A stretch of 45,496 nucleotides of DNA from Fibrobacter sp. Lineage in GTDB: Bacteria; Fibrobacterota; Chitinivibrionia; Chitinivibrionales; Chitinispirillaceae. The DNA is taken from positions 1 to 45,496 of the forward strand of contig JAAYEB010000165.1 of the NCBI GenBank assembly GCA_012728995.1, written 5' to 3'. Below, in pieces: positions 1-45,496 of this stretch (positions are counted from its first letter, which is position 1; each line of letters begins with the position of its first letter). The notes under the pieces are model-generated. The model saw only the letters and a program-made list of their open reading frames with translations. It was not told the origin of the DNA and ran no database searches. The position numbers and the translations under genes were made by a program.

Positions 1-199
1 CACCGGCAATTGATGCGAAATGATGTCCAAACACAACGGAACTTTTTGTAGGACAATAATCAAGGCCATCCTCATACTCAACAGCAGGGGTTTTGCGACC
101 AACTTCCTCACCAATAGATTTTGCAATAAACCGTGAATAAAATCGGTACGCTATCAAAAGGAACCCGACAGTTAACAGTAAAAGCCATAAAGTATTCAT
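1..199 (-). CDS. cstA: CstA-family carbon starvation / peptide transporter, N-terminal part
   Basis: Only the first 66 codons are in the window; the gene runs off the left edge. The start is ATG at 199, preceded by a GGGAGAA ribosome site with normal spacing. The translation opens with one hydrophobic helix (MNTLWLLLLTVGFLLIAYRF) and continues through GLDYCPTKSSVVFGHHFASIAG. The FGHHFASIAG segment is the hallmark of CstA, a many-spanning inner-membrane permease linked to uptake of peptides or pyruvate when carbon is short. It is divergent from the antiporter gene at 528. The family assignment is firm; the substrate is not visible from this fragment. Confidence 0.9.
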   Translation of the reverse strand, partial: MNTLWLLLLTVGFLLIAYRFYSRFIAKSIGEEVGRKTPAVEYEDGLDYCPTKSSVVFGHHFASIAG

Positions 200-377
200 A
201 ACTGATTCTCCCGAAAAAATTATTAACAAAGCTCGAGGCAATTCAAATTATTATCAGTTTTGGTAATAATATAAATTAATTAAATAATTCAAGTTATCAT
301 TCTAACCAAATTCTTACGGGGGTTATATAAATTTTGATTACAACATTGCGATTGTGTTCATGATTTCGTATTTTACC

Positions 378-432
378 AATCAGGTGATGGGGTTCCACCT
401 TTAACCGCCCTGCTGGCTGATGACTCCTGATT
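378..432 (+). promoter_or_regulatory. Fluoride riboswitch aptamer (crcB motif)
   Basis: The core reads GGTGATGGGGTTCCACC, then TTTAACCGCC, a short hairpin, GGCTGATG and ACTCCTG, in the order and spacing of the fluoride (crcB) riboswitch. P1 is GGT/ACC (383-398), the second helix is GCC/GGC, and the long-range pseudoknot is GGGGT with ACTCC (one G-U pair). An outer AATCAGG/CCTGATT helix (378-384 with 426-432) overlaps the pseudoknot strand and is a candidate for switching. The aptamer ends about 95 nt before the ATG of the downstream antiporter. A weak AAAAGGA/TCCTTTT hairpin with a T tract at 446-483 may be the expression platform, but this is not resolved. Confidence 0.85.
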
Positions 433-527
433 AAAAATAAGCTCTAAAAGGACACAGCCAGTGCACATAAGCCTTCCTTTTTTACTTATTCAAATTATTA
501 TTCTTTTTCTGTTTTCGGGATTCTGTT

Positions 528-1721
528 ATGCCTTTTAACCTGACAGTTGTACTCGTTCTTCTGGGTGGATGGTTTTTTGGAAAACTGTTCATGAAAATCG
601 GCTTGCCTTCAGTACTGGGTATGCTTGTATGTGGTATCTTTATCGGTACTTTTTTTAAAGGCCAGATTCCGCCAATACTTTTCCAGCTTGAGCCATTTCT
701 TAAATCATTCGCTCTTATAGTGATACTTCTCAGAGCCGGTCTTGGCATAAACCGAAGCACACTCCAAAAAGCCGGAATTACTGCTGGCCTGATGGCTTTT
801 ATACCATGTATCATAGAAGGTCTGGCGCTAACAGTCCTTTTCCATCTGTACTTTGAATTTGACTGGATTATTTCGGGCTTGACCGCATTCATGTTATCGG
901 CCGTTTCACCTGCTGTAATAGTACCATCAATGCTTCAACTCAAACACAAAGGCTACGGAAGAGAAAATGAGGTCCCTACAGTAGTACTTGCCGGCGCTTC
1001 AGTTGATGATGTCTTTGCGATTTCAATTTATACTGTTTTTTTGCAGATGGCTGTTTCTACAGCTCCAAAAATCGGAAAAGTAATCCTTGAGATTCCGTTT
1101 TCACTTTTCTCTGGAATCGTTTTCGGAACGATCATCGGATTTACGCTTGTCTGGTTTTTTAAAAAAAATTTTACAAACATCAGAGCAACCGAAAAAGTAC
1201 TTTTTCTGCTTATGATATCAGTTGTTCTGGTTCAGGTGGGCAACTGGACACACAGTGCTTCTTTATTGGGAGTAATGACAATTGGTTTCATTTTACTTGA
1301 ACGAGAAGAAAAAATCGCACACGAGCTTTCCCAAAAACTTTCGAAAGTATGGATATTTGCCGAAATTATACTGTTTGTTCTTATTGGTATTTCTGTTGAC
1401 CCCGTAATTGCCTGGAATGCCGGGCTGTGCGGCATTGCTGTAATCAGTATTGGATTACTGTTCCGGGCTCTGGGTGTTTTTATAGCAACAATATGGTCGG
1501 ATTTTTCCATGAAGGAACGATTTTTCTGCATGGTTGCCTATATTCCCAAAGCAACTGTTCAGGCCGCACTCGGCGGTGTGGCATTAGCAAATGGAATAGC
1601 TGAAGGCGAGATGATTCTGGCAATTGCAGTCCTTGCAATACTGTTTACAGCACCCCTTGGGCTTGTTGGCATTAAATATACGGGCAAGAGATTGCTTTCC
1701 GCCCCTTTTTCGGATGAATAG
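528..1721 (+). CDS. Cation/proton antiporter (Na+/H+ exchanger family)
   Basis: The 397-residue protein is almost wholly hydrophobic, with about 11-12 predicted membrane segments, typical of the Na_H_Exchanger (CPA) family. Family features include LRAGLGI near residue 69, SAVSPAVIVPSM near 124-135 (the unwound-helix region) and the ion-site acidic pair D160-D161 in GASVDD. A DD pair usually goes with electrogenic transport, but that rule is not proof here. No C-terminal TrkA or UspA domain is present, so it is a bare transporter. The ATG at 528 has a weak CGGGA ribosome site. It lies downstream of a fluoride riboswitch, so its likely role is in fluoride stress, either through ion/pH homeostasis or by moving fluoride itself (inference). 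Confidence 0.85.
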   Translation: MPFNLTVVLVLLGGWFFGKLFMKIGLPSVLGMLVCGIFIGTFFKGQIPPILFQLEPFLKSFALIVILLRAGLGINRSTLQKAGITAGLMAFIPCIIEGLALTVLFHLYFEFDWIISGLTAFMLSAVSPAVIVPSMLQLKHKGYGRENEVPTVVLAGASVDDVFAISIYTVFLQMAVSTAPKIGKVILEIPFSLFSGIVFGTIIGFTLVWFFKKNFTNIRATEKVLFLLMISVVLVQVGNWTHSASLLGVMTIGFILLEREEKIAHELSQKLSKVWIFAEIILFVLIGISVDPVIAWNAGLCGIAVISIGLLFRALGVFIATIWSDFSMKERFFCMVAYIPKATVQAALGGVALANGIAEGEMILAIAVLAILFTAPLGLVGIKYTGKRLLSAPFSDE

Positions 1722-1960
1722 TATAAATGCTGAATAATAACAATTCCTTTGCACGAATCTTTTTCGCCGCGATGCCATCGTGTGGAATTTAGGCAGGAAT
1801 AGTGCGTATTCCGGTCTATTTGGCACCCAAATCCGGTACAAACCGACACCTGATCCGGGGCGAAGCGACGCTCTTGGTTTAAGTATACATAAGTTGCCGG
1901 TTTAAAACGGAATATGCAAGTATAGCTTTATTCACCACGCAGCTATTGATGAAGATACAC
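1722..1960. other. Intergenic spacer without a recognised gene
   Basis: This is the stretch between the antiporter stop and the terminator behind tRNA-Glu. I see no open frame with a plausible start and no strong hairpin. A short string at 1750-1772 (ATTCCTTTGCACG...TCTTTTT) resembles one at 10385-10408, but the match is too short to define a repeat family. Confidence 0.5.
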
Positions 1961-2005
1961 AAACAAAAAAGGCGGCACTTTTGAATAAATCAAAAATGCC
2001 GCCTT
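1961..2005 (-). terminator. Intrinsic terminator of tRNA-Glu
   Basis: Read on the minus strand directly after the tRNA CCA end, AAAGGCGGCA (with TTTT) pairs with AAAA-TGCCGCCTTT across a short AT loop. It is followed by TTTTTTGTTTG. A GC-rich stem plus T run in this position is a standard intrinsic terminator. Confidence 0.85.
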
Positions 2006-2080
2006 TGGTAGTCCGTAGGGGAATCGAACCCCTGTTGCAAGAATGAAAATCTTGAGTCCTGACCACTAGACGAACGGACC
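2006..2080 (-). tRNA. tRNA-Glu (anticodon TTC)
   Basis: The minus-strand transcript folds as a 75-nt cloverleaf. The acceptor is GGTCCGT/ACGGACT with a G-U closing pair, the anticodon stem is CAAGA/TCTTG with loop TTTTCAT (anticodon TTC at 2045-2047), and the T arm is AGGGG TTCGAAT CCCCT. The CCA end is encoded (ACCA at 2006-2009). It decodes GAA/GAG. It is a stand-alone gene with its own terminator just downstream. Confidence 0.97.
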
Positions 2081-2148
2081 GTCAAATGACGCATTAATAT
2101 ACTTTCGTGTAACAAATCTGCGCAACCCCATTTTTATTCAGAGTTTTT

Positions 2149-2931
2149 TTACAACAAGACATTGATTACTATCAGATTACTGACAAGTATCAAAACCATT
2201 GCTGCTACGACAGCTTTTTTGGTGGATTTTCCTACTCCTACAGCTCCCCCTTTTGTAAGAAACCCATAATAACACCCAGAAAGTGTAATTACACCTCCAA
2301 ACACAAAAGCTTTTAAAAGACAGATTATTACATCCTGAACCCTGAAAAGCCATTTCAATCCCTGATAAAAAATCGGGCTCCTGAGTCCCAATGCGATTTC
2401 AGCTAAAACCTGTGCGCTTATAATTGCAAAAAAAGATGCAAAAATTGTCAATACCGGCAACATTATTATTCCGGCAATCATGCGTGGTGCAAGAAGATAG
2501 CAATAAGGATCAAGTGATAAACATGTCATGGCATCAATCTGTTCTGTAACTTTCATTGTGCCCAATTCTGCAGCCAGTTTAGCCCCGATTCTTCCTGTAA
2601 CTACCAAAGCAGTAAGTACCGGACCCAATTCAGTGAAAACGGCCTTCCCTACAGCCGAACCCAAATATGTTAACGGAACTGCATCTGCAAAAAGATACTG
2701 AACCTGCCATACACTTATTGCCCCGACAAACATTGAAGAGAGTAGTATTATTGGTATTGATGATACCCCCAGACGCATCATCTGCTCAACAATCAGGTGA
2801 AATCGCTTTAGCGCAGATGGAACTGCTCTGACTATTCGAAAGAAAAAAAGTGTAATATTCCCAAACTGTTCAATCGATTCTCTTGTAGCAGTTCCAAATT
2901 GTACTGCAACATCATCAACAAATTTTTTCAT
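2149..2931 (-). CDS. mlaE: MlaE-family ABC transporter permease
   Basis: The 260-residue membrane protein has the MlaE/YrbE signature. An amphipathic N-terminal helix is followed by about five membrane segments and the conserved ELGPVLTALVVTGRIGAKLAAELGTMKVTEQIDAM block (residues 100-134). In the known system this permease works with the ATPase MlaF and the substrate-binding MlaD to move phospholipid between outer and inner membranes. It is the last gene of a tat-containing operon, and its start overlaps the preceding gene by 17 bp, suggesting translational coupling. No mlaF or mlaD is in the window, so the partners must be encoded elsewhere. Confidence 0.92.
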   Translation of the reverse strand: MKKFVDDVAVQFGTATRESIEQFGNITLFFFRIVRAVPSALKRFHLIVEQMMRLGVSSIPIILLSSMFVGAISVWQVQYLFADAVPLTYLGSAVGKAVFTELGPVLTALVVTGRIGAKLAAELGTMKVTEQIDAMTCLSLDPYCYLLAPRMIAGIIMLPVLTIFASFFAIISAQVLAEIALGLRSPIFYQGLKWLFRVQDVIICLLKAFVFGGVITLSGCYYGFLTKGGAVGVGKSTKKAVVAAMVLILVSNLIVINVLL

Positions 2932-3838
2932 TCTTTTTCCTGCGCTGTTTCGTTAAAGATTTATATCGGAGCCAGACAACAAGTGTACTCAAATATGGAA
3001 ATGTAACTAAAGCTACAATCAATGGTAAAAGGAACTTCCATAAAGAGCTTCTCAGCGAAACCGAACCACGGAATTCAAGATAATTCTGCATAAATACAGG
3101 TGTAAATTCAAGCCTGAAATTTTTTCCGGAATTCGATCCATACTTTATAGCCTCAATGTATCCATAAATTTTTCCCAAAAGTGCAGGATCTTCAACTCCG
3201 GCATTTGCCTTTACATGCAATCTTTTGAAAGAAACAACTTTCAGTATTTTTTTAATTATTCTGAAAATCCATTTGAAAATTTTACACGCCAGTTTTTTCT
3301 CTTTCAGGAAAAAAAGTAACTTATTGTTTTTTAAGCGCGTAAGCAAATCAGGCAATTTTTCCTCACTTTTTCCTGCCGCTTCCTGCGAAATACTATTTTC
3401 TTTTTCCTCACCTTTTTTCTCTTTTATTTCATGTATCTCCTCTATTCCTTCTGTTTCTAATCCACTTTCATTAATTTGCGATTCAACAGGCTCCTTTTGC
3501 GATCCGGTTTCTGTTCCCCTGACTTTGCCAGTTCTTTCTGATACTGTTTCTCTGTGCGGTTTTTGGGGAGTCGCTTTAAACTCTTCCTCTTTTACTGATT
3601 CTTGTCGTTTGGTAATTTTAAATCCCGCAAACTTAATAATCAACTTTTTTAACCTGATATCATACCTTAGCAAAAAAAATGAAGAATTCAGGAACCAGAA
3701 TAAAAGATTTCCCTGCTTATCTGTTTTAAACCAGGAAAAATCAGCTCCAAAATAAAAAGGTATAAACAAAAAAAACGCAGTTGAAATTATCAGTACCGTA
3801 ACAATAATACCAAGCACAATCAGGAGATTGTAAATCAT
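2915..3838 (-). CDS. DUF2953-like membrane protein with acidic linker
   Basis: The 307-residue protein has one N-terminal membrane helix (about residues 4-29). A long Glu/Lys-rich low-complexity stretch follows (about 83-165). The C-terminal part contains VEDPALLGKIYGYIEAIKYG, which resembles the GTGDPALTG..YG motif of DUF2953 proteins, and a second hydrophobic segment lies near the C terminus (about 265-292). Function is unknown. It sits between the Tat/cyclo-ligase fusion gene (1-nt gap, stop TAG then C then ATG) and mlaE (17-bp overlap), so it is cotranscribed with export and envelope genes. The DUF assignment rests on the short motif and topology and is moderately secure. Confidence 0.65.
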   Translation of the reverse strand: MIYNLLIVLGIIVTVLIISTAFFLFIPFYFGADFSWFKTDKQGNLLFWFLNSSFFLLRYDIRLKKLIIKFAGFKITKRQESVKEEEFKATPQKPHRETVSERTGKVRGTETGSQKEPVESQINESGLETEGIEEIHEIKEKKGEEKENSISQEAAGKSEEKLPDLLTRLKNNKLLFFLKEKKLACKIFKWIFRIIKKILKVVSFKRLHVKANAGVEDPALLGKIYGYIEAIKYGSNSGKNFRLEFTPVFMQNYLEFRGSVSLRSSLWKFLLPLIVALVTFPYLSTLVVWLRYKSLTKQRRKKNEKIC

Positions 3839-3839
3839 G

Positions 3840-4646
3840 CTAACCTGCTGGTATCTGTTCTATCTTTGAAGTTCTGGGTAGTAAAAATCCGTTCTCAGTA
3901 ACGACCTGATCCATTGCAATATCATGATAGTCAAAAGGAAATGGTTCTTTACTTACCTGGCAGCCGAATGCCAGACCCCATACAGGGATTCTTCCCTTGA
4001 ATTCCCGCAAGAAATTATCGTAAAAAGATTTTCCACGCCCCATACGCCCCCCCTGCATGTCAAAAGCGACTCCAGGACAAAGGATCAGTTGAATATCACT
4101 TTTAAAAAAGTGGTCTTTTAAATTTTCCTGCGGTTCAGCTATTCCAAATGATCCGGCTACAAGGTCGTTGTCAATATCACGGATTTCGGCAATACCAAGA
4201 TTTCTGGATTCTTTTATACAGTATGGGACAACAACTCTTTTCCCAATATTGATCATGTCACGGATTGACTCCCGTGTAGCTACTTCACTGCCTGTACTGA
4301 CATAAATCATAACTGAAGCAGCACTCTTAAAGATTTCTGTTGATTTCAGGTATTCATAAATAGCAACAGACTTCTCTATACGCTCATCTAAAGGCAATTG
4401 CCTGCGAATGGAGATAAAATTTTCACGGATTTTCTCTTTTTCAATGTTTACACCAGATTTGACAGGTATTTCCTCCACTCGTACCGCATCATCAAACTCT
4501 CTTCTGATTTTATCACTATATTTTCTAAGCACGGCCATGATTCTTGCTATTTCGCGAATAAAATGGGGTATCTCCTTTGATCCGAAAAAAACCAGTACGA
4601 TAGTTAAAATAAGCAGTATTTCAAAAAAACCCAGCCCGGTACTCAT
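3840..4646 (-). CDS. TatB-like domain fused to 5-formyltetrahydrofolate cyclo-ligase
   Basis: One uninterrupted 268-residue frame carries two unrelated modules. Residues 1-60 look like TatB/TatA: GFFEILLILTIVLVFFGSKEIP is a membrane helix with the early Glu of TatB, the FG hinge and the Pro, then a charged amphipathic helix. Residues 70-265 are a 5-formyl-THF cyclo-ligase, the ATP-dependent enzyme that converts 5-formyl-THF to methenyl-THF. It has the basic KEKIRENFISIRR start, the nucleotide-site GGRMGRGKSFYD (199-210) and the C-terminal HDIAMDQVVTENG. An internal GGAGGAA lies at codons 57-59, but no in-frame ATG, GTG or TTG follows at usable distance, so the enzyme is probably made only as the fusion. 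The start overlaps the tatC stop by 4 bp (ATGA). Confidence 0.88.
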   Translation of the reverse strand: MSTGLGFFEILLILTIVLVFFGSKEIPHFIREIARIMAVLRKYSDKIRREFDDAVRVEEIPVKSGVNIEKEKIRENFISIRRQLPLDERIEKSVAIYEYLKSTEIFKSAASVMIYVSTGSEVATRESIRDMINIGKRVVVPYCIKESRNLGIAEIRDIDNDLVAGSFGIAEPQENLKDHFFKSDIQLILCPGVAFDMQGGRMGRGKSFYDNFLREFKGRIPVWGLAFGCQVSKEPFPFDYHDIAMDQVVTENGFLLPRTSKIEQIPAG

Positions 4647-5377
4647 GAAGTCTTTTTCTCCTTTGAAGCAAAATAAGCTACAACGACACTGACTCCATAG
4701 AGGAAAATTAGTGGTAAAGCCAACATAAGCTGGGAAAGGATATCCGGCGGAGTAAGAACAGCAGCTAAAACAAATATACCCAATAATGCATAACGGAAAT
4801 TTTTCATAAGAAAACCCGCAGTGATTAATCCCAGACGAGCCAGAACATAAGAGATTACAGGCAGCTCAAATACAACCCCAAAGGAGAGACTTATTTTTAA
4901 CAAAAAACCAAAATAATCTCCTGCTTTAAAAAACGGATCCAGCCTGTCTGCAGCAAACGATGTCAGAAATTTCATCAGAAACGGAAATGTAAAATAACTG
5001 AAAGTAACTCCTGCCATAAAAAAAAGTGTTGAAACGATTACCACAGGAAAAACTACTTTTTTTTCTTTCCCATAAAGTCCGGGAGAAACAAACTTCCATA
5101 ACTGATAAAAAATCAATGGAACAGATAACAGGATTCCACTTGCAAGTGCAATTTTAATACTAAGAATTATACTCTCTGCCGGACTGGTATAAATAAGCTT
5201 CGGCTTTGGATCTGCAAACCGAAGAGGATAAATCATTATTATATCAAAAATTCTTTTCCAGAAAATCCCGCACGGAACTGCACATAAGACAACAGCAACA
5301 ACACTTTTAATTACCCGCCATCTCAGTTCTTCAAGATGCTCCAGAAACGGCATTTCACCTGACAGAGATTTCACCAA
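4643..5377 (-). CDS. tatC: Sec-independent translocase subunit TatC
   Basis: The 244-residue protein has six hydrophobic segments and the TatC signatures: MPFLEHLEELRWRVIKS at the N terminus, FVSPGLYGKEKK in the loop after the second helix, and FGVVFELPVI (the conserved Phe-Glu-x-Pro in a membrane-associated loop). TatC recognises twin-arginine signal peptides and nucleates the Tat pore. It is the second gene of the operon, 6 bp downstream of tatA, and overlaps the TatB-like fusion gene. The set tatA, tatC and a tatB-like domain makes a complete Tat system in one transcript. Confidence 0.96.
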   Translation of the reverse strand: MVKSLSGEMPFLEHLEELRWRVIKSVVAVVLCAVPCGIFWKRIFDIIMIYPLRFADPKPKLIYTSPAESIILSIKIALASGILLSVPLIFYQLWKFVSPGLYGKEKKVVFPVVIVSTLFFMAGVTFSYFTFPFLMKFLTSFAADRLDPFFKAGDYFGFLLKISLSFGVVFELPVISYVLARLGLITAGFLMKNFRYALLGIFVLAAVLTPPDILSQLMLALPLIFLYGVSVVVAYFASKEKKTS

Positions 5378-5383
5378 CTGGTT

Positions 5384-5569
5384 TTACTCCTTTTTGCTCT
5401 CTTTTTCTGTACTATTACCGGATTCTTTTTCAATTTCACTTGACGCTTTTCTGAATTCACGTATCCCGTTACCAAGCCCTTTTGCAAGTTCAGGTATTTT
5501 CTTTGCTCCAAACAAAAGAACTACAATTAAAAAAATCAGCAGTAATTCCTGTCCCCCTACAAAACCCAT
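5384..5569 (-). CDS. tatA: Sec-independent translocase subunit TatA
   Basis: This 61-residue protein has one membrane helix ([19 protein letters not shown]), the FG hinge, an amphipathic helix ([16 protein letters not shown]) and a short charged tail. That is the standard TatA layout. I chose the ATG at 5569 because AAGGAGGATCTT stands just upstream; an ATG 10 codons further up has no ribosome site and would add a non-family extension. It forms the pore rings of the Tat translocon. It is the first gene of the tat-mlaE operon. Confidence 0.95.
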
Positions 5570-5806
5570 AAGATCCTCCTTATGAAAAACAGTAGCCATA
5601 TCACTAAAACAAAAATATATTAGTTACTGATTTAATTGTCAGAATCTGTAAAACTGAAGTGATTATCTTGATAAATTTTTTCAGCCACCAGATTACATCA
5701 ACTATCCATTTTCTATAAATATTATTTTTAAGGCTTTATTCTTTATCCTATTTCCGACTTCTGCATATAACATCTGTTTAAACTACTATGGCGGAGGAAT
5801 TCATTT

Positions 5807-6553
5807 ATGTATCAGGAAAATTCAATTTATGGTATTCATGCCGTTGAAGAGCTTATCGAAAAGAGATTACTCTCGGTCGATCACATATATTTTAACAAAG
5901 ACAGTAAAAATCCCCAGGTTTTTAATCTTATAAAAATCTGCCGAAAAGAACGCCTTTCATATAATCTGGTTCCGGAATCAAAGCTGAATCAGTTGGCGAA
6001 AACAACCAAACATCAGGGCGTAGTAGCAGCCTGCAGTATAAAACCTTACTGTTCAGTTGAAGAACTCTATGAGATTGCATCAAATAAAAAAAATGCTCTT
6101 TTTCTGATACCCGCTTCTGTTGAAGATCCTCAAAACCTTGGAGCAATCATAAGATCTAGTGTAGCTTTCGGTGTAGACAGCCTTATACTTGAAAGAAAGC
6201 ACACTGCACCACTGAACGCTGTTGTTGCAAAAAGCTCAGCCGGAATGGTTGAGCACATGCGTATTGCACGACCAAAAAATCTTGAAAAAATTGTAAGTGA
6301 TTTCATATCCAGAGGGTTCTCTGTTATAGGTGCTGATGTAGAAAAAGGGGAAATACCACAAAACATAAATTTTTGTGGTCCTGTAATTTTAGTTCTTGGC
6401 GGAGAGCATCGCAGCATACCGCCGTATCTTTCACGACTCTGCACAGATTTTGTTTCAATACCAATAGCCCCTGCTGTTCAATCACTTAATGTTTCAGTTG
6501 CTTCAGCCGTTCTTCTCTACGAATCTGCAAAGCAGAGATCTTTTAAATATTGA
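5807..6553 (+). CDS. rlmB: 23S rRNA (guanosine-2'-O-)-methyltransferase RlmB, SpoU/TrmH family
   Basis: This 248-residue SPOUT enzyme has a small N-terminal substrate-binding domain (YGIHAVEELIEK and HQGVVA are typical of RlmB). The SpoU motifs follow: motif 1 NLGAIIRSSVAFGVDSLIL, motif 2 LVLGGEHRSIPPYL, motif 3 SLNVSVASAVLLYE. The family methylates G2251 in the ribosomal P-loop using S-adenosylmethionine. The start is supported by GGCGGAGGAATTC upstream. Its last 11 bp overlap the tail of the convergent receiver gene. TrmH-type tRNA specificity cannot be excluded, but the N-terminal domain favours RlmB. Confidence 0.9.
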   Translation: MYQENSIYGIHAVEELIEKRLLSVDHIYFNKDSKNPQVFNLIKICRKERLSYNLVPESKLNQLAKTTKHQGVVAACSIKPYCSVEELYEIASNKKNALFLIPASVEDPQNLGAIIRSSVAFGVDSLILERKHTAPLNAVVAKSSAGMVEHMRIARPKNLEKIVSDFISRGFSVIGADVEKGEIPQNINFCGPVILVLGGEHRSIPPYLSRLCTDFVSIPIAPAVQSLNVSVASAVLLYESAKQRSFKY

Positions 6554-6920
6554 CATTGCTGCGGAATTTTTGCACAGTTGATATCAACTCCTGTATTTCA
6601 AAAGGCTTGATAAGAAACCCGTCGCCGCCAGCCTCACGTGCTTTTTCCTGATCCTGAGCCTGCGTAGCTGCACTAAGAAATACTACTGATGGTTTCCACC
6701 CATCAAATCCGTTTTTTAGTATTCTGCAAACCTGCCATCCATCCATGTCCGGTAATCTGATATCCAGAAGTACCAAAGACGGGTGTTTTTTTCTGACCAT
6801 CTCAATACCATCCTCACCCGATGATGCACAATCGATCTTATACCCTCTGAGCATAAGATTTACCCTTACCAGCTCTATAAGCGCTTCCTCATCATCAATC
6901 AAAACCACGTCTGATATCAT
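6543..6920 (-). CDS. Single-domain response regulator (CheY-like receiver)
   Basis: This 125-residue receiver has no output domain. It has the acidic pair D9-D10, the phospho-acceptor D53 in LVLLDIRLPDMDG, the Ser after strand 4 (VVFLSA) and the Lys of FLIKPFE. The ATG at 6920 is chosen because AGGAAAAATT precedes it and the receiver fold starts there; an upstream in-frame ATG would add 26 unrelated residues. It probably relays phosphate in a phosphorelay or binds a target protein directly. No kinase is adjacent. Confidence 0.9.
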   Translation of the reverse strand: MISDVVLIDDEEALIELVRVNLMLRGYKIDCASSGEDGIEMVRKKHPSLVLLDIRLPDMDGWQVCRILKNGFDGWKPSVVFLSAATQAQDQEKAREAGGDGFLIKPFEIQELISTVQKFRSNVNI

Positions 6921-7644
6921 AATTTTTCCTGTTTTCCGGTTATCAAATAATTCACAATGTCCTGACAAGTAAATCCAGGAAAATAAAATTGGATACATTT
7001 TCCAGGATTGAAAACTTTTATAGCCATATAGTAAATAATCCTAAAAGAAATTAACCTGAATGGAAAATTTATCTGAGCCTTCGAAAACAACACCTGACAC
7101 CAAATGATTTTTGGATTTGCCAGACTAGTAATATAATCGATAAGTTATCACCTCTTTATCTTTATCCGTCATCAGTATCTTCACCAGTGTTTTTGTCATA
7201 ATCGTAATCGTTTCCCCCATAAATCGCAGATTACCGGGCTGAACTTAAAAAAAGCCAAATATTAAACTCGAAACAAAAATTGGAAGTAAAGTATATTTTA
7301 GAAAAACAATACTTGCCCGGAACACGGTTGGTCAAGCATAATCGGGATACAAAATTGTTGTAACAAAGGTGCAGTGAACCCTTCCTGTATATTGATTTGT
7401 AATTGGTAATTATTAACAGTCTACGAAAAAGACCCGCGTAAGGAAATCATAACTATCTTGTTATACAATTATCAATACGAACAGCTCATTCAGATAATCA
7501 TTTCAGAAGCAATTGCCGAACCAAACGCATCATAAGCAGCGATTACAGTTTTTGAAATTTCCCTCTGGATAAACAACGCGATTAACCATAAGCTATTTTT
7601 CTACTCTTTTTGCTTTTGTTGTTTTAGTATTAAGAGGAAATAAT
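6921..7644. other. Long intergenic region, no gene recognised
   Basis: About 720 bp between a receiver gene and a TIM-barrel gene, diverging from each other. I find no coding frame with a plausible start, no tRNA and no riboswitch consensus. The string CTACGAAAAAGACCCGCGTA at 7421-7440 resembles CCTGCGAAAAAACCCGCATA at 29243-29262, hinting at a small dispersed element. Promoters for both flanking genes must lie here but no clear pair stands out. Confidence 0.5.
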
Positions 7645-8538
7645 ATGATAATTGAATACAGTTCCATGTGTTTAAATGAAACCAATTACAGAGAAAAAAT
7701 TCGGGAAGCAAAGTCGTTTGTTGAAAAACAAGGCTTTTTATTCGGTATACAATTGCACAATTCCATCACCAAGGGTCTTTTTGACAAACTTATCCAATAT
7801 AAAAATGAAATACCTTTTTCTATCCATTCTCCGGTGTTCTCGCCATTTTTTCTTAATCTTGCAGGATTGCCATGGGAAACCATAGATACTATTTGCCGTA
7901 ATTGCGAAAACTACCTTCTTGAGATTAATTCTAACATACTTTTTTTTCACGGTTTTTTTATGACAAACAAACCAATTATCCACAATATGAAGAAATACCG
8001 GAAAATGATACAAGAAGCTATTGGCAGCAAATACTGCCTTAAAGATTCTTTTATCATGGACCCGGATTTTTTTAATACTGATATATATCTGCAATATAAG
8101 GCAAAATTCACCGAAAATTTGGGGAAACTCCGGAATAGTTTTGCTCATTTAACTGTTTCTCTTGAAAATGACTTCGTTGGAATCGGAAGCGGACTGCAAA
8201 GGCCACAGGAGATACACGAATTGATCGACAATTTATGGTTCGATCTGGGACACCTCTGGAGTTCATCAATTCTGCATAAATTCGACTTTCATCAGGAAGC
8301 ATTCCGGTTACTCGAAGGCAAGAATATTCCCGGAGTCCATCTGAACCATAACCTTATCAGGAAATCATCTCCAGAAGAGTTGATAAGGGATTCCCATGCC
8401 CATTTTTATATGGAAAGTGAAATGAATCTGGCTCCTATAGTAAGAAAAATTCTTGAAAAAAAGATAGAACATATTACTCTGGAAATTGTTGATGGAAATA
8501 TTCGGGATCTTGAGATTCTTTTTAACTGGTTAGAATAA
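7645..8538 (+). CDS. Xylose isomerase-like TIM-barrel protein
   Basis: The 297-residue protein has the strand-end pattern of the AP-endonuclease-2/xylose-isomerase-like barrel: FGIQLH, FSIHSPVF, ILFFHGFF, VSLENDF, WFDLGHLW, GVHLNHN and THITLEIVDG-like ends carrying His, Glu and Asp suited to metal binding. Family members include sugar and sugar-phosphate epimerases, isomerases and endonuclease IV. Nothing seen fixes the substrate. The start has AAGAGGAAATAAT upstream. The next gene, 157 bp downstream on the same strand, is a metal-dependent hydrolase, so they may share a pathway or transcript. Confidence 0.75.
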   Translation: MIIEYSSMCLNETNYREKIREAKSFVEKQGFLFGIQLHNSITKGLFDKLIQYKNEIPFSIHSPVFSPFFLNLAGLPWETIDTICRNCENYLLEINSNILFFHGFFMTNKPIIHNMKKYRKMIQEAIGSKYCLKDSFIMDPDFFNTDIYLQYKAKFTENLGKLRNSFAHLTVSLENDFVGIGSGLQRPQEIHELIDNLWFDLGHLWSSSILHKFDFHQEAFRLLEGKNIPGVHLNHNLIRKSSPEELIRDSHAHFYMESEMNLAPIVRKILEKKIEHITLEIVDGNIRDLEILFNWLE

Positions 8539-8694
8539 TTAATACCCCAATTCGAGACTTATACGCTTGAAAATTTGATGAAAAACTGTACCAGATTCTA
8601 TACCTTAATCTCTGATTTTATTCTGGATTCTTATCTAACAGAAAGTCTGGAAATTTGATCAGTTACCAATTTTTTACTATTTTCCGATTAGTAT

Positions 8695-9498
8695 ATGAAT
8701 ATATTAGATTTTCACACACACATATTTCCAGACGATCTTGCTCCACGGGCAATTGTAACTTTGTGTTCCCATTCACCTGAATCAAAGAATTACACAGATG
8801 GTACAAAAGCAGGTTTACTTCAATCTATGCAACAAAACAATATTTCTCAATCTGTTGTATTGTCGGTTGCCACGAAACCATCACAGGTTTCAACAATAAA
8901 CAGGTCCTGTTTAAACATCAAAAGTGAACATTTGATACCCTTTGGCGCAATTCATCCTGACACTGAAAATGTCCATGAAGAACTGGCATTTTTAAAATCC
9001 AATGGTATTTATGGAATTAAACTGCACCCGGAATACCAGAATTTTTACATAGACGCTCCTGAATACTTCCCGATTTATGAAACTATTTCAGATTTAGGAC
9101 TCATATTGCTTTTTCATGCCGGAAAAGACCCGGGTCCTTTTTCCTGCGACCATGTTTTACCTCCGGCGCTGAAAAAAGTTCACTGCAATTTCCCCAATCT
9201 TCGCATGGTAGCTGCACACATGGGTGGATGGAAATTATGGGATCAGGTTGAAGAACATTTGTGCGGTTTGCCTGTTTTTTTCGATACATCCGCTGTTTCT
9301 GAATATATTCCAAAAGAGCAATTCTTAAGAATTGTAAAAAAGCACGGTGCTGAACATATCCTGTTTGGAACTGATTCACCCTGGTTTGATCAGGGCGATA
9401 TTGTCAAGTGGATAGATTCAATTAATCTGAGTGGGACTGTTAAAGAAATGATTTTTGAAAAAAATGGTAGAAATTTACTTAATCTTGTCCAGGATTGA
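8695..9498 (+). CDS. Amidohydrolase-family metal-dependent hydrolase
   Basis: The 267-residue protein has the amidohydrolase-2 / TatD-like barrel features. The N-terminal metal motif is LDFHTHIFP (HxH), a Lys strand is GIKLHPEYQNF, metal or substrate histidines lie in LLFHAGKDPG and MVAAHMGG, and the final catalytic Asp is in ILFGTDSPWFDQ. Such proteins hydrolyse or decarboxylate small carboxylates and amides at a one- or two-metal site. The substrate is not identifiable. Its 3' end overlaps the tail of the convergent cyclic-nucleotide-binding gene by 20 bp. No clear ribosome site precedes the ATG. Confidence 0.85.
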   Translation: MNILDFHTHIFPDDLAPRAIVTLCSHSPESKNYTDGTKAGLLQSMQQNNISQSVVLSVATKPSQVSTINRSCLNIKSEHLIPFGAIHPDTENVHEELAFLKSNGIYGIKLHPEYQNFYIDAPEYFPIYETISDLGLILLFHAGKDPGPFSCDHVLPPALKKVHCNFPNLRMVAAHMGGWKLWDQVEEHLCGLPVFFDTSAVSEYIPKEQFLRIVKKHGAEHILFGTDSPWFDQGDIVKWIDSINLSGTVKEMIFEKNGRNLLNLVQD

Positions 9499-9994
9499 AT
9501 ACAGGATGGCGCTTTTTTTCCAGTTTTCCGTAATGCAGCAAAATTTCATCGGTATGATGGAGGCGTCGGGCAATCTCTCGTGCAATATTCAAAATCAGAA
9601 GAGAAAATACCGCTTTGTCTTTCTCAAAAAGTTCCATAAGAATCTGTCTGCTTAAAACCAGCAGCATTGCATCTTCAATTACAACTGCAGATGCGCTGTG
9701 ATTCTGAATCCCTATTACAGAAGCTTCTCCGATACAGCTCCCAGGTCCAAACTCCATTAATTCCAAAGGATCTTCTTTTAAATTTAAAACAACATTTGCC
9801 TTTCCTTTCAGTATTACAAAAATCTCTTTTGCGACACTGTTTTCTTCCATTATAAGTTCACCAACTTTAGCCTCCATTATTACACAGCTTTCACAAATTC
9901 TGACAATCTCTTCATCACTAAAACCAGAAAATATTGTAACATTCTTTAAAATTGGTAAAATAGCTTGTATTGTTGCTCCTTTATCTTTTATCAT
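9479..9994 (-). CDS. Cyclic nucleotide-binding domain protein without DNA-binding domain
   Basis: This 171-residue protein carries one cNMP-binding beta-roll (about residues 20-135), with ILPILKNVTIFSGFSDEEI at the start, IFVILKGKANVVLN and FGPGSCIGEASVIG (the phosphate-binding-cassette region). The canonical Arg of the cassette is not evident: NHSASAVV follows, so ligand binding is uncertain. A C-terminal helix follows, but no helix-turn-helix, so it is not a CRP-type regulator by itself. ATG at 9994 is preferred over a GTG two codons upstream because AGAGGTG is correctly spaced for the ATG. Confidence 0.82.
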   Translation of the reverse strand: MIKDKGATIQAILPILKNVTIFSGFSDEEIVRICESCVIMEAKVGELIMEENSVAKEIFVILKGKANVVLNLKEDPLELMEFGPGSCIGEASVIGIQNHSASAVVIEDAMLLVLSRQILMELFEKDKAVFSLLILNIAREIARRLHHTDEILLHYGKLEKKRHPVFNPGQD

Positions 9995-10658
9995 AATCAC
10001 CTCTGATCATATTTAGACATGCTGCACCTACTAAGAATAAACTATCGACTCACTTCAAACAAGTATAAAATTCATTCTGTTAAAGAATCGAATAATAACA
10101 GATTCCCTTGAAAAATTAAACACTCCCAGTTACAAACAAATAATGACCGGGGTGCACTTCTGTTCACTGATTTATTTTACCCTGAATATCATATTATACA
10201 TATGTGCATAAAATATCATGCCAATACATATCTGTTCTTCTACCCATGAAAACAGATTTTTCAGACGCTTTTGTTTATCTTCAGTTTGTGCAAAAGGTAT
10301 TTTTAACATAATAATTTTAATAATACAGCTATTTTCAGCTATCTGGAGAGTTTTTTTCTGAATTATCTGCAGCCTGAATCGAACGATTCTTTTGCACGGG
10401 TCTTTTTTACACTGTCATAATAACTTTTTTACCTGCCAGTTTGTATCATCTGGCAGGTAGGCTGCTTAGCAGCCTTAGAATCTGTTCAGTACAAGTATCG
10501 CTCTCGATTTTTATGGAAATTAATTATCTTCATTCAGGTACCAATTTTTTTGAAACTTTCCTGAACGGCAATAACTAATACAAAATTAAAACTTGTTTTC
10601 CAAAAAAGAAGCAGAAACCCGGTTAATTTAGAAACACTTTTAAATCTGGAAAGTTTTT
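9995..10658. other. Long intergenic region with tandem hairpins
   Basis: About 660 bp between divergent genes. No coding frame is convincing. The only clear structure is the pair of adjacent perfect inverted repeats at 10431-10474, annotated separately. The rest is AT-rich and contains the promoters of the two flanking genes, which I cannot place with confidence. Confidence 0.5.
10431..10474. repeat. Two adjacent perfect inverted repeats (tandem hairpins)
   Basis: ACCTGCCAG (10431-10439) pairs with CTGGCAGGT (10450-10458) across a 10-nt loop. One base later GGCTGC (10460-10465) pairs with GCAGCC (10469-10474) across TTA. The T run lies on the 5' side of the plus-strand copy and no T run follows on either strand, so this does not look like a normal terminator. 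It may be a structured RNA piece or a protein-binding site. Confidence 0.6.
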
Positions 10659-11858
10659 ATGAAACAATCACCATATTTTTACAGATGGATAGTATGGAAT
10701 GCCTCAAAACTGTTTATAGCGTCCTGTTTAAAACCAACATACAGATTCAGGCTTACCGCAAAACCACCAGTATATCCTAAACCACCCTTTGTAGCAGTAG
10801 CCAACCATGGAACTTTTTTTGATCCCTGGCTTATTGGATGGTATAGCCCTTATCCATTTTCATATATGATTAATGATGACGGTTTCAGGGGACGAAGTAT
10901 CTCTTCATGGTATTTAAAAAGCATTGGCGGAATACCCAAAAAAAAGGGTACTTCAGATTATAAAGCAATGAAAACCACTTTCCAATACCTTAAAAAAGGC
11001 AATCCGGTAGGAATTTTTCCTGAAGGTCAAACTAGCTGGGACGGAGAAACGCAACCTTTATTTCCCGGCCTGGAAAAAATAGTTAAAAAAGTAAATTGCA
11101 ACCTTGTCTTGATCAAACTTCAGGGAAATTTTCTGACAAAACCGTGGTGGGCAAAAAAGACACGTAAAGGACGAATCCTTATCTCCTTTCGACATATAAA
11201 CAGTTCTCAAATTTTGAATTACTCATCAGATGAAATTTTCGATATTTATAAAGAATATATTACACATAGTGATATAAAAGATCCTCAAAATCTAAACTAC
11301 CCTTTTAAAGGCGAACAACTCGCCGAGGGTCTTGAACGGTTTGTATGGATGTGCATGAATTGTGGATGTGAAGATACTCTGATTACAGAAAACAATTCAA
11401 TAATCTGCACCTCTTGCGGTAAATCCTGGATCATAGATGCACACTGCAGACTGTTTCCACGTTCTGAAAACACAAAAAGCTTTCATGACCTTAAAGACTG
11501 GTCTGATATGCATAAAATTAAGGTAAAAGAGAAAATTAAAGCAAATCCGGAGGTTCTGACTCAAAGCAAGAATGTAATCTTACAAACTGAAAATGAACAG
11601 GGCCTTTTTTCGAATAAAGCTGTAGGTACACTCACCCTTTCCCCAAATCATCTAACTTTCTGCAGTTCGTCACAAACTTACAGCTGGATGACTGAAAATT
11701 TGACAAATTGTGTAATTCAAAAAAAAGATATTTTTGAATTCAGTTATGAAAATAAACTTTTCAGATTTCTGTTCGACAAAAAAAGCGTAATGAAATGGAT
11801 TTTTTACACCCGTTATCTAAAGGGATTCGAAGAGATCGAAAAGAGGGGATACTTTTAA
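10659..11858 (+). CDS. PlsC-like 1-acyl-glycerol-3-phosphate acyltransferase with zinc ribbon and C-terminal PH/GRAM-like region
   Basis: Residues 1-200 form a PlsC-type acyltransferase, with the catalytic N49-H50-x4-D55 motif (NHGTFFD) and the glycerol-phosphate site FPEGQTSWDG (120-129). The family acylates lysophosphatidate or related lipids at the membrane. The protein is 399 residues, far longer than the usual 200-260. The extra part holds a CxxC-x14-CxxC zinc-ribbon motif (C232, C235, C250, C253) and then about 100 residues (300-399) with alternating strands and a final helix (LTLSPNHLTF, MKWIFYTRYLKGF) that resemble a PH or GRAM fold. The last call is by pattern only. The ATG at 10659 has a weak GGAAAG site. 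Confidence 0.85.
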   Translation: MKQSPYFYRWIVWNASKLFIASCLKPTYRFRLTAKPPVYPKPPFVAVANHGTFFDPWLIGWYSPYPFSYMINDDGFRGRSISSWYLKSIGGIPKKKGTSDYKAMKTTFQYLKKGNPVGIFPEGQTSWDGETQPLFPGLEKIVKKVNCNLVLIKLQGNFLTKPWWAKKTRKGRILISFRHINSSQILNYSSDEIFDIYKEYITHSDIKDPQNLNYPFKGEQLAEGLERFVWMCMNCGCEDTLITENNSIICTSCGKSWIIDAHCRLFPRSENTKSFHDLKDWSDMHKIKVKEKIKANPEVLTQSKNVILQTENEQGLFSNKAVGTLTLSPNHLTFCSSSQTYSWMTENLTNCVIQKKDIFEFSYENKLFRFLFDKKSVMKWIFYTRYLKGFEEIEKRGYF

Positions 11859-11976
11859 CTCTACTGGATTAATATATTCGGGAAGCTGAAGAAAATTTAC
11901 GACACGTCACATATATAAAGAAACTGGTAATGGGATCGTCACCATTCATGGTGGGTTTTATTGTCCTGTATTGCTG

Positions 11977-12609
11977 TTATGAACCAGCATTTACATATCT
12001 AGGCCGCTGCCTGCCACTGCCCAGATGTTTTTTGATAAAATTATCAATAACTTTTCTACAGATTAATTTCAGCGATTCAAAAACTCCAACCCCTTTGCTT
12101 GCAACTGCTTCATTCCATTCAAGGTTAAATAAATTAACATGCTCCTGCATCTCTTCAATTGAAAGCGCATTTCTTAGATCCCTTTTGTTATACTGGATGA
12201 TCATAGGAATATTTTCTCTTTTATACTTATATTCCAGCAGATTTTCCTCCAGATTTTTCAGGCTTTCTATATTTTCACTAATTTTATCCGGTGCGCTGTC
12301 TGCTACAAAAACGATACCATCTACCCCACGAAGCACCAATTTCCGGGTAGCATTATAGTATACCTGGCCCGGTACAGTATATAATTGCACTTTGATATTA
12401 AACCCTTTTATTTTTCCAAGGTCCAAAGGCAAAAAATCAAAAAAAATAGTTCTTTCATTTTCAGTGGTAAGCGAAGTCATTTTGCTTCTGAACTCAGGAA
12501 GTACTTTCTTATAGATCACTTGCAAATTAGTTGTCTTTCCACTCATTCCGGGACCATAATAAACTATTTTTACACAGATTTCCTTACTTGCATAGCTGAT
12601 TGACGCCAT
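11977..12609 (-). CDS. mglA: MglA-type Ras-like GTPase
   Basis: The 210-residue small GTPase has the MglA signature set: P-loop G19-PGMSGKT-26, YTVPGQVYYNATRKLVLRG with TVPGQ (78-82) replacing the usual DxxG, VDGIVFVADS, and QYNKRDL (N141-KRD) for guanine recognition. In Myxococcus and Thermus, MglA sets cell polarity together with its activating protein MglB. No mglB-type roadblock gene is adjacent, so this copy is an orphan here. AAGG precedes the ATG. Its convergent neighbour is the acyltransferase gene, 118 bp away. Confidence 0.93.
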   Translation of the reverse strand: MASISYASKEICVKIVYYGPGMSGKTTNLQVIYKKVLPEFRSKMTSLTTENERTIFFDFLPLDLGKIKGFNIKVQLYTVPGQVYYNATRKLVLRGVDGIVFVADSAPDKISENIESLKNLEENLLEYKYKRENIPMIIQYNKRDLRNALSIEEMQEHVNLFNLEWNEAVASKGVGVFESLKLICRKVIDNFIKKHLGSGRQRPRYVNAGS

Positions 12610-13044
12610 AAATACCTTTTTTTCTGATTTAAAATCCAGATTTAATTAGTTTATTGATTACAACATAATAACCAGATAAATTAAAACAGTACAAATCTGC
12701 AAAAATTAACTCCAGATTATCAAAACCTGCAGTTAATTTTTGGTTTCCAATTTTTTAAATTTAGATCTTTAAAATTAATTATACAGTCAGCACGCTGCCG
12801 GATTCAACACAAGAAAGTTTCTTCTGCAATATACTGTTTCTGCAAGTGAAATACATAATTTTGAGATGAAATATCAGAAATAAAATACAGCCAACAGTAA
12901 CAATCTATCAACAAAAAGAGAGAGGATCTAACGAAAACACCATTGCATGAACATATAGATCTAAAATACAAGGCATTGAAATCAAATAAATTAAGCTACT
13001 GTTGACTTACCTTTTAATATTGATCGTATAAACAAACACATTTT
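12610..13044. other. Intergenic region between mglA and the ilv-leu operon
   Basis: 435 bp of AT-rich sequence, holding the mglA promoter and the 3' end of the ilv-leu transcript. The only structure found is the inverted repeat at 12701-12741. No frame here looks coding. Confidence 0.5.
12701..12741. terminator. Inverted repeat, possible terminator of the ilv-leu operon
   Basis: AAAAATTAACT (12701-12711) is the exact inverse of AGTTAATTTTT (12731-12741). A short inner CAG/CTG helix is separated from it by one mismatch. On the minus strand the stem ends in a T run, as in an AT-rich intrinsic terminator. It lies about 300 bp past ilvE, so the link to the operon is a guess. Confidence 0.35.
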
Positions 13045-14061
13045 TTACAAATTAACAATCCATCCATGCCTGTCTTCGGTTTCTCCATACTGTATACTCT
13101 GGATTTCTTTAAAAAACCGTTTAACTGTTGCACCTGCTTCATGTTCATTCCCGAATGTGAAAGTTCTGTCACGATATTTAATAGAGTAAACCGGGGTAAT
13201 AACAGCAGCAGTACCACAAGCACCTACTTCCACAAAGTTTTCGAGTTCATCAACAGAAATAAGTCTGTTTTCAACTTTCAGGCCAAAATCCCGTGCTATA
13301 TCCTGAATACTTTTATTTGTTATCGAAGGAAGAATCGACGAAGACTGAGGTGTTACATATACATTATCTTTTGTAATGCCAAAAAAATTGGATGTTCCGA
13401 ATTCATCTATATAATGATGCTGAGCAGAATCAAGATAGAGACAAATAGGATATCCCTCATTTTTTCCTTCAATATCACCCAGCATACCTGCAGCATAGTT
13501 CCCGGCTGCCTTTACGTTTCCTACCCCTTGTGGTGCAGCTCTGTCATATTTTTCCTGAACCATGGCTTTTACAGGGTAAAAACCGTTTTTATAATATGGT
13601 CCTACCGGCATACATAAGACTATAAAAGCATACTCCTCTGAAGGAGATATACCGACATGAGGGCTTGTTCCAATAAGAAAAGGCCGAATATACAAACTTG
13701 CACCTGTTCCATATGGTGGAACCCATTCTCTGTTATTTGATACAACTGTTTTTACCGCCTCCAAAAACAGCTCTTCATTTGGCGCCTGCATAACCAGACG
13801 TTGTGCAGTATTAATCATCCGACGGGCATTATCCAATGGTCGAAAAATACCGATTGTTCCGTCTTTGCGGCTGAAAGCCTTAAGCCCTTCAAAAGCAGCC
13901 TGTCCATAATGAAAAGCTGTAGCAGCAATATGAAACGGCATTACCGGGTCTTTATAGATATTTAGTTTTCCCCAAATTCCGTTACTATAATCTGCTCTTA
14001 CAAACGAATCTGTTTGCATATACTTGAAACCAAGATTCTTCCAGTCAACATTTTGTGCCAT
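13045..14061 (-). CDS. ilvE: Branched-chain amino acid aminotransferase
   Basis: The 338-residue fold-type IV PLP enzyme carries out the last step of Val, Leu and Ile synthesis, transamination with glutamate. The PLP lysine is K184 in GNVKAAGNYAAG. Other family blocks are FHYGQAAFEGLKAF, SLYIRPFLIG, YIDEFGTSNFFG and GTAAVITPV. I chose the ATG at 14061 because AGGA lies 9 nt upstream of it; an ATG three codons earlier abuts that AGGA directly. It is the last gene of the operon, 28 bp past cimA. Confidence 0.94.
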   Translation of the reverse strand: MAQNVDWKNLGFKYMQTDSFVRADYSNGIWGKLNIYKDPVMPFHIAATAFHYGQAAFEGLKAFSRKDGTIGIFRPLDNARRMINTAQRLVMQAPNEELFLEAVKTVVSNNREWVPPYGTGASLYIRPFLIGTSPHVGISPSEEYAFIVLCMPVGPYYKNGFYPVKAMVQEKYDRAAPQGVGNVKAAGNYAAGMLGDIEGKNEGYPICLYLDSAQHHYIDEFGTSNFFGITKDNVYVTPQSSSILPSITNKSIQDIARDFGLKVENRLISVDELENFVEVGACGTAAVITPVYSIKYRDRTFTFGNEHEAGATVKRFFKEIQSIQYGETEDRHGWIVNL

Positions 14062-14089
14062 GGCACGCATTCCTGTTAAATGTTAAAAA

Positions 14090-15706
14090 TTATGAATGTA
14101 TGATATCTTTTTTTTCTGTTAATTGTTCTTTCTGCTGAATATAATCATTCATCAGTTTATATTTCAAGCTATCAATCAAGGCAAGCCATGAAGCTTCAAT
14201 AATATTGGTTGAGACGCCGACAGTCCCCCATCTGCTTACACCATCTGAAGACTCAATCAGGACTCTGACTTTTGCCTCAGTGCCATCTCTGCCATCAAGT
14301 ACACGAACCTTGAAATCTTCCAGCCTAACACTTTTAAGTGACGGGTAAAATTTTACAAGTGCTTTTCTCAGCGCATTATCAAGGGCATTAACAGGCCCGT
14401 CTCCCTCCGCAGCAGTATGTACAAACTGATTACCCTCCTGTATTTTGATAGTTGCTTCTGAAAACACTTCCCCATTTTCCCGTTTTTCTTCTATAACACG
14501 AAAGCCTTTGATCTTAAAAGGCTCTTTAAATTGTCCCAGAATCTTGCGGGCAATTAACTCAAAAGAACCTTCTGCCGCTTCAAACTGATATCCACAGCTT
14601 TCAAGCTCCTTTATTTTCATCAATAAAGCCTGAACTCCCGGATCTTTTTTATTAAACCCGGTACCAATTGAAGAAAGCTTTTCCAGTATCGTACTTGATC
14701 CGGCCTGATCCGAAACAACAAACTGCCTCTGGTTTCCTACTGATTCCGGAGAAACATGTTCAAATGATTCTCTCGTTTTTCTAACGCCATCAGCATGGGC
14801 TCCCGCTTTATGAGAAAAAGCTGCCTCGCCTACGTAAGGTAAACGGATATTAGGTATTACATTTGCAATCTCGGCAACAAAAACAGACGTACTCGTAATC
14901 ATTTTCAATTGCTGCTGTGAAAGAAGCTGTATCCCTTTTTTTATCTGCAAATTAGGAATTATTGTACAGAGATTCGCATTTCCGCATCGTTCGCCCAACC
15001 CGTTAATGGTTCCCTGCACCTGCATGGCACCTTCAATTACAGCTATACATGAATTTGCATCCGCACAACCGCAATCGTTGTGAGTATGTATCCCTAAAGG
15101 AGCCGAAACTTTTTCTTTAACTTCTTTGAATATTTTTATAAATCCATCCGGGAGCATACCCCCGTTTGTATCACACAAAACAATATAATCCGCCCCTGCA
15201 TCCTGTGCTGCTATCAGAGTTTTAACAGCATACTGCGAGTCAGCTTTATAACCGTCAAAAAAGTGCTCTGCATCAAAGATTACTTCTTCCATGTTCTTTT
15301 TGAGAAATTGAACCGAATCGTATATCATTGCAAGGTTCTCTTCAAGACTGGTATTGATAACTTTTTCCACATGAAGATTCCAGCTTTTACCGAAAATCGT
15401 AGCTACAGGAGTACCTGTTGATATCAGCATTTCAAGAAACGGATCCTGTGACACTTTATTCCCCGGACGTCTTGTACTGCCAAATGCTGCAATTTTGGCT
15501 CTTGGCCCCATAAGTTTTACTTCTTTGTAAAACCCTGTATCAACAGTATTGGTAGGATTAGGCCATCCGCCCTCAATATAATGAATACCCAGCTCATCAA
15601 GTTTTTCAACTATACGAAGTTTATCACTCAATGATAAACTGATTCCAAGCGCCTGATTTCCGTCTCTTAAAGTTGTATCGTAAAGAGTAACACCATTTTT
15701 TGACAT
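14090..15706 (-). CDS. cimA: (R)-citramalate synthase
   Basis: The 538-residue protein has a DRE-TIM catalytic barrel (LYDTTLRDGNQ at residue 8, the GIHTHNDCGCADANS metal motif, NGLGERCGNANLCTIIPNLQ) and a C-terminal LeuA allosteric domain. The GERCGNANL...PNLQ wording and FGKSWNLHV are typical of CimA rather than LeuA. CimA condenses pyruvate with acetyl-CoA, starting isoleucine synthesis without threonine. A separate leuA lies two genes upstream, which supports this split. TAAGG precedes the ATG. The C-terminal domain is probably the site of isoleucine feedback. Confidence 0.92.
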   Translation of the reverse strand: MSKNGVTLYDTTLRDGNQALGISLSLSDKLRIVEKLDELGIHYIEGGWPNPTNTVDTGFYKEVKLMGPRAKIAAFGSTRRPGNKVSQDPFLEMLISTGTPVATIFGKSWNLHVEKVINTSLEENLAMIYDSVQFLKKNMEEVIFDAEHFFDGYKADSQYAVKTLIAAQDAGADYIVLCDTNGGMLPDGFIKIFKEVKEKVSAPLGIHTHNDCGCADANSCIAVIEGAMQVQGTINGLGERCGNANLCTIIPNLQIKKGIQLLSQQQLKMITSTSVFVAEIANVIPNIRLPYVGEAAFSHKAGAHADGVRKTRESFEHVSPESVGNQRQFVVSDQAGSSTILEKLSSIGTGFNKKDPGVQALLMKIKELESCGYQFEAAEGSFELIARKILGQFKEPFKIKGFRVIEEKRENGEVFSEATIKIQEGNQFVHTAAEGDGPVNALDNALRKALVKFYPSLKSVRLEDFKVRVLDGRDGTEAKVRVLIESSDGVSRWGTVGVSTNIIEASWLALIDSLKYKLMNDYIQQKEQLTEKKDIIHS

Positions 15707-15752
15707 TTATTAAAGCCTTACTGTTATGCAAATACTCGGTTACTTACAGGTT

Positions 15753-16817
15753 TTATGCAAGTAAAGAGGCTACAAAATCTCCTACTTCTGTTGTCCCCAT
15801 ACCCATTCTTCCTGCAGACATACTTTTTATCTTTCCCGATGCAAGGGCCTGATGAACAGCATTGTCTACTGCTGCTGCTGCATCTGATTCTCCAAGCACA
15901 TCTAGCATCATGCCTCCGGCACAAATAGCTGCAAGCGGATTAATGACATTCTGACCTGTATATTTTGGTGCACTGCCGCCTATAGGCTCAAACATCGAAA
16001 CGCCATCCGGATTAACATTGCCACCTGCGGCAATACCCATTCCACCCTGGATCATTGCCCCAAGATCAGTAATAATATCGCCAAACAGATTTTCTGTAAC
16101 AATAACATCATAGAATTCCGGACTTTTTACCATCCACATTGTACAGGCATCTACATGGTTATAATCCTGTTTGATCTCCGGATAATCAGTATCCCCTACC
16201 TCTTTATGTGTTCTGACCCACAGGTCTCCTGTATGAGTAAGTACATTGCATTTGTGAACCAGTGTCAAAGTATTCTTTCTGTTTCTTTTACGTGTATAAT
16301 CGTAGGCATAACGGATACAACGTTCAACAACAGGGCGCGAATAAACCATAAGCTGTGTGGCGATCTCCTGTTGAGTACCAACCATGCTTGCCCCACCCAT
16401 ACCAGTATAAATACCTCCGGTATTTTCTCTTATTACAACAAAATCAATATCCTGAGGTTTTTTATCTTTCAATGGAGTATCCACATTCGGATAAAGTTTG
16501 ACAGGGCGCAAATTTATGTATTGATCAAGTGCAAAACGCAATTTAAGAAGGATTCCAAGCTCCAGAACGCCCGGTTTAACATCAGGATGTCCTATTGCCC
16601 CCAGAAATATGGAATCAAATTTCCCAAGTTCATCAATTGCAGAATCCGGAAGAGTTTCGCCAGTACGCTTATATCGTTCTCCTCCGAAATCGAAAGACTC
16701 AAAATTAAATTTAATTCCATACCGCGGTGCTAATGCTTCCAGTACCTTGATACCTTCTTTTAAAACTTCCGGCCCTGTACCGTCACCAGGTACTAATGCG
16801 ATATTAAAAGCTTTCAT
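15753..16817 (-). CDS. leuB: 3-isopropylmalate dehydrogenase
   Basis: This 354-residue member of the isocitrate/isopropylmalate dehydrogenase family starts [16 protein letters not shown] and carries [30 protein letters not shown] (catalytic Lys), [13 protein letters not shown] and [13 protein letters not shown]. It oxidises 3-isopropylmalate, or 3-methylmalate in the citramalate route, with NAD+. AAAGGATTAACAA precedes the ATG. It sits between leuA and cimA and probably serves both pathways. The family includes other beta-decarboxylating dehydrogenases, but the operon makes LeuB the best call. Confidence 0.92.
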
Positions 16818-16877
16818 TTGTTAATCCTTTTCAGAGTTGAACGTAATAAGTCCTTTTTTAACCTTGTCTTTTTTTAT

Positions 16878-18440
16878 TTACACACTTGATGGTTTCTGTT
16901 TTCTCAGAACATCTCTTTTTTTATTAAACTTTTTAATACGTGTTATTTTATTTATAATATTCATGTACGCCAGTGCTGAGGCTTCCACAATATCGGTACT
17001 GGTGCCATTTCCGGTAAAAATGCCTTCGGGAGCTTTGGCAACGATTGTCACACGCCCCTGGGCCTCCCGTCCTTCAGTTATTGCATCAAGATGGAAAGAT
17101 TCAACCTTTAGTTTACATCCTACGATTCTGTCAATTGCCTTTGTCGTAGCATCAACAGCCCCGTCACCACACGCTGCTTCCTGAAACAGTTTTCCGTCAG
17201 CTTTGATCATTACTGTCGCAGTAGGAATAGTACCCTTCCCGCTTGAAACATTCAAATACTGCAATGCATATGTATCTGCAAGATCATCATCAGTTTTTGA
17301 TTCCATCAAGGCAATCAGATCGTCATCGTAAATAGCACCTTTTTTGTCTGCAAGCAGCTTGAAACGTTTATAAAAAGATTCAAGATCAATTTCTTCTTCA
17401 TCATACCCCAGATTCAACAATCGGGATTTAACCATATGACTTCCTGATCTGCTTGTCAGGTTCATACGATTCTCCTTAAGCCCTATGGACTGTGGAGTCA
17501 TGATTTCATAAGTTTTCCTGGCTTTAAGCACGCCATCCTGATGAATTCCTGAAGAGTGGGAAAAAGCATTGGCACCTACAATAGCCTTGTTTGGTTGAAC
17601 CGGCATATTACACAAATCCCGGATCAGTTTACTTGTTCTTTGTATTTCACGGGTGTTAACATCTGTTGAAACCTTAAAAAGATCTTTACGAACCCTTAAT
17701 GCCATAACAATCTCTTCAAGTGCTGCATTCCCTGCCCTTTCACCTATTCCATTGACAGTGCACTCCACCTGCCTGGCACCATGTGAAACAGCAGTTAATG
17801 AATTGGCAGTAGCCATACCCAAATCATTATGACAATGAACAGATATAATGGCTTTATCAATATTTGGAACTTTGTCAAACAGGGTATCAATTATCAAAGC
17901 AAAATGCTCAGGGGATGTGTATCCAACTGTATCGGGGATGTTTACAGTAGTTGCGCCACACGAGATGGCAGTCTCGACAACTTTACATAAAAAATCAACT
18001 CCGGTGCGTCCCGCATCTTCAGCAGAAAACTCGACATCATCACAATGTTTTCGAGCAAGGCGAACACCATTTTGGACCAGATCAATGATCTGCTCTTCAG
18101 TTTTCCTCAGTTTTTTCTCGGTATGTATAGTTGAAGTACCAACGAATGTATGGATTCGCGGTCGTTTCGAGAACTTTATTGCTTTGGCACAGGCAATTAT
18201 ATCTTTTTCTACAATCCTTGCCAGACCACAAATAACCGGCCCTGTAATTTCTTTGGCGATCATTGAAACAGCTTCAAAATCCCCAGGTGAAGATACAGGA
18301 AAACCAGCTTCAATCACATCAACTTTAAGACGAGCAAGCTGTCGTGCAATTCTTAGCTTTTGTTCAGCCGAAAGGCTTGACATGAGCGCCTGTTCACCAT
18401 CCCGCAATGTTGTATCAAAAATTACTACTTTGTTTTTCAT
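16878..18440 (-). CDS. leuA: 2-isopropylmalate synthase
   Basis: This 520-residue enzyme has FDTTLRDGEQ at residues 8-17, VIEAGFPVSSPGDFEAV, SVHCHNDLGMATANSL (metal histidines) and NGIGERAGNAALEEIVMAL, then a C-terminal regulatory domain of the leucine-binding type. It condenses 2-ketoisovalerate with acetyl-CoA, the committed step to leucine. I start it at the ATG at 18440: the open frame continues 55 codons further upstream, but that extension reads through a perfect palindrome into ilvC and has no family similarity. No strong ribosome site is visible, so coupling or leaderless re-initiation after ilvC is possible. Confidence 0.94.
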   Translation of the reverse strand: MKNKVVIFDTTLRDGEQALMSSLSAEQKLRIARQLARLKVDVIEAGFPVSSPGDFEAVSMIAKEITGPVICGLARIVEKDIIACAKAIKFSKRPRIHTFVGTSTIHTEKKLRKTEEQIIDLVQNGVRLARKHCDDVEFSAEDAGRTGVDFLCKVVETAISCGATTVNIPDTVGYTSPEHFALIIDTLFDKVPNIDKAIISVHCHNDLGMATANSLTAVSHGARQVECTVNGIGERAGNAALEEIVMALRVRKDLFKVSTDVNTREIQRTSKLIRDLCNMPVQPNKAIVGANAFSHSSGIHQDGVLKARKTYEIMTPQSIGLKENRMNLTSRSGSHMVKSRLLNLGYDEEEIDLESFYKRFKLLADKKGAIYDDDLIALMESKTDDDLADTYALQYLNVSSGKGTIPTATVMIKADGKLFQEAACGDGAVDATTKAIDRIVGCKLKVESFHLDAITEGREAQGRVTIVAKAPEGIFTGNGTSTDIVEASALAYMNIINKITRIKKFNKKRDVLRKQKPSSV

Positions 18441-18453
18441 GCTTTTTTGAAAA

Positions 18454-18479
18454 GACTCTCTGCCAGATGGCAGAGAGTC
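18454..18479 (-). promoter_or_regulatory. Perfect palindrome in the ilvC-leuA gap
   Basis: GACTCTCTGCCA (18454-18465) and TGGCAGAGAGTC (18468-18479) are exact inverse copies with only two bases between them. On the minus strand the hairpin is followed by TTTTC and lies 13 nt upstream of the leuA ATG. It could be a leaky terminator or an RNA-processing or stability element that sets leuA level relative to ilvC, or a protein operator. Confidence 0.7.
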
Positions 18480-18489
18480 AGAAATATTA

Positions 18490-19590
18490 TTAATTGTTTT
18501 TACGCCCAGTAACACCTTTGGTAGCTTTTGTGATTTCTTTTGCTTTCTGTTTTGGACGAAGTTTTCGAACAGCTTTACCGGCCTGCCACATTTCAGAATC
18601 ACCAAGAGTGTTTAATTCTTTATCAAGTTTTGCTTTATAATCTTTGCGGCCACATGATGAAATTACTCTTTTTGTTTCTTTACCAGCCTTGACTGATTTG
18701 TATAATTCATTGAAAACAGGAAGCGTTGCCCTTTTAAATTTTGGTTTCCAGTCCAAAGCACCGCGTTGAGCAGTTGCAGAACAATTAGAGTACATCCAGT
18801 CCATTCCGTTTTCATCAACCAGACGAATAAGACTTTGTGTAAGTTCCTCAACGGTTTCATTGAATGCTTCACTTGGAGAGTGCCCGTTTTTACGTAAAAC
18901 ATCATATTGAGCTTCCATAATCCCGGCCAGTGCTCCCATTAATACTCCACGCTCGCCTGTTAAATCACTAAACACTTCCTTTTCGAAAGTAGTAGGAAAC
19001 AAATATCCGGAACCTATTCCAATTCCAAGTGCAAGGCATCTTTCTTCTGCTCTGCCGGTTGCATCCTGATAAACTGCATAACTGGAATTGATTCCAGCTC
19101 CATTAAGGAAATTACGACGTACAGAAGTACCACTTCCTTTTGGAGCAACCATGATTACATCAACATTTTCAGGTGCAACAACACGGGTCTGATCTTTATA
19201 TACAATAGAGAATCCGTGTGAAAAATAGAGTGCATCACCCTCATTCAAGTTTTTTTTGATCTTCGGCCATATTGACATCTGAGCAGCATCAGAAACCAGC
19301 ATTTGAATGATTGTTCCCTTTTCCGCTGCTTCCTCGATATCAAACAAGGTTTCACCTGGTACCCATCCGTCTTTGCGTGCCCTGTCCCAATCCTTTGTAA
19401 ATGATTTTGCCTGGCCTATAATAACATTGAACCCGTTGTCTTTTAAATTAAGTGCCTGAGCAGGCCCCTGCACACCATACCCAATAATTGCGATGACCTC
19501 TTTCTTAAGTATCTTGCGTGCCTTGGCAAGGCTGAATTCTTTACGAGTAACAACTTCTTCCTGTACACCACCGAAATCAATGATAGCCAT
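18490..19590 (-). CDS. ilvC: Ketol-acid reductoisomerase
   Basis: This 366-residue enzyme has the NADPH-binding start VIAIIGYGVQGPAQALNLKDNG, the MVAPKGSGTSVRRNF block, the metal-binding EVFSDLTGERGVLMGALAGI and ETVEELTQSLI, and the substrate-side YSNCSATAQRGALDW. It isomerises and reduces acetolactate and acetohydroxybutyrate, serving Val, Leu and Ile. The length and the GPAQALNLKDNG wording place it between the short class I and long class II forms. A basic tail (KQKAKEITKATKGVTGRKNN) is extra. AGAAGGAGCC precedes the ATG. Confidence 0.95.
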   Translation of the reverse strand: MAIIDFGGVQEEVVTRKEFSLAKARKILKKEVIAIIGYGVQGPAQALNLKDNGFNVIIGQAKSFTKDWDRARKDGWVPGETLFDIEEAAEKGTIIQMLVSDAAQMSIWPKIKKNLNEGDALYFSHGFSIVYKDQTRVVAPENVDVIMVAPKGSGTSVRRNFLNGAGINSSYAVYQDATGRAEERCLALGIGIGSGYLFPTTFEKEVFSDLTGERGVLMGALAGIMEAQYDVLRKNGHSPSEAFNETVEELTQSLIRLVDENGMDWMYSNCSATAQRGALDWKPKFKRATLPVFNELYKSVKAGKETKRVISSCGRKDYKAKLDKELNTLGDSEMWQAGKAVRKLRPKQKAKEITKATKGVTGRKNN

Positions 19591-19666
19591 AAATCAGGCT
19601 CCTTCTGAAAAGTTTAAAACAACAATGCTGAAATCAATATTTTAGATTTACCGAGTTCGAAAAATT

Positions 19667-20149
19667 CTATTTTTTCGGCTTGGTAATTGCAATAGTTCCC
19701 GATCTGACGAGTTCTTTAATTCCATAAGGTTTAACCATAAGAATGAAATCTTCAATTTCCTGCCGATTTCCGGTTAACTCAAATGTAACTGAGGTATGGG
19801 TAACCGCTGCGATTCGTGCTTTGAAAATATTTCCCAACTCAATAATCTCATGACGATTATTTTTTGAAGATTCGACCCTTAACAATAAAACTTCCCGCTG
19901 AATAAAAGGATCATCCAGAAAATCTATAACCTTGATAACATCGATAAGCCTGTTAAGCTGCTTTGTAATTTGTTCAAGAATCGATTCTTCACCATCCACC
20001 ACAATAGTCATTCTGGAAATCGCAGAGTCTTCAGTTTCTGCAACTGTAAGACTTGATATATTATATCCCCTGCTGGAAAATAATCCTGCTACCCTGGAAA
20101 GAGCACCGCTATTGTTTTCAACCAACACCGAAATAGTATGAATACTCAT
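19667..20149 (-). CDS. ilvH: Acetolactate synthase small (regulatory) subunit
   Basis: The 160-residue protein has an N-terminal ACT domain (HTISVLVENNSGALSRVAGLFSSRGYNISSLTV) and a C-terminal ALS_ss domain, the standard IlvH layout. It binds the large subunit, raises its activity and gives valine feedback inhibition. Its ATG shares one base with the ilvB stop (TAATG), and GGAGGG lies just upstream inside ilvB, so the two subunits are translationally coupled. Confidence 0.95.
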   Translation of the reverse strand: MSIHTISVLVENNSGALSRVAGLFSSRGYNISSLTVAETEDSAISRMTIVVDGEESILEQITKQLNRLIDVIKVIDFLDDPFIQREVLLLRVESSKNNRHEIIELGNIFKARIAAVTHTSVTFELTGNRQEIEDFILMVKPYGIKELVRSGTIAITKPKK

Positions 20150-21873
20150 TAACCCTCCAGAATCTCATCAAGTGGTTTACCTGCAGGAACCATTGGAAAC
20201 ACATTCTCTTCTGGAGAAACAATAAATTCCATAACAGCAGGCCCTTTAACAGCAAGTCCTTTTTTTAATACAGACACGATTTCGTCGGACTTTTCAGCCC
20301 TGAATGCCGCAACATTATAGCTTGTTGCAAGAGTAATAAAATCAGGAATATATTTTGACGAAAAGTTTCCGGAACCTGCGTTTTGGGCTCCATTATAATC
20401 TCCTAACAGACATGTAGCACTATATCTTCTATCGTAAAACAGATCCTGCCACTGACGAACCATACCGAGGTAATAATTGTTCAATATTAATATTTTTACT
20501 GGAATCTGATTTATAGAAAGAGTTGCAAGCTCCTGAATATTCATCTGTATAGAACCATCACCGGCTATATCCACGACAACTGAATCGGGAAAAGCCATTG
20601 CTGCCCCCATTGCTGCAGGCATACCGTACCCCATTGTTCCCAGTCCGCCAGAAGTTAAAAGGGTTCTGGGCTTTTTATATTTGTAATACTGGGCTGCCCA
20701 CATCTGATTCTGGCCTACTTCAGTAGCTATTATCGCTTCTCCTGCCGTTTCTTTATACAATGCCTCGATTACAGCTTGAGGCTTAATCTCTTTTTCCGAT
20801 TTAATGTATGAAAAAAGGGCATCCCCTTTCCATTTCATTACCTGTTCATTCCATGAATCGGGATCACGTTTTTTAACAATTTTAATTAATGAAGAAAGAA
20901 TGTTTTTGGCATCACCAACAACAGGAATGTCAACCTTAATAATTTTTGAAATAGCTGCCGGATCAATATCCATATGAATAATGCGTGCATTTGGTGCAAA
21001 TTTTGCTACATACCCTGTAACTCGATCATCAAACCTGGCTCCTATTGAGATAATTAAATCGCACTCCTGAAGAGCATAATTGGCAGCTTTTGCTCCATGC
21101 ATGCCAGGCATTCCTATAAAAAGATCATGGTCACCAGGAAATGCACCCAATCCCATTAAAGATGTTGTTACAGGAATATTTGTTGTTTTTGCGAATTCAA
21201 GCAATTCTTCATTAGCTCCGGAAAGTATTATACCACCGCCGGCAAACACAACTGGTTTTTTTGAAGCTTCAATCGCTTCAACTGCACGTTTAATCTGCCT
21301 GAAATTGCCATTGATATTTGGTTTATAACTTCTGATAGATACAGTTTGCGGATACTGATAGTTCTCAAGTTCAGCCCGTGAAACATCAACCGGAATATCC
21401 ACCAAAACCGGTCCAGGCCTTCCTGTTTTTGCTATATGAAAAGCTTTTTTAAGTACACCCGGTAATTCAGAAACAGATTTTACCAAAAAATTATGTTTCG
21501 TAATAGGGCGACTTATTCCAACAATGTCAGCCTCCTGAAAAGCATCTGTACCAAGTAATGGTGAGGCAACCTGCCCGGTTATTGCAACTATAGGGATTGA
21601 ATCAAGATATGCGGTAGCAATCCCTGTCATCAGATTCGTAGCACCCGGACCTGAAGTTGCCAGACAAACCCCGACCTTTCCAGTAGCCCGTGCATAACCA
21701 TCTGCAGCATGCGCAGCAGCCTGTTCATGACGTGTAAGTATGAACTTTATCTCTTTTGTATCATAGAGTACGTCAAATATAGGTATAACAACCCCACCAG
21801 GATATCCAAATAAGACTTCAACATTCTCTTGAATGAGGGCGTCAATAATTATTTGTGCTCCCGTTTTTTTCAA
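20149..21873 (-). CDS. ilvB: Acetolactate synthase large (catalytic) subunit
   Basis: This 574-residue thiamin-diphosphate enzyme has the catalytic Glu in FILTRHEQAAAHAADGYAR, GPGATNLMTGIATAYLDSIP, the FAD/central domain IGARFDDRVTGYVAKFAPNA, and the TPP/Mg motif GDGSIQMNIQELATL...LNN. It makes acetolactate from pyruvate and acetohydroxybutyrate from 2-ketobutyrate. It is the first structural gene of the operon, directly behind an attenuator and leader peptide, so its transcription is probably set by charged Ile/Leu/Val tRNA levels. Confidence 0.96.
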   Translation of the reverse strand: MKKTGAQIIIDALIQENVEVLFGYPGGVVIPIFDVLYDTKEIKFILTRHEQAAAHAADGYARATGKVGVCLATSGPGATNLMTGIATAYLDSIPIVAITGQVASPLLGTDAFQEADIVGISRPITKHNFLVKSVSELPGVLKKAFHIAKTGRPGPVLVDIPVDVSRAELENYQYPQTVSIRSYKPNINGNFRQIKRAVEAIEASKKPVVFAGGGIILSGANEELLEFAKTTNIPVTTSLMGLGAFPGDHDLFIGMPGMHGAKAANYALQECDLIISIGARFDDRVTGYVAKFAPNARIIHMDIDPAAISKIIKVDIPVVGDAKNILSSLIKIVKKRDPDSWNEQVMKWKGDALFSYIKSEKEIKPQAVIEALYKETAGEAIIATEVGQNQMWAAQYYKYKKPRTLLTSGGLGTMGYGMPAAMGAAMAFPDSVVVDIAGDGSIQMNIQELATLSINQIPVKILILNNYYLGMVRQWQDLFYDRRYSATCLLGDYNGAQNAGSGNFSSKYIPDFITLATSYNVAAFRAEKSDEIVSVLKKGLAVKGPAVMEFIVSPEENVFPMVPAGKPLDEILEG

Positions 21874-21981
21874 ATAAGCCTCCCTGTAATCCGGTAAAAA
21901 CAGATAACCGGAAATATAAAACAGCTGTGTAAAATACGACCTTTTTCACGATTAATCAAGGAATTATCGTTTTTGTAACAG

Positions 21982-22015
21982 AAAAAGCCCGTTCCCCTTC
22001 AGGGAAACGGGCTTT
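21982..22015 (-). terminator. Attenuator terminator of the ilv operon (3:4 hairpin)
   Basis: On the minus strand AAAGCCCGTTTCCC (22015-22002) pairs over all 14 positions (one G-U) with GGGGAACGGGCTTT (21997-21984) around a TGAA loop, and the transcript then continues with T residues (21986-21982). It lies between the leader peptide and ilvB. The 5' half of the stem can instead pair with the end of the leader-peptide coding region, so termination would be conditional. Confidence 0.88.
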
Positions 22016-22130
22016 AAAATCAGTCTTTTGCTTTTATCAGAAAACCCGTTTCCCCCGCACCAAAAGAATAATTCCAATTATAACAGGAATACAAATGTTT
22101 TCGGTGACTGCTAAAAAAATGGGTTTTCTG
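22002..22130 (-). promoter_or_regulatory. Competing RNA pairings of the ilv attenuator (segments 1, 2, 3)
   Basis: Segment 1, CAGAAAACCC (22130-22121), is the exact inverse of GGGTTTTCTG (22047-22038) in segment 2. Segment 2 also contains GGGAAACGGG (22054-22045), the exact inverse of CCCGTTTCCC (22011-22002) in segment 3; adding TTTT/AAAG extends this helix to 14 pairs. So 1:2 and 3:4 can coexist, while 2:3 (antiterminator) excludes both. Segment 2 covers leader codons 28-33 and the stop. A ribosome finishing the peptide would cover it and allow termination; one stalled at the Ile-rich codons 15-24 would leave it free for antitermination. Confidence 0.85.
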
Positions 22131-22138
22131 TTATTCAT
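22037..22138 (-). CDS. ilvL: ilv operon leader peptide (33 residues)
   Basis: The short frame runs from ATG at 22138 to TGA at 22037-22039. Residues 15-27 read ICIPVIIGIILLV, so 10 of 13 are Ile, Leu or Val, followed by RGKRVF. Ile7, Leu9 and Val11 add further control codons near segment 1. Peptides of this kind precede ilv operons in enterobacteria and act by ribosome stalling, not as products. Position, composition and the overlapping hairpins agree. No good ribosome site precedes the ATG (TTTTCAATATT), and no convincing -35/-10 pair was found in the 53 bp up to the next gene, so the promoter may be unusual or lie further upstream. Confidence 0.85.
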   Translation of the reverse strand: MNNRKPIFLAVTENICIPVIIGIILLVRGKRVF

Positions 22139-22191
22139 AATATTGAAAATTAGTTAATATTCTTACCAAGATACAAGTAAATTTTGAAAAT

Positions 22192-22386
22192 TCATGATTT
22201 TTTAATACCCAGACACTCTTCTCTCCACATACAATCAATCTGATCACAATTTCCATTCGCAGTTTTGAAACATGGAAAATTTCCTTCCGTCTTCTGAATA
22301 GCAATTATCAGATCATCTTTTTTCATTTTTGATCCGTCGATTCCCAGTGCTTTTGCTTTTTTTCTGATTCCGGCAACTGCAATCAT
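22192..22386 (-). CDS. Small SAP/Rho-N-like protein with four conserved-looking cysteines
   Basis: The 64-residue protein has an N-terminal helix-loop-helix of SAP or Rho-N type (IRKKAKALGIDGSKMKKDDL), then IQKTEGNFPCFKT and a CX7CX4CX5C pattern ending in CMWREEC. I recall similar small proteins in deltaproteobacteria and relatives; no function is known to me. The SAP-like half suggests nucleic-acid binding, and the cysteines could bind a metal. The ATG at 22386 is supported by AGAAGGAGTTAAT; an upstream alternative start lacks a ribosome site. It lies in the same orientation as the ilv leader, 53 bp before it. Confidence 0.75.
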   Translation of the reverse strand: MIAVAGIRKKAKALGIDGSKMKKDDLIIAIQKTEGNFPCFKTANGNCDQIDCMWREECLGIKKS

Positions 22387-22548
22387 ATTAACTCCTTCTG
22401 AATTGGTTAATTTTTTATTAATTTTTAGCAATATGCATTCCAGTTTTTAAGATTATATCTACTTTGTATTTAATTATCAACATAATTAACCAATTTTTAT
22501 TGTTGGACACTATGAGCCAGAATACAAATTTAAATTTGAATGATTGCC

Positions 22549-22577
22549 TTGATTTTAAAAATGAGTTACTTTATATG
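22549..22577 (+). promoter_or_regulatory. Candidate sigma-70 type promoter for the beta-helix gene
   Basis: TTGATT (22549-22554) and TATATG (22572-22577) are separated by 17 bp and lie about 30 bp upstream of the ATG of the beta-helix gene. This is a pattern match only. Confidence 0.4.
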
Positions 22578-22607
22578 TAAGGTCCATTTTAACGAAGGAG
22601 GGTCTTT

Positions 22608-23468
22608 ATGTATATCAGAATGATTCCACAAATAATTCTCCTGATTATTCTATGTTTCATTTCTGCAAACGGCAAAAGAATTATCATACCGGATGATATT
22701 GAAAAAATCCAGGATGGTATTGAAAAAGCCGAACATGGAGATACGGTCTTCGTTAAAAAAGGTACATATCGCGAACTTATTGTACTTAAAGAAAACATAT
22801 CATTAATCGGCGAAAACACTGCAGAAACTGTTATCCAGGGATGGGGATACGGTGTTGTTGTAATGAGCGCTGATAATGCACTGATTTCAGGTCTTACAAT
22901 TGAAAACGGGAACATTGGTATTCGCTGTAAAAATGCTATTCCGATTATCGAAAATGTAATAGTGAGGAGCAATAAGGAAACCGGTATTCATTGTATCGCA
23001 TCTCTCCCCGAAATCAGAAACTCAGTAGTTTACAGAAATAAATGGACCGGAATATTCCTTGAATCTGCAAGAAGTATTAAATCATCTATTCAACACTGTG
23101 TTATAGCCGAAAACGGTTATTGTGGAATAATGCTGGCAAATAGAAGCGAAGTACTAATTCAGAACAATATGATTTATGATAATAAAAAATATGGTATATG
23201 GGCAGATGAGCAAGCACGAAGATCCAGGATCGTTTATAATAACATTCATGGCAATCGTCTTTCTCATAACTTTTATGCACAGGTAGACAGATCCAATATC
23301 AGCGAAAATCCGGATTATCCGGTCATTAATGGAAACCGTTCTTATACAACTACACCTGTCAGATTAAAAGGGAAAGGTAAAAACGGAACTACAATCGGTT
23401 TTTTAGAGAAAGAAACTCAGGATAATTCAATTAATGGTTCTAATGGGTATCAAATACCAAAGGAATAA
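22608..23468 (+). CDS. Secreted right-handed beta-helix repeat protein
   Basis: This 286-residue protein has a signal peptide (about residues 1-22, hydrophobic IILLIILCFISANG), then a start typical of pectate-lyase-like folds (IPDDIEKIQDGIEKAEHGDTVFVKKGTYRE). About seven to eight short coils of the NosD/CASH type follow, such as LISGLTIENGNIGIRCKNA, NKETGIHCIAS and NKKYGIWADE. The likely location is periplasm or outside. Such folds bind or cleave polysaccharides, but no catalytic residues are identifiable here. It has a very strong ribosome site (GAAGGAGGGTC). Confidence 0.82.
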   Translation: MYIRMIPQIILLIILCFISANGKRIIIPDDIEKIQDGIEKAEHGDTVFVKKGTYRELIVLKENISLIGENTAETVIQGWGYGVVVMSADNALISGLTIENGNIGIRCKNAIPIIENVIVRSNKETGIHCIASLPEIRNSVVYRNKWTGIFLESARSIKSSIQHCVIAENGYCGIMLANRSEVLIQNNMIYDNKKYGIWADEQARRSRIVYNNIHGNRLSHNFYAQVDRSNISENPDYPVINGNRSYTTTPVRLKGKGKNGTTIGFLEKETQDNSINGSNGYQIPKE

Positions 23469-23544
23469 TTTCCTTTACAATACAACGGACCAGCAATATA
23501 ACTGGACAACAGTTTCTCCCTGATTGAAATTTTGGGAAATTTAT

Positions 23545-23572
23545 GCCTGCTCCCTACTGTCAGCAGGCTTTT
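23545..23572 (+). terminator. Probable intrinsic terminator of the beta-helix gene
   Basis: GCCTGCT (23545-23551) pairs with AGCAGGC (23562-23568), followed by TTTT. It lies 77 bp after the stop and before the convergent PBP gene. The T run is short, so efficiency may be moderate. Confidence 0.6.
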
Positions 23573-23613
23573 CCCGCTAATTTGTTTAAAACCATTTCAC
23601 TTTCTTTCCACAC

Positions 23614-25872
23614 TTAAAACATTAGTGGACGCTTTTTCTTCTGAATAGATTTTGGACGCTTTTTATCAGGAGCACTGAACATTTTGATCATATTCTGATC
23701 TTTATTGATTCTTGATGTCCCGTGTATATCACAAGTATCAATTTCTGTTTCAGCCAGGAAGAACTCCTCCTCTTCTTTCGGACATGCGGATGTGGCAATC
23801 AGGTGAGATTCCTTGCAGATTTTTTCAGTTTTAATTCCTGATGGCATTTTAAAATTTTCGACAGGCAAATCTTCATGTAAAGGAATCATGGTTTTAACCC
23901 ATACCGGAATAGAAGCCATTGACCCTGTAACTCCATGCCCCATAGAACGACGCTCATCAACCCCATTCCATACGCAACAAACTATCTGAGGTGTAAAACC
24001 AATGAACCATGCGTCAGAATAATCGTTTGTTGTACCTGTTTTCCCACCTGCAGGACGTCTGAAACCTCTACCCGGAATTGATGCACCAGTTCCACAACAT
24101 ACGACAGATTTTAAAAGCGAAGCCATAAGAAACGCCGTCTGAGGTGATAAAACAATCTCTTCATCTGGGGTATTGGTTTCAATAACCCGCCCCGTTCTGT
24201 CAACAATTTGTTCTATAAGGTAAGGCTTAACCTGTATACCCTGATTTGCATATACCGAATAAGCAGAAGTCATTTCCATAGGAGTTACCTCTGCAGCCCC
24301 AATAGCAAGAGCAGGAACCGGATTTAACCGGTGTTTCAGACCCATTTTTCTGGCATACTGGATAACTGTATTTGCACCTACCTTATTGAAAACCTGAATT
24401 GCAACCAGATTGATTGATTTTGCCAACGCACTTCTTATTGTAATAGGCCCGTTAAAGACTCTATCATAATTTTCTGGCCTCCACTCTCCTTCCGGAGTCA
24501 TTAATGTAATTGGCTGATCTAAAACTACAGAAGCAGGATGAAAACCGTTTTCCAATGCAGCAGTGTAAACAATTGGTTTAAAAGAAGACCCTGGTTGCCG
24601 ACGGGCCATTATTGCCCGGTTGAATTTGCTCTCGGTAAAATTCCTTCCACCAATTAAAACGCGAATGGCACCTGTTGATGGTTCAAGTGCAATTACAGAA
24701 ATCTGAGCTTTACGAAGTTTAAGGGAGTCCGGAAGATCCCTAAACTGTTCAGTGTTTGAATTGTAAATGGAATCAAAATTGGCCAGAAAAACATCTTTTC
24801 TGATATTCAGCATACGATCAGCCCTGCAACTGTCCAGAAACATCCTGTTGAGCCGCTTTTGAAGAACCTGGCACTGCTGCTCTGCAGCATTCTCGGCCGA
24901 ATCCTGAGCTACCGGATCAAGGGTAGTATATATTTCCAATCCACCATTATATAAAAGATTAGTACCATATTTATCCGATACATACTTTCTAACCATCTCT
25001 ATGAAATATGCTCCTACACCCGCACGAGGAATATGTGGATTGGCAATAACGGATTGTGATGATATTTCTTTTACAGTTGCTTTGTCAAGTACCCCTGTAG
25101 CCATCATTGCTCTTAAAACCGTATTCCTTCGTTCTGTGATTCTTGGAATATTCTCTTTTTTATCAGGCCGGTATCTTTCCGGAAGCTGAATCATACCAGC
25201 AATTACAGCACATTCATTCAAATTCAGTTCAGAAACGCTTTTATTAAAAAAACGCTCACTTGCAGCTTCAACACCATAAACTCCTGCACCCAGATATACC
25301 TGATTCAAATACAATTCGAGTATTTCACGTTTGGTATAACACGATTCCAGTTGAACTGCTGTCAAAGCTTCACGCAATTTCCTGATCATCGAACTTTTGG
25401 AAGTTAGGTAAACATTTCGTGCAAGCTGCTGAGTCAAGGTTGATGCACCTTGTGCATACCCACCCTGGATGATATCTACAACAATAGCACCGAAAATTCT
25501 CCTTACATCTATTCCCCAGTGTTTGTAAAATCTCCGGTCTTCAATTGCAATAACTGCATCCTGAAGTGTTTGAGGTATTTCATCCAAAGATACCCAGAAT
25601 CTGCGTTCTATACTGAACTCGTGAATAAGAGTACTGTCTTTACCATAAACCTTGGTAACCAGTGGCTGTTCAATATTCTGCATCTGGGTTAACGTAGGAA
25701 GGGTCTGATAGAGCCGATACAGGAAAAAAACGCCTGAACTAATTCCCATTGTTGCGATAAAAACTAACAAGAAAAAGATCATCAGAAAGAATTTGCCTTT
25801 GATCTTTGTTCTTTCCGGTTTTTCAGGGTTATCCTCTGAATAAGCAGTAAATATTTCTGTGTTTTTATTCAT
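23614..25872 (-). CDS. Penicillin-binding protein 1A (bifunctional glycosyltransferase/transpeptidase)
   Basis: This 752-residue class A PBP has a cytoplasmic tail, one membrane helix (about 28-52), then a GT51 domain with catalytic E111 in EDRRFYKHWGID and QGASTLTQQLARN. The transpeptidase domain has the SxxK motif (S429-SFK432), SIN (486-488) and KTGTT (611-615). It polymerises glycan strands and cross-links peptides in peptidoglycan. The basic C-terminal tail (PKSIQKKKRP) is not part of the catalytic fold. I prefer the ATG at 25872 to a TTG 12 codons upstream; neither has a clear ribosome site. Confidence 0.94.
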   Translation of the reverse strand: MNKNTEIFTAYSEDNPEKPERTKIKGKFFLMIFFLLVFIATMGISSGVFFLYRLYQTLPTLTQMQNIEQPLVTKVYGKDSTLIHEFSIERRFWVSLDEIPQTLQDAVIAIEDRRFYKHWGIDVRRIFGAIVVDIIQGGYAQGASTLTQQLARNVYLTSKSSMIRKLREALTAVQLESCYTKREILELYLNQVYLGAGVYGVEAASERFFNKSVSELNLNECAVIAGMIQLPERYRPDKKENIPRITERRNTVLRAMMATGVLDKATVKEISSQSVIANPHIPRAGVGAYFIEMVRKYVSDKYGTNLLYNGGLEIYTTLDPVAQDSAENAAEQQCQVLQKRLNRMFLDSCRADRMLNIRKDVFLANFDSIYNSNTEQFRDLPDSLKLRKAQISVIALEPSTGAIRVLIGGRNFTESKFNRAIMARRQPGSSFKPIVYTAALENGFHPASVVLDQPITLMTPEGEWRPENYDRVFNGPITIRSALAKSINLVAIQVFNKVGANTVIQYARKMGLKHRLNPVPALAIGAAEVTPMEMTSAYSVYANQGIQVKPYLIEQIVDRTGRVIETNTPDEEIVLSPQTAFLMASLLKSVVCCGTGASIPGRGFRRPAGGKTGTTNDYSDAWFIGFTPQIVCCVWNGVDERRSMGHGVTGSMASIPVWVKTMIPLHEDLPVENFKMPSGIKTEKICKESHLIATSACPKEEEEFFLAETEIDTCDIHGTSRINKDQNMIKMFSAPDKKRPKSIQKKKRPLMF

Positions 25873-26057
25873 GATCGTAAAAATATAGCCCGAAGCACAA
25901 TAAGTCAATCAGTAGCATCAGTGCTATATGACATTTCCTTTACCAGAGTTATTTTTAAAGTAATTTTATAATATCATAAAACACTAACTTTATCCAGAAA
26001 TCGAAATCCTTTATATTTTAGTATTCAGAAATTCAATCATATCATGGAGCCTTCATT

Positions 26058-27107
26058 GTGAAAAAAGCCCTTATAACCGGAATTACTGGCCAGGATGGAT
26101 CATATCTTGCAGAACTGCTTCTACAAAAAGGCTATGAGGTCCATGGAGTAGTGCGAAGAGTGAGTTATTTTAACCGCCACCGTATCGATCATCTTCGTAG
26201 TAATTCAAATTGTGAATCTTCAAACCTTTTTCTTCATTATGGCGATTTATCCGACAGCAGCAATATGAACAGAATGCTGGAACGGGTTAAACCTGATGAA
26301 ATCTATAACCTTGCAGCACAAAGCCATGTCAAAGTATCATTTGAAGTTCCGGAATATACTGCTGATGTTGATGCATCAGGAACCTTACGCCTTCTGGATG
26401 CTATAAAAGAGACCGGTATCCAAACCCGTTTCTATCAGGCATCTACATCAGAACTATTCGGGAAAGCTCAGGAAATACCTCAAAGTGAAAAAACACCCTT
26501 TTACCCCCGATCCCCCTATGCAGTTGCAAAACTGTATGCTTACTGGATAGTAATTAATTACAGGGAAGCTTATAATTTACATGCCTCTAATGGAATACTT
26601 TTTAATCACGAATCACCACGAAGAGGAGAAAATTTTGTAACACGCAAAATTACCATCGGAGCTGCATCGATAAAAGAAGGTTTAAAAGATTGTCTTTACA
26701 TTGGCAATCTTGATTCAAAAAGAGACTGGGGATATGCTCCTGATTATGTTAAAGCAATGTGGATGATGCTTAATCAGGATGTTCCCGACGACTACGTTAT
26801 TGCTACAGGCCAGACACACACTGTCCGTGAATTTATAGAAAAAGCCTTTTCTCTACTGGATATGCCGATTGAATGGAATGGATCCGGTTTAAATGAAATC
26901 GGAATCAACAAAAAAAGCGGAAAAACTGTTATAAAAATCAACCCCGGATATTTCAGACCCACCGAAGTTAACTTACTTTTAGGTGACGCAACCAAAGCAA
27001 AAAAAATATTGGGTTGGGAACCTGATGTTCTCTTTGATCAGCTTGTGGAAATAATGGTTAAAGCTGACTGGGATTTTATAAAAAACCAAAACAAACTACA
27101 GTTTTAA
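26058..27107 (+). CDS. gmd: GDP-mannose 4,6-dehydratase
   Basis: The 349-residue short-chain dehydrogenase has the NAD(P) motif [40 protein letters not shown], the catalytic YxxxK in [30 protein letters not shown] and [15 protein letters not shown], all diagnostic of Gmd. It makes GDP-4-keto-6-deoxymannose, precursor of GDP-fucose, GDP-rhamnose or GDP-perosamine for surface glycans. It starts at GTG (26058) with GGAG upstream. No partner reductase or epimerase is adjacent, so the final sugar cannot be told. Confidence 0.95.
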
Positions 27108-27200
27108 TTTACACGTGTTGCGAATGAATTTTAAGCAAATAACATAAAAGCACATACGAATAGTAGGTATTTAAGTCTGGATTACTGAAAGGTTTTGCTA

Positions 27201-28079
27201 ATGAAATGCATACATTCCTGTTTTCTTTTTCCACTTTTCCTTTTGTTTGTCATTTTTGCTTCTAACGACTCTGTTTATGGCGATGATGATATTCGATGGG
27301 AAGAAGCTGCACAGGATGTCGACAACCTGCCCTTCAGTAAATTCTATTTAGATTCAATAAAAATTTCACATAACATCACGCCCCTTTATTCACCATTAAG
27401 GGTAAAAAACAGAATTCTTAAACATTCAAAAGAAACTTTTGTTTATGAAATCAGCTGGGGACCATTTAAAGCCGGATATGTAATACTATCAACTGATTAC
27501 ATACCTGAAAACAACACAATACGCCTGGGAGCAAAAGCACTGTCAAACAACTTTGTCAGCGCCTTTTACCGTATGCGTGATTATATCATATCTACAATAT
27601 GTGCCGATGGACTTTACCCTCTTGTTTTTGAACAACATCTTAGAGAAGGAAGAAAATTCGAATCAGACCAATGGATATTATATGATCATCCGGCAGGTAA
27701 ATTACATATCAATGGAAGAAAAAAATTCAAGATAGTTGACGCCCCTCAGTTTACAAACGACTACTTGTCAGCACTCTATCAGGTACGTAACATGATGATG
27801 AAAGTGGGTGACAAATTCAGTATCGATATATATATTCATTCCAAAGTTCACCCCTTATCTTTCAGATGCCTTGAAAAAAAAGAGATATCTGTGGATGCCG
27901 GAACTTTCAATTGTATCCTTGTTGAACCGAAACTCGTCGGTGAAGGCAAAGCATTCAATAAAAAAGACAAACTTGAGGTATGGTTGTCTGATGACGAACG
28001 AAGAATGCCGGTTTTGATTAAATCAAAAATAAAATTCGGATCGATACGGGGAAAACTTATTCATTATAATTTCTCCTGA
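27201..28079 (+). CDS. Secreted DUF3108-domain protein
   Basis: The 292-residue protein has a signal peptide (about 1-28, ending near SVYGDDD) and a DUF3108-type body: FVYEISWGPFKAGYVILS near the start and SVDAGTFNCILVEPKL with KLEVWLSDDERRMPVLI near the end. DUF3108 proteins are periplasmic or outer-membrane beta-rich proteins of unknown role, often near envelope genes. ATG at 27201 is chosen because AAAGG lies 9 nt upstream; the open frame extends only two codons further. It is 16 bp upstream of the PAP2 gene, so the two are probably cotranscribed. Confidence 0.8.
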   Translation: MKCIHSCFLFPLFLLFVIFASNDSVYGDDDIRWEEAAQDVDNLPFSKFYLDSIKISHNITPLYSPLRVKNRILKHSKETFVYEISWGPFKAGYVILSTDYIPENNTIRLGAKALSNNFVSAFYRMRDYIISTICADGLYPLVFEQHLREGRKFESDQWILYDHPAGKLHINGRKKFKIVDAPQFTNDYLSALYQVRNMMMKVGDKFSIDIYIHSKVHPLSFRCLEKKEISVDAGTFNCILVEPKLVGEGKAFNKKDKLEVWLSDDERRMPVLIKSKIKFGSIRGKLIHYNFS

Positions 28080-28095
28080 AAGGCTTTACTGTCCC

Positions 28096-28686
28096 ATGCT
28101 TGATCAAATCTTGTCTATAGACAAAAGTCTTTTTCTTTTTTTAAATACTGCTTTTACGAATAGCTTTTTTGATCTCTTTTTTTCAACAATAACTGAAGCT
28201 AAATTCTGGATCATTCCGGGCTTTGCAGCTATCATACTTCTGGTAGTGAAGGAGAGGAAAAAAGCACTGATAATTATTGGACTTTCAATTCTAACCGTTG
28301 CAATAACAGATCCGGTATCCGCACGGCTTATGAAACCATTCTTTGCAAGATTACGCCCATGTAACCCCAAAGCTCTTGTCGAAGGGGGCAGATTTCTTCT
28401 TGGGTATAAAAGATCCTTCTCTTTTCCGTCGAGCCACAGCATGAATATTTTTGCTCAGGCTACACTCTTTAGCCTATTTTACCCCAGGTTAAAACCAGTG
28501 TTTTTAATTTTTGCAGCAATGATCGGATATTCAAGAATCTATGTGGGAGTACATTATCCACTTGATGTCATAGTCGGTGCTCTGACTGGTTCTGCAATTG
28601 CAATTACGGTCTATTACTCATATTTTGTAATATGCCAGAAAAAACCATGGAAACGAGAACCGGTTAATGAACCGATTCAAAGTTAA
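28096..28686 (+). CDS. PAP2-family membrane phosphatase
   Basis: This 196-residue, five-to-six-helix membrane protein has the three PAP2 motifs: KPFFARLRPC (KxxxxxxRP type), SFPSSHSMN (PSGH type, here PSSH) and SRIYVGVHYPLDVIVG (SRxxxxxHxxxD). Such enzymes dephosphorylate undecaprenyl pyrophosphate or lipid phosphates on the periplasmic side. It lies just after a DUF3108 gene and near gmd and a PBP, fitting a role in envelope lipid-carrier recycling (inference). The receiver gene follows tail to tail after 7 bp. Confidence 0.9.
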   Translation: MLDQILSIDKSLFLFLNTAFTNSFFDLFFSTITEAKFWIIPGFAAIILLVVKERKKALIIIGLSILTVAITDPVSARLMKPFFARLRPCNPKALVEGGRFLLGYKRSFSFPSSHSMNIFAQATLFSLFYPRLKPVFLIFAAMIGYSRIYVGVHYPLDVIVGALTGSAIAITVYYSYFVICQKKPWKREPVNEPIQS

Positions 28687-28693
28687 AACGTAT

Positions 28694-29068
28694 TTATTCT
28701 ACACCGATACTCTTAAGGATCTCATTGAGGTTATTAACTGAAACCGGTTTTTCATAATAATAATCTGCTCCAGTTTCACGTGCTTTTTCTTTAATGCTAT
28801 TACTTCCATATGCTGTAATTAAAACAATTCTGGTTTCAGCAGATCTGTCTTTCACAAATTTGATTAATTCAAATCCCTCCTGACTTAGTGTACCAGAAAG
28901 CCTTAAATCTGCAATTACGATATCATAAAGTTTTTCTACTACCTTTTCTTTTGCACCTAAAAGGCTATCACAGCCGTCAACATTAACACCTGGCCTTTGG
29001 AGGAGTTTCTTAAATGCCAAGAGGATGGCTTCCTCATCATCAACTACAAGGACGTTTTTTTTAATCAT
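28694..29068 (-). CDS. Single-domain response regulator with extended Asp loop
   Basis: This 124-residue receiver has acidic residues D10-D11, phospho-acceptor D54 in IVIADLRLSG, Thr in VLITAYG and Lys in YYEKPVS. The loop after D54 is three residues longer than in CheY (DLRLSGTLSQEG instead of D-x2-MP-x3-G). It is a close paralogue of the receiver at 29593, sharing the long loop, a LLLAFxKLLQ-type helix and the EKPVS end. ATG at 29068 follows AGGATTTG. There is no output domain. Confidence 0.92.
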   Translation of the reverse strand: MIKKNVLVVDDEEAILLAFKKLLQRPGVNVDGCDSLLGAKEKVVEKLYDIVIADLRLSGTLSQEGFELIKFVKDRSAETRIVLITAYGSNSIKEKARETGADYYYEKPVSVNNLNEILKSIGVE

Positions 29069-29592
29069 CAAATCCTGATTTCAAATAAGTAAAGTTTACA
29101 TGTTACCTGTATCGGACGGTTAATCGAATGATGAGTCCTGCGAAAAAGACATTTGACACAGCAAGGGGTTTTTACTGACTATGAAAACTTATCTTTACCT
29201 GATAATACTGCCAGGCAGACATAAACCCCTTAAATGCGAATGCCTGCGAAAAAACCCGCATAAAGGAATCGTCTGATTTAGGTTTTATAAAACACGGGAC
29301 AGATCTTAATAGTAACAGATTCTGTACCGAAATGCAGCATGATGATGAAAGGTACCATAATATAATATCTGTACATTTACTTCGTCTGATATTTGATTAA
29401 ATCTGAGTCAACGACAACCGAAAAACCGTTATCTTTTGTATTTAGTAAAATCTACATGAAATACCTGACAACATATGTAAGTATCTTGATTAAAGCCTGC
29501 ACCTTTTTTGAAAAATTCTTGATATAAGTACACGCAACAAAACATGGTCCACTTTTTGCCTTTAATATAGTTCAAAAGGAGGAGTTTATTAT
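29069..29592. other. Divergent intergenic region between paired receivers
   Basis: 524 bp without a plausible gene. It contains a nested repeat element (29137-29253, annotated separately) and the promoters for both receivers. Neither promoter is clear enough to call. Confidence 0.5.
29137..29253. repeat. Nested repeat element: 9-bp inverted repeat inside 11-bp direct repeats
   Basis: CCTGCGAAAAA occurs at 29137-29147 and again at 29243-29253. Between them AAGGGGTTT (29163-29171) is the exact inverse of AAACCCCTT (29223-29231). Inside that lies CTGCCAGGCAG, itself a small palindrome. The arrangement looks like a structured RNA or a tiny mobile-element relic. A related string occurs at 7421-7440. 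Confidence 0.55.
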
Positions 29593-30024
29593 ATGAAGAG
29601 GGTTTTACTGGCTGATGATGAAGAGAGTCTCCTGCTGGCATTCAGAAAATTACTCCAAGGCCCAGGGATGGTCATAGACACATCACAAACCCTCACAGAT
29701 GCCCAAATGCTGATTAATAAATATTCCTATGATATTATTATTGCAGATTTAAGATTAACCGGAACTGTCGAGATGGAAGGATTAAAAATTGTTTCTGATG
29801 CAAAAAAACTATACCCGAATGTGAATATTATCATTCTTACAGCTTATGGTGACTCTAAAATCAGAGAAAGAGTCAAGAATGCAGGTGTATCCTATTTTTT
29901 TGAAAAACCTGTTTCTGTTCTTCAGATTAAAAAACTGTTCATCGAATTAGGAATTTATTCAGAGAATCGCAATAACCCATCCAGCTTTCCCAATCCTAAT
30001 CCTCTTAGAATCTCAGTTGGTTAA
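29593..30024 (+). CDS. Single-domain response regulator, paralogue of the divergent receiver
   Basis: This 143-residue receiver has D8-D9, phospho-acceptor D52 in IIIADLRLTG, Thr in IILTAYG and Lys in FFEKPVS, with the same long loop after the Asp (DLRLTGTVEMEG) as its neighbour at 28694. A 20-residue Asn/Pro/Ser-rich tail follows the fold. The ribosome site AAAGGAGGAG precedes the ATG. No output domain; a small membrane protein gene follows 36 bp downstream with its own strong ribosome site. Confidence 0.92.
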   Translation: MKRVLLADDEESLLLAFRKLLQGPGMVIDTSQTLTDAQMLINKYSYDIIIADLRLTGTVEMEGLKIVSDAKKLYPNVNIIILTAYGDSKIRERVKNAGVSYFFEKPVSVLQIKKLFIELGIYSENRNNPSSFPNPNPLRISVG

Positions 30025-30060
30025 ATCTTCAACAATCTTTATTATCCCAAAGGAGGGTCT

Positions 30061-30300
30061 ATGAACATACAATGGATTAGTTACATTATTAACATAATTA
30101 TTTTGTTGCCATCAATACTCTTGGCACAACAGGCTCCCCCACCTGAACAAAGGGAATATGGTACAGGATGGTGGTGGTTCTGGGTAATTTTATTACTGGC
30201 TATTGTTGGTGTCGCAATCTGGTGGGCGGCACGTGCAGGTTCTCAGGAAAATACGAAAACTGGAAGAGGTAAACGAAGGCCAGGGCCGCAAAGAACATGA
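30061..30300 (+). CDS. Small membrane protein with Trp-rich helix
   Basis: I do not recognise this 79-residue protein. Residues 1-22 look like a signal peptide or first helix (IINIIILLPSILLAQQ). A short Pro/Glu linker follows, then a second helix starting GTGWWWFWVILLLAIVGVAI and containing five Trp, then a basic tail (TGRGKRRPGPQRT). A very strong ribosome site (AAAGGAGGGTCT) supports translation. It follows a receiver gene closely and converges on a histidine kinase gene, so a signalling link is possible but unproven. Confidence 0.7.
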   Translation: MNIQWISYIINIIILLPSILLAQQAPPPEQREYGTGWWWFWVILLLAIVGVAIWWAARAGSQENTKTGRGKRRPGPQRT

Positions 30301-30344
30301 TAATTTACAATAATTTAAGTTTCACACCTGATATGATAGATTAT

Positions 30345-31901
30345 TCAGGCACCAGGGGCCGGTCCAACCCCGGTTGTCCACAGGTCACTAAGTGCCTGAA
30401 TATTACTGTTATCTTTCGAGCTATCATCAAATGGTAATTTTATCTGAACAGTACAACCAGGTGCTGAATCGTTATTGTATAATTTTATTGTTCCACCATG
30501 TGATTCAATAATATGCTTTACAATTGATAACCCCAGACCAGTTCCTCTTTTACGGGTAGTAAAAAAAGGATCAAAAACCCGTTCAAGATAGTGCGGTTCA
30601 ACCCCGCTGCCGTTATCCTTAAAGCTAATACAGCATGAATCATCAACAGAATACATCTCTATAACTATTCTACTGTCACCGGAACTATGCTGAGATGCAT
30701 TTTCCAGGATATTCACAAATACCTGCTGAATCTTATGTGGATCTGCCTTTATTTTTAAATTAATATCAGAATCTGATTCAAAAAATATTTCTGGTGTATT
30801 TGTTCCCGAACATTGCCAAAGTTTCACACTTTCTTTAATTACATCAATAAGATTCAAAGTTGTAACTTTAGATTTTTCAATAGGTTTCCCAAGTTCAAGT
30901 AAATCCTGCATCAGTCTTTTTAAACGCTCAACATGATTAAAAATGTGTTCTTTGTAAGGCAAGAACTCAGTTTTATCTCCCAATTCCTGAAAAAGTGCTT
31001 CAATAACAACAGATATTGCATTCAGTGGATTACGCACTTCATGAGCAACTCCGGAAGTCAGATTACCAAGAATTCTTAACTCGTTCGCCTGTGATAATTC
31101 TATTCTCATTTTTTCCTGTGATTTCTTGAATTCTTCAGTAAAATTCCTTTTTGTGATATCCCTCATTAATACTGAAATCCCATAATCAACCGGATATGTA
31201 TTCAATTCAAAAATTCTCAGTGATGAATCATGCTCCATACTGAAAGTAAATGTCTTTTGTTCCAGGCAACGCATTGATTCCAACAGTATTGTTTCGATAT
31301 CTTTTCCCGGATTCTCAGGAAAAAGTTCGATAAACGGTTTGGCAAGTGCTGATTTCACAGAAATTTTTGTTAATTTCTGGGCTCCTTTATTCCAGAAAAT
31401 GCAATGTAGATTTTCGTCGAGTGTAAAAAATACATCCATTATACTTTCCAATATATCACTGCATTTTTGCTCTTTTTTTACCTGTGCAAATTCTGATGAC
31501 CTGATATGAATTTTTTTTCGGATCTCTTCCAATTCACGGCATATAGCCGGAACAAGTCTGGCAGGATTTTTTTTATTTATGAAATCACATGCCCCGGCTT
31601 TAATGGCTCTTACCAACAGTTCTTCATTACTTTCATCGGAAATAAGAATTAATGGTAACTTATAACCATTTTCATTTATAAGTGAAAGAACATCTAAAAC
31701 ACTGAACCCAGGCATGTAATATTCTGATAAAACAATATCCCATATTTCATCTTTTAAAACATCTTTAATTTGATCCATACATCTGATTGTAGAAATATGA
31801 GGATCAAATCCACCATCACATAAGATTTTTTTAATAAAAGCTGAGAATTCGGATGAGTTTACAATTATTAAAGCACGCAGCACTTCTTTCATAGAACACA
31901 T
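30345..31901 (-). CDS. Histidine kinase with N-terminal degenerate receiver and PAS domain
   Basis: The 518-residue soluble kinase has three parts: a receiver-like domain (8-125), a PAS-like sensor domain (about 148-250) and a HisKA/HATPase core. The core has H287 in GVAHEVRNPLNA, the N box NILENASQHS, and the G boxes DNGSGVEP and GTGLGLSIVKHI, so it looks catalytically intact. The receiver is not: the phospho-acceptor position is E60 (VLSEYYMPG) and the acidic pair is N15-S16. It therefore probably acts as a fixed or ligand-sensing module. No membrane helix is seen. ATG at 31892 is an equally possible start. Neighbouring stand-alone receivers are candidate partners. Confidence 0.9.
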   Translation of the reverse strand: MCSMKEVLRALIIVNSSEFSAFIKKILCDGGFDPHISTIRCMDQIKDVLKDEIWDIVLSEYYMPGFSVLDVLSLINENGYKLPLILISDESNEELLVRAIKAGACDFINKKNPARLVPAICRELEEIRKKIHIRSSEFAQVKKEQKCSDILESIMDVFFTLDENLHCIFWNKGAQKLTKISVKSALAKPFIELFPENPGKDIETILLESMRCLEQKTFTFSMEHDSSLRIFELNTYPVDYGISVLMRDITKRNFTEEFKKSQEKMRIELSQANELRILGNLTSGVAHEVRNPLNAISVVIEALFQELGDKTEFLPYKEHIFNHVERLKRLMQDLLELGKPIEKSKVTTLNLIDVIKESVKLWQCSGTNTPEIFFESDSDINLKIKADPHKIQQVFVNILENASQHSSGDSRIVIEMYSVDDSCCISFKDNGSGVEPHYLERVFDPFFTTRKRGTGLGLSIVKHIIESHGGTIKLYNNDSAPGCTVQIKLPFDDSSKDNSNIQALSDLWTTGVGPAPGA

Positions 31902-32034
31902 TCTATTGATACAGAAGTTTACTAATCAATCTGTTTTCTGTGATAAAGAATATAAATTATTCCCTTCACTAAAACGGTATTGAATTCAATCCAGGTTCAA
32001 AAATATTTCAAAATCATTTACAAATTTGATTTTG

Positions 32035-33801
32035 TCACATGCATTTTCTCAATCTTATTGCATTTGGGGTAATTTCCACCAGCTCGTCATCATTAACATA
32101 GGAAATGCAGTCCTCTAAAGTCATTTCAAAAGGAGGAGTAAGCAAGATATTCTCATCTGAACCCGCAGCCCGCATATTGGAAAGTTTTTTTTCCTTTCCC
32201 GGATTTACAACCAGATCATTATTCCGGCAATGCTCCCCGACAATTTGTCCTCTGTAAATATTGACACCTGGTCCAACAAACATTTTGCCACGATTCTGAA
32301 GATTATACAATGCATACGCAACAGTTGTGCAACTCTCTTTTGCAATCATTACCCCGTTGTTTCGGGTTTTGATATCACCAGCATACGAACCATATTCAAG
32401 GAACACATAGTTCATGATTCCCATTCCACGTGTATCGGTCATAAATTCGCATCGATACCCCAGAAGACCACGTGTCGGTACTTTAAACACAACTTTTGTC
32501 ATCCCGTTATCCTGGGACATCTGAAGTACAGTTCCCTTACGCATACCCATTTTCTCAAGAACAATACCAAGATAATTTTCGTCCACATCTATAGTAAGTT
32601 CTTCATAAGGTTCCAGTTTTTTGTCATTTTCATGTTTAAAAATAACCTGAGGGCGTGTAACCTGAAACTCGTACCCTTCTCTACGCATTCGCTCAATCAG
32701 TATCGATAAATGCAATTCCCCTCTTCCAGAAACTTTATATCCTATCGAATCACTTAATTCTTCAACAACCAGTGCGATATCCGATAATGTTTCTCTTCTA
32801 AGTCTGTCCTCCAGGTGTCTTGAAGTTACAAAACGGCCATCTTTGCCTGCAAAAGGTGAGTCATTTGGAATAAAATTCATAGATATCGTGGGAGGATCTA
32901 TCTGGAGTGGCGGAAGAGGATTTGGAAAAAGCGGGTCTGTGAATGTTACCCCTACAGTTACCTCATCCATTCCGGCAACAGCAACGATATCACCTGTACC
33001 AGCAGTTTCAACCGCGACTTTTCCTACCCCCTCAAAACGATATACTTTTGAAATGCGTGCAGGTATAAGCGATCCATCACGTAATGCAACTGCGATATCC
33101 TTATTAACATTGAGAGTACCTTCAGTAATTTTCCCAATACCCAGTCTTCCCATATATGGCGAGTAGTCTATCGAACTGACCAGCATTTGCAATGGTGCAT
33201 CAGAATTTCCCTTTGGTGATGGGATATGTTCAATAATCATATTATATAAAGGTTCAAGCGTCCTTGAATCATCATTGAGGTTTCTTCGTGCATAACCATC
33301 TTTTGCCGAACAGTAAATAAATGGAAAATCCAGAATATTATCCGGTGCATTCAATTTTACGAACAGGTCAAACACCTGATCAATAACCCATTCCGGACGA
33401 ATAGCCGGTTTATCAATTTTGTTTATTACAACAATAACAGGAAGAGCTAAAGCCAGTGCTTTTTTGAGGACAAAATGTGTTTGCGGCATAGGCCCTTCAC
33501 GAGCATCCACAAGCAACAATGCGCCATCTGCCATTTTCAGTATTCTCTCAACCTGACCACCAAAATCTGCATGCCCCGGTGTATCAATAACATTAACAAG
33601 GTGGCCTTTATATCTGAATGATCCATTTTTTGAAGCGATGGTAATTCCACGTTCCTTTTCAAGATCAATAGAATCCATCAACCGTTCTTCAACCGCCTGG
33701 TTTTTCCTGAACATTCCGCTTTGTTTAAAAAGCTGATCAACAAGAGTCGTTTTTCCATGATCAACATGCGCAATAATTGCAATATTTCTGATACTATGCA
33801 T
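32035..33801 (-). CDS. typA: Ribosome-binding translational GTPase TypA/BipA
   Basis: This 588-residue GTPase has the P-loop AHVDHGKT (11-18), the switch I motif RGITIASKN, DTPGHADFGG, NKIDKP, and domain order G, II, III, then the BipA-specific C-terminal domain (KTRNNGVMIAKESCTTVAYAL near the end). It helps 50S assembly and stress or cold growth. I start it at the ATG at 33801, where the family begins; the open frame runs 39 codons further up without family similarity. It is slightly shorter than the usual 600-610 residues. Confidence 0.96.
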   Translation of the reverse strand: MHSIRNIAIIAHVDHGKTTLVDQLFKQSGMFRKNQAVEERLMDSIDLEKERGITIASKNGSFRYKGHLVNVIDTPGHADFGGQVERILKMADGALLLVDAREGPMPQTHFVLKKALALALPVIVVINKIDKPAIRPEWVIDQVFDLFVKLNAPDNILDFPFIYCSAKDGYARRNLNDDSRTLEPLYNMIIEHIPSPKGNSDAPLQMLVSSIDYSPYMGRLGIGKITEGTLNVNKDIAVALRDGSLIPARISKVYRFEGVGKVAVETAGTGDIVAVAGMDEVTVGVTFTDPLFPNPLPPLQIDPPTISMNFIPNDSPFAGKDGRFVTSRHLEDRLRRETLSDIALVVEELSDSIGYKVSGRGELHLSILIERMRREGYEFQVTRPQVIFKHENDKKLEPYEELTIDVDENYLGIVLEKMGMRKGTVLQMSQDNGMTKVVFKVPTRGLLGYRCEFMTDTRGMGIMNYVFLEYGSYAGDIKTRNNGVMIAKESCTTVAYALYNLQNRGKMFVGPGVNIYRGQIVGEHCRNNDLVVNPGKEKKLSNMRAAGSDENILLTPPFEMTLEDCISYVNDDELVEITPNAIRLRKCM

Positions 33802-33967
33802 TTTCACTTTCTTAATTAAAAACTGTTTAATTTTAATTGAACATAACTTCAAACCCGGGAATTCTACCCTGGCCAGACAAAAAAGAGGATAAATTACATT
33901 CTGCGGCGAAATCTGCAAAGAGTACGAATGTTTGGCAGATCTTATTTAAGATAGTTTTTAAGTAGAA

Positions 33968-35893
33968 CTAACCGACTTCAAGCTGAGCCTGTGCATCAAC
34001 TACATCTCTGTTAATAAGTAATAATGCCTCATGAAAATTATCTGAAAGGAACGTATCCGGTATTTTATCCCGCAAAGTTCTTAAAAGCTGAACTGTTATT
34101 CTTAAAACCCTTACCAGATCCCCTTCAGGAACACCAAATCCTGCGAGCTCTGTGAGTGAACACCCATTTGCCCAGGCAAATACAGGTGCGGCCAGAGAAA
34201 AATCCATTTCACGTATTGGCATCGATATATTAAACCGGATCTCTTTCATGCGCAATTTATGTATCACCTTTTCAGCTGCAAATTTTAATCGCACTGAAGA
34301 AGCAACAGCTTTTTTTCTTCCCCGGCTTTCTTCAGTTATAATAGCGGCAAGAATTACTGGTAATTGCTCAACAGAAACATCCTCAAAACTTCGTGAAAAA
34401 TAGAGCTCCGCAGCCTGTATCTCATACCCGCTTACAGCTGCTGCAAGCTTACCTTTTTCTGTCAGACTTGTTCCATCAAGAAAGCCCGCTGCTTTTAAAA
34501 AAGAGATCCTGTTCTGTATCTGTTTTTCCTCTTTTTTATATTCTTTGGTTAAACTGAATTCACCTTTCCTGAAATTACGAAGGCTTTGGCGGAAAATATC
34601 AAAAGCTCCATCACCAAATTGGCTGTAAAGGTTCAGAATAGTAGAGTATGATGCATAAAACCTGCTATTGATCTTTTCATTATTTCCATATAATAATCTT
34701 TCTATATGCCTTGGATCTGTAGCTTCAGGAATAATCTGAGAATAAACATACCCGACCTCATCCATTCCTCTTCTACCAGCCCTCCCTGCCATCTGGTTAT
34801 ACTCCCTTGTCATCAGGTAATTAAAATCAACGCCGTCAAACTTTTCCAGTTCATCGAAAATAACAGAACTTGCCGGCATATTAACTCCAAGAGCAAATGT
34901 TTCTGTGCAGAATAGTAACTTAATAAGACCAGCAGTAAAAAGCCTCTCTACAACCTCTTTTGCCGCAGGCAAAATACCTGCGTGATGAAAAGCAGTTCCA
35001 GACTCCCATAATTCACGTAAAAAACCTATCCGATCATAATCTTGTAAATTGTACAAATTAACCAGTTCATCAATCATTTCCCTTGAACGTACAATTTCAT
35101 CCTGTGAAAGAAGCTTAAGTCTTGAATGCTGTTCTGCATTATACTCACACGACCGTCGATTAAAACAGAAATAAAGTACAGGCAATTGTCCCCGTTCAAT
35201 CACATATTGAACAATTCTCCTTGAAGATGGCTTTCTGCGTAAAAATTTTTTACGTTCAAGAGGATTTCTGCGATACTTTCGCTTTATATTATTCAAACTC
35301 ATCAACCCAAACTTCGGGCTGAAAAAGAAATGTTTGAGAGGAACCGGACGATGAGTCTCTTCAATAATTCTGAATTCTGTATCTCGAACAGTTCCCATCC
35401 AATATGCCAATTGTTTTATATTTGGCACTGTAGCACTAAGACACATAAAACGAATCTCACGAGGAGCAAGAATAATGCTCTCCTCCCATACAGTTCCACG
35501 TTCAGGGTCATCCAGATAATGAATTTCATCAAAAATTACATAATAAATATTTGCAAGACGACCAGAATCTTCTAAAATCAAGTTTCTGAAAATTTCAGTT
35601 GTCATTATCAACAATGTTGCATCAGAATTAATCGTTACATCACCAGTCTGAATCCCAACGATCTCATCACCAAAACGTTTTCTGAAATCACGAAATTTCT
35701 GATTGGATAAAGCTTTAATCGGCGCAGTATAAACAACCCTTTTACCTCGCTGTAATGATACATCAACAGCATATTCAGCAATAAGTGTTTTTCCGCATCC
35801 GGTTGGGGCTGCTACAATTAACGACTCCCCACTTTCAATAGCCCTTACAGCTTCTACCTGAAATTCATCAAGTTCATAATTCTGATAATGCAC
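33968..35893 (-). CDS. Ski2-like superfamily II RNA helicase
   Basis: This 641-residue helicase has a Q-like start (YELDEFQVEAVRAI), Walker A APTGCGKT (29-36), motif Ia TAPIKALSNQKFRDF, box II DEIH (122-125), motif III SATVPN, motif IV-V region FATETFALGVNMPA-like (FCTETFALGVNMPASSV) and motif VI QMAGRAGRRGMD. These match the Ski2/Mtr4 group. A helical C-terminal domain follows, without the long arch domain of eukaryotic Mtr4. It probably unwinds structured RNA for turnover. It starts with GTG at 35893 behind AGGAGAGATT. Confidence 0.9.
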   Translation of the reverse strand: MHYQNYELDEFQVEAVRAIESGESLIVAAPTGCGKTLIAEYAVDVSLQRGKRVVYTAPIKALSNQKFRDFRKRFGDEIVGIQTGDVTINSDATLLIMTTEIFRNLILEDSGRLANIYYVIFDEIHYLDDPERGTVWEESIILAPREIRFMCLSATVPNIKQLAYWMGTVRDTEFRIIEETHRPVPLKHFFFSPKFGLMSLNNIKRKYRRNPLERKKFLRRKPSSRRIVQYVIERGQLPVLYFCFNRRSCEYNAEQHSRLKLLSQDEIVRSREMIDELVNLYNLQDYDRIGFLRELWESGTAFHHAGILPAAKEVVERLFTAGLIKLLFCTETFALGVNMPASSVIFDELEKFDGVDFNYLMTREYNQMAGRAGRRGMDEVGYVYSQIIPEATDPRHIERLLYGNNEKINSRFYASYSTILNLYSQFGDGAFDIFRQSLRNFRKGEFSLTKEYKKEEKQIQNRISFLKAAGFLDGTSLTEKGKLAAAVSGYEIQAAELYFSRSFEDVSVEQLPVILAAIITEESRGRKKAVASSVRLKFAAEKVIHKLRMKEIRFNISMPIREMDFSLAAPVFAWANGCSLTELAGFGVPEGDLVRVLRITVQLLRTLRDKIPDTFLSDNFHEALLLINRDVVDAQAQLEVG

Positions 35894-36490
35894 AATCTCT
35901 CCTCAAAACATATAACAATTTAAACCAGAACCACATCATATTTTTATTAAGCCTGATATAAAACCTCAGCTATCTCAAACAGATTTTAAACAGACTCCCT
36001 TCCCTTATTTTAAGTGCATTTACTGAAACAACACTTATTAAAACAGTCTCCATTTTTAAAGCACTTGAAACCACGTGGTTATAAAAAATAAATTTAAATA
36101 CCTTAAATGCCTGCCATATACAATTGAACCCATACACAGAGTCTGGATAACCTTTTTACTGATTTATTTGCAACGGTAGTGATATTCAAACCATTCTTTC
36201 ATCCCAGTGAAAACAGAGTGTACACATAAATTATTTTTTGTGCGCAAACTATCAGCTTTCTAGTATACAGATTTGTAAAAATAGATTATAATGAAGTTAA
36301 TATGGTTCAATAAATAAATTTATTATAGATTATTAATTTTTAAAGAGTTGTTTGATGTTGCGACCATTTTGGTATAAACAGATCAACTACGAATATATCA
36401 CCAGATAAATTTACCCTTTTAATGCGGCATAATAGTAGATTATCGCAGCAACAAACGTTTATCCATCTTTATTACTTTGTCAGGGAACAT
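35894..36490. other. Divergent intergenic region with candidate promoter
   Basis: About 600 bp between the helicase and glycosyltransferase starts. A candidate promoter lies at 36264-36292. Between it and the glycosyltransferase is a 17-codon frame (ATG at 36355, stop TAA) with no recognised composition bias. No riboswitch consensus or strong hairpin was seen. Confidence 0.5.
36264..36292 (+). promoter_or_regulatory. Candidate sigma-70 type promoter for the glycosyltransferase
   Basis: TATACA (36264-36269) and a perfect TATAAT (36287-36292) are 17 bp apart. The implied leader is about 190 nt long before the glycosyltransferase ATG. Confidence 0.45.
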
Positions 36491-37672
36491 ATGGTTAGGC
36501 AAACACTGGCGATTATCACGGATTCATACTGGCCTGCAAAAGGCGGTATCGAACAAACAGTACAAATACTTGCTAAAAACCTAAAAAACCATTTTAACGT
36601 TTATATTGTAACACACTGTATTCCAAAAAAATCAACATTATTCAGCAAGTACTCAACTATCAAGGGAGAATGCCCCTGCAATGATCCATACGATACAAAT
36701 ATTTTCCATCTGAAAGCTTCTCCAATTCAAAGGTTGATTCTGCTGCCACTTTTGATATGGAATATTCCACCCGGAAGACGATTTAAGTCTGCTCAACTTT
36801 TTGATTTCCTGTTTATCTTCTATAAAGCTGCTTATAAACGGAAACTGGAAAAATTAGTTGATGAGTGCTCTATCATACACTGCTTTTCCACAAATTATCC
36901 GGCACGATGCATTTCTGAAATATGTCTTCAAAAAGGGATATCTTTTATTCATTCACCATATATACATTTCGGTAAATGGGGTGATTCACCAGCCCAATTA
37001 CAGACTTATTGTTATGCTGATGCAGTAGTATGTCCCACAGAATCTTTTAAAAACAGATTCCTCTCCTGTAATCATACAGAAAAAACCAGACTGGTTGTAA
37101 TTCCACCCATTATCCCGGAACAATCGAAACCAACTATCTCGGAACCACCAGTTCCACAAAGATTCATTCTTTTCCTGGGAAGACGGGAAGCTCATAAAGG
37201 CCTGGCAATGCTTCTTGTAGCTTTTGCAGGAATTGAAACATCTGTTAAACTGGTTATAGCAGGCCCAGGAGAACCTATTAAAATACGCAACGATTCTATA
37301 ATTGATTTGGGAGAGATTGATGAAAATATCAAATACTGGCTTTTATCCAGTTGTGAATTTATATGTGTACCATCGCATGATGAAACATTCGGTATTGTTT
37401 TTGCCGAAGCCATGTGTTACGGTAAACCTGTTGTTGCTCTTGATGTTTCACCAATAAATGAAATAGTCCAAAATGGCAAATCGGGCCTCCTGATATCACC
37501 GGATAATACTGATGATTTACGGAATGCGCTTGACAAACTTCTTACTGACCATAAACTGAGAATACACATGGGGGAAACAGCATTACAAACATATAAATCA
37601 TGTTTTGAAACCCGAAAAATTCTCAATAAGTATATTTTCCTTTATAAGTCACTTCTCCCCGACTCCACTTGA
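36491..37672 (+). CDS. Family 4 glycosyltransferase (GT-B fold)
   Basis: The 393-residue protein has the GT4 N-terminal loop TDSYWPAKGGIEQTVQILAKNL, the mid-domain start FILFLGRREAHKGLAMLL and the donor-binding region FGIVFAEAMCYGKPVVALDVSPINEIV with the EX7E pattern. Such enzymes move a sugar from a nucleotide or lipid donor onto glycolipid or polysaccharide acceptors; the sugar is not identifiable. I start at the ATG at 36491 because CAGGGAACAT stands before it and the fold begins there; an in-frame ATG 23 codons upstream lacks a ribosome site. Its tail overlaps the convergent selB by 24 bp. Confidence 0.9.
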   Translation: MVRQTLAIITDSYWPAKGGIEQTVQILAKNLKNHFNVYIVTHCIPKKSTLFSKYSTIKGECPCNDPYDTNIFHLKASPIQRLILLPLLIWNIPPGRRFKSAQLFDFLFIFYKAAYKRKLEKLVDECSIIHCFSTNYPARCISEICLQKGISFIHSPYIHFGKWGDSPAQLQTYCYADAVVCPTESFKNRFLSCNHTEKTRLVVIPPIIPEQSKPTISEPPVPQRFILFLGRREAHKGLAMLLVAFAGIETSVKLVIAGPGEPIKIRNDSIIDLGEIDENIKYWLLSSCEFICVPSHDETFGIVFAEAMCYGKPVVALDVSPINEIVQNGKSGLLISPDNTDDLRNALDKLLTDHKLRIHMGETALQTYKSCFETRKILNKYIFLYKSLLPDST

Positions 37673-39604
37673 CTGTGATCGGCCTTTTTCAGTCAACACT
37701 CTGAAATCTCCTCTACGCTCTGTTATTCCTTCACTATCAAATATTGCAAACAGATTAAGACAGATTTTTCTGTTTCCACCTATAAGATCCCTGAAACCCG
37801 CAACTGTAATTCCATCTTTCCTGTTACCAAGTTCACGCAGTAACATTTTTCGCGCATTATCAACTATAGCTGAATAAATGTAGTTACCTTCAACATGATA
37901 TACTGTTCCCCTGGAAACCATAAATTTCAGTATCTGATTCAACATTTTGCGATCTATTGCATTGTGCAAGGCATAAGTTTCAAGATCCTTCATTACCGGC
38001 ACACGCATATTGCTTTCGTATAAATATTTCTCTACCACCTGTATCCTGGCATCGAATTCACCCTTCTTAGCCGCATCATGACTTTCGAGCGCCCAGGTAT
38101 GTTTTACCTTTTTAAGTTTTTTCTGTGCAACAAGCTCATCAAGAATACAATGCAGAATTTCTGGCGATTCTGAATCTGAACGAAATCCCAGCATTCCCCT
38201 TAGCTCATCAACACTCCTTCCGTGTTCATTAAGTGCATTCTTCTGATGAAAAGCCGAAATATTTTCCAAAATTTTCCTGGTCAGATTTTGATAATGATTT
38301 TTACTTATATAAAATTTCAGATTACCCGAAACAAACACCATTATATCCAAGTCGATATCAGACCTTACACGTTCAACCTCTTTTATCGAAACATTTAAAG
38401 TTTCACTTAGAGCCCTGTCAGAAATTCCAAGAAAATGCTTACGGATTTCGGCAGAAACCAGATCTGCGAAATTACCTTGTGACAATCGATACAGATTTTT
38501 TATCAGTTCTTCGGGTCGTCTTCTATGATGAAGTGGCAATGGATCGATTATCTCACCACCACCAAGGGTTAAATCCCCTGAAGTGGATCGAATTATAAAA
38601 TGATCACCGCTCTGAACTGCGATTGCTGATGGCAGATGAATTTGAACCAGCTCTTCACTACCGCTTCTCAATATATTATTACCTAAAAGATGTATACGTA
38701 CCTGAGCCTCATATGTGCCAGTAAGAAAAATTACATTCGACCATAAATTCAGTACCTTACCATGATCAAAAAGCCTCAACCTGGCATCAAGCAATTTGGT
38801 CTGCCTTAACTTATGATCTGAAAGAAGCATCCCCCTGGCAAACTCATTTTTTGACAATCCGGATATGTTTACAGATGCCCTGTCTCCCGCAACAACGCTA
38901 TCTACCTCCTGCCCATATCTTTCAATTCTCTTTACCCGAATCTCTCTTTCACCAGGTAAAATATAAAGCTTCGAACCTGTACTAATTTTGCCACCAAGCA
39001 CAGATCCTGTAACTATCGTTCCAAAACCTGCAACGCTAAAAATCCTGTCTATATACATACGGAATACTTCGCCGACAGAACGCTGCCGAAGAGTTGATGA
39101 CAATCTGAAGATTTCATTTTTCAAGGTATCTATTCCCTCGCCGGTTTTTGAAGACACCTTTACAATAGAGCTGTTTTCAAGAAACGAACCCTTTACAAGT
39201 TCCTGTACTTCAGAAACAACTGTTTCAACAAGTTCAGATTCTGCCAAGTCAATTCTGGTTAATACAACGATTCCACCACTGATACCAAGCATCTGCATAA
39301 TCGAGAGATGTTCCCGTGTTTGAGGCATGACACTGCTGTCAGCAGCTACAACAAGTAATGCCATATCAATTCCGCTTGCACCCGAAACCATTGTGTGAAC
39401 AAAATCATGGTGACCAGGTACATCAACGATACCTATTCTATCACCTGATGGCATTTCAAGACTGGCAAATCCAAGATTTATTGTTATGCCACGTCTTTTT
39501 TCTTCTTTATGAGTGTCACAATCTATACCTGCTATTTTTTTTACCAGAGCGGTCTTGCCATGATCAATATGACCGGCTGTACCCAAAATCAGGTGCCTGC
39601 TCAT
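37649..39604 (-). CDS. selB: Selenocysteine-specific elongation factor SelB
   Basis: This 651-residue protein has an EF-Tu-like GTPase (GHIDHGKT at 11-18, RRGITINLGFA, DVPGHHDFVHTM, TRIDL), EF-Tu domains II and III, the SelB-specific domain IV and C-terminal winged-helix repeats that bind the SECIS hairpin in mRNA. It delivers selenocysteyl-tRNA to UGA codons. Its ATG lies inside the end of selA (41-bp overlap) with AGGAGAAGCAA upstream, so translation is coupled to selA. Confidence 0.96.
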   Translation of the reverse strand: MSRHLILGTAGHIDHGKTALVKKIAGIDCDTHKEEKRRGITINLGFASLEMPSGDRIGIVDVPGHHDFVHTMVSGASGIDMALLVVAADSSVMPQTREHLSIMQMLGISGGIVVLTRIDLAESELVETVVSEVQELVKGSFLENSSIVKVSSKTGEGIDTLKNEIFRLSSTLRQRSVGEVFRMYIDRIFSVAGFGTIVTGSVLGGKISTGSKLYILPGEREIRVKRIERYGQEVDSVVAGDRASVNISGLSKNEFARGMLLSDHKLRQTKLLDARLRLFDHGKVLNLWSNVIFLTGTYEAQVRIHLLGNNILRSGSEELVQIHLPSAIAVQSGDHFIIRSTSGDLTLGGGEIIDPLPLHHRRRPEELIKNLYRLSQGNFADLVSAEIRKHFLGISDRALSETLNVSIKEVERVRSDIDLDIMVFVSGNLKFYISKNHYQNLTRKILENISAFHQKNALNEHGRSVDELRGMLGFRSDSESPEILHCILDELVAQKKLKKVKHTWALESHDAAKKGEFDARIQVVEKYLYESNMRVPVMKDLETYALHNAIDRKMLNQILKFMVSRGTVYHVEGNYIYSAIVDNARKMLLRELGNRKDGITVAGFRDLIGGNRKICLNLFAIFDSEGITERRGDFRVLTEKGRSQSSGVGEK

Positions 39605-41018
39605 TTGCTTCTCCTATACAATCTGCCACTGCTGATGCGGTCTCTTCGATTTCTTTCTCCTCTAAAGCAAACATATCAAACAAAACCCTGCCTTCACGGA
39701 GAATACCAAGTACCGGTTTTTTTCTCTGAAGCAAACTGTGGAATATTTTTTCAGAAAACGCCTGTCGTTCTTTGACTTTTTCAGATGGTGGAATAAGCAT
39801 GACTGCCTCACTTGGAAGTTTAAGCTCAGGTAAAGTTCCACCACCACAGAATCCGAAACTGTTTACTATTTTTGATCTGACTCCCCTGTCGGACAGTTTT
39901 TTTACAAGAGTATCAGCCATATCTTTCCGTTTTTCAGGTTTTCTCTCTAAAAAGTGAAATAATGGATTCTTATTTTTAAGATTTTCTTCTGATAAATAGT
40001 GCCTGCATGCGCTTTCCAGAACTGCAATTGTAAGCTTCCCGACTCTCAAAGCACGCATAAGTGGCGCTTTTGAAAGTTCATCTGTAAAACTCCTGGCCCC
40101 AACAATAATGCCAGCCTGAGATCCTCCCAGAAGTTTATCTCCCGAAAACATCACCAGATCAGCACCATCCTTAACAGCACTTCGAACATCCGGTTCTTTT
40201 TCAAATCCCGGTATGGAAGATTTTCTTATAAGACCAGATCCAATATCATAAAAAAACGGAAGATCGCGTGAATGGGCCAGTATGGAAAGATCTTTCACCG
40301 AAACTTCTTCAGTAAATCCCTGTATCGTATAATTAGATTTATGTGCTTTAAATATTGCAGCTGTCTGGGAAGTGATCGCCTTTTCATAATCCGAAAGCTT
40401 TGTGCGGTTAGTAGTCCCCACTTCAACCATTTTTGCACCAGATGCAGCCATTATCTCAGGTATTCTGAATGCCCCTCCGATCTCTATCAGTTCTCCTCTT
40501 GAAATTATAACCTCTTTGTTACGGGCAAGTGTATTAAGCGCAAGTATGATACCTGCAGCGTTATTATTGACTACAACAGCTCCCGACGCGCCACTGAGAT
40601 AGCACAGTAGTTCCGAAATATGCTTTACTCGATGACCACGTTTAGCAGCTTTCAAATCAAATTCCAGATTTGAATAACCTTTTAAAACTGGCACTATCTC
40701 CGATATTAAATCATCACCAAGAGGAGCTCGACCAAGATTCGTATGAAGAATGACACCTGTTGCATTAATTACAGGTCTCAGAGATGTTTCAGAAACTGCA
40801 TGAACAATTTCTGAAGCACGACCGGCTATGGAATCAGGTGAGATTTTTGCACTGTCAAAACTGTTTCTGTTTCTCATTTGATCAATAACGCTGCGAACAG
40901 CATAAGTTACAACCGGCTTGCCATATTGTTCAATCAGCCTTGAACATGTTTCTGTATTTAATACACGATCTACACCAGGCAACTGACGAAAACGTTTGTT
41001 TGACAATTCAGAATCCAT
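39564..41018 (-). CDS. selA: L-seryl-tRNA(Sec) selenium transferase SelA
   Basis: This 484-residue PLP enzyme converts seryl-tRNA(Sec) to selenocysteyl-tRNA(Sec) using selenophosphate. Family blocks include the N-terminal RQLPGVDRVL tRNA-binding segment, INATGVILHTNLGRAPL, VVNNNAAGIILALNTLA, ISRGELIEIGGAFRIPEIM, FFYDIGSGL and the PLP lysine in FSGDKLLGGSQAGII. It lies directly behind tRNA-Sec and overlaps selB. No ribosome site is evident before the ATG. selD, needed for selenophosphate, is not in the window. Confidence 0.96.
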   Translation of the reverse strand: MDSELSNKRFRQLPGVDRVLNTETCSRLIEQYGKPVVTYAVRSVIDQMRNRNSFDSAKISPDSIAGRASEIVHAVSETSLRPVINATGVILHTNLGRAPLGDDLISEIVPVLKGYSNLEFDLKAAKRGHRVKHISELLCYLSGASGAVVVNNNAAGIILALNTLARNKEVIISRGELIEIGGAFRIPEIMAASGAKMVEVGTTNRTKLSDYEKAITSQTAAIFKAHKSNYTIQGFTEEVSVKDLSILAHSRDLPFFYDIGSGLIRKSSIPGFEKEPDVRSAVKDGADLVMFSGDKLLGGSQAGIIVGARSFTDELSKAPLMRALRVGKLTIAVLESACRHYLSEENLKNKNPLFHFLERKPEKRKDMADTLVKKLSDRGVRSKIVNSFGFCGGGTLPELKLPSEAVMLIPPSEKVKERQAFSEKIFHSLLQRKKPVLGILREGRVLFDMFALEEKEIEETASAVADCIGEANEQAPDFGYSRSY

Positions 41019-41066
41019 TATTTGATTTGTTATAAAGTTTTAAAGTGTGGAAACCAGCATTTAGTA

Positions 41067-41160
41067 TCAGAGAGAGCAGGAATCGAACCTGCCACAAACG
41101 GTATTATCCGCCCGTTACTGGTTTTGAAGACCAGTTGGACCACCAGATCCTTCCTCTCTA
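41067..41160 (-). tRNA. selC: tRNA-Sec (anticodon TCA)
   Basis: The minus-strand transcript has an anticodon arm ACTGGT-CTTCAAA-ACCAGT with TCA at 41125-41127 (6-bp stem, as in tRNA-Sec). It also has a long variable arm (AACGG/CCGTT) and a T arm GCAGG-TTCGATT-CCTGC. The acceptor pairs AGAGAGG with TCTCTCT, plus a possible U-G pair at the end, so the exact ends are uncertain by one or two bases. CCA is not encoded. It lies just upstream of selA-selB in the same direction, which confirms the identity. Confidence 0.93.
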
Positions 41161-41210
41161 AAGCTAAAAATAGTAAATGACATCAATAACAATTTCCTTT
41201 TTCATCCGAT

Positions 41211-41234
41211 AAAAGCTAAATGATACTGTTTAGC
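41211..41234 (-). terminator. Weak candidate terminator overlapping the hrpA stop
   Basis: On the minus strand GCTAAA (41234-41229) pairs with TTTAGC (41220-41215) across 8 nt, followed by TTTT. The stem is short and AT-rich, so it may work poorly, allowing read-through into tRNA-Sec. Confidence 0.4.
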
Positions 41235-44200
41235 CTTTATTGATAATTGAAGCTAATTCCTCCAGCTTTTTCTCAAGCCGTTTCTTCGAAACCGGAAAAA
41301 GAGTTTTTATTTCCTGTTGCGCAAAGAGTGAAATAGCATATTCATCAATCATAATCCTGAACTGTTCTATTGCATCCTGGCCAGTTCTGTCCGTTTTTAC
41401 CTTTTTCCACTCAAACAGCACATTTCTGAATTTATCCAGTTGATCTCTGCGCTCAATATATTTTGAAGGATTCAAAAAAGCACGTTCAATTCTGTATCTA
41501 AACGCTTCGAGATAACGTGGAAACAATCTGAACCGCTCATACCCTACACCTTCAATAAGTTCCTGTTTATAATAATCAAGATCATTGTTCAGTTCCGTCC
41601 TGAGTGAGACAAGATTTGACCTTTTCTCTTTCATCAGCAGTGCATAATTATGGTTTAAAAGATTCATGGACTTTTCAAGTAAAGCTATCGCTTCATAGCC
41701 AATTCCCCTCGCTTCCTTTTTCACCCTGACACAAAGCTTATCGAACTGTTCCTTTTTTCTTGGGACATCATCAGATAGTCTTAGAAGGAAGTTACGTATG
41801 GAATTGAATAGTTTTAACTTGATATTTTTTGTTCCTCCAAAAGGGATGCAAAGCATTTTAAGTTGATCTGTAATTTTCATTTCGCGTTCAATCCAACTGA
41901 ATTCATCACTGCATACTATTTCCAAAAGTGCCTTAATCCCTTCTCCGTGAATCAGGGCTGCTTTTTGCCTTGATGAAAAGAGTAATAAGTCGACAGAATC
42001 CCCTGCGGGTTTTAATGCCTGATATCCGTAAAGCGGTATACTGTTTTGAGATGATACCAGACTGACACAATCCTGCAAATCCCCAAAAGACCACTCCCTG
42101 ATCCCTTTTAATTCAAACTTATGAACCATGTTCGTCCAGTAGTTTGAATCCATTTTATTTTCTTTCGATTCTGAAGTCTCCAAAACAGCCCCGCCTCTTC
42201 CTTCTCTGATAATTTTCCCTTTTTTATCTATCAATTCAATTCTCATTACCAGATGATCCGGCAACTGAATCCGGGTAATTAACTCCAGATCTATTTCTAT
42301 TCCGTACAATTTGTAGATTATACGTGAAAAGCAGCTTTCGAAAGTTTCTTGAGAATAATCAAGACAGGAAACAATTTCAGCGATTTTTTCGTTAACAGGC
42401 ATCAGTTTTTTTCTTGTATTCTTTGGCAAATTTCTGATTATTTCCCGTACCTTTGATGGCCACAATGGTGGAATAAGCCATGAAAACAGATTCTCAGGAA
42501 CAATTGAAATCTCATTTACAGGGATTCTGACAGTTACTCCATCCCTTTCATTGCCAGGAACAAAATCATAAGACAAAGGAAACTTTTTTTCTCCAATAGA
42601 AAGATGATCGGGGTATTCCAGGATTTTAGGGATATCGCTTGTTAAAAGATCTTCCATCTTCATAAAAAGAGATCTTTCATTTTTGTTCTTGAAAAGATAA
42701 CTTTTCAGATCCCTTACAGATGTCACGCCCTTTAATTTCCGGAAATAAAACTCGTAAACAGCATTTTCACCCGCAAACAGGGAACGTGTCCGAAGCTTAT
42801 CTTCCATTTTTTCGATTTCGCGGCGCAATTTCTTGTTATTACAGTAAAATTTGAAATCTGCATTCAACATTTCTTCAACCAGGCCTTGTTGAATAAATAC
42901 CGATGATGCTTTTTTGGGGTTGATATGCCCATAATGAACTCCATCATGCTCCGCTACAGGCAACCCAAATAATGTAACCCTTTCTTTGACTCTGACAAAC
43001 CCGGTTTCGCTGTCAAACCATGGTTCACTGTACGTACGATTACAAAGGTGACCCCCAAGCTCTTCAATCCATCGTGGATCAACCGGGGCAACTGTTCTTC
43101 CAAACATCAAACTCGTTTCTACAATTTCATGACACATTATCCATTCCGGTTTGGATTTATTAACCGATGAGCCAGGAAAAATAAACAGTTCCTTTCCTTT
43201 TGTACCCTGATAGGAAGATGACTGTTCCTTTTTTCTTGCACAATTAGAAAACAGTCCTGTCAACAGGGATCTATGAACAGCATCATTTGATGCAGGTATA
43301 CTATTAACACGAAACATCCTCATTTTATCTGTTATTTCACAAAGCTGATTATGAACATCATGCCATTCTCTCATTCTGACACAGGAAAGGAAGTGGTCAG
43401 CACAGAATTTTCTCATTTTATTCTGGGTTTTTAATCTACTCCATTCATGATGATACGTATCCCAAAGTCTCACATAGGTAAGAAAATCAGAACCCTGAAC
43501 AATAAATTTGCGATGCATCAGGTCTGCCTGCTCCTGTTTTTCCAGTGGACGTTCTCTGGGATCAACTATAGAAAGTGCAGACGCAATAATTCGGACCTCC
43601 CGCAATGCATTTTCTTTGTTTGCAGCAATGACCATTCTTGCGATATGAGGATCAAGTGGTAATTGAGCCATTTGTTTTCCCAGTTTCGTCAATTTTTTGT
43701 TTTCACCAATTGCCCCCAACTCACGTAAAGCCGCATAACCTTCATTGATAGCCTGATGTGATGGAGGTTCCAGAAACGGAAACTTCTCTATATCACCCAG
43801 GTTATGTGCAATCATTGTCAATATTACACCAGCAAGATTACATCGCTTGATTTCAGGTGCAGTGAAAGGATTTCTGCTTAAAAACTCCTCTTCACTGTAT
43901 AATCTTATACAGATTCCATTTTCGACTCTTCCGCACCTTCCTTTTCGCTGTTGTGCTGACGCCTGAGAAACAGGTTCAATTGGAAGACGACTGGTTCTAA
44001 GCTTTGGAGCGTATCTGGGAATACGGGCAAGCCCTGTATCAACTACAAAACGAATTCCTGGAACAGTTATTGATGTTTCGGCAATATTCGTTGCAACAAC
44101 AATTTTCCGCTTACCGGATGTCTTGAAAATCTGTTCCTGCTGTGAACGCCCCAGTTTTGAATAGAGCGGCAAGATCTCTATTTCAATGCCTGTTATTTCA

Positions 44201-44994
44201 GATTTCAATCGATTGCAACTTTCCCTGATATCATGTTCAGACGGCATAAAAACCAGAATATCACCCGATTCCTGAAAATCAAGGATATCGATTACTGCAT
44301 TTATTGCAGCATCCAGATACGACAGATCCTGATTATTCTCCTCATGTGTATTCATGTATAATACTTCAACAGGATACATCCTGCCAGACACATTAATAAC
44401 AGGTGCATTTCCAAAAGCTTTCGAGAAAAGTTCTGTATCGATAGTCGCAGAAGAGATAATTACTTTTAAATCGTTTCTTTCAGGTAACAACTTCCTGAGA
44501 TATCCAATTATAAAATCGATATTCAAACTCCTCTCATGTGCTTCATCAATTATCAGAGTATCATATTTAAGCAGATACGGATCATTTTCGATTTCTGCCA
44601 AAAGAATACCGTCTGTCATAAATTTTACACATGTATGGTCTGAATCATAATTACTAAACCGGATCTTATACCCGACCTCTTTACCTATTGTGCAGCGTAG
44701 TTCTTTGGCTACATATGCTGCAATGGATACCGCAGCTATTCTCCTTGGCTGTGTGCAGCCAATTTTGCCATTTTTACCTCTACCTGCTTCAAGACAAATT
44801 ACAGGAAGCTGAGTAGTTTTTCCAGAACCGGTTTCTCCTGCTACTACAATAACCTGGTTTTCATTTAACGCCTGAAAAATTTCATCCTTGCGATCTAATA
44901 CAGGAAGATTTTTTGTATAATGAATTTTAGGACGCAATATATTATCTTCATTTTCTCTTGAACAATTTTTGCTGGCATTTTTTAAAAAGGTCAT
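41230..44994 (-). CDS. hrpA: ATP-dependent DEAH-box RNA helicase HrpA
   Basis: This 1254-residue protein is the full length of bacterial HrpA. It has Walker A GETGSGKT (53-60), CTQPRRIAAVS, DEAH (150-153), the SATID motif, TNIAETSITVPGIRFVVDTG and QRKGRCGRVENGICIRLYS, then the HA2 and OB-fold regions and the long C-terminal DUF3418 domain specific to HrpA. It unwinds RNA and in known cases helps clear stalled ribosomes and mRNA processing. It has no clear ribosome site at the ATG. Confidence 0.96.
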   Translation of the reverse strand: MTFLKNASKNCSRENEDNILRPKIHYTKNLPVLDRKDEIFQALNENQVIVVAGETGSGKTTQLPVICLEAGRGKNGKIGCTQPRRIAAVSIAAYVAKELRCTIGKEVGYKIRFSNYDSDHTCVKFMTDGILLAEIENDPYLLKYDTLIIDEAHERSLNIDFIIGYLRKLLPERNDLKVIISSATIDTELFSKAFGNAPVINVSGRMYPVEVLYMNTHEENNQDLSYLDAAINAVIDILDFQESGDILVFMPSEHDIRESCNRLKSEITGIEIEILPLYSKLGRSQQEQIFKTSGKRKIVVATNIAETSITVPGIRFVVDTGLARIPRYAPKLRTSRLPIEPVSQASAQQRKGRCGRVENGICIRLYSEEEFLSRNPFTAPEIKRCNLAGVILTMIAHNLGDIEKFPFLEPPSHQAINEGYAALRELGAIGENKKLTKLGKQMAQLPLDPHIARMVIAANKENALREVRIIASALSIVDPRERPLEKQEQADLMHRKFIVQGSDFLTYVRLWDTYHHEWSRLKTQNKMRKFCADHFLSCVRMREWHDVHNQLCEITDKMRMFRVNSIPASNDAVHRSLLTGLFSNCARKKEQSSSYQGTKGKELFIFPGSSVNKSKPEWIMCHEIVETSLMFGRTVAPVDPRWIEELGGHLCNRTYSEPWFDSETGFVRVKERVTLFGLPVAEHDGVHYGHINPKKASSVFIQQGLVEEMLNADFKFYCNNKKLRREIEKMEDKLRTRSLFAGENAVYEFYFRKLKGVTSVRDLKSYLFKNKNERSLFMKMEDLLTSDIPKILEYPDHLSIGEKKFPLSYDFVPGNERDGVTVRIPVNEISIVPENLFSWLIPPLWPSKVREIIRNLPKNTRKKLMPVNEKIAEIVSCLDYSQETFESCFSRIIYKLYGIEIDLELITRIQLPDHLVMRIELIDKKGKIIREGRGGAVLETSESKENKMDSNYWTNMVHKFELKGIREWSFGDLQDCVSLVSSQNSIPLYGYQALKPAGDSVDLLLFSSRQKAALIHGEGIKALLEIVCSDEFSWIEREMKITDQLKMLCIPFGGTKNIKLKLFNSIRNFLLRLSDDVPRKKEQFDKLCVRVKKEARGIGYEAIALLEKSMNLLNHNYALLMKEKRSNLVSLRTELNNDLDYYKQELIEGVGYERFRLFPRYLEAFRYRIERAFLNPSKYIERRDQLDKFRNVLFEWKKVKTDRTGQDAIEQFRIMIDEYAISLFAQQEIKTLFPVSKKRLEKKLEELASIINKG

Positions 44995-45053
44995 TTTGGT
45001 ATTACGATTTCAGAAAGAATGGATTTATTTTTTCTTTTTTTGATTTTTAAAAC

Positions 45054-45069
45054 ATTTTAACGTTAAAAT
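45054..45069. promoter_or_regulatory. Perfect 16-bp palindrome in the hrpA/receiver divergent region
   Basis: ATTTTAACGTTAAAAT is its own reverse complement. It lies 60 bp upstream of hrpA and 95 bp upstream of the receiver gene, a suitable place for a dimeric repressor site. In AT-rich DNA part of this match may be chance; the central AACGTT makes it stand out. Confidence 0.45.
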
Positions 45070-45119
45070 ATCACAATATTATTTAGACCAACTTCTAATA
45101 TATTAATAGATTAGATTGG

Positions 45120-45147
45120 TTGAAAACCATAATTCAATCTATACATT
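45120..45147 (+). promoter_or_regulatory. Candidate promoter of the last receiver gene
   Basis: TTGAAA (45120-45125) and TACATT (45142-45147) are 16 bp apart, giving a leader of about 10 nt before the ATG at 45165, in which AAAAGG serves as ribosome site. Only a moderate match. Confidence 0.35.
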
Positions 45148-45164
45148 ATCCAAAAGGCACTATA

Positions 45165-45496
45165 ATGGACAAAAAACTGGAAGTAGTTATAGTTGATGAT
45201 GAGATACAGATAACTGAACTACTAAAAACATTTATCCAGTGCTCATCACAAAACAGTAATGTTCACACATTCAACGACTCAAGTGAAGCACTTAAATTTA
45301 TAACCAGTAACAAAGTGGATGTTTTAATTACTGATTATAAAATGCCAAAATATAATGGACTTCAACTTATGGAGTCATTGCCTCCTGAAGTAAAAAAAAT
45401 ACTGATTTCTGGATATGTATCAGAAATTGCAGAAGAACGCCTTCTGAAACTGGATGCTGTATTCTTCGAAAAACCGGTTCCAATGAAAGCTCTGGG
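45165..45496 (+). CDS. Response regulator receiver domain, N-terminal part
   Basis: The first 110 codons of a gene that runs off the right edge. They hold a complete receiver core: acidic residues D11-D12, phospho-acceptor D57 in VLITDYKMPKYNG (normal loop length), the Ser in ILISGYV, and Lys in FFEKPVPM. Whether an output domain follows is not visible. AAAAGG lies upstream of the ATG. It is divergent from hrpA. Confidence 0.9.
   Translation, partial: MDKKLEVVIVDDEIQITELLKTFIQCSSQNSNVHTFNDSSEALKFITSNKVDVLITDYKMPKYNGLQLMESLPPEVKKILISGYVSEIAEERLLKLDAVFFEKPVPMKAL

Follow-up and report, generated by a model that had tools for sequence, protein, structure and literature searches.

A ribosome-mediated transcription attenuator that senses charged Ile, Val, and Leu tRNAs very probably controls the ilvBHC-leuAB-cimA-ilvE operon of this Fibrobacter sp. 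The whole layout of such an element lies upstream of ilvB (minus strand, 22138-21984) in the window, i.e., the complete 45,496-nucleotide stretch of DNA that was analyzed. Within the order (Chitinispirillia, Fibrobacterota; Chitinispirillia is a class of Fibrobacterota), 35 genomes yielded an ilvB, and 33 of these carry the same layout ahead of the gene. The mechanism is the classic one; the element is a well-conserved new example of it and not a new mechanism.

The leader peptide frame (MNNRKPIFLAVTENICIPVIIGIILLVRGKRVF and a stop codon, 22037-22138; this and all leader, operon, and promoter features below are on the minus strand) spans 33 codons and has homologous frames in 33 loci. Its residues 15-27 comprise six Ile, two Leu, and two Val, marking a control block (22058-22096) in which 10 of 13 codons encode Ile, Leu, or Val (ILV); over the entire frame, 14 of 33 residues are ILV in the window, as compared with 9-17 across the 33 loci. 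Segment 1 (CAGAAAACCC, codons 3-6, 22121-22130) forms an exact 10-bp pairing with GGGTTTTCTG at the end of the frame, which is lengthened by bulged pairs in the computed fold. Segment 2 (GGGGAAACGGGTTT, 22042-22055), read as the last codons of the frame, is the 5' arm of an antiterminator and pairs with segment 3 (22001-22015) over 14 bp (-23.0 kcal/mol). Segment 3 serves as the 3' arm of the antiterminator and also as the 5' arm of an intrinsic terminator (22015-21984; 14 bp, loop of 4, T-rich tail, -24 kcal/mol) sitting between the leader frame and the first structural gene, with segment 4 and the T-rich tail at 21979-21997. Every element named in an earlier, sequence-only reading of this DNA, namely the frame, the terminator, and the 2:3 and 1:2 pairings, was recovered in its place on the minus strand. 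The full-length leader RNA folds as 1:2 plus 3:4, and the whole-leader fold is more stable than its dinucleotide shuffles (z = -5.1; 0 of 200 shuffles equally stable). Because this fold beats shuffles and the layout recurs before ilvB in 33 homologous loci, the arrangement is not a product of chance.

Conservation was assessed by seeking the ilvB protein in 61 genomes (within the order it was found in 35 of 40) and inspecting the upstream regions of ilvB within the order and beyond. At 33 loci within the order, the end of an ILV-rich frame of 23-38 codons coincides with, or slightly precedes, a segment that can pair with the 5' arm of a terminator. The rows of the resulting 33-row alignment are loci picked for possessing the layout, and its controls leave some relatedness in. 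For the 2:3 helix, 86.5% of cells are paired and 10 of 13 pairs show changes on both sides, with a covariation score of 0.314 versus 0.227 in shuffles (0 of 500 as high) and at most 62% of cells paired when the helix is slid by one column; for the 3:4 helix, 92.1% of cells are paired and both-side changes occur at 9 of 14 pairs. The compensatory changes in both helices are well above the shuffles, which leave relatedness in, and the slid controls. Alignment with relatives had been proposed as the check on the sequence-only reading; once run, it found the frame and its ILV codons conserved in the 33 loci and compensatory changes in 2:3 and 3:4. Additionally, segment 2 is read in different frames (RGKRVF in the window vs. 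RETGF in most relatives); therefore, it is the RNA pairing and not the peptide tail that is conserved.

The layout appears to be concentrated in one clade. As support independent of the alignment, a scan across phyla found it at 3 of 80 ilvB loci (L032, L033, and L034), all in or beside the clade, and at none of the 80 reverse-strand controls of ilvB loci; the cut-off of -9 was strict, with E. coli ilvL falling just short at -8.9, and weaker leaders outside the clade may have been missed. L032 and L034 are members of the order, whereas L033 (contig JAQICX010000220.1) is labelled Kiritimatiellae and its IlvB is sister to those of the order, making transfer or mislabelling possible. The regions directly before ilvB showed no such layout at the loci read elsewhere in the phylum (L117-L126, L136-L139) or at L112 and L114, from two genomes inside the order. 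An RNA model (R1) recovers its own 33 source ilvB sites by construction and detected no ilvB site beyond them; below about 45 bits its hits are mostly generic terminators, and the weak hits in the window's own genome come without a convincing leader.

The position of the control codons was examined with a footprint model, in which the ribosome keeps unpaired a stretch that begins 17 nt upstream of the first base of the A-site codon and ends 12 nt downstream of it, on a transcript whose 3' end is that of segment 3. The 2:3 pairing is permitted at almost all A-site positions within the ILV run, with exceptions in L008, L014, and L027; in the window this extends to about the end of the control block. 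It drops at, or one to two codons after, the end of the run. With the ribosome at the stop codon 2:3 is low, the blocking being weak in L031, L113, L004, and L024. Of the last ten permissive codons, ILV codons make up 70%, against 9% of the codons after these and 39% of those before (0 of 2000 permutations as high), and across the 33 loci the ILV run ends approximately one ribosome footprint before segment 2. E. coli ilvL, run as a control, gave a similar, weaker drop of 2:3 at its V/I run. In the model, the control codons are thereby placed such that a stalled ribosome would free segment 2 and a terminating ribosome would cover it.

From the layout, its conservation, the covariation of 2:3 and 3:4, and this geometry, we infer stalling, termination, and regulation in vivo as follows. 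RNA polymerase would probably start at the leader ATG or no more than a few bases from it, and a ribosome would load on the leaderless AUG and trail the polymerase. Under a shortage of Ile, Val, or Leu tRNA, the ribosome would slow on the ILV run with its footprint ending just before segment 2, which would pair with segment 3 ahead of the synthesis of segment 4; no terminator would form and the operon would be transcribed. When all three charged tRNAs are plentiful, the ribosome would reach the stop codon and cover segment 2, leaving segments 3 and 4 to pair and transcription to end near 21980.

The role of segment 1 is less clear-cut. The 1:2 duplex is better than shuffles at p<0.05 in 17 of 33 loci (Fisher combined p about 4e-13, with loci that are not independent). 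The sequence-only reading had regarded the position of segment 1 upstream of the main Ile block as odd, since a ribosome stalled there would not mask it; the upstream position is real, but segment 1 needs no masking because, when the modelled ribosome occupies the ILV run, 2:3 wins over 1:2. Without a ribosome, the fold to the end of segment 3 that contains 2:3 reaches -34.0 vs. -28.6 for 1:2 alone, and 2:3 is favoured at equilibrium until segment 4 is made. Protection by 1:2 therefore hinges on folding kinetics, and the calculation suggests that an untranslated leader might read through. Of the trp- and ilv-type 1:2/2:3/3:4 logic originally proposed, the 2:3 and 3:4 parts are borne out by covariation, while a protector role of 1:2 is unproven given the preference for 2:3 before segment 4.

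The start of the leader message bears on how the ribosome gets there. The absence of a good ribosome site, already remarked on in the sequence-only reading, was confirmed (best Shine-Dalgarno hexamer match 2 of 6) and is explained if, as sequence comparison suggests, the leader mRNA is probably leaderless. In 21 of 33 loci, the best promoter has a -10 box whose end lies 6-9 nt upstream of the leader ATG, against about 4 expected if randomly placed over the scanned stretch; all 21 fall in the window's family and family f2. Within the window's family this spacing is seen in 19 of 22 loci, and in most of them it is accompanied by a -35 box at 16-18 nt. The putative promoter of the window, P1 (TTGTAT, 18 nt, TAATTT; 22147-22176), ends 8 nt before the ATG and does not outscore its shuffles (157 of 300), and the leaderless assignment of the window itself would thus rest on homology of position, its own promoter being weak. 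In other families of the order, the -10 box lies 12-23 nt upstream of the ATG and several have purine-rich sites before the ATG; families within the order thus appear to differ in leaderless vs. Shine-Dalgarno initiation of the same leader. This pattern would also suit a leader translated from a normal 5' UTR via an unrecognised ribosome site, and hence not leaderless, although we consider that improbable in view of the near-uniform spacing in the window's family. Leaderless ilv operon leaders have been documented in Corynebacterium (PMC11857589) and Streptomyces (PMC8079986).

A further question is how much of ilv expression passes through the attenuator. Downstream, each matched to a curated family, lie ilvB (acetolactate synthase large subunit, 20149-21873, TIGR00118; TTG start, GGGAGG at 21884-21879), ilvH/ilvN (small subunit, 19667-20149, TIGR00119), ilvC (18490-19590, TIGR00465), leuA (16878-18605, TIGR00973), leuB (15753-16817, NF002898 above cut-off), cimA (citramalate synthase, 14090-15706, TIGR00977), and ilvE (branched-chain aminotransferase, 13045-14070, TIGR01123). 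The mechanical leuA frame from TTG overlaps ilvC and its family match starts at about residue 56, suggesting that the true start is probably downstream. Between the terminator and ilvB lies a conserved promoter-like element, P2 (CTTGATT, 16 nt, GTATTTT; 21931-21960), and upstream a promoter with an 11/12 match (22480-22452) precedes a small gene directly upstream of the leader (22192-22386), with no terminator between that gene and the leader. The gene encodes a 64-residue Rho_N-like protein (Rho N-terminal domain match sub-threshold, 22.5 bits vs. a cut-off of 24.9), homologs of which occur upstream of ilvB in L006, L007, L011, and L022. The idea that P2 represents the general promoter type of this genome (4.97 Mb, 486 contigs) was dropped: its exact sequence occurs in the genome in the window copy only, and there was one control hit.

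Judged by sequence, both elements could supply unattenuated or untranslated transcripts, and attenuation may govern only part of ilv expression; the original claim of control over the whole ilvB-H-C-leuA-B-cimA-ilvE unit stands as to the attenuator and is too strong as to "whole". The attenuator could even be real and minor here, with most ilv mRNA starting at P2 (near 21925) or reaching the operon by readthrough from the 22480 promoter. A P2-like element with promoter spacing is present in 22 of 33 loci, the leader on the readthrough transcript would be without a ribosome site, and the weakness of P1 in the window points the same way; P2 scores, however, are not above shuffles when taken one by one, several relatives have no P2, and the leader, pairing, and ILV run of the window are as well kept as in relatives with a strong P1. 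We therefore regard a minor weight as fairly unlikely. Much less credible still is a hairpin that attenuates without ribosome control, the ILV frame being incidental or control being exerted by a protein or small molecule (riboswitch, T-box). There is precedent for caution in Streptomyces, where the role of ilvB leader codons is disputed: the S. coelicolor ilvB region resembled a classical attenuator, and leader codon changes reportedly had no effect (PMC1262725). Against this reading, segment 2 covaries with segment 3, the ILV run keeps its distance of about one footprint from segment 2 across the 33 loci, and Rfam profiles at gathering and low thresholds detected no riboswitch, T-box, or leader-family member at the site; the best sub-threshold match, Phe_leader RF01859 (26 bits vs. 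a gathering score of 55), is not a member. Ribosome-mediated attenuation remains the preferred explanation.

Other leaders were sought in the order and the phylum. Outside the order and in the same phylum, G041 (L245) carries a similar leader (MKYRIHSLVSLITVVLIVPQCRGARG) and terminator before an ilvD-ilvB pair. Scanning upstream of hisG and trpE in the order turned up no leader rich in His or Trp and followed by a terminator. The ILV criterion of that scan proved too strict, accepting 0 of 30 known ilvB leaders, and its ilvD negative was discarded; a rescan upstream of ilvD gave one poor hit in 30. Before a second ilvB/ilvN pair, G000:C315 (L002, L144) has two leader frames rich in ILV/Val in tandem, both with a terminator and a complementary segment of their own after them, and leaders of second acetolactate synthases were also observed in G007 (two, L134), G004, G002, and G014 (one each), some with long Val runs. 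At L248 (G052:C9:8700-10300), a gene resembling a DMT-type transporter is preceded by a leader-like frame that contains two Trp codons and by a strong terminator. Elsewhere in the window, a fluoride riboswitch (RF01734, 374-436, plus strand, 56.9 bits) lies before a cation/proton antiporter-like frame (528-1721), and a tRNA-Sec (41160-41068) is adjoined by frames resembling selA and selB (37649-41160, minus strand).

Combined, these results bring Fibrobacterota into the range of leader-peptide attenuation for branched-chain amino acid genes. The suggestion that this instance may be undescribed held up, as no report of leader-peptide attenuation in Fibrobacter or Fibrobacterota was found in the literature searched and the element is not in Rfam; the 33-locus alignment could serve to build an Rfam-type model. 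If families do differ in leaderless vs. Shine-Dalgarno starts, the effect of leaderless starts on an attenuator becomes a question that can be asked. Tentatively, and with somewhat less than even confidence, leaderless attenuation could be a general strategy of Fibrobacterota, in which families switch the form of the start and conserve the RNA switch, extending to ilvD-led operons and to the tandem Val-rich leaders of the second acetolactate synthase.

The sequence-only reading had placed the best-described ilv leaders in gammaproteobacteria; such leaders are indeed known there, but ilvB leaders have also been described in Actinobacteria (PMC1262725, PMC11857589, PMC8079986). The E. coli ilvL (ilvGMEDA) and ivbL (ilvBN) leaders share with the present one an ILV-rich peptide of about 32 codons, competing antiterminator and terminator, and a V/I codon run about one footprint before segment 2 (ivbL was located in sequence, and ilvL was the one run in the footprint model), whereas the phylum is distant, no sequence relation is shown, the gene order differs, and the leader here is probably leaderless. 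The Rfam families Phe_leader (RF01859), Trp_leader (RF00513), and Thr_leader (RF00506) are the same kind of element, but this site is a member of none of them. The Streptomyces lividans IlvL (PMC8079986) and Sinorhizobium meliloti trpL (PMC7298713) leaders resemble the putative leader here in being leaderless before an amino acid operon, and differ in their short peptides and phyla. The Corynebacterium glutamicum ilvBNC leader (IlvL, a three-hairpin attenuator) likewise has ilvB as its first gene and differs in its 15-codon peptide, hairpins, and phylum; its transcript begins a single nucleotide away from the start codon of the leader, its H1 hairpin has been argued to shield that codon, and its attenuation is translation-dependent through valine codons (PMC11857589).
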